Notes under the pieces: generated by a model
Seen by the model: only the letters and a program-made list of their open reading frames with translations
Databases searched by the model: none
What the model was told of the DNA's origin: nothing
Origin: a virus
Virus record (IMG/VR): IMGVR_UViG_3300003690_000335
Coordinates: 1-20,177 of that record
Length of the DNA: 20,177 bases
Reading direction: 5' to 3' (one strand)
Position numbers and translations under genes: made by a program
Shown here: positions 1 through 20,177 of the stretch, piece by piece
Numbering within the stretch: the stretch's first letter is position 1
How the letters are laid out: every line of letters begins with the position of its first letter

Positions 1-249
1 TGCGGGGTGGTCCTGCACCAGTGCAAGAGCAGCGGCGGCTGCATTTCCGTTGGTGCCGTCTGGGGCGTTAGTGGTAACAGCGATTGGCTGTGTGGCTGGA
101 GTAACTGGGTACTCTGGCTGGGGCTTGTCTTGTGGGTCGTTGTACACGGTGCCGAGCACACGGTATTCCCCAGTATCTTCGTTGTAAGCCATTACAGCGA
201 ATTGCCCTTGGCTTGGGAACATTTTATGGAATTTGGTTTGGGTTTTCAT
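1..249 (-). CDS. Partial hypothetical protein, 3' end beyond the left edge
   Basis: An open frame of 83 codons runs from an ATG at 249 off the left edge without a stop. It begins MKTQTKFHKMFPSQGQFAVM and continues through a Pro/Thr/Ala-rich stretch (PQPEYPVTPATQPIAV) that looks unstructured. AAGGAAG lies about 6 nt upstream of the ATG, and a strong promoter (279-307) sits directly in front, so this is probably the first gene of a leftward unit. The N-terminal part (EDTGEYRVLGTVYND) could be a small beta-rich domain. I do not recognise the family. A plus-strand open frame over the same bases is a shadow. Confidence 0.7.
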   Translation of the reverse strand, partial: MKTQTKFHKMFPSQGQFAVMAYNEDTGEYRVLGTVYNDPQDKPQPEYPVTPATQPIAVTTNAPDGTNGNAAAAALALVQDHPA

Positions 250-270
250 GCTAACTTCCTTTTGGTTGGT

Positions 271-317
271 AATAAAAAAGTGTAAGGCTGGATGCTTTTA
301 CGAGCAAGCACCCAGCC
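271..317 (-). terminator. Terminator-like hairpin overlapping promoter copy 1
   Basis: An 11-bp stem (286-296 with 307-317, one G.U pair in minus-strand RNA) closes a 10-nt loop and is followed on the minus strand by TTACACTTTTTTATT. It lies downstream of the small gene at 342-470 and would end that transcript. The same bases hold the -35 and -10 of the next promoter. Confidence 0.55.
279..307 (-). promoter_or_regulatory. Sigma70-type promoter of the shared early class, copy 1
   Basis: Minus strand: -35 TTGCTC (302-307), 17-nt spacer, -10 TACACT (279-284). The spacer carries GCATCC, matching the CGTCC box of the sister promoters at 975, 1573, 2105, 3039 and 3768. It faces the partial gene starting at 249. 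The -35 lies in the loop and arm of a terminator-like hairpin (286-317). Confidence 0.7.
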
Positions 318-341
318 CTCCCCCGATAAATTAGTTACGGG

Positions 342-470
342 TCATGCGGCCATTAGCGTGAATATGACCAGCCACATGAATACCCCCATCAAGAAGCCAC
401 CGCCGATAATAACTGCGGCTTTTTTGAGATTATCAATTATGGGGGTTTCTTTTAGAAACTGTGGTCTCAT
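342..470 (-). CDS. Small single-span membrane protein (42 aa)
   Basis: ATG at 470, TGA at 342-344. AAAGGG is placed about 7 nt before the ATG. After a polar N-terminus (MRPQFLKETPIIDNLKK), residues about 18-42 form one uninterrupted hydrophobic segment (AAVIIGGGFLMGVFMWLVIF and on), a typical single transmembrane helix with a GGG motif. It lies 23 nt after the stop of the gene at 494-943, so it is probably co-transcribed with it. Phages carry many such peptides (holin-like, superinfection exclusion, inhibitors of host membrane proteins). Nothing in the sequence picks one role. It is too short for usual gene-calling cut-offs. Confidence 0.6.
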   Translation of the reverse strand: MRPQFLKETPIIDNLKKAAVIIGGGFLMGVFMWLVIFTLMAA

Positions 471-493
471 TGGTTTGCCCTTTCTATTGGCTT

Positions 494-943
494 TTACCCT
501 GAAATAAGGCGACCGTTTTCCTGCTTGGGTTCGGCGTAAACCTCCTTGCCCGTTTCGTCGACCCAGCCATCCCCCGCACAGTCTATGCTAAAATACATGG
601 TGATGCACAGGGTGGGGAAGCGGCGTTGCAGTTCGTGCACTATGGGCACGGGCGGACCCCATGCCGTTAGGAAATTGTAGTTTATTTCCCCACGGTCGTG
701 GTCCCGTTCGGTTGCGCTGTGCTGATAGGCATTCCATTTGGTGCCCCAGTTTTCAACCGACCAATCGTACCAGTTAGGCCCTTTGCGGTCTTCAAGGGAA
801 AGGTTGCCTTGGTCCTGCAGGGCTTGGGGCCTAGGCAAGATTTTGTTGAAATCTATTTCTTCGCCCACAAACTTGTGGAAGGCGTTTAGGGTTTTTTGAG
901 TGCCCCCGCAAGCACTTAGATAGTTGTCACAATGATTAGCCAT
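494..943 (-). CDS. YubB/API92-like ferredoxin-fold protein (DUF1281-type)
   Basis: 149 aa from an ATG at 943, chosen because AAAGGAG sits 8 nt upstream. A longer in-frame start at 1003 would lie inside the promoter. The N-terminus MANHCDNYLSACGG looks like the start of these small domains. The diagnostic block is ENWGTKWNAY followed by INYNFLTAWGPPVPIV, then FPTLCITMYFSIDCAGDGWV. From memory, this NWGTKWxA ... F.TAW.PP.P pattern belongs to the DUF1281/YubB 'API92-like ferredoxin' family of plasmids and phages, whose function is unknown. It has its own promoter (975-1003). Confidence 0.75.
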   Translation of the reverse strand: MANHCDNYLSACGGTQKTLNAFHKFVGEEIDFNKILPRPQALQDQGNLSLEDRKGPNWYDWSVENWGTKWNAYQHSATERDHDRGEINYNFLTAWGPPVPIVHELQRRFPTLCITMYFSIDCAGDGWVDETGKEVYAEPKQENGRLISG

Positions 944-974
944 AGCTGAAACTCCTTTTGTTTGGCTATGCTTA

Positions 975-1003
975 ATAGTAATGTGGGACGGCTTTGGGAG
1001 CAA
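975..1003 (-). promoter_or_regulatory. Sigma70-type promoter of the shared early class, copy 2
   Basis: Minus strand: -35 TTGCTC (998-1003), 17-nt spacer containing CCGTCC, -10 TACTAT (975-980). An AGCATAGCCAA leader and AAAGGAG follow before the ATG at 943. It resembles the copy at 3768-3796 through to the ribosome-binding site. Confidence 0.75.
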
Positions 1004-1004
1004 A

Positions 1005-1043
1005 GGCCCAGCGCTCTAGTTGATAAAAAAAGAACGCTGGGCC
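1005..1043 (-). terminator. Perfect 9-bp inverted repeat after the 92-aa gene, possible terminator
   Basis: GGCCCAGCG (1005-1013) and CGCTGGGCC (1035-1043) pair perfectly around a 21-nt loop. In minus-strand RNA the loop holds a run of seven U, and only TTTGCT follows the stem. As a terminator it is therefore non-canonical. It directly abuts the -35 of the promoter at 975-1003. Confidence 0.4.
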
Positions 1044-1048
1044 AGATA

Positions 1049-1327
1049 CTATTGTCTCTCATCAAAGGGCCAGTGTAGATTGCCCGTGGACAACCGCTCC
1101 TGGGCTACTTCCAGCACGGTTTCGTGGTCGTAGCCACCGTCATTCATGCCGATGGTACCGATGCCGCTGTGGTTAAAGTCCCAGTAGCTTTGGTCGCGTG
1201 TGTAGGTGATGTTGTTTTTCTTGCACCACCGATACAGGCGACCGTAGCCGGGGTCTTGCTTGCGCTTTTTCGGCACTGCAAAAAAGTCACCCAGCAGGTC
1301 GTCGAGAAATTTACCTGCATCGGCCAT
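1049..1327 (-). CDS. Hypothetical protein (92 aa)
   Basis: Starts MADAGKFLDDLLGDFFAVPK and ends HWPFDERQ. The start codon lies just after the TAA of the upstream gene (TAAAATG), so translation is probably coupled to it; the only SD-like bases are GGCGAG. It is rich in Trp, Tyr and Asp (YGRLYRWCKKNNITYTRD, YWDFNHSG), with no signal peptide or membrane segment. Function is not recognised. It shares the leftward unit driven from 1573-1601. Confidence 0.7.
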   Translation of the reverse strand: MADAGKFLDDLLGDFFAVPKKRKQDPGYGRLYRWCKKNNITYTRDQSYWDFNHSGIGTIGMNDGGYDHETVLEVAQERLSTGNLHWPFDERQ

Positions 1328-1328
1328 T

Positions 1329-1541
1329 TTAAAACTCGCCCCAGTTAGCTGACCTAGCCCAAGCGTTATCGGCGGCTATGTTGTCTTCCTGGTTTTTAAT
1401 GTCGCGCATGGTGTGGCGGTTTTTTCTGCATTCTTGGCAGATAGCCCGACCGCCGTGGGGGTCGGTGTTGCCGCATCTAACAAATACTTCACGGTAATCG
1501 TAACCGCGAGGTACATGAAAACCTACTTTATTTTCGCACAT
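1329..1541 (-). CDS. Small cysteine-rich phage protein, probable zinc binding (70 aa)
   Basis: Starts MCENKVGFHVPRG after AAAGGAG (about 8 nt upstream of the ATG). Cys residues lie in CEN, RCGNTDPHGG and AICQECRK, the last a CxxC, which suggests a small zinc ribbon. The C-terminus NAWARSANWGEF resembles a recurring ending of small phage proteins of this sort (general recall, not a database result). It is the first gene after promoter 1573-1601 and is coupled to the 92-aa gene downstream. Role unknown; zinc binding is inferred from cysteine spacing only. Confidence 0.75.
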   Translation of the reverse strand: MCENKVGFHVPRGYDYREVFVRCGNTDPHGGRAICQECRKNRHTMRDIKNQEDNIAADNAWARSANWGEF

Positions 1542-1564
1542 GGATATTTACTCCTTTATTGGCT

Positions 1565-1611
1565 ATATAAAAACAGTAAGGCAGGACGCTTTAACGAACA
1601 AGCGCCCTGCC
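1565..1611 (-). terminator. Terminator-like hairpin overlapping promoter copy 3
   Basis: A 12-bp stem (1580-1591 with 1600-1611, one G.U) closes an 8-nt loop and is followed on the minus strand by TTACTGTTTTTATATAG. It is just downstream of the 60-aa gene stop at 1626. The layout is the same as at 271-317, including the position of the G.U pair. Confidence 0.55.
1573..1601 (-). promoter_or_regulatory. Sigma70-type promoter of the shared early class, copy 3
   Basis: Minus strand: -35 TTGTTC (1596-1601), 17-nt spacer containing GCGTCC, -10 TACTGT (1573-1578). A TATAGCCAAT leader and AAAGGAG follow before the ATG at 1541. The whole promoter is folded into the hairpin at 1580-1611. Confidence 0.7.
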
Positions 1612-1625
1612 CTCCCAGCGACAAA

Positions 1626-1808
1626 CTATTTTATCCGCTGTAGCCACTCTTTACGGCGCATTCTCATCGCTTTTGCTATGCGATAACCTTTTTGATGGTG
1701 AATGTTAGGGTTTGTTCTTGCTTGAACCCAAGCCGCCGGTGAACACAGCCTTTTCACAAAGCCGAAAACGTACCACCATGCGACTAATATTTTGTATAAG
1801 AACGCCAT
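1626..1808 (-). CDS. Small basic protein with an N-terminal hydrophobic segment (60 aa)
   Basis: ATG at 1808, one base after the TAA of the gene at 1809-2072. The ribosome-binding site GGAGG is built from that gene's last codons (GTG GAG GTT), so the two are translationally coupled. Residues 4-18 (LYKILVAWWYVFGFV) are hydrophobic and could span or anchor to the membrane. The rest is strongly basic (AKAMRMRRKEWLQRIK), giving a cytoplasm-in orientation by the positive-inside rule (inference). Function unknown. Confidence 0.6.
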   Translation of the reverse strand: MAFLYKILVAWWYVFGFVKRLCSPAAWVQARTNPNIHHQKGYRIAKAMRMRRKEWLQRIK

Positions 1809-2072
1809 TTAGCTAACCTCCACGTTTTTGGCTACGATGTAAGGAACACCATCTTTATTAAACCCAGCGTAGATGGCACAATCCCATTCAGGGTCATCGG
1901 CGCTGCTTTCAAGCCAACCGTCGATGCCGCTGTAGGTGAAGTTAAACTGGGTGAGTAAAATATCTACCCAGATGGCCGCAGGTATAGGCGAGCCATCAAC
2001 GTCAATATTTCGTAGGGGCCAGTCAAACTTTTCCCATTCTTTTTTTAGCAAGTTGCCTGTCCAGGTAACCAT
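1809..2072 (-). CDS. Hypothetical protein (87 aa)
   Basis: I chose the ATG at 2072 (MVTWTGNLLKKEWEKFDWPL) because AAAGGAGG precedes it. The longer in-frame ATG at 2099 falls at the expected transcription start of the promoter at 2105-2133 and would itself encode the SD. The protein is acidic and aromatic (WVDILLTQFNFTYSGIDGWL, DDPEWDCAIYAGFNKDG), probably a small soluble alpha/beta protein. No family recognised. It is the first gene of its unit. Confidence 0.7.
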   Translation of the reverse strand: MVTWTGNLLKKEWEKFDWPLRNIDVDGSPIPAAIWVDILLTQFNFTYSGIDGWLESSADDPEWDCAIYAGFNKDGVPYIVAKNVEVS

Positions 2073-2104
2073 AGGTTTTAACCCTCCTTTATTAAGCATA
2101 ATAA

Positions 2105-2133
2105 AGTGTACCCTTGGACGCTTTAAGGAGCAA
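2105..2133 (-). promoter_or_regulatory. Sigma70-type promoter of the shared early class, copy 4
   Basis: Minus strand: -35 TTGCTC (2128-2133), 17-nt spacer containing GCGTCC, -10 TACACT (2105-2110), followed by TTATTATGCTTAATAAAGGAGG. A second -10-like TTATTAT overlaps just downstream. Confidence 0.65.
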
Positions 2134-2170
2134 AGGCTGGTGTATCTTATTGATAAATTTGATAAATTAC

Positions 2171-2341
2171 TTAGTCAGGTATTTCGCCATAGTTCATGCA
2201 GCGGTCACAACCTTTCACGGTTGTCGAGAAAGAAATGTGGGTGAGCTCCCCCTCTTCATAGGTTAACTCAGGGTATTCCGAAACTTCATTAGGACCACGG
2301 GCCACGAACCCGTTTCCGTTACAGACGGGGCATATTTTCAT
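2171..2341 (-). CDS. Small zinc-finger-like protein (56 aa)
   Basis: ATG at 2341, TAA at 2171-2173. The protein starts MKICPVCNGNGF and ends GCDRCMNYGEIPD. The two CxxC pairs, the first followed by GNG, look like one DnaJ-type zinc-binding unit (CxxCxGxG ... CxxC), spaced by a polar acidic linker. The start overlaps the stop of the preceding gene (ATGA), and AGAGGAG lies about 9 nt upstream, so it is translationally coupled. Such tiny CxxC proteins are common in phage early regions; the role is unknown. Confidence 0.7.
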   Translation of the reverse strand: MKICPVCNGNGFVARGPNEVSEYPELTYEEGELTHISFSTTVKGCDRCMNYGEIPD

Positions 2342-2463
2342 TCGCTGTTCTCCTCTGGTTCAATTAAGAATGAAACCACTGCAAACTCTTCGTTTACACT
2401 AATTTCTTCGAATTTATGAGTAGGGCAGGTCGCCAGCCACTCGTAAAACTCCTCCCAAGTCAT
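2338..2463 (-). CDS. Small conserved-type phage protein (41 aa)
   Basis: ATG at 2463, TGA at 2338-2340, sharing ATGA with the zinc-finger gene. AGGAG lies about 7 nt upstream and overlaps the stop of the gene at 2473. The sequence MTWEEFYEWLATCPTHKFEE is typical of a short phage protein with a W.EF..WL.TCPTHK signature that I associate with many small phage genomes (recall, not a search). The C-terminal half is acidic (FLIEPEENSE). Function unknown. Confidence 0.65.
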   Translation of the reverse strand: MTWEEFYEWLATCPTHKFEEISVNEEFAVVSFLIEPEENSE

Positions 2464-2472
2464 GGGCCGCTC

Positions 2473-2658
2473 CTATGTATGGCAATGGCCATCGGTTTCA
2501 ATGCACAGCCACATTCCGCACCATGGTACGGCGATGGCATCATCGCACCCGATGGTTGGCAGGACCATACGCCTGAATTTTAAAAACGAGTACCTTTCGT
2601 CTTTGCTTTCGTGCCATTTTCGCAACAGGGTGAGTTGCTGTTCCTTAGTAAGTTTCAT
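2473..2658 (-). CDS. Small conserved-type phage protein (61 aa)
   Basis: ATG at 2658 preceded by AAAGGTG. The sequence MKLTKEQQLTLLRKWHESKD leads into YSFLKFRRMVLPTIGCDDAI, then VPWCGMWLCIETDGHCHT. The FRR..LP..G.DDA..VPWCGMWL.IE.DG block looks like a recurring early phage protein of unknown function. Its stop codon lies inside the SD region of the next gene, and the three genes 2658-2171 form a tight cassette. The neighbouring long hairpin (2683-2751) lies between it and the upstream gene. Confidence 0.7.
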   Translation of the reverse strand: MKLTKEQQLTLLRKWHESKDERYSFLKFRRMVLPTIGCDDAIAVPWCGMWLCIETDGHCHT

Positions 2659-2682
2659 TGGACACCTTTTGCTGGGGGTAAT

Positions 2683-2751
2683 GGCCCAATCCCCACCCTA
2701 TAGAGCGCCCGTAAACCGTGTCTACAGGGGCAAGATGGGTGGGGTAGGGCC
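2683..2751 (-). terminator. Long imperfect stem-loop between two early genes
   Basis: GGCCC..CCCCACCC (2683-2698) pairs with GGGTGGGG.AGGGCC (2737-2751), about 13 G/C-rich pairs with a small internal bulge. The 38-nt loop could fold further (GCCC with GGGC). It begins inside the last codon region of the gene at 2751-3011. No U-run follows on either strand, so a Rho-independent terminator is uncertain; an RNA processing or stability element is as likely. Confidence 0.4.
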
Positions 2752-3011
2752 TAGCCATTGGCGGCTATTTCGTGCGCCATGCGCGCACCGCCTTCTACGG
2801 TACGGGTAACGAAATGCCGTTGAAAATCCACATGCTTTGGGGATTTTTTATACGGCCCTGCATTACGAGCTAATGCATTCTGGCGAGCTTTTTTGGCGTC
2901 TGGGTGTGGTGCGAAAAAACTATCGCCCACTTTCATTTGGTCAAACGGGTATTTGTTTGATTTACTTGAAGGGCGGCAAAGCGGGATGCCTTTGTCAATT
3001 TTATAAGCCAT
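2751..3011 (-). CDS. Small conserved-type phage protein with YPFDQMKVGDSFF motif (86 aa)
   Basis: ATG at 3011 (MAYKIDKGIPLCRPSSKSNK) chosen for AAAGGAG about 6 nt upstream; a longer frame starts inside the promoter. The core YPFDQMKVGDSFFAP followed by a basic helix (DAKKARQNALARNAG) and the C-terminal FVTRTVEGGARMA resembles a small domain often seen in phage early regions, where 'YPF..M.VGDSFF' precedes a basic region and a T-R-x-V-x-G-G end. It may bind nucleic acid (inference from charge only). Promoter copy 5 lies directly upstream. Confidence 0.75.
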   Translation of the reverse strand: MAYKIDKGIPLCRPSSKSNKYPFDQMKVGDSFFAPHPDAKKARQNALARNAGPYKKSPKHVDFQRHFVTRTVEGGARMAHEIAANG

Positions 3012-3038
3012 GATATTCTCCTTTGGCTGGCCTATATA

Positions 3039-3067
3039 ATAGTATTGCGGGACGTTTTTATGAACAA
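3039..3067 (-). promoter_or_regulatory. Sigma70-type promoter of the shared early class, copy 5
   Basis: Minus strand: -35 TTGTTC (3062-3067), 17-nt spacer containing ACGTCC, -10 TACTAT (3039-3044), followed by TATATAGGCCAGCCAAAGGAG, which merges the AGCCA leader with the SD. Confidence 0.75.
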
Positions 3068-3098
3068 TATTCATATGGTCAATAGGATAAAATAATAG

Positions 3099-3230
3099 GT
3101 GCGGCGGTCGGCTAGATTAGCGGTACGGCTTCCTAACTGCCCCTTGGAGGAAACACACGCAAACCCCCAAGGTAGTCCTAAAACATGCAATAGAACGTAG
3201 AAAAAACCGCCGCAACATCTAGCCTTTTTG
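3099..3230. other. Structured intergenic region with two crossing inverted repeats
   Basis: The 279 bases between 3011 and 3291 hold promoter copy 5 and then this element; I see no convincing gene. A 9-bp pair (3100-3108 with 3206-3214) and an 8-bp pair (3110-3117 with 3217-3224), both perfect, are arranged A-B-A'-B'. They cannot nest: they form either a pseudoknot-like fold or alternatives. Inside is a CCTTGG/CCAAGG hairpin (3142-3172). The second repeat is followed by TTTTT on the plus strand. The minus strand contains GTTTCCTCCAAG (3154-3143), identical to the loop of the small RNA at 7318-7329. Strand and function are undetermined. Confidence 0.45.
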
Positions 3231-3290
3231 AGTGCTGGAAAGGATATGAGAACCCCAGCCCCTGACGCCGCCGCTCGCCTTGGTTATTGA

Positions 3291-3737
3291 TTACTGGTTA
3301 ACTTTTTCTGCTTTTGTACCTGACCCCCCTTCCGGGTTCATTTCCTGCCAGGGGTGCCCACACACATCGGCCCAGTAATCAAAAGCGCCAACGGCGATGT
3401 GCCGATAATATGTATGGTAACCATTTTCATGGTCTTCCCTGCTAACGGGGTAGGTGATGGTGACCCAAATTTCATTGGTGCCGGTTAGGTTATCTGCCTC
3501 TTCTGGGGCACCACCAGAACGTACATCAATTATGTACCCCAGTGCATCGGTTTTTTGGCTTAGAGCGTATTGCCGCAAGTCCGCTTGCAAATCGGTAAGG
3601 CTACCGCCATCCGGTGCCGTTTCCGCAGGTATGCCGCAAGTGATGGTTACTTCACGGTCCCCGTGGTATGCGTGGGGGGAGGCGTTTGTAACGTTGATAG
3701 TTGCCGTTTGTGTGGACGGCCCGTTTACGTGATACAT
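3291..3737 (-). CDS. Hypothetical protein (148 aa)
   Basis: ATG at 3737 with AAGGAG about 8 nt upstream. The sequence starts MYHVNGPSTQTATINVTNAS and is rich in Thr, Gly and aromatic residues, with predicted beta character (REVTITCGIPAE, NEIWVTITYPV, HTYYRHIAVGAF). The C-terminal tail EMNPEGGSGTKAEKVNQ looks flexible. No signal peptide or membrane segment. Not recognised. It is the sole gene behind promoter copy 6 and is followed by the structured region at 3099-3230. Confidence 0.75.
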   Translation of the reverse strand: MYHVNGPSTQTATINVTNASPHAYHGDREVTITCGIPAETAPDGGSLTDLQADLRQYALSQKTDALGYIIDVRSGGAPEEADNLTGTNEIWVTITYPVSREDHENGYHTYYRHIAVGAFDYWADVCGHPWQEMNPEGGSGTKAEKVNQ

Positions 3738-3767
3738 AGCTAAAACTCCTTATGGTTGCTATGCCTA

Positions 3768-3796
3768 ATAATAAGGTGGGACAAGTAAAGGAGCAA
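3768..3796 (-). promoter_or_regulatory. Sigma70-type promoter of the shared early class, copy 6
   Basis: Minus strand: -35 TTGCTC (3791-3796), 17-nt spacer containing TTGTCC, -10 TATTAT (3768-3773), then TAGGCATAGCAACCATAAGGAG. It drives the 148-aa gene starting at 3737. Confidence 0.75.
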
Positions 3797-3821
3797 AGCC
3801 TATACTGTCTACATGACAATA

Positions 3822-3866
3822 TAGAAAGCAAAACGGCCCACTGATTAATGTAATCAATGGGCCGTT
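3822..3866 (-). terminator. Rho-independent terminator after the 167-aa gene
   Basis: A 16-bp stem (3832-3847 with 3851-3866, one C.A mismatch that is G.U on the minus strand) closes a 3-nt loop and is followed on the minus strand by TTGCTTTCTATATT. It lies 9 nt after the stop codon at 3875, as expected for a transcript end. Confidence 0.75.
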
Positions 3867-3874
3867 CGCCTTGG

Positions 3875-4378
3875 TTACTTAGTCAGCGTAACGCCATCAC
3901 CCAGCAACTGTGCGAGCGGTAGAATTAACTGTTCTTCACCATTGGTAGCGCAAAGAACAATTAAATCTTTAACGTTTTTAGCAGTCAACGGCACTGAGGC
4001 AGGCACCTTTTCGTACTGTATATCAACAGTTCTATTAGACGCCCCTTTCACAACCTGATAACCGCCCTGCTTATCTAGCATAACGGAAAGGTTATTCGCG
4101 GCCAGCCAGCCCTTGACTATAAAGTCCATTTGTTTAGGGCATTCGCCTTTTGATAACCAAGTACTGTTGACGCTGGTGGCTGAATACCCCATCTTTTGTA
4201 AAAGCTGAGAAATACTCAACCCTTTCGATGCAGCAACGGCCTGAAGCGTTTTGTACATTTTACTTGAACGACTGTAGGAAACAGTTTTAAACGACTGCTT
4301 TCGTTTCGTTTTTGGCTCACGCGGTGGTTCCCCACTTGAGAATAACGGCATGTCGTGGTTTATTTGAAAATCAGCCAT
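3875..4378 (-). CDS. Hypothetical protein, possible helix-turn-helix DNA binder (167 aa)
   Basis: ATG at 4378 with AAAGGAG about 8 nt upstream. The first 45 residues are polar and basic (PPREPKTKRKQSFKTVSYSR). Residues about 43-85 (YKTLQAVAASKGLSISQLLQ then KMGYSATSVNSTWLSKGECP) read like a helix-turn-helix of the XRE sort: helix, SISQLLQ helix, then an S-rich recognition segment. The C-terminal half (VPLTAKNVKDLIVLCATNGE) may be a dimerisation part. It could be an early transcription regulator, but only the HTH-like pattern supports this. A strong terminator follows and a -10-like site precedes it. Confidence 0.7.
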   Translation of the reverse strand: MADFQINHDMPLFSSGEPPREPKTKRKQSFKTVSYSRSSKMYKTLQAVAASKGLSISQLLQKMGYSATSVNSTWLSKGECPKQMDFIVKGWLAANNLSVMLDKQGGYQVVKGASNRTVDIQYEKVPASVPLTAKNVKDLIVLCATNGEEQLILPLAQLLGDGVTLTK

Positions 4379-4418
4379 GATAAAATCTCCTTTCTATTTG
4401 CTGGTTGGCTGTACGCTA

Positions 4419-4450
4419 AGTATACTATGTGAAACTGTGGACAATAGCAG
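4419..4450 (-). promoter_or_regulatory. Probable promoter of the 167-aa gene
   Basis: Minus strand: overlapping -10 candidates TATACT (4419-4424) and TAGTAT (4422-4427). The second has CTGCTA (4445-4450) 17 nt upstream. The leader ACAGCCAACC and AAAGGAG follow, as in the shared class, but the spacer lacks the GTCC box. Confidence 0.45.
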
Positions 4451-4457
4451 TTTTTTA

Positions 4458-4769
4458 TCATAACTTTTCATTGTCTTTTAGAACTGTGACATTATCGGTT
4501 TCGCGGCTGACGCTTAACTCTTTTGCCTTTTCATTAAGCATCATTGCCACCATCACAGCTTTCTCCCTGCTCAGGTTTAGAGTAGTTGTTTCAAACTTGG
4601 TATCAATACTTAAACAAATCTGCTGGTTGGCCCAATGGTCGCCAATAATTGAAACTTTGATAGTGCACCCCTGTTTATCAACAGGGTCTTTCATTCCCGG
4701 TTCCATATCCGGTTCCATATCTAATTCAGGGTCAAAGCCTCGTGGGTTTTCAATTTGTGTTCCCAGCAT
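4458..4769 (-). CDS. Hypothetical protein (103 aa)
   Basis: ATG at 4769, two nt after the TAG of the gene at 4772, with GAGG of that gene's last codons as a distant SD, so translation is coupled. The N-terminal 30 residues are acidic and repetitive (DPELDMEPDMEPGMKDPVD). The rest resembles a small beta-beta-alpha fold (CTIKVSIIGDHWANQQICLS, TLNLSREKAVMVAMMLNEKA). The pattern 'strand-strand-LSREKA..VA..L...' suggests a small protein with a C-terminal amphipathic helix. Not recognised. Confidence 0.7.
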   Translation of the reverse strand: MLGTQIENPRGFDPELDMEPDMEPGMKDPVDKQGCTIKVSIIGDHWANQQICLSIDTKFETTTLNLSREKAVMVAMMLNEKAKELSVSRETDNVTVLKDNEKL

Positions 4770-4771
4770 GG

Positions 4772-4957
4772 CTATTCATCCTCGGGGTTGGGGCGCTTTT
4801 GCTCCACCCGTATATCCGTTAGCTTTTGGTCAATAGCCTCATCGGCCCATCCCAGGTCTGACAGTTCCCAGTAAGCCTGATGCTCACTAATTTCTTTATT
4901 TGTAAAATCGTCTAAGATTTTTTCAGCTTTTGGGTGATAAAATAATTCTTCTGACAA
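4772..4957 (-). CDS. Hypothetical acidic protein, TTG start (61 aa)
   Basis: The start codon is TTG at 4957 with GGAGG 9 nt upstream, giving (M)SEELFYHPKAEKILDDFTN and ending RPNPEDE. No ATG gives a sensible alternative. The protein is short, acidic and probably all-helical (a pattern like SEHQAYWELSDLGWADEAID). The H-type pseudoknot at 4980-5047 ends about 12 nt before its SD, so folding of the mRNA leader could control its translation. Function unknown. Confidence 0.65.
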   Translation of the reverse strand: MSEELFYHPKAEKILDDFTNKEISEHQAYWELSDLGWADEAIDQKLTDIRVEQKRPNPEDE

Positions 4958-4979
4958 AACTTAGTTCCTCCAATAAGGC

Positions 4980-5047
4980 GGGGGGAAGGGAAGGAGTGGT
5001 CAGGAAAGCACACCCTTCCCCCCTGGTATCAGCCAATGTGCTTTCCT
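4980..5047 (-). other. H-type RNA pseudoknot with two perfect 11-bp stems
   Basis: In minus-strand order: AGGAAAGCACA (5047-5037), 13 nt, GGGGGGAAGGG (5023-5013), 0 nt, TGTGCTTTCCT (5012-5002), 11 nt, CCCTTCCCCCC (4990-4980). Strands 1 and 3 pair perfectly, and so do strands 2 and 4. The zero-length junction would let the two helices stack end to end, the classical H-type layout. The element holds the stop codon of the 27-aa frame in loop 1 and lies just upstream of the TTG-start gene at 4957. The same bases could instead switch between two exclusive hairpins. Confidence 0.7.
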
Positions 5048-5112
5048 AACTGAATAAGTGTGGCGATAACCTGAAGAATGGCCCATATCACGTAAGGGTC
5101 GCCGAAATACAT
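5029..5112 (-). CDS. Tiny hydrophobic peptide (27 aa)
   Basis: ATG at 5112, TGA at 5029-5031, with GAGGAA about 9 nt upstream. The sequence MYFGDPYVIWAILQVIATLI then QLGKHIG is a short polar start and one membrane-spanning stretch, with a Lys-His end. It sits in the 160-nt gap between larger genes, and its stop lies inside the pseudoknot. Size, composition and SD fit a phage membrane micropeptide. The reading is tentative because so short a frame could arise by chance. Confidence 0.5.
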   Translation of the reverse strand: MYFGDPYVIWAILQVIATLIQLGKHIG

Positions 5113-5116
5113 GAGC

Positions 5117-5341
5117 TTAATTCCTCTGATGACTTTTTATCTTTGCCTTAAACTCGGCCAAAGCAGCCTGAGCTACGGCTTCCTGTTCCATCCATTCGCG
5201 AACTATTTGCCTTAGCATGGCTTTTTTGGTCTTATCATATTTGGCTGATAGCTCACGAATTGTTTTAGCTGTTTCCCAATCAACACCTATGGTTGTATCT
5301 GTGCGGATAAGGGTGCCTTCAACTACTTCATTGTACGGCAT
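5117..5341 (-). CDS. Probable ribbon-helix-helix-like DNA-binding protein (74 aa)
   Basis: ATG at 5341 (MPYNEVVEGTLIRTDTTIGV) chosen because GGAGGAA lies about 9 nt upstream. The longer frame starting at 5446 overlaps another gene and has no SD. TTIGVDWETAKTIRELSAKY then DKTKKAMLRQIVREWMEQEA fits a beta-strand followed by two helices, the Arc/CopG ribbon-helix-helix layout. RHH proteins dimerise and bind operators through the strand. The helical, charged C-terminus (AQAALAEFKAKIKSH) could extend the dimer. A transcription role is inferred from the fold only. Confidence 0.65.
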   Translation of the reverse strand: MPYNEVVEGTLIRTDTTIGVDWETAKTIRELSAKYDKTKKAMLRQIVREWMEQEAVAQAALAEFKAKIKSHQRN

Positions 5342-5498
5342 GTTTGTATTCCTCCAATCTTCGCAACAAGTGGCTATGGACGGTTGCCCATAACGCCTTG
5401 AAATCATTACTGTGTGCTTGTTCAAACGCACGTTTTGCAAGGTCAATGCGAATACCTATTCGTTCAATAGGTGGATGCGGGTTATTCTCTATGAACAT
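5328..5498 (-). CDS. Overlapped hypothetical protein (56 aa)
   Basis: ATG at 5498 with GGAAGGG about 7 nt upstream, TGA at 5328-5330. It overlaps the end of the gene at 5482-5709 by 17 nt and the start of the gene at 5341 by 14 nt, each in another frame. The protein MFIENNPHPPIERIGIRIDL followed by AKRAFEQAHSNDFKALWATV looks like a small, mostly helical, basic protein. This arrangement fills what would otherwise be a ~140-nt gap and supplies the SD context for both junctions. Not recognised. Confidence 0.65.
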   Translation of the reverse strand: MFIENNPHPPIERIGIRIDLAKRAFEQAHSNDFKALWATVHSHLLRRLEEYKHAVQ

Positions 5499-5709
5499 CG
5501 TTTAACCCTTCCGCCACTTTTTTGACATAATCCACTATTTCTTGTTCGCTAACCTGATGGCCACTTGCCATGAGACGTTTTTGAACATAGCGCCCCATTA
5601 CAGATACCGCGTAATGCTCGCCGTAATGCCTGATAATGTTGACAAGCCGTTGCTCATATGTTTCTGCGTTTGAAGCATTTTCTAGGTCAATAATAGGGTC
5701 TAACTGCAT
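5482..5709 (-). CDS. Hypothetical protein (75 aa)
   Basis: I chose the ATG at 5709 (MQLDPIIDLENASNAETYEQ), which follows GGAGGAGG. An in-frame GTG at 5721 would itself be part of the SD. The protein is helical and charged (QRLVNIIRHYGEHYAVSVMG, EQEIVDYVKKVAEGLNDVHR), without membrane segments. Unknown function. It is the first gene behind a perfect TATAAT box at 5739-5744 and overlaps the next gene by 17 nt. Confidence 0.7.
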   Translation of the reverse strand: MQLDPIIDLENASNAETYEQRLVNIIRHYGEHYAVSVMGRYVQKRLMASGHQVSEQEIVDYVKKVAEGLNDVHRE

Positions 5710-5738
5710 AACCTCCTCCACTGGCTATATGGTACCCC

Positions 5739-5744
5739 ATTATA
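5739..5744 (-). promoter_or_regulatory. -10 box (TATAAT) upstream of the 75-aa gene
   Basis: A perfect TATAAT on the minus strand, 30 nt before the ATG at 5709, with an ATATAGCCA leader like the shared class. At 16-17 nt upstream only TAGCTT or GTAGCT is present, a poor -35. It may need an activator or be weak. Confidence 0.45.
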
Positions 5745-5770
5745 AGGCATGGCGCGTGGGAAGCTACCCT

Positions 5771-5989
5771 TTATTTATCCACCATTGTCTGGAAAGCTAC
5801 CCCAAAATCTTTGCTTTTTTCAATAGCTTTTTTCAGGTGCAGCTTTATTTCGCCGTCAACAACAGGCCAGTGCTCAGATTTTAGAGCCTTGGCTACAGCT
5901 TCAAATTGCTCCTCGTCAGAAAGGCCGCACACGATGGCTTCAGTGCAGGCTTCCTCCATGGCCATTTTCCATCGCTTTACTCGTCCCAT
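5771..5989 (-). CDS. Hypothetical helical protein (72 aa)
   Basis: ATG at 5989 (MGRVKRWKMAMEEACTEAIV), one base after the TAG of the gene at 5991, whose final codons GAG GAT AAA provide the SD. The longer frame begins with a GTG inside that gene. Composition is helical and amphipathic (DEEQFEAVAKALKSEHW, KLHLKKAIEKSKDFGVAFQT). Not recognised. It is the last gene before the promoter at 5739. Confidence 0.65.
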   Translation of the reverse strand: MGRVKRWKMAMEEACTEAIVCGLSDEEQFEAVAKALKSEHWPVVDGEIKLHLKKAIEKSKDFGVAFQTMVDK

Positions 5990-5990
5990 G

Positions 5991-6308
5991 CTATTTATCC
6001 TCGTCAGGTTCACGTACGATATGCACCTTTAGTCCAGGAAAAGCGTGATGCACGGTTTGCATCAACTTGACAGGAAATTGCGTAGCTTCTTTTTCTGTTA
6101 TTTCCCCAGTTTCCATGAAAACGGTATAGTGGGCGACGAACTTAGGTTCCTTAGCCATTTCTATTTCTCCCTTACAATTTTCAATTAAAACACGGTGACA
6201 ACTTCCACATTGGTACTGGTCGTGAACAGGTACAAGGTTTGTCCATTGGCCGCACCAGTCGCAAACGGTTGTTTTAGGCGGAAGGTAGGTGCCCCGTTTC
6301 TTGGTCAT
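5991..6308 (-). CDS. Zinc-ribbon protein with a strong internal in-frame start (105 aa)
   Basis: From the ATG at 6308 the protein reads MTKKRGTYLPPKTTVCDWCG, then QCGSCHRVLIENC: two CxxC pairs about 18 residues apart, a compact zinc ribbon. The C-terminal half (KFVAHYTVFMETGEITEKEA, GLKVHIVREPDEDK) is a separate small alpha/beta domain. The 6308 start has no visible SD and overlaps the upstream gene by 35 nt. By contrast the in-frame ATG at 6158 (MAKEPKFVAHY) has AAGGGAG 8 nt upstream. The locus may therefore make a full-length and a 55-aa product, or be a fusion of two former genes. Function unknown. Confidence 0.65.
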   Translation of the reverse strand: MTKKRGTYLPPKTTVCDWCGQWTNLVPVHDQYQCGSCHRVLIENCKGEIEMAKEPKFVAHYTVFMETGEITEKEATQFPVKLMQTVHHAFPGLKVHIVREPDEDK

Positions 6309-6603
6309 AAATGCTTGTGTCCGGTAGCTTGATAAACAAATCCATATCAACGTCAAGAACTAGTATTTCGCACCGCATGTGCGTGTCAACAGGTTCACCC
6401 TGCGCATGCTCATGCTGCATACTAAACATTATAGGATAATTAAAATCTTGGTCTGGGTCAGCTTTAGGAACAGTTTTATTGATAAACTCATCCGTTCCCT
6501 GCCGATTATAGTTGCGGTCCCGTGCAATTTTTGCTGCTTTCAATAGCAGCGGGTACGGAAAAAACTTGCGGTTTTGGTCTGCAATATTTTCTTCTTCAGA
6601 CAT
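6274..6603 (-). CDS. Hypothetical protein (109 aa)
   Basis: ATG at 6603 (MSEEENIADQNRKFFPYPLL) chosen because GGAGG lies 5 nt upstream; the ATG at 6615 is inside the leader. The protein is acidic, with sequences such as IARDRNYNRQGTDEFINKTV and DVDMDLFIKLPDTSIYDQET. It follows a strong terminator (6617-6655), so it needs its own promoter. A TATACT box in the terminator loop, with CTGTTT 17 nt upstream, is the only candidate seen. Not recognised. Confidence 0.7.
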   Translation of the reverse strand: MSEEENIADQNRKFFPYPLLLKAAKIARDRNYNRQGTDEFINKTVPKADPDQDFNYPIMFSMQHEHAQGEPVDTHMRCEILVLDVDMDLFIKLPDTSIYDQETGHLPSA

Positions 6604-6616
6604 TAATACCTCCATT

Positions 6617-6655
6617 AAGAAAAAACCCCTGGTGCCATTAGTATAGCACCAGGGG
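6617..6655 (-). terminator. Canonical Rho-independent terminator
   Basis: A perfect 10-bp stem (6626-6635 with 6646-6655) closes a 10-nt loop and is followed on the minus strand by TTTTTTCTT. It ends the transcript of the gene at 6683-7138. The loop reads TATACTAATG on the minus strand and could double as a -10 box (CTGTTT at 6663-6668, 17 nt upstream). Confidence 0.9.
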
Positions 6656-6682
6656 TATGAGAAAACAGGCCATCATTTGTCA

Positions 6683-7138
6683 TTAGACAAGTTCGATGAG
6701 TTCGATGTACCCTTTTTTCACGGCTTCTTGTAAATCACCGTGGCCTCCCACGAGAGGCTTGCCGTTATTACCACGCTTATCGGTGGTTTTCAAGGCAACC
6801 ATAAAGTCCCCAACGGTCATGCCGTCTTCAAATAGGGACCAAATTGCCGCTCGGTTAGTGCCTTCCCTCACAGGGTTTGGTCCACCCGTGAACTTAATAG
6901 TATGTCCACTAGGATAAACCGCGCTTTTCCGCTCGCGCGGCTGTGGCGGAGGCGCTGCTCGTATAGGGGAAATATTACTGACGGCTTCCGTGGTCTTGGT
7001 TACCGCGTTCAGTGCTTCCTCCCTACCGTTTTTGGATTCGCCGTTAGAAGCAGGTTTCTTTTTCGTGGCCCCAGAGGGCTTTGAATTTTTTGCCTTCTTC
7101 TTAACGGGTACATCCGTAATAGAAGCAACATTTGACAT
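6683..7138 (-). CDS. Lys-rich protein with C-terminal helical domain (151 aa)
   Basis: ATG at 7138 with AAGGGAG 8 nt upstream. Residues 1-80 are low-complexity and basic (VKKKAKNSKPSGATKKKPAS, PPPQPRERKSAV), probably disordered and nucleic-acid binding. Residues about 92-149 hold a compact domain: TNRAAIWSLFEDGMTVGDFM, then HGDLQEAVKKGYIELI. The same pattern (R-x-x-IW...GxTVxxFxxA...D+xxAxxxGYI) ends the 200-aa protein at 13984-14586, so the two share a domain resembling a winged helix. The genome-specific role is unknown. The gene lies between promoter copy 7 and a strong terminator, so it is monocistronic. Confidence 0.75.
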   Translation of the reverse strand: MSNVASITDVPVKKKAKNSKPSGATKKKPASNGESKNGREEALNAVTKTTEAVSNISPIRAAPPPQPRERKSAVYPSGHTIKFTGGPNPVREGTNRAAIWSLFEDGMTVGDFMVALKTTDKRGNNGKPLVGGHGDLQEAVKKGYIELIELV

Positions 7139-7176
7139 TATGGCATCTCCCTTCTGTTTGTTTTAGCCATACCCAT

Positions 7177-7204
7177 ATAATAGTTAGTGAAAAACAACGA
7201 GCAA
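7177..7204 (-). promoter_or_regulatory. Promoter of the shared early class, divergent variant
   Basis: Minus strand: -35 TTGCTC (7199-7204), 16-nt spacer, -10 TATTAT (7177-7182), followed by a GGTATGGCTA leader and AAGGGAG. The spacer lacks the GTCC box. It is back to back with the plus-strand promoter at 7213-7242. Confidence 0.6.
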
Positions 7205-7212
7205 TTATCTTG

Positions 7213-7242
7213 TTGTCAAATGGATAAAAAAGCGTGTAGACT
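7213..7242 (+). promoter_or_regulatory. Plus-strand promoter of the candidate small RNA
   Basis: -35 TTGTCA (7213-7218, 5 of 6 consensus bases), 18-nt spacer, -10 TAGACT (7237-7242, 4 of 6). It is the only good promoter I see pointing right, and nothing coding follows. Confidence 0.5.
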
Positions 7243-7248
7243 AAATCA

Positions 7249-7349
7249 TTAACCTCCCTGTTAGGCGCTGGTCATTCGTTGAGTATGGTTTCAAGCGCCT
7301 ATAACTCAGGCGCTGGGGTTTCCTCCAAGCCCCAGCGCCTTTCTTTTTT
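7249..7349 (+). ncRNA. Candidate plus-strand small RNA with C-rich anti-SD loops
   Basis: The start near 7249 is predicted from the promoter at 7213-7242; the end is a canonical terminator at 7308-7349. About 100 nt, with no credible open frame. Two stems are visible: TAGGCGCT/AGCGCCTA (7262-7269 with 7294-7301) and the terminator stem. An unpaired AACCTCCCTG lies at the 5' end and TTTCCTCC in the terminator loop; both could pair with Shine-Dalgarno sequences. GTTTCCTCCAA (7318-7328) is perfectly complementary to the ribosome-binding site of the TS-like gene (10919-10929). Everything else in this window is read leftward. The region 7139-7347 holds no gene. Confidence 0.55.
7308..7349 (+). terminator. 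Canonical plus-strand Rho-independent terminator
   Basis: A perfect 11-bp G/C-rich stem (7308-7318 with 7330-7340) and 11-nt loop are followed by TTTCTTTTTT on the plus strand. On the minus strand no U-run follows the stem, so it is oriented to stop rightward transcription. Confidence 0.8.
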
Positions 7350-7614
7350 ACTTATCCTTGTAACCCGTTTCCTTCCACCTTTTCATCTTTTCATGGGTTC
7401 CCCAACAACCAGTGGGAGACTCATTATAGAAAAACCGCACTATCTCAGGAAGCGCGGCTAGGCTAGTGTCATCAGCATGGCTTATAGCAAGAAACAGGTT
7501 ATTGGTGATAACAGCGGTGAGAAAATCCCCAGGCGGGACACCCTGTTCTATGTATCGCTTTACACCGCCTTGTAGATGCTGGGGCAAGCGCCCATAATCT
7601 AGGTCTTGTATCAT
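7348..7614 (-). CDS. Small conserved-type phage protein (88 aa)
   Basis: ATG at 7614 with AAAGGAG about 8 nt upstream. The sequence MIQDLDYGRLPQHLQGGVKR continues YIEQGVPPGDFLTAVITNNL and ends with RFFYNESPTGCWGTHEKMKR. The blocks 'RYIE.G.PPG.FL.AV..N.L', 'AD' and 'F.YNE.P.GCWG....+..W' look like a short family recurrent in phages (recall), function unknown. It lies between DNA polymerase and the small-RNA locus; its stop codon overlaps the U-tract of the opposing terminator. Confidence 0.8.
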   Translation of the reverse strand: MIQDLDYGRLPQHLQGGVKRYIEQGVPPGDFLTAVITNNLFLAISHADDTSLAALPEIVRFFYNESPTGCWGTHEKMKRWKETGYKDK

Positions 7615-7642
7615 AGCCTTTCTCCTTTCTATTTGGCTACAT

Positions 7643-7648
7643 ACTATA
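7643..7648 (-). promoter_or_regulatory. -10-like box upstream of the 88-aa gene
   Basis: TATAGT on the minus strand, then ATGTAGCCAAATAGAAAGGAG, matching the leader of the shared promoter class. No convincing -35 is present 17 nt upstream (GGGAGG). It lies at the end of the polymerase gene. Confidence 0.35.
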
Positions 7649-7655
7649 GGGTACC

Positions 7656-9605
7656 CTACCCAACACCTCCCACCAAGTTTTCATTTGTCAATTGAACACT
7701 ATGATTATGACCAAGTCCACGGGTAAGGGGTTTTTCACTGAATGTTGTCTTTGCATCCCCCCAGCTTGGTCCATATTCAGCATCAACCTTGTTAGGAACC
7801 GATAATAAAGTACATTGCTCCATGATTTCAGTAACTATGTCTGCTTGTTGCTGTGATTCAACTGATATATCAAGCTCATCATGAACCTGGATATGCGGCA
7901 GTATCCCCTCTTTATACAGGGCAACCATTGCCATCTTCGTTTGGTCGGCGGCACTACCCTGAATAAGTCTATTTAATGCTTTGTATGTGAAAGCACGTTT
8001 AAGTCCCATGTGCTTGCCGTACTCTTTCATGGCTTGATCAAACGGCATCGGTTTGTGATAGCCAGTTGCGTCTGGCTCCCACATCGTGAACCGGCACCGA
8101 CGCCCACCAATAGTTTTGATAAACCCAACTTCTGCAGCCCTTTGAGCACAGTAGTTGGCAAGTTGACGAACAAAAGGTACCTGACTATGGTACTTGTTGA
8201 AAAGGGCCTCGCTTTCTTCCCATGATAAACCCAACTGTTCTGATAATTTCTTTTTCCCCATGCCGTAGAACAACCCAAGATTTATCAGCTTGGCATGGGT
8301 GCGCGGAATATTAGCCATGTCCGCTACAACTTGGTGGAAATCAGCCTCATCATTTTTATATAAATCTACAACGGGGTCAACCGACGTATAGTTCAGTTTT
8401 GAAGCGTAATGAACCACCAAACGGGGTTCTTGTTGACTATAATCAAATGATCCCCAGACACAATTATCTTCAGGTATGAACAATGAACGAATTAATGGCC
8501 CAATTTCCTTATTGCGCGCGGGAACCTGTTGTAAATTCGGGTTGCTGTAGCTCATGCGTCCCGTTAACGTCCCCCCACGTTCCGATCTTAGCTGGTGTAC
8601 CTCTGCATGTATACGGCCCTTGGTCTGGTGCTCCAATAAAGTATCAATAAAGGTCGTATGAGCCTTGTTTATCTCTCGTGCTTCCAAAATCATACGCGCA
8701 AGCGGGTGTTCATTCTCCCATAAGCTCGCCTTATCAAATTTAGGCTGGTTAGATTTGGGTGTTCGCTCGTAATGCAGCCCCGCGGCATCAAATGCTTTGG
8801 CCACACTCGCAGCGGCCCATATTTCTACAGCCACACCATAATCTTTTTCAATTTGTTTGATGATTTTTGCTTCGCGACGACTTAAATCACGCTTGAGTTT
8901 TTCCGCTTTGTCCAAGTCAACACGCACACCCTTTTCCCGCATGTCGATTAAACAGGGCAACACATCCATTTCAAGATTGAAAATGTCTGTAAGGTTATCT
9001 TGCGCCAGTAAATTTTGAAAATGTTTCCACAAACGCAGGGTTAATCGTGCATCTTGCTCCGCATAAGGGCCGACGTACTGGGGCGGTAGACGCCACATAT
9101 CTGATTTGGAGTTAACCCCCCACTCCTTTGCAGCCTCTTCCAGTAATGTTTCATCCTTGCGCTCCTGCAAATATGTTTTTCCAAGCGCGTTCAAGGCATA
9201 ACTCATGCGGTTTTCGTCTATTAAGGGCGCTGCAATCATTGTGTCAATAATAAGGCCGTTGATTTCACGTATGCCGCTGGCTCGCAGCCACCCTATATCG
9301 TACTGAGCATTGTGAAATATCTTATCTGACGGCGCTTGCATCTGCTTTTTCAGCCAGCGCCACACGACGGCTTCATCTAAATTGCCACCGGCCTCATGTT
9401 TGATAGGAAAATAATAGGCGTTTTCATCTGCAGCGACGGCTATGCCAATTACATAGCCATCTTTACGAGGCCAGCCGCTGCCGCGTATTTTCAAATTTGG
9501 GTCATATGTTTCTAAATCAACTGAAATCTGCTTAAATTGTGATAAATCTGGAAATTCTGAAGGGGGTACCCATTCGCTTTTAGGTTGAAACAGTGGTATC
9601 TGCAT
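7656..9605 (-). CDS. polA: Family A DNA polymerase with 3'-5' exonuclease
   Basis: 649 aa, phage-sized, with no 5'-3' exonuclease domain. The exonuclease domain carries D30 and E32 (SVDLETYDP), N99/D103 (FHNAQYDIGWL) and D185 (YAEQDARL). Polymerase motif A is D388 (SFDYSQQEPRL), motif B RTHAKLINLGLFYGMG (435-450; K439, Y447) and motif C VHDEL (H575 D576 E577). All catalytic residues are present, so both activities should be intact. The residue equivalent to E. coli F762 is L443; Leu here is a known viral variant linked to slower, more accurate synthesis. It replicates the phage genome together with the primase, helicase and ssDNA-binding protein upstream. The start overlaps the preceding gene by 26 nt; its SD is weak (AAGAGAA), implying coupling. 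Confidence 0.97.
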   Translation of the reverse strand: MQIPLFQPKSEWVPPSEFPDLSQFKQISVDLETYDPNLKIRGSGWPRKDGYVIGIAVAADENAYYFPIKHEAGGNLDEAVVWRWLKKQMQAPSDKIFHNAQYDIGWLRASGIREINGLIIDTMIAAPLIDENRMSYALNALGKTYLQERKDETLLEEAAKEWGVNSKSDMWRLPPQYVGPYAEQDARLTLRLWKHFQNLLAQDNLTDIFNLEMDVLPCLIDMREKGVRVDLDKAEKLKRDLSRREAKIIKQIEKDYGVAVEIWAAASVAKAFDAAGLHYERTPKSNQPKFDKASLWENEHPLARMILEAREINKAHTTFIDTLLEHQTKGRIHAEVHQLRSERGGTLTGRMSYSNPNLQQVPARNKEIGPLIRSLFIPEDNCVWGSFDYSQQEPRLVVHYASKLNYTSVDPVVDLYKNDEADFHQVVADMANIPRTHAKLINLGLFYGMGKKKLSEQLGLSWEESEALFNKYHSQVPFVRQLANYCAQRAAEVGFIKTIGGRRCRFTMWEPDATGYHKPMPFDQAMKEYGKHMGLKRAFTYKALNRLIQGSAADQTKMAMVALYKEGILPHIQVHDELDISVESQQQADIVTEIMEQCTLLSVPNKVDAEYGPSWGDAKTTFSEKPLTRGLGHNHSVQLTNENLVGGVG

Positions 9606-9930
9606 CTGGCTTTTCTCTTACATAAATATAATCAGGTTGTATGTGCCCTAATCGTACCATTTCTGCTTCAACCAGTAAAAGATATCTTCGCAAATCCCGT
9701 ATATCGTCAATTACACCTGTTTCTTCTGGGTGTTCTTCAATAGTGCGGAATATGTCGTAAGAATATTTTTGCGCGAGGTTTTCAATGCGGTCCCATTTAC
9801 GGGCCAGCATCATGAAAGCCCCTAATCCACCACGCTTTTTCCAACTATTGCCATAGGTTTTTTCCGCTTCGCATAAGGAAGGGTGGTCATTAAGGCACAG
9901 GTCCTGCACAATTTCTAGAATACTACGCAT
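9580..9930 (-). CDS. YGxSW helical phage protein, possibly Nmad1/DUF1599-like (116 aa)
   Basis: ATG at 9930 with AAAGGAGG about 6 nt upstream, overlapping the TS-like stop by 8 nt. The signature is KTYGNSWKKRGGLGAFMMLA, RKWDRIENLA, then GVIDDIRDLRRYLLLVEAEM. 'YG.SW...GG...F...K.DR', followed by 'D.I.DL..YL', resembles the all-helical 'nucleotide modification associated domain 1' (DUF1599) described near DNA-modification genes. The family call is from memory. Its place between the TS-like gene and polymerase supports a nucleotide-metabolism role. A MazG-like fold is an alternative. Confidence 0.7.
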   Translation of the reverse strand: MRSILEIVQDLCLNDHPSLCEAEKTYGNSWKKRGGLGAFMMLARKWDRIENLAQKYSYDIFRTIEEHPEETGVIDDIRDLRRYLLLVEAEMVRLGHIQPDYIYVREKPDADTTVST

Positions 9931-10918
9931 TTGGCTTCCTCCTTTCTAACCATATGGTGCAAGCCTGTTGCCAGTCTTGGATAGGCATTTGCGACTTAAC
10001 CGTATCAAAGGCGGCTTGCCATTGTCCATTTTTCCAATGGTCCCAGGCTTTGGTCATGGGTTCAATTAATTCTTTATAAAAGGATGACTTATAAAACATA
10101 GCGTCACCAAAATCAAGGTCACGGGGTATTTTGAACCTTGTGTGGGTAAAATCATCATAAGGTTCCCGGCTTCGGTACGGCAACCCTTCCTCAGGTATGC
10201 GGTATGCGTCAAATATATCTCTGTAGGCGTGGAAACTGTCACTTATTTGGATATACGGCCCCATTTCAATATCAAGGCAATCGGCAATGTACTGTTGCAG
10301 CATACTGAACTGCACCGCATTGGCTCCATAGGCCCCCCAGATAATGTCGTTACTGCGACAGCATACGGTCATGTGTAATTTATTCAAGTACCCTGACCTA
10401 TCGTCGCCACCCAGTTCATCACGTATTTTGAAATATATATGCGTGTTGCAGGGGATATCAACCTTGTTGACATTTAAGTCGTGCGGGGCATCCCACATTT
10501 GTAGAACACAACGGCGGTCATCAGGGTCTCTTCCCAAGCGGCGAATAATTATCTTAACCTGATCGAGCACCCTGTAGTCTTGCGTGAAATGCTTACGCCA
10601 CCGATAGCCATATGCTCCATGGAATATTTCACCGTCATCACTGTAATCATCCATGCGCTTGTTGTAGTGAACCAAGGGTTTCACATCCCTTTGGCCGCGC
10701 AGCATCCACAGGCTTTCCATTAAATGAAAAAACGGGTTGGCATCACGCACAGGGTTGAATAGCACACGCTCCCAAGGCTTTTCGTAAACTGTCGCCACGC
10801 AGGTAGGGTGTTCTAAAACGGTACCTGCGCGTGACTTGCGTTCAACGCCTTCTTCATACAGAAGTTTCATCCCGCCTACAAAGGCGTCACTTACATTCCG
10901 GGCATGTATAGTGTGCAT
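9923..10918 (-). CDS. Thymidylate synthase / dUMP hydroxymethylase homologue
   Basis: 331 aa from the ATG at 10918, chosen for GGAGGAAAC directly upstream; 25 extra in-frame codons at 5' overlap the upstream gene. TS landmarks are visible: E68 and W71 (MESLWML), YGYRWR (103-108), RR at 135-136 (phosphate), catalytic C157 (DIPCNTHIYF), RSND at 188-191, N200 in GAYGANAVQFS, and H230/Y232 (DSFHAY). The family adds a one-carbon unit to C5 of dUMP using methylene-tetrahydrofolate. Some phage members transfer hydroxymethyl to make 5-hmdUMP. The long insert in the N200 loop and the neighbouring thymine-modification genes favour hydroxymethylase (inference); thymidylate synthase is the alternative. 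The RBS is complementary to the small RNA at 7249-7349. Confidence 0.9.
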   Translation of the reverse strand: MHTIHARNVSDAFVGGMKLLYEEGVERKSRAGTVLEHPTCVATVYEKPWERVLFNPVRDANPFFHLMESLWMLRGQRDVKPLVHYNKRMDDYSDDGEIFHGAYGYRWRKHFTQDYRVLDQVKIIIRRLGRDPDDRRCVLQMWDAPHDLNVNKVDIPCNTHIYFKIRDELGGDDRSGYLNKLHMTVCCRSNDIIWGAYGANAVQFSMLQQYIADCLDIEMGPYIQISDSFHAYRDIFDAYRIPEEGLPYRSREPYDDFTHTRFKIPRDLDFGDAMFYKSSFYKELIEPMTKAWDHWKNGQWQAAFDTVKSQMPIQDWQQACTIWLERRKPNA

Positions 10919-10977
10919 GTTTCCTCCAATTAGGCACCTACCCCTACTGTACTTGTTTCTTGCCCCTTCAGGGGGCC

Positions 10978-11976
10978 TTACAGGGCCTCCCAAGGGCGTT
11001 TTATTACCTTGGTATAAGGCCCCAAAGCCAAAGCACGAGCAACCGCTTTTTTATCGTTGTTGGTTACGGCAGGCCAGATCTTTTGGCCTTTGTGGTCGGG
11101 CAATAATCCAGGGCGATATGTTAAGGCATCGCAGCCTGCACATGGACCAAATTCTCTGTCTCCTTCGTACAACATTGCTCGCATGGCATTGAATTCTTCA
11201 GCCTGCCAGATTGTATTCAAAGGCGTGTCGAAAGCATTGCCTATTCTGTAGTAGCCGCGCCAGTCATTACAGCATCCAGCAACGTTACCATCCCAACGTA
11301 TGCTCATTTCCCTGAAGGGCTTTCCACACCGTCGGCCAACGGCTTTGTCATTAGGCGGGAAGGCGGAGCCGCAATGGTTATTCAAACTGGCATGGTTACC
11401 GGACGTAGCATTTGATATATCGTCCACTACAACAATGTCATGGTCGGTTGGTTTGCGTCGCCTGTGCGGATTAGCCGACTTAACCAAGGGGTAATCGTAA
11501 ATAGGATGCGGCCCTTTGTAGAGCAACTTTACCTTTGGAACAATGTTCACAGCTTCATAGTTGTCTAAAAGCAATACGTTCAAACCTGCCTGCATCAGCG
11601 TGTTAATTTTATCAGTGGTATCGCCCCCTAGTAATCCACCGCCATTACTGGTCATCATTAGGTGAGTCGTGGGTAGGTATTCACGCAACACGCGCACTAT
11701 TTCCACATGGTCAGGATTCATGGTTGGTTCACCATGCATTGCCATTTCTATACGAGGATTCCATTTACGGCCTTCTGTGTGGGCCTCTTGTAAACTTGTG
11801 GCAAACCATGCAGCGTTCTCAACCGTCATGAACTTATACGGCTTGCTGCTCTTGCCTGTTGTATTGCTTGGTCCATGCGCCCCATTGTCACGTATGCCCT
11901 GAATACCGCAAAATGAGCAAGCTAGATTGCAGCCTTCGGTTAGTTCAAATTGGATACAGAACGGTGGTTCCTGCAT
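10978..11976 (-). CDS. Radical SAM enzyme with SPASM-like C-terminal cysteines
   Basis: 332 aa. CNLACSFC (C16, C20, C23) is the radical-SAM CxxxCxxC that holds the SAM-binding [4Fe-4S] cluster. HGEPTMNPDHVEI (about 88-100) is the glycine-rich 'GGEP'-type SAM motif. The C-terminal half has more cysteines (RRCGKPFREMSIRWDGNVAG then CCNDW; GPCAGCD), as in SPASM-type auxiliary clusters. It starts at TAATG, overlapping the glycosyltransferase stop, so translation is coupled. Radical-SAM proteins accompany thymine hypermodification genes in several phages, where they remodel the side chain on C5 of thymine. Here the substrate is unknown; modified DNA or a nucleotide is the natural guess from context. 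Confidence 0.9.
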   Translation of the reverse strand: MQEPPFCIQFELTEGCNLACSFCGIQGIRDNGAHGPSNTTGKSSKPYKFMTVENAAWFATSLQEAHTEGRKWNPRIEMAMHGEPTMNPDHVEIVRVLREYLPTTHLMMTSNGGGLLGGDTTDKINTLMQAGLNVLLLDNYEAVNIVPKVKLLYKGPHPIYDYPLVKSANPHRRRKPTDHDIVVVDDISNATSGNHASLNNHCGSAFPPNDKAVGRRCGKPFREMSIRWDGNVAGCCNDWRGYYRIGNAFDTPLNTIWQAEEFNAMRAMLYEGDREFGPCAGCDALTYRPGLLPDHKGQKIWPAVTNNDKKAVARALALGPYTKVIKRPWEAL

Positions 11977-12947
11977 TAGTCAGCCGCTTTCAAAAAGTTT
12001 TCCCACGCAACTATGGTTTGGTCATCCAGGTCAGTTAGGTAGTCGTGTTTAAAAAGCTCTCGCTGTTCACGGGCAATTTGCTCATATGTAGGGAGAGCCT
12101 CCAGCACATCTTCGGCAGAATTTACCACAGGAAATAAATAATCGCCCTTACCAGGAAAAGCTGTTTTCATTGTGTTGCTCGTACTTTCATCAAAAAACAT
12201 GGCTACCCCCGCCGATAAACATTCATAAAAACGATTGGCGGGTGAATTGTAATGCGTGTGGATATGCTCGTCTTCAATATAAACAGTAGCTGCAAACTTA
12301 GACAAGTCCTGTATAGACTTCCAGCTACCATGCCGAGTCATATTTGGAGCAAGCGCCTTGAATTTTTCAATGGCTTTCCCATTGGTAGATATATGCACGG
12401 GATACGGCGCGTCTTCAAAGTACTTTTTGAAATAGGGTTCCCTATCTTTCCTATAGGCCCCATAGTACATCAAGCCCTGAACCTTGTTCTTAAAGTCAAT
12501 TTCTTCAAGTGGTAAAGGATCCCATGTTAAAAGGTTCCAGTTAACATAAGCATTTCCAGGACCAGTGGCATTTTCAGGAATATTACTCCATATGAAAGGA
12601 GGAGCAGTATCAAAAGGCTGCTTAAAAGACCAACCACGTTCATCACGCAATACTTTCTGTACTTGACTAATGGGCTGCACAGTATAGTCGTTTTGAACAT
12701 AAATTAAATTCTTGCACCTGCGGATTTGATCAGCCAGTTCCACACGCAATTCAGCCTCAGCAAAAGCTCCCATACTGTTGACGTACAAAATTGTGTCATA
12801 AGTGTGGCGTAAAAAAGGCCGACCCCGCTGTATGCCGTCAACTAAATCTGCATTTAAATGGTTGGCAAGATACTGTGCAACTCGCGCGCTGGCTATGCTA
12901 GTCTTGGGACTGCAATAGGTCAGGTGTACTACGCAAATGTTCCTCAT
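11976..12947 (-). CDS. Glycosyltransferase-like protein (GT-B type)
   Basis: 323 aa from the ATG at 12947 (MRNICVVHLTYCSPKTSIAS), chosen because AAAGGAG lies 7 nt upstream; the open frame to 13040 is non-genic. The N-terminal Rossmann-like half has NLIYVQNDYTVQPI. The C-terminal half has GLMYYGAYRKDREPYFKKYF and YNSPANRFYECLSAGVAMFF, the 'NR..E.L..G' nucleotide-sugar-binding pattern of GT-B enzymes. In this context it could glycosylate hydroxymethyl-uracil DNA, as the T4 alpha/beta glucosyltransferases do for hydroxymethyl-cytosine. Donor and acceptor cannot be read from sequence. It overlaps the upstream gene by 50 nt and is followed by the radical-SAM gene. Confidence 0.8.
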   Translation of the reverse strand: MRNICVVHLTYCSPKTSIASARVAQYLANHLNADLVDGIQRGRPFLRHTYDTILYVNSMGAFAEAELRVELADQIRRCKNLIYVQNDYTVQPISQVQKVLRDERGWSFKQPFDTAPPFIWSNIPENATGPGNAYVNWNLLTWDPLPLEEIDFKNKVQGLMYYGAYRKDREPYFKKYFEDAPYPVHISTNGKAIEKFKALAPNMTRHGSWKSIQDLSKFAATVYIEDEHIHTHYNSPANRFYECLSAGVAMFFDESTSNTMKTAFPGKGDYLFPVVNSAEDVLEALPTYEQIAREQRELFKHDYLTDLDDQTIVAWENFLKAAD

Positions 12948-13893
12948 TAGTTTTCTCCTTTCTACGAGCACGATACCGCGCCCACTTGGAACGTTCTTGC
13001 CCTGGCGGTTGATAAATGCTGCGCGGCTTTCCCTCACCATTTGTTACGCGCTGGTATTTATCAAACTCACATAGGCAATGTTCTATCTCTCTCATTTCTA
13101 ATGTAGGTACAAACGATTCTTTTTCCTCGTTTGCTATCTTCAATAGGAGCATCATTTCCCTGTTCCAATTATGCATTCTAGAGGAAAATTTCAATGGCCG
13201 ACCAAAGACCCTGTTAAGACCGCGCTTGGCTCCAGGACCAGCATTCGCCCATGTGTTAATATCTGTCGCATTTTCCAATACAGGTGTATGGCGCAAGTCA
13301 CTTACAAGTTCATAGGCCATGAACCCACCACCGCCCCAGCCTTTAAGTTTTCCCAGGTTTTGATGCATGTGTTGTATATTTCCCTTGCTTGCAATATCAG
13401 ACAATAGCTGCCTGTAATCCCAAATAGCAAACAAGAATTCATCTACAACAATATTTTCTTTAGGGTCTTTTTTACCCTGATTTGTGATGATATAGGCTCC
13501 CGTGAACACCTTTTTCTTATTGTCCAAACGCTCACGGGCGGTACGCTTAAGATGTTCAGGGTTGTGGGTTTCTTGCCAGCCGCCAATAGCTTCGCACATT
13601 TCCATGGTGCCGAACATACGAAACACGGCGCAGTTATAAATCATCAAAGCATGGGGTTTGTTGGCATTTGGATTGGTTAGGTGTTCACGCATCCAAACCG
13701 TGGTTTTATCAAGCTCGCGAAACACATTCGTAAACTTGTACTTTTGTAAAATTTCATCCTCGGTCCAAGGCCACTTGAGCCCTTCTTCTTTTCTAAGATA
13801 AATATGATGACGTTTATTTATCCAATCTACAAAATTCCTGCCCAATGGCAAATTACCAATGAACGGTTGGTCTAAAAAAGTATTGATCGACAA
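12898..13893 (-). CDS. alpha-Glutamyl/putrescinyl-thymine pyrophosphorylase-like (5-hmdU kinase helical-domain) protein
   Basis: 331 aa from a TTG at 13893 with AAAGGAG 6 nt upstream. LKWPWTEDEILQKYKFTNVF then RELDKTTVWMREHL is the signature I associate with the all-helical domain of thymine-modifying phage enzymes (aG/PT-PPlase, also fused to 5-hmdU kinases). Further support: GWGGGGFMAYELVSDLRHTP, INTWANAGPGAKRGLNRVFG and MREIEHCLCEFDKYQRV. There is no P-loop, so it is not itself a kinase. Known members displace pyrophosphate from 5-(PPO-methyl)uracil in DNA and attach amino acids or amines. The gene starts the run of modification genes; family assignment is by motif recall. Confidence 0.8.
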   Translation of the reverse strand: MSINTFLDQPFIGNLPLGRNFVDWINKRHHIYLRKEEGLKWPWTEDEILQKYKFTNVFRELDKTTVWMREHLTNPNANKPHALMIYNCAVFRMFGTMEMCEAIGGWQETHNPEHLKRTARERLDNKKKVFTGAYIITNQGKKDPKENIVVDEFLFAIWDYRQLLSDIASKGNIQHMHQNLGKLKGWGGGGFMAYELVSDLRHTPVLENATDINTWANAGPGAKRGLNRVFGRPLKFSSRMHNWNREMMLLLKIANEEKESFVPTLEMREIEHCLCEFDKYQRVTNGEGKPRSIYQPPGQERSKWARYRARRKEKTNEEHLRSTPDLLQSQD

Positions 13894-13983
13894 AAGTATC
13901 TCCTTTCTTAGGGAAACGCCCTATCCCACCATTGGACGTTTCCAGCACGTGGAAGGAAGCGTGGGACGTGAACTAAAACCCAA

Positions 13984-14586
13984 TTATTTGCTTGACTCAG
14001 TAGCTTTATAAACTTTGATGTACCCCGCTTTTTCGGCAAGCTGAATATCCTTCGCGCTGCCTGGAAGACCGGCTTCCCTGATAGCTGCTATGAATTCAGC
14101 TACCGTGATGCCCTTTTGAATATAAGACCAGATCTTATATTTTGTGGTTCCTGGGCGAATTGGGATCTTATTACTAATTATTTCAATTCGATCCTCACGG
14201 CCATATAATCTGGGCCGCTTAATTCCGGTTTTTGATAACTTAACTGTTACCTCTTCCCGTACTTCATTTAAATCTGTGATAGTAGACATTGCACCCTTCC
14301 TATAAGGTTTCGCCTTGGTTAAAATAGTCTCCCAAACAACCCTAGCTAAATCATCTTTGTAAATTGTTTGGGAAGACTTGTACTTTACCACTTTAGGGAA
14401 AGAGAGCAAACAGTGAATTCCAATAAGCTCATCTTCATCATATGCGCTTTTTACATCACCAGCTTCACATAGTACTGGAGTAAATTTATCTATAAAACCA
14501 GACGATTTTGCTTCGCCAACACTTTTAAATTTCATGGCGTAAGAGGCGTCCTTTTTATAATCATCAACCACCGCGTAGCAAATCAT
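13984..14586 (-). CDS. Two-part protein with C-terminal domain shared with the 151-aa protein (200 aa)
   Basis: ATG at 14586 with AAAGGAG upstream. Residues 1-99 (MICYAVVDDYKKDASYAMKF, IGIHCLLSFPKVVKYKSSQT) form one domain of unknown fold. From residue 100 (MSTITDLNEVREEVTVKLSK) a basic linker leads to the terminal domain RPGTTKYKIWSYIQKGITVA then EFIAAIREAGLPGSAKDIQL, and GYIKV. That domain matches the end of the protein at 6683-7138. An in-frame ATG at 14289 (residue 100) has AGGAAGGG close upstream, so the C-terminal part may also be made alone. A DNA-binding role is possible. A terminator/promoter overlap lies directly upstream. Confidence 0.75.
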   Translation of the reverse strand: MICYAVVDDYKKDASYAMKFKSVGEAKSSGFIDKFTPVLCEAGDVKSAYDEDELIGIHCLLSFPKVVKYKSSQTIYKDDLARVVWETILTKAKPYRKGAMSTITDLNEVREEVTVKLSKTGIKRPRLYGREDRIEIISNKIPIRPGTTKYKIWSYIQKGITVAEFIAAIREAGLPGSAKDIQLAEKAGYIKVYKATESSK

Positions 14587-14600
14587 TACCGTCTCCTTTC

Positions 14601-14636
14601 TAAAAGATAAGGGGCAGCGAACCCGCTACCCCTTAT
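14601..14636 (-). terminator. Terminator hairpin after the DUF932 gene
   Basis: A 13-bp stem (14607-14619 with 14624-14636; one C.A mismatch that is G.U on the minus strand) with a 4-nt loop is followed on the minus strand by CTTTTAG. It ends the DUF932 transcript and abuts the SD of the next gene. Confidence 0.65.
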
Positions 14637-14660
14637 ACAGTAATGACGCTACCAAGTAAA
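14632..14660 (-). promoter_or_regulatory. Possible promoter overlapping the terminator hairpin
   Basis: Minus strand: TTTACT (14655-14660), 17-nt spacer, TATAAG (14632-14637). The -10 lies in the first arm of the hairpin. It would drive the 200-aa gene and the modification genes. Match quality is moderate. Confidence 0.35.
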
Positions 14661-14664
14661 GAAC

Positions 14665-15690
14665 TTACGCAGCCTCTGCCATTTCAGTGGCAATTTTCAA
14701 AGCGTTCTGCTTGTGCGTTGCCTTCCGGCCAAACCAAGCATCGTGTAACGCATGCTGACCAACGCCTTGGTGGTCCATGGCGTAGGTTACAGCATTGAGT
14801 GCACCCCAGTATGTTCCTTTAGCAGATTTTAGGTCAGCTCCTGGGCTGTTTTCAAACGCATCATATACCTTCTGCGCTTGCGTACCGTTTTTGAACAAAT
14901 CACGTAAGGGGATAACGTTGCCGTCAAACCCTTTAGCCTGTTCTTCCTCTAACAACCCCGGTGCGAACAGTTGTGCAACAAACCGTTCAAACTGCTCTGG
15001 CTTAATTTGCTTGGAAGCCAAAAATTCAGTTTGCTGTTGGAAACTGTTAAGCTGCTCTTCAGCAAGCCCCAGTGTTTTTTCAGCCTCTTCAAAAATGGCT
15101 GCTGTTAACTGGACACGGTGCGCCAACCTGAACACGCCCCCCAAAGCAGTTGAATCTCGCAACGCCATACCCAGCGTATTCCAACACACTACTCGTATGG
15201 GGGTGTTTTTTATTTTAAACGCTTTTCCAGGCTTGTGGCTGTTGTTAACAAGACAATAGCCTTTTACCTGATCACCACCTGGAAGGGTAAACCCATCGGA
15301 ATACTTGGCTAACGCCCAAATATCCTTACCGTCACGTAGGCTACCCGCCGTTTCCATGGTCATATTTCCCGCCGCACAGAACCTTTTGTAAAACTGCATA
15401 ATTTCTGTGTTTTGGAACGGGTGCCAACCTTCTGGGCTACATACGCCTAAAATAGCGTTGGTGTCATCCCGAACAATATGGTTGTGGTTGGGGTCGTTCA
15501 TAATCCCAACACCCTCAATCCATTCGGGCGCTTCAATGGTATACGAAGGCCGCTTACTTACGGTCCACGTAATTCCTGCGGCTTCAGCCATTTCATCAGG
15601 TGTAAGGTCATCCGATACGGCATATCCTTCTTTATGCCACGGCACCCCGCCTGATTCGGCGTAAGCCATTGAGTCTACATATGCTGGCAT
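14665..15690 (-). CDS. DUF932 / TIGR03299-type phage-plasmid protein
   Basis: 341 aa, ATG at 15690 with AAAGGA upstream. The N-terminus MPAYVDSMAYAESGGVPWHK leading into EGYAVSDDLTPDEMAEAAGI and TWTVSKRPSY matches the start of this family ('..SMAY.GE.PWH..G..V....T..E...AAGL.W.V'). GVCSPEGWHPFQNTEIMQF and CWNTLGMALRD (conserved N/T turn) follow. Members occur in many phages and plasmids, usually next to replication or recombination genes, and their activity is unknown. Here it sits between helicase and modification genes with its own promoter (15726-15753) and terminator, so it forms a separate unit that may be expressed at its own level. Confidence 0.88.
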   Translation of the reverse strand: MPAYVDSMAYAESGGVPWHKEGYAVSDDLTPDEMAEAAGITWTVSKRPSYTIEAPEWIEGVGIMNDPNHNHIVRDDTNAILGVCSPEGWHPFQNTEIMQFYKRFCAAGNMTMETAGSLRDGKDIWALAKYSDGFTLPGGDQVKGYCLVNNSHKPGKAFKIKNTPIRVVCWNTLGMALRDSTALGGVFRLAHRVQLTAAIFEEAEKTLGLAEEQLNSFQQQTEFLASKQIKPEQFERFVAQLFAPGLLEEEQAKGFDGNVIPLRDLFKNGTQAQKVYDAFENSPGADLKSAKGTYWGALNAVTYAMDHQGVGQHALHDAWFGRKATHKQNALKIATEMAEAA

Positions 15691-15725
15691 TTGCTATCCT
15701 TTCTAAATAAGCTGCCATAATGTAT

Positions 15726-15757
15726 ATAATAGCGCCGTTTGCAACGATAACAAACGG
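15726..15757 (-). promoter_or_regulatory. Promoter of the DUF932 gene, embedded in a hairpin
   Basis: Minus strand: -35 TTGTTA (15748-15753), 16-nt spacer, -10 TATTAT (15726-15731), followed by a GGCAGC leader and AAAGGA. A perfect 7-bp inverted repeat (15735-15741 with 15751-15757) surrounds the -35, as in copies 1 and 3, and directly follows the helicase stop. Confidence 0.55.
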
Positions 15758-15761
15758 TATT

Positions 15762-17221
15762 TTATCTATTACCTCCCATGGGGAAATAATATTGCGTCTG
15801 TGGCATAATGATGTGCAGGCTTTCCCTTGCGCGGGTTGCTCCCACATAAAAGGTCCGTAGTTCATCGCTTTCATGTGCCTGCATTTGCGTCCACGCCTTG
15901 CGTGATAAATCGGTCAAAAGCACCACATGCTGGCACTCCTTGCCTTTGGCGGCATGGATGGTTGAAAGACGAACACGGGGATCTTCCGTAAGTTTTTCTC
16001 CACGACGCAACAATGCAATCATATACTCCCGCTCATATATGGAAACATTATCAAAAGCCTCATGCCAAATAGCCGACGTCCGTAACCCGTGATCCTTTTG
16101 AAGATCGTGGAGGTAACATTTCCATCAGCCTTGAAGAATTGATACATTTTGCGAACCGCCGCCGCCGACACAGTTTCACCCTTCCGCAACCTTTCCCAGT
16201 CTTGTATGCTGGTAATCAGCGACTTACGCACACTGGCCACATTGTTCTTCGAATAAAACCAGCCCTCGCGCCTGCATTGTGCTTCTATAGGCTGTAACAA
16301 GTAATGAGTACGAGCCAGCACCAGCCATTCCCCTTCCGACATATTGATATAATCAAACTTGGTGTGGTACTCTAGCTGGCCTTCCTCTTCTTTCGAATGC
16401 CACTCCTTTTCATACCTGCGGTCAATACGGTGTACGATCGATTTGGCAAAATTAGCTATCTTCCTTGGCAACCGAAACGACTTATCCAAAACCGTTGTCT
16501 TGCCCGTTAGATCTAAAAACTGATCAACGTCTGCACCCGCCCATTTGAAAATAGCTTGGTCATCATCGCCAGCTATAAAGCAGTTCTTAGAAATTTCCTC
16601 TAGCAAATAAACCATTTTCCATTGCAAACGATTAAGGTCTTGGGCCTCATCAACAAACATGGTTTCCAAAAATGGTACTGGCTTTTGTCTGAGAAAAAGT
16701 GAAAGCATATCGGTATAATCAACAATTTCCCTACGCTCCTTGTACAAGCGTAGGGCACGATCAACACGCTCCACCTCCAGCCAGGAGATATCTAAAACAT
16801 CTTCATACCATTGTTGCTCAACAGCAATATCTCGTATACGGGCTTTATTAATCAACGCCAGAATTTCATCGCCGCGTTCGTTACCATAAAACACACCCGT
16901 ATCACGATCCAGGCCCCCGGAAATGCGTATGCCAAGCCATTCACCAAATTCTTGGTAGTGCTGGTCTGCCATTACCTGAGTACTTTTCAAGCCAAGCTGC
17001 CTAAAGGCCAAGGAGTGAAGTGTTCTGAAGAACGGTAGGTCTTTACGGCTGAGTTGGAATTTATCGCAGGCGCGGTTTATTGATTCTTCATTAGCAGCAC
17101 GGGTAAAAGCAAAGTATCCAATGTAACGAGGCGGTGTTCCGGTTTCCAGGGCACCATCAACAAGCTCTAATAGCTTGCTTGTTTTTCCAGTGCCTGGAGG
17201 GCCGAGATAAATGTTTCTCAC
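15762..17221 (-). CDS. UvrD/Rep-like SF1 DNA helicase, interrupted by an apparent frameshift
   Basis: GTG start at 17221, overlapping the primase stop (GTGA). Walker A GPPGTGKT is at residues 7-14, FVDEAQDLNRLQ is the DExx box (motif II), and GDDDQAIFKWAGA motif III. The first frame ends at 16019 after 400 residues, without motifs V/VI. The -1 frame carries LRTSAIWHEAFDN and LRRGEK, then LSTIHAAKGKECQHVVLLTD (motif V) and TFYVGATRARESLHII (motif VI) to a stop at 15762. Joined, they make one normal helicase of about 485 aa. The shift must occur between about 16127 and 16022; the four-A run (minus strand, 16099-16096) is the likeliest place. It may be a real mutation, an assembly error or recoding. 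It would unwind DNA for replication or repair. Confidence 0.88.
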
Positions 17222-18735
17222 ATCACGTTCTCTTCATTGACCTTTAATTCAGGCAACACGTAAGGGGTTTTATCAACCATAAATTCAGAAACATGGTAAA
17301 CATTCACCCCCTTACCCTTTAAGTTGAAAAACTTATGCTCCCCACCTATGTCCGATAACTGGGAAGCCATTTGCGTGTGGTTATATTGCTTGAAATTATG
17401 CCTTGAGCAATAATCTAATAAATCCTTTAACCTGAAGTAAGTGCGTTCTTCATTAGTCCACGGCTTACCTAGCAATAATTCATCCCGTGTTTGCGCCTGT
17501 GCGCGGTCGGTGCAAAAGGTTTCCAACAGGTTAAGGAACTGCCCCTGTATGGATACCTCTTGCGGCACATCAATTATTTCCACCTTATCCAATAATTTCT
17601 GCACCAACGCCTGCCACCCACGCTCGCCCATCTTAGGGGGCATCATATTTAAGGCTTCCATACAGGCCCGTTGAAATTTGGTTTGGTTTTGCAAATCATC
17701 AGTTTGCAGCACCAGCCTATCGGCCCCAACAGTTAGGAACCATAGGGGTGGGTCGCTATTGAATTTCGATAGGTTAGAAAAGCTGGGAGTATAGTCTGCT
17801 GGCCCTATGCCAAATCGCCTGGACTTACACGTTGTTGCATCACAATAACTGATTATAGGCTGGTCTTTGCAGCGGTACCCATAGTCCTTTTTATGTAGCT
17901 GCTTTATGACCGCAACCACTTCTGACGACGGCAAAGGCGGGTCCATGTAACGACGGTTGTATTCTTCTATTTCAACTTCCCACGTATCCTGAAACGCCTT
18001 GCGTAGATAAACCCCAATGTTGAACAGCCCATTGTTGCGTGTTCCCTTTGGAAAGCCCTGCTCACAAAGATACTGCAAGCATGGGGGTGCCTCCTCCAAC
18101 ACATCCTTTATGATAACTTCTAGGTCTTCAAGCTCAATTTCCGTTAAGCGGTTTTTATCTACTAGGTCAAGGAACTCGTCTAATGTTGCTGAGGTACCAT
18201 CAGATTTAAGGGCATACCGTGTTGACGCTTCAGCCGAGCAATATGGCAAATTCAAGGCATTACCAATATCGCCTCGCTCAAGCAGCAGCTTTTCCTGTTT
18301 TGGAAACACTTCCCCTTGAGAATACCCCAAGGCCGCTGAAAGTTCAAACAGCTTACGACGCATTAACGACGCATCAACAGGGTCATCCGTAAATAGGAAA
18401 AGATGGGCACCCCCGCTTTTAGAACGACTAACAATGAACGGCAGTTTATATTCATGCAGACGTTTTTGTATGGCGGGTAAGTCTATGGGGTATTCATCAA
18501 CATCAATACAGCCCCACGAACAGGTGCCGTCTTCACGTATAGGCACAATGCCTATACCCGCTGAACCTTCTGACAGGTGTTCTGCAAACACTTGACGGGT
18601 TGGGGTTTCACGAACTATGCTGTAGCGGCTATCAACTTTTCCACTGTTTTTCGAACCAGTAGTGTTATCTTGTCGCCGCAAATACGCCAGTTCTAACCCA
18701 GTAAAGGCAGTGGCAAATCTTTCAATAGCAGACAC
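17218..18735 (-). CDS. Archaeo-eukaryotic-type primase (TOTE-like)
   Basis: 505 aa from GTG at 18735. WGCIDVDEY (D78, D80) supplies the metal-binding DxD, SRSKSGGAHLFLF (about 103-115) the nucleotide-binding sxH motif with H111, and DIGNALNLPYC a later conserved block; this is the catalytic core of AEP primases as seen in TOTE-type systems. Residues about 230-330 resemble a PriCT-type domain, ending in a cysteine cluster (GYRCKDQPIISYCDATTCKS) that may bind zinc. The C-terminal 170 residues are helical and unassigned. It should synthesise primers for the family A polymerase. Its stop overlaps the start of the helicase gene, suggesting a primase-helicase pair made in fixed ratio. Confidence 0.88.
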   Translation of the reverse strand: MSAIERFATAFTGLELAYLRRQDNTTGSKNSGKVDSRYSIVRETPTRQVFAEHLSEGSAGIGIVPIREDGTCSWGCIDVDEYPIDLPAIQKRLHEYKLPFIVSRSKSGGAHLFLFTDDPVDASLMRRKLFELSAALGYSQGEVFPKQEKLLLERGDIGNALNLPYCSAEASTRYALKSDGTSATLDEFLDLVDKNRLTEIELEDLEVIIKDVLEEAPPCLQYLCEQGFPKGTRNNGLFNIGVYLRKAFQDTWEVEIEEYNRRYMDPPLPSSEVVAVIKQLHKKDYGYRCKDQPIISYCDATTCKSRRFGIGPADYTPSFSNLSKFNSDPPLWFLTVGADRLVLQTDDLQNQTKFQRACMEALNMMPPKMGERGWQALVQKLLDKVEIIDVPQEVSIQGQFLNLLETFCTDRAQAQTRDELLLGKPWTNEERTYFRLKDLLDYCSRHNFKQYNHTQMASQLSDIGGEHKFFNLKGKGVNVYHVSEFMVDKTPYVLPELKVNEENVM

Positions 18736-18757
18736 ACTTTCTTCTTTCTACAAGCTA

Positions 18758-19540
18758 TTAGAACGGCACCTCATCATCATGTAGTTCGGTTGCATCAACC
18801 TCGCCCTGCTTGACAGCTAGGGCAAAGTCATATGCCGCTTTGAAGATTTCTGAATCCTTTTGTGCACCAGTCATTGTTTCATAGTTTATATCAAGTGCGG
18901 CACCACGATTAATGACCCAACTATACCAGTTTCCCTTGTTGTTTTGCTCCAAGGTAGATGTGAGCTTATACATATGGGAAAACATAACAGGGGAACGGCT
19001 TTCCCGTATCATGGACATCCAACTACGCGCACGTTTTAACTGTGTGCTTTTCATGGAAACCATGGCTGGTGTCCATTCAGAAAGGGTATCGTTTAACAAT
19101 ATCACATACCACTGTGCCGTGTTTTCGATATAATTGCCGTTGGGCAATACATCCTTATTATCCTGGCTGCGGCTGGTTTTGGCCAGTATATCGCTGGCGG
19201 CTGAATGCCGTGTGATAGGAGCGCCTTGGCTGGCCTCGCGGGGTGCCCATTCAATATACTCCCGCCTAAATGTACAAGGTACGACGTGGACCCCTGTGTT
19301 GCCCTCGTATGTTTGTTTGGTTACCGAATTTAAAATGCCGCCAGCCTTGGCCCCGTCAATGTAGTCAGCGGTGCCTTCTTCAGTTTCTGGGCTCATTTTT
19401 TGCAGCAGTTTCAAAAACGGTGTTGCTGTGTCGTCCACACCAACGTTTTCAAAACCAGTGGTTACCAAGTCTTGTAATTGTGGAAGCATTATTGCGGTAG
19501 CTTCTTCTGTTTTTTGAACGGCTTGGGCTTCTTTAGCCAT
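18758..19540 (-). CDS. Probable phage single-stranded DNA-binding protein
   Basis: 260 aa, ATG at 19540 with AAGGGAG upstream. The tail GEVDATELHDDEVPF is acidic with a terminal Phe, as in bacterial SSB (DDDIPF) and phage SSBs, where it binds partner proteins. The middle, with GVHVVPCTFRREYIEWAPRE and TPAMVSMKSTQLKRARSWMS, is typical of a phage OB-fold-like family whose 'STQLK.AR.W' stretch I recall from putative SSBs. Position between a small phage protein and the primase supports a replication role. The fold is not proven; recombination mediator is the main alternative. Confidence 0.75.
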   Translation of the reverse strand: MAKEAQAVQKTEEATAIMLPQLQDLVTTGFENVGVDDTATPFLKLLQKMSPETEEGTADYIDGAKAGGILNSVTKQTYEGNTGVHVVPCTFRREYIEWAPREASQGAPITRHSAASDILAKTSRSQDNKDVLPNGNYIENTAQWYVILLNDTLSEWTPAMVSMKSTQLKRARSWMSMIRESRSPVMFSHMYKLTSTLEQNNKGNWYSWVINRGAALDINYETMTGAQKDSEIFKAAYDFALAVKQGEVDATELHDDEVPF

Positions 19541-19543
19541 AAG

Positions 19544-20122
19544 TTATTCTCCCTTGTAAGAGGTGATTTTTGCAATACGTCCTTCGTAAACGCCAAACGT
19601 TTCTACGGGTACCTGAATACCCTTGTTACGCATTTCGCGTACAAACCCCCGTAACGTTCCATTGTGTACTGTTTCTTTACGCTGTACATCATGGCCCCCG
19701 GCTATAGCATCGCTATAAAAGGCACCGGCCACGTTATCTTCATTTCTGTTAAACGACACAACCACCTGATTTTTAATTATGTCTTCATGGTTATTGTCGC
19801 GCAGCCACGTAAACGCTTGTGGCTTGTTATCTTCAGATATATGCACATGCAGGTCATCACTTATGGTTATATCAACACCATTAGAAGTGGTTAATGACTG
19901 CATGCCCAATTCATCCATAGCATCGGGCACTAATTCCCTTGCGTATTTACGGTAAGCAGCCTTGATACTTTTTAATGTATCCGTTGCCAATTCTTCCAAA
20001 TCACGCAACTGCACCAACCGCTCACATAACTCCCGTAATTCCTGTGACTCATGTTCGGTTAAATTACTAAAACCTTCCATGACCTCAGCTAGTGAGGTTT
20101 TTGCTAATTCAAGGTCAGACAC
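19544..20122 (-). CDS. Coiled-coil phage protein of unknown function, GTG start
   Basis: 192 aa from a GTG at 20122 with AAAGGAG 6 nt upstream. The longer frame from an ATG at 20140 would translate the SD itself (codons AGA AAG GAG), so it is unlikely. Residues 1-75 are helical and charged (SDLELAKTSLAEVMEGFSNL, ELRELCERLVQLRDLEELAT), a probable coiled coil. The C-terminal half has a small alpha/beta domain (DITISDDLHVHISEDNKPQA) and ends with VPVETFGVYEGRIAKITSYK, a 'P.ETF.VY.G..A.I' ending I associate with conserved phage proteins. It is the first gene of the replication block. Function unknown. Confidence 0.75.
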   Translation of the reverse strand: MSDLELAKTSLAEVMEGFSNLTEHESQELRELCERLVQLRDLEELATDTLKSIKAAYRKYARELVPDAMDELGMQSLTTSNGVDITISDDLHVHISEDNKPQAFTWLRDNNHEDIIKNQVVVSFNRNEDNVAGAFYSDAIAGGHDVQRKETVHNGTLRGFVREMRNKGIQVPVETFGVYEGRIAKITSYKGE

Positions 20123-20153
20123 TATCTTCTCCTTTCTCATGTAGGTCCCACTT

Positions 20154-20165
20154 TATAGGATAGTA
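20154..20165 (-). promoter_or_regulatory. -10-like box at the right edge
   Basis: Minus strand TACTAT (20165-20160) and TATAAA (20159-20154) just upstream of the gene at 20122. The corresponding -35 lies beyond the window edge, so this is suggestive only. Confidence 0.3.
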
Positions 20166-20177
20166 TTGCTTTTCCTG

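Follow-up and report, generated by a model that had tools for sequence, protein, structure and literature searches.

A predicted small RNA gene with two conserved anti-Shine-Dalgarno-like stretches in an uncultured tailed phage

Positions 7213-7349 of the phage DNA analysed here are best read, with a probability of roughly two in three, as a stand-alone gene for a phage small RNA (sRNA) of ~100 nt, which probably acts in trans and carries two C-rich seeds that would occlude Shine-Dalgarno (SD) sites. Judged from its sequence, the element may define a new family of phage sRNAs whose seeds are anti-SD (aSD), so far present in three related phages.

Genomic setting, promoter and terminator

The analysed stretch (the window) comprises 20,177 nt and is part of a 23,175-base IMG/VR virus record. 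Its likely genes are leftward and those next to the element lie on the minus strand, in agreement with the first-pass annotation, which had described the region as leftward-transcribed. The intergenic gap (7139-7347) is located between a gene for a 151-aa protein (6683-7138, minus strand), which is divergent to the sRNA unit, and an 88-aa gene (7348-7614, minus strand), whose stop codon overlaps the 3' end of the predicted sRNA. The 151-aa protein is without a PHROG or Pfam match. It has a C-terminal domain (GTxxxxIWSxxxxGxTVxxF...DxQxAxxxGYI) in common with a 200-aa protein (13984-14586), for which a PHROG match is also absent.

Three close contigs were identified by scanning with the DNA polymerase A encoded nearby. 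Two of them, L002 (IMGVR 3300038315_001114) and L082 (IMGVR 3300006754_000584), include the gap, while the third, L003, stops within polA. The 151-aa gene is 77-79% and the 88-aa gene 75-77% identical in both relatives.

The plus-strand promoter (7213-7242) is present as it had been described, with TTGTCA as the -35 element (7213-7218), TAGACT as the -10 element (7237-7242) and a spacer of 18 nt. Taken alone it is a modest match to the consensus (9/12), and promoter-like sites occur in the window at chance level (32 found and 32.1 expected). The intrinsic terminator (7308-7349, plus strand) consists of a stem (7308-7318/7330-7340) followed by a U-tract (7341-7349), and the tail at 7340-7349 reads TTTCTTTTTT. 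The stem contains 11 uninterrupted pairs, nine of them G-C, or 14 pairs when a G-U and A-U extension is counted, and lies 65 nt from the -10 element; the perfect 11-bp terminator claimed earlier at ~70 nt after the promoter is thus confirmed. Strong terminators are enriched in the window (3 observed against 0.005 per shuffle). Dinucleotide shuffling of the window placed a promoter 40-150 nt before a strong terminator in 0 of 200 trials, and the predicted RNA folds better than its shuffles (z = -5.9); the promoter-terminator pattern is therefore not due to chance. Two similar leftward terminators are found elsewhere in the window (284-319 and 1578-1613, minus strand; AGGGCTGGGTGCTTGCTCGTAAAAGCATCCAGCCTT and AGGGCAGGGCGCTTGTTCGTTAAAGCGTCCTGCCTT) and are apparently related copies.

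A leftward promoter for the 151-aa gene (7177-7204, minus strand), which was missing from the earlier feature list, stands back to back with the sRNA promoter. It reads TTGCTC-16-TATTAT, with its -35 element at 7204-7199 and its -10 element at 7182-7177, and is kept as TTGTTC-17-TATAAT in L002 and L082. The earlier claim that no open frame lies between promoter and terminator has to be qualified, as a plus-strand frame of 60 aa with a TTG start is present at 7279-7461. However, this frame passes through the terminator and is without a counterpart in the relatives, and comparison of the window, L002 and L082 revealed no conserved open reading frame in the gap on either strand.

Predicted structure of the RNA

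The predicted sRNA (7249-7349, plus strand) is ~101 nt long in the window and 110-113 nt in the relatives, its 5' end being placed from the position of the -10 element. The ~100-nt plus-strand RNA with a 5' single-stranded stretch, as proposed earlier, is well reproduced by the prediction: the first 13 nt, UUAACCUCCCUGU (7249-7261), are identical at 13/13 positions in the three phages, with an unpaired probability of 0.83-0.91. They are followed by hairpin 1 (7262-7301; stem 7262-7269/7294-7301), which the first-pass annotation lacked and whose stem is kept in the relatives, and then by the terminator hairpin, which exposes the second C-rich stretch, UUUCCUCC (7319-7326), in its loop. UUCCUCC is invariant in this loop in the three phages. 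Both C-rich invariant stretches are complementary to SD sequences and mostly unpaired (predicted probability 0.74-1.00). The C-rich terminator loop noticed earlier is present in the fold common to the three phages, where it measures 10-11 nt with UUCCUCC inside, but the window's own minimum-energy fold adds UU-AA pairs that narrow it to CCUCC. The U-tract is present, and the RNA may need Hfq.

Conservation in related phages

The sRNA unit is found in L002 and L082 at the same place and in the same orientation as in the window. Across the three phages there is no change in the -35 element TTGTCA, in the 13-nt UUAACCUCCCUGU or in UUCCUCC at the core of the loop, and both hairpins and the U-tract are kept. 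Among neighbouring coding DNA that is ~76% identical between window and relatives, hairpin 1 as a whole is only 47-49% identical, its loop having diverged and gained additional letters in the relatives. The -10 element is different in every copy (TAGACT in the window, TTGTCA-17-TAGAGT and TTGTCA-17-TAAAGT as the relatives' promoters), and each of the three promoters scores 9/12. Loss of both promoter and terminator in relatives, named in advance as a result to set against the gene, is seen in neither L002 nor L082, and the retention of promoter, stems, U-tract and both unpaired C-rich stretches in these two phages supports the reading as a plus-strand sRNA gene with C-rich seeds. Since two of the three sRNA-bearing genomes are close (about 93% alike), the alignment amounts to about two independent comparisons.

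In L002 an insertion of ~0.85 kb, placed precisely at the junction, separates the sRNA terminator from the 88-aa gene, and the unit from promoter to terminator is intact. The insertion directly adjoins the terminator and leaves the unit untouched, which argues that the sRNA unit is discrete. The inserted DNA (L002:6043-6895), which is missing from the window and L082, encodes a 111-aa IS1595-type zinc-ribbon protein, in which no catalytic part of a transposase is seen, and a 95-aa open reading frame. The L082 contig ends (13168-13288) in a tandem array of the 16-nt unit TAATATGCAACTCTGC.

Searches beyond the close relatives yielded no further copies. A covariance model (R1) detected the sRNA only in the window, L002 and L082 among 83 sources; the match it gave in L070 (E 0.013) is no homologue but a terminator that follows a convergent frame. 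Strong terminators whose loop contains CCUCC were found in the searched phage DNA only in the same three phages and, in a weaker form (8 pairs), in L004. Scans of viral contigs with loop, seed or both patterns returned only L002, L082 and two matches due to chance, located within coding genes of L100 and L101. Searches with the 88-aa and 151-aa proteins recovered L002 and L082 again, plus a distant 88-aa homologue in L086, around which no sRNA-like element is seen. Comparison by blastn with phages and plasmids gave nothing significant, and no similar unit appeared among terminators antisense to polA-downstream DNA in the more distant relatives scanned. No host was found by a PolA scan of genome contigs; the nearest isolates by PolA and primase have Pelagibacter, a gammaproteobacterium or unknown hosts.

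The window also contains a strongly conserved noncoding gap ahead of a 107-aa gene (2751-3074), at 3075-3290 on the minus strand (L082:5330-5565). Two crossing complementary pairs, GGCUAGAU/AUCUAGCC and GCGGCGGU/ACCGCCGC, suggest that this gap may encode a pseudoknotted leader RNA. A middle hairpin is present in the window and missing from L082, and the gap gave no Rfam match even at E 2.

Mode of action and candidate targets

A sigma-70-type promoter of its own, placed back to back with that of the 151-aa gene, probably drives the sRNA rightward, and transcription would stop at the sRNA's own terminator. The RNA would then present two aSD-like stretches, UUAACCUCCCUGU at its 5' end and UUCCUCC in the loop, which most likely pair with SD regions of mRNAs, hindering ribosome loading and favouring decay. 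Occlusion of ribosome binding sites (RBSs) is considered the most likely action because aSD sRNAs are established to act in this way: NfeR1 silences mRNAs such as ntrB by means of unpaired, C-rich aSD motifs (PMC10746234), and AbcR and SisA sRNAs, which bear C-rich aSD motifs, are described as acting similarly (PMC7143759, PMC12559287). The targets would probably be host mRNAs and perhaps also mRNAs of the phage itself, among which a thymidylate-synthase-like gene is the best internal candidate.

That the sRNA acts mainly within the phage, covering SDs of its own genes such as this one, which may be involved in thymine modification, is possible but on balance unlikely. The SD of the thymidylate-synthase-like gene (9923-10918), UUGGAGGAAAC (10919-10929, minus strand), immediately precedes the AUG at 10918 and is perfectly complementary to the terminator loop over 11 nt, an extent that only 66 of 20000 random CCUCC loops (about 0.3%) attain. 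The start region of this gene also ranks first of 31 by cofold (-12.6 kcal/mol). However, the complementarity stands only weakly above controls: 6 of 300 control stretches bind equally well, and comparable scores are reached by some GGAGG sites located away from start regions. In L002 the match shrinks from 11 to 9 nt with no compensating change, so that loop and target show no covariation, and the L082 contig does not cover the gene. Because of the shorter match in L002 and the similar scores of other GGAGG sites, the thymidylate-synthase SD is regarded as a candidate only; complementarity to SD sequences is generic and therefore establishes no target. A 12-nt complement of the loop at 3143-3154 (plus strand) was dropped as a target since it is absent in L082. 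The thymidylate-synthase-like protein, a possible dUMP hydroxymethylase, belongs to a gene set of the thymine hypermodification type (9923-13893), together with a radical SAM/SPASM protein, a 354-aa protein and a 5-hmdU DNA kinase (PF18723).

Comparison with known small RNA families

With its own promoter and terminator, no conserved open reading frame and a conserved unpaired seed, the locus has the features of an intrinsically terminated sRNA gene, and no Rfam family scores above its cut-off for it. On sequence grounds we liken its presumed action to that of alpha-r14/NfeR1, alpha-r8/MmgR/SisA, AbcR and SmelC671 without filing it as a member of any of them.

Alpha-r14 (NfeR1/Smr14C2, RF02344) is similar in its length of ~120 nt and in having aSD motifs in unpaired stretches and the terminator loop, and, when aligned to it, the L082 copy has UCCUCCC in the loop. 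However, alpha-r14 has three hairpins with CCUCCUCCC in each, while the phage sRNA has two hairpins and the motifs CCUCCC and UUCCUCC; membership was rejected, as L082 reaches 22.5 bits against a cut-off of 58.8 in a 131-nt search, with no match at genome scale. The alpha-r8 sRNAs (MmgR, SisA-D; RF00519 suhB) are likewise small trans-acting RNAs that possess a terminator and, as their aSD motif, a 10-mer. RF00519 is the best sub-threshold Rfam match (29.3 bits in L082, 17.0 in the window and 14.4 in L002; cut-off 41), but it also matches 13 of 14 control genomes, in one of them above the cut-off; the weak match is thus unspecific and alpha-r8 membership was rejected. An alpha-r7 assignment was discarded because the Rfam match is below the cut-off. 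AbcR1/2 (alpha-r15) resemble the phage sRNA in two unpaired CU-rich aSD motifs thought to block RBSs (PMC7143759), but they have three stem-loops and are encoded in tandem on host chromosomes; no AbcR match was reported in the Rfam scans of the sRNA. In the SmelC671 family of Rhizobiales, a conserved CUCCCUGU is located in a single-stranded domain before the terminator (PMC3927594). The phage 5' seed includes exactly this CUCCCUGU, also unpaired, a likeness that is a lead only, drawn by comparison with the published description. The arrangement differs, as CUCCCUGU lies there between two hairpins, whereas here it is at the 5' end of the predicted RNA with no hairpin upstream.

As a small RNA of a phage genome that would control host or phage mRNAs, the element is also comparable to AgvB, AsxR, 24B_1, sar, OOP and PAK_P4as15. 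In the available part of PMC12197685, phage-encoded sRNAs come mostly from enterobacterial temperate phages or are cis-antisense, and no phage sRNA with two aSD seeds was found described there. We consider it doubtful, though conceivable, that the sRNA imitates the aSD sRNAs of a host that may be an alphaproteobacterium, as a broad silencer of strong-SD host mRNAs that also times the phage's own DNA-modification genes. An action as sponge or mimic in the manner of the phage-encoded anti-sRNAs AgvB and AsxR, with the C-rich seeds either titrating a regulator of the host or competing for targets or Hfq with the host's own aSD sRNAs, is improbable: phage-encoded sponges do exist (PMC12559287, PMC4104026) and the motifs match host-type aSD seeds, but such seeds would mimic host aSD sRNAs and not titrate them.

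Covariation and strand polarity

In the three-phage alignment, 98.3% of the stem cells pair. The comparison among related phages proposed earlier for covariation gave a mixed outcome: the stems are kept, with one both-sides change (U-A to A-U) in the stem of hairpin 1, but within-column pairing shuffles equal the observed covariation in 156 of 500 cases. As three sequences are compared and two of these are closely related, covariation does not reach significance by itself, and it is the combination of features that carries the case for the sRNA.

The one-sided changes in the stems consist solely of G-U/A-U or G-U/G-C exchanges on the plus strand. The plus strand looks constrained, since its G-U states, read on the minus strand, would become C-A mismatches. 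This bears on the highly unlikely alternative that the minus strand is functional, with GGA/GGAGG loops of the leftward mRNA binding CsrA/RsmA-type proteins or ribosomes, or stabilizing or processing the mRNA. Both hairpins, with GGAGG in a loop, also form on that strand; however, its fold in the gap has a z of only -1.8, a U-tract follows the hairpin on the plus strand only in all three phages, and the plus-strand promoter is conserved. Equally hard to credit is a mere insulator, a terminator with a cryptic promoter keeping rightward antisense transcription out of the leftward genes: the terminator is indeed strong, conserved and placed right where the neighbouring gene ends, but an insulator could do without hairpin 1, an invariant loop, an invariant and unpaired stretch of 13 nt at the 5' end and a conserved promoter 65 nt upstream.

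Significance

Small RNAs of phages are known mainly from enterobacterial prophages. Here, a conserved, free-standing sRNA gene appears to sit among genes for replication and DNA modification in an uncultured phage. If the proposed reading is true, its two invariant aSD seeds would provide the phage with a simple route to take over host translation, and the finding suggests that further such genes may be hidden in the reverse-strand gaps of environmental phage genomes.

Follow-up and report, generated by a model that had tools for sequence, protein, structure and literature searches.

What does a phage build on its thymine when genes of a known hypermodification pathway stand beside a glycosyltransferase (GT) and a radical-SAM enzyme (rSAM), with no 5-hmdU kinase among them? 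The question is raised by a stretch of 20,177 nucleotides, here called the window, belonging to an uncultivated phage, from the IMG/VR virus record IMGVR_UViG_3300003690_000335. The record is a fragment of 23,175 bases, and the analysis covered both the window and the remaining 3 kb. An initial annotation had described an overlapping run of five genes and left two explanations standing: either the kinase lies elsewhere, or hmdU is glycosylated directly and then remodelled by radical chemistry. That the cassette serves thymine hypermodification built on hmdU is well supported. It is moderately probable that the TS homologue and PolA put hmdU in place of thymine, that a BGT-like enzyme glycosylates it, and that radical remodelling of the sugar follows.

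The genes lie in a tight run on the minus strand, in the order HEL, GT, radical-SAM/SPASM, TS homologue, 116-aa protein and PolA (Table 1). All five open reading frames claimed earlier are present on that strand, and two starts were corrected. The GT likely begins at the ATG at 12947, not at 13040; its relatives start there, and a AGAAAGGAG site lies just before. The likely start of the TS gene is 10918, not 10993. The overlaps stand as well: HEL and GT genes share 50 nt, GT and rSAM genes a single base, and the 116-aa gene is overlapped by the TS gene at one side and by the PolA gene at the other. Compared with an 84%-identical relative, dN/dS is 0.04-0.06 for the cassette genes, which are therefore real and under constraint.

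Table 1. Genes of the cassette, in window coordinates, with the evidence for each
Feature	Position	Strand	Evidence
HEL, HMUDK_hel (PF18723), 331 aa, TTG start	12898..13893	-	Pfam, AF2, VIA, RBS
GT1, BGT-like GT-B glycosyltransferase, 323 aa	11976..12947	-	AF2 model, PDB fold match, hhalign
Radical-SAM/SPASM (twitch-type) enzyme, 332 aa	10978..11976	-	PF04055, PF13186, BtrN match
TS homologue, dUMP-hydroxymethylase type, 331 aa	9923..10918	-	PF00303, PHROG 5131, YuA gp17
116-aa conserved protein, YGxSWKxRGG motif	9580..9930	-	Synteny
PolA, Family A DNA polymerase	7656..9605	-	PF00476, PHROG 17

The TS homologue matches PF00303 (7e-23) and PHROG 5131 (2e-98). Its catalytic Cys is kept, and an Asn aligns with the Asn of ThyA, where T4 dCMP hydroxymethylase has Asp; the residue is thus of the uracil type. 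Together with 44% identity to gp17 of phage YuA, these residues bear out the original assignment as a TS/dUMP-hydroxymethylase homologue. PolA (PF00476, 3e-61; PHROG 17, 4e-119) is found at a position matching that in YuA and Sonora, and is probably the replicase that uses hmdUTP. The 116-aa protein between the two is conserved in 27 loci and has no convincing Pfam or PHROG match. An assignment of this YGxSW protein to Nmad1 was rejected, as Pfam support is absent in four homologues.

The kinase pathway of YuA/M6 (Pseudomonas), Salmonella ViI and Delftia phiW-14 has the dUMP hydroxymethylase (TS homologue) in common with the window, and YuA-type phages also have HEL and PolA in the same order. 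Unlike these phages, the window has neither the 5-HMUDK kinase nor the amino acid:DNA transferase (ADDT), and carries a GT and an unrelated SPASM rSAM instead. Since HEL, TS and PolA have homologues in syntenic arrangement in YuA and Sonora, and the record is merely 23 kb long, the phage might follow an amine pathway of the M6/YuA type, with kinase and transferase outside the sequenced fragment and GT and rSAM as extra decorations. Several searches make this very improbable. A P-loop HMUDK turned up neither in the window, as first noted, nor in the remaining 3 kb, and a UvrD-like helicase is the only Walker-A protein found in a P-loop search of the record. Both the kinase family PF18748 and the ADDT family PF18724 are absent from the record and from 11 relatives (12 tested), with YuA and Sonora positive as controls. 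PF18748 is also absent from 47 further rSAM records, making about 60 related records altogether; its positive controls were YuA, Sonora, ViI, Bordetella and Rhizobium. Because their contig ends overlap, G010, G012 and G022 are near-complete genomes, and PF18748 is absent there too. When 13 large contigs or fragments were scanned for Walker-A motifs, G010, G012 and the lineage's other large contigs proved to have no small P-loop kinase.

Loci sampled by HEL alone, and searched for the kinase with a local HMM, also count against this pathway. Among 80 such loci, a known GT type is present in 61 and a GT4-like ORF fills the same slot in 9 more. Kinase and ADDT occur in one, which has no GT; GT and kinase are never found together. 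The window rSAM, for its part, has no detectable similarity to the rSAM of YuA (gp12), and no kinship between them was found. The view that the kinase lies elsewhere is accordingly disfavoured.

HEL is the protein that the two kinds of system share. Its gene has an RBS, and the product matches the curated HMM of HMUDK_hel, PF18723, at E 3e-50 (171.5 bits, cut-off 25). No PDB relatives were found by sequence. In the AF2 model (pLDDT 87.5), the best VIA match is 8z2n, PaMx11 gp46/PUGT, a phage glycinyltransferase (Z 11.5), followed by the queuine salvage enzyme DUF2419 and DNA glycosylases (Z 10-6); unrelated VIA rows reach Z 3.8 at most, and a Z below 13 in helical models may reflect a common arrangement. 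Foldseek is weak on its own (E 0.35). The model suggests that HEL is probably a separate DNA-glycosylase-like helical fold, nearest to PUGT. On account of that fold, HEL is probably a reader or flipper of hmdU, common to kinase- and GT-based systems. The initial annotation was right about the HMUDK_hel family. Its pyrophosphorylase or kinase-domain label has weaker support, since the fold is probably glycosylase-like and HEL in the window's clade mostly occurs without a kinase. The usual companion of HEL in that clade is a glycosyltransferase.

The GT had been called a GT-B enzyme from sequence, and the structure model confirms what Pfam shows weakly. The only Pfam match is PF13524 (E 0.005), which leaves the protein outside the families that Pfam describes, and no PDB relatives were found by sequence. 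AF2 folds it with medium confidence (pLDDT 77, pTM 0.79), residues 89-116 being poorly modelled. The best PDB match of the model is T4 BGT (Z 19.3, rmsd 3.6, 290 aligned), the second T4 AGT (Z 17.9); other GT-B enzymes reach 15.8 at most. In hhalign (E 1e-4, C-terminal half), R166, R239 and E242 of the GT correspond to R191, R269 and E272 of BGT, the residues that bind the UDP-sugar. All three are invariant across the GT family. D87 is also invariant and follows a matching strand; its pairing with D100 of BGT, the catalytic base, was made by eye only. The model thus leads to the proposal that the GT is an hmdU-DNA glycosyltransferase related to T4 BGT.

GTs that act on surface glycans are common in phages, and the Pfam match of this one is weak and generic. 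The target of GT and rSAM could then be a small molecule, a virion protein or a glycan on the host surface, and chance alone would have placed the two genes beside the DNA-modification genes. Such a coincidence is most improbable given that the neighbourhood is invariant over dozens of phages despite differing gene orders. Each of the 36 loci that have both HEL and rSAM contains a GT within 1.6 kb. The fold of the GT model also points away from surface glycans, with BGT and AGT as its top matches, and no membrane segment was found in the protein. Finally, the GT slot is exchangeable in relatives, where it holds TAGT (most often), GT2, GT1 or GT61, and TAGT is a DNA glycosyltransferase family of hmC phages (PMC13390438). 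The BGT-like GT, and the presence of a GT beside every HEL+rSAM locus, clearly favour the second explanation, in which hmdU is glycosylated directly and radical chemistry then remodels it, over a kinase elsewhere. Four HEL+rSAM cassettes also contain sugar-nucleotide genes, namely a phosphomannose-isomerase cupin and a nucleotidyltransferase.

The radical-SAM call is borne out by PF04055 (3e-7, 31.2 bits against a cut-off of 29.5) and by the SPASM domain PF13186 (7e-13, 49 bits). The CX3CX2C motif, C16/C20/C23, is kept in the family, and the auxiliary-cluster cysteines C217, C235, C279 and C282 are invariant in family A5. The sole PDB match found is BtrN (E 1e-8). Gene company and the local SPASM match are the basis for proposing that the enzyme tailors a DNA-bound sugar. 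As for a bacterial source, one genome-contig scan gave five rSAM loci; two of them (L113 and L114) are phage-like contigs within Patescibacteria MAGs, and the other three are weak.

The rSAM is missing from 40 of the 61 GT-containing HEL loci within the stretch read (about two thirds), and is therefore optional. So many GT+HEL cassettes without it mark the enzyme as an add-on, and SPASM/twitch chemistry is diverse, with many families matched, all far under cut-off. The GT might therefore glycosylate hmdU while the rSAM acts on something other than the attached sugar: the not yet transferred sugar nucleotide, the base, the 5-methylene carbon or another target. This is unlikely, since BtrN acts on an aminocyclitol and the rSAM keeps company with GTs whether the base is hmU (TS+HEL) or TET-made, a pattern that a sugar substrate fits better than a base. 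The window's rSAM family accompanies Tet_JBP in 8 related records without HEL, and TAGT-like GTs stand beside the rSAM in the TET clusters read; the dioxygenase itself (PF12851) is absent from the window's own record. The rSAM therefore appears to follow the sugar, not the base.

Remodelling of a DNA-bound sugar can be written as a pathway. In the first step, strongly suggested by homology, the TS homologue would make 5-hmdUMP and PolA would incorporate hmdU. HEL may then recognise or flip hmdU in DNA and present it to a partner enzyme, as its fold and conserved company suggest. In the third step, which is well supported indirectly, the BGT-like GT would take the place of the P-loop 5-hmdU kinase of M6/YuA/ViI and use an NDP-sugar as donor to glycosylate hmdU in DNA at the oxygen of its 5-hydroxymethyl group. 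By analogy with BtrN-type enzymes, which act on aminocyclitols, the SPASM/twitch rSAM might oxidise, epimerise or dehydrate the attached sugar. Thymine would thereby be replaced by an analogue that bears a sugar and protects the phage DNA against nucleases. These genes are the ground for predicting a modified base in virions, a sugar on it and a reaction catalysed by the rSAM.

Several known systems resemble parts of this route. In T4-type hmC glucosylation (BGT, AGT; TAGT in T6), the base is likewise hydroxymethylated at the nucleotide level and glycosylated in DNA. The window GT model is most like BGT and AGT, and TAGT fills the slot in relatives. The base predicted for the window, however, is hmU instead of hmC, HEL and rSAM are added, and the GT is of no family described in Pfam. 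In the TET/JBP-TAGT hmC clusters (L076-L082), the window's rSAM family stands beside TAGT-like GTs, but the base is hydroxylated in DNA by a TET dioxygenase, and HEL and the TS homologue were not found there. Base J of kinetoplastids (beta-D-glucosyl-hmU) resembles the core product predicted here, in which hmU in DNA bears a sugar. The kinetoplastid route uses a JBP hydroxylase and JGT and has no radical-SAM step.

Among phages, the only sugar-bearing thymine noted in the literature consulted is that of SP-15, on a dihydroxypentyl chain (PMC5977210). Its glucosylated dihydroxypentyluracil is a sugar-bearing thymine derivative in the DNA of a phage with carbohydrate genes; it differs in carrying phosphoglucuronate as well as the sugar on that chain, and the gene set is different. 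Among cultured phages with HEL, only the E. coli phages vB_EcoM_IME392 and EP_H11 lack the kinase. These have a GT1 homologue (25%) beside HEL and the TS homologue, without PF18748, and where the window has the rSAM they have a PIG-L deacetylase and a thymidylate-kinase-like gene. A search of 50,697 phage records for a cultured phage with the whole cassette found none: the rSAM has a single match (24%), a divergent member of its family two (22.6%), and GT2 none. The route is unreported for cultured phages, and GT+rSAM neighbourhoods may appear in Iyer 2013, Lee 2018/2021, Burke 2021 and Wen 2024.

HEL (PF18723) is now set apart from the kinase that gives it its name. A bolder proposal, tentative and somewhat short of probable, is that the rSAM rewrites a sugar already on the DNA base to give a new glyco-thymine, in which hmdU bears a keto-, epi- or deoxy-sugar, and that glycosylated hmU, as the base J analogue of bacterial viruses, is widespread in uncultivated phages. 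The cassette predicts sugar-bearing thymines in many such phages, and a radical enzyme that would act on a DNA-bound sugar. DNA glycosyltransferases and sugar-editing enzymes of this kind may be of use in DNA labelling, and may give insight into how phages escape restriction and CRISPR.

The viral record totals 23,175 bases, of which the window is bases 1-20177. The genes of its cassette overlap or abut their neighbours. A dN/dS of 0.04-0.06 for HEL (the HMUDK_hel protein, PF18723), the glycosyltransferase and the radical-SAM enzyme indicates strong purifying selection. The full cassette is carried by no cultured phage.

Cassette genes in order of transcription; the two starts were corrected from homology and ribosome-binding sites
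Order	Product	Length (aa)	Start	Strand
1	HEL	331		minus
2	Glycosyltransferase	323	12947	minus
3	Radical-SAM/SPASM enzyme	332		minus
4	Thymidylate-synthase (TS) homologue	331	10918	minus
5	116-aa protein	116		minus
6	Family A DNA polymerase			minus

Two window proteins, 13984-14586 and 6683-7138, have a C-terminal domain in common, of the RxGTxRxxIWxxxxxGMTVxxF type, which relatives retain upstream of HEL. Pfam and PHROG gave no match.

In phage YuA the gene order is amino acid:DNA transferase (ADDT, PF18724), PALP, radical-SAM enzyme, P-loop 5-hmdU DNA kinase (PF18748), HEL, Nmad5, TS and family A DNA polymerase. Kinase, ADDT, PALP and a YuA-type radical-SAM enzyme were not found in the neighbourhood of the window's HEL. 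A search for PF18748 found none in the window's own record or in any relative searched that bears the radical-SAM enzyme. It scored above cut-off in the positive controls YuA, Sonora, ViI, Bordetella CN1 and Rhizobium RHph_I65, and weakly in AIIMS-Plu-RaNi. Three contigs of relatives without PF18748 have near-identical ends and are therefore close to complete: G010 (56.5 kb; 99 bases at 98%), G012 (59.6 kb; 370 bases at 96%) and G022 (72.6 kb; 273 bases at 99%). The only cultured HEL phages tested that lack PF18748, IME392 and EP_H11, both have a homologue of the window's glycosyltransferase adjoining HEL. Because the defining kinase and transferase were not found, the cassette is not placed with M6-type systems.

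YuA gp17, which carries the annotation putative deoxyuridylate hydroxymethyltransferase, shares 44% identity with the TS homologue. The window's protein retains the catalytic Cys, and has the Asn of ThyA at the position of Asp in T4 dCMP hydroxymethylase. The best reading of this sequence is a uracil substrate, and hence hmdUMP as product. 5hmdU is the presumed common intermediate in phages M6, ViI and phiW-14 (PMC6449724).

HEL has a confident predicted structure (pLDDT 87.5). Foldseek alone gave weak matches. VIA ranked PaMx11 gp46/PUGT, a 5-phosphomethyl-dU glycinyltransferase, first (Z 11.5). Next came DUF2419, a queuine salvage enzyme, and DNA glycosylases, at Z 10 to 6; unrelated proteins scored no more than 3.8. 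On this ranking HEL probably resembles DNA glycosylases and deals with the hmdU base, its partner being either a kinase or a glycosyltransferase. If so, the Pfam name "kinase helical domain" would be misleading.

Pfam is nearly silent on the glycosyltransferase (PF13524, E 0.005), and we do not assign it to the T4 beta-glucosyltransferase (BGT) family, since there is no sequence-family match. Its model (pLDDT 77, pTM 0.79) has BGT as its nearest fold: 1nzd, titled as a D100A mutant, is the top Foldseek match among all PDB chains (E 1e-7), and BGT also leads in VIA (Z 19.3, rmsd 3.6, 290/323 residues). T4 alpha-glucosyltransferase, including its complex with hmU-containing DNA, comes second (Z 17.9), and the remaining GT-B enzymes reach at most 15.8. 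In a profile alignment (E 1e-4), invariant R166, R239 and E242 fall on BGT R191, R269 and E272. R169 is probably the counterpart of R195, as is D87, matched by eye, of D100. D100 is the catalytic base of BGT, and its R191, R269 and E272 bind the UDP-sugar.

Glycosyltransferase families are exchanged in this slot. An IMG/VR scan with the window's radical-SAM enzyme gave 60 loci; all 36 HEL-bearing ones read have a glycosyltransferase within 1.6 kb (TAGT 14, GT2 10, window-type GT1 7, mixed or other 5). TAGT (PF20691, PHROG 842) comprises DNA glycosyltransferases of hmC phages; in T6-like phages it likely adds the second glucose (PMC13390438). The radical-SAM loci show the orders HEL-GT-rSAM-TS, rSAM-GT-HEL-TS and HEL-rSAM-GT-TS, so descent from a single ancestral arrangement does not fully account for this company. 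Some cassettes also contain sugar-metabolism genes. In four relatives a mannose-6-phosphate-isomerase-type cupin lies between HEL and glycosyltransferase, in three of them with an added N-terminal nucleotidyltransferase domain (L013 and L014 by Pfam, L015 by eye), and a PIG-L-type deacetylase adjoins the glycosyltransferase in IME392.

The 80 best loci of a scan by HEL alone hold the closest relatives of the window's HEL and include near duplicates, so their counts describe its clade, not all HEL phages. A known glycosyltransferase family is present in 61, of which 21 also have the radical-SAM enzyme. Nine more have a GT4-like ORF between HEL and TS (weak Pfam support in 2 of 3 tested), one has kinase and ADDT without a glycosyltransferase, and nine have none of these. 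Kinase and glycosyltransferase share none of the 80 loci. In L185, L187, L189, L190 and L194, TS directly follows HEL, a SAM-methyltransferase gene lies just upstream, and neither glycosyltransferase nor kinase was found; such loci may decorate hmdU in a third way.

The radical-SAM enzyme has the CX3CX2C motif and four more cysteines conserved across its family (C217, C235, C279, C282). The sole relative found in the PDB by sequence is BtrN, matched in the SPASM region. Eight records pair the family with a Tet_JBP dioxygenase, without HEL, and in the TET clusters L076-L082 TAGT-like glycosyltransferases adjoin it. The simplest reading is that its substrate is the sugar, because it stays with glycosyltransferases even where the genes that make the base differ. 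Many glycosyltransferase cassettes lack it, so the presumed tailoring step is optional.

Several related clusters differ in content. In L064, L066-L070 and L085, radical-SAM and TAGT genes adjoin a DNA polymerase III alpha gene, without HEL or TET; no full-length TS homologue was found there. An APS-kinase-like gene (PF01583) adjoins the radical-SAM gene in L068. L064 (3851-5281) and L077 (7952-9226) also encode members of a second radical-SAM family, photolyase-like and 420-476 aa long, with weak similarity to YuA gp12 (20% over 212 aa, E 6e-4). L072 (7863-14638) holds HEL, an acyl-carrier-protein-like gene (PF00550), radical-SAM, GT61, TAGT and then TS, which hints at acyl and sugar decoration. 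L113 has a C5-cytosine methylase domain gene (6336-7031) between radical-SAM and GT1. L113 and L114 are binned as Patescibacteria; L114 matches viral L072 protein for protein, so both are phage contigs. G021 and G047 (L094-L101) are longer than one genome, with ends aligning at 77-92% identity at an offset of 58-59.5 kb, and look like assemblies across two related phages.

Escherichia phage vB_EcoM_IME392 (L087, 2841-9942) encodes a PIG-L deacetylase, a 344-aa uncharacterised protein, a GT1 homologue, HEL, a thymidylate-kinase-like protein and a TS homologue. EP_H11 (L123) has the same gene set; both are cultured E. coli phages, and both cassettes adjoin a BCCT/BetT choline-type transporter gene. 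They are candidate glucosaminyl-hmdU phages.

The analysis itself shows the gene content, the missing kinase, the fold and residues of the glycosyltransferase, the exchange in its slot and the distribution of the radical-SAM enzyme. We infer all of the reactions, the nature of the sugar and the presence of the modified base in virions. In the best model, thymine in the phage DNA would be replaced by hmdU, which HEL would present within DNA; the glycosyltransferase would attach a sugar to it, and the radical-SAM enzyme would rework that sugar. The cassette would thus act like a hybrid of an M6-type system and T4 BGT-type glucosylation.
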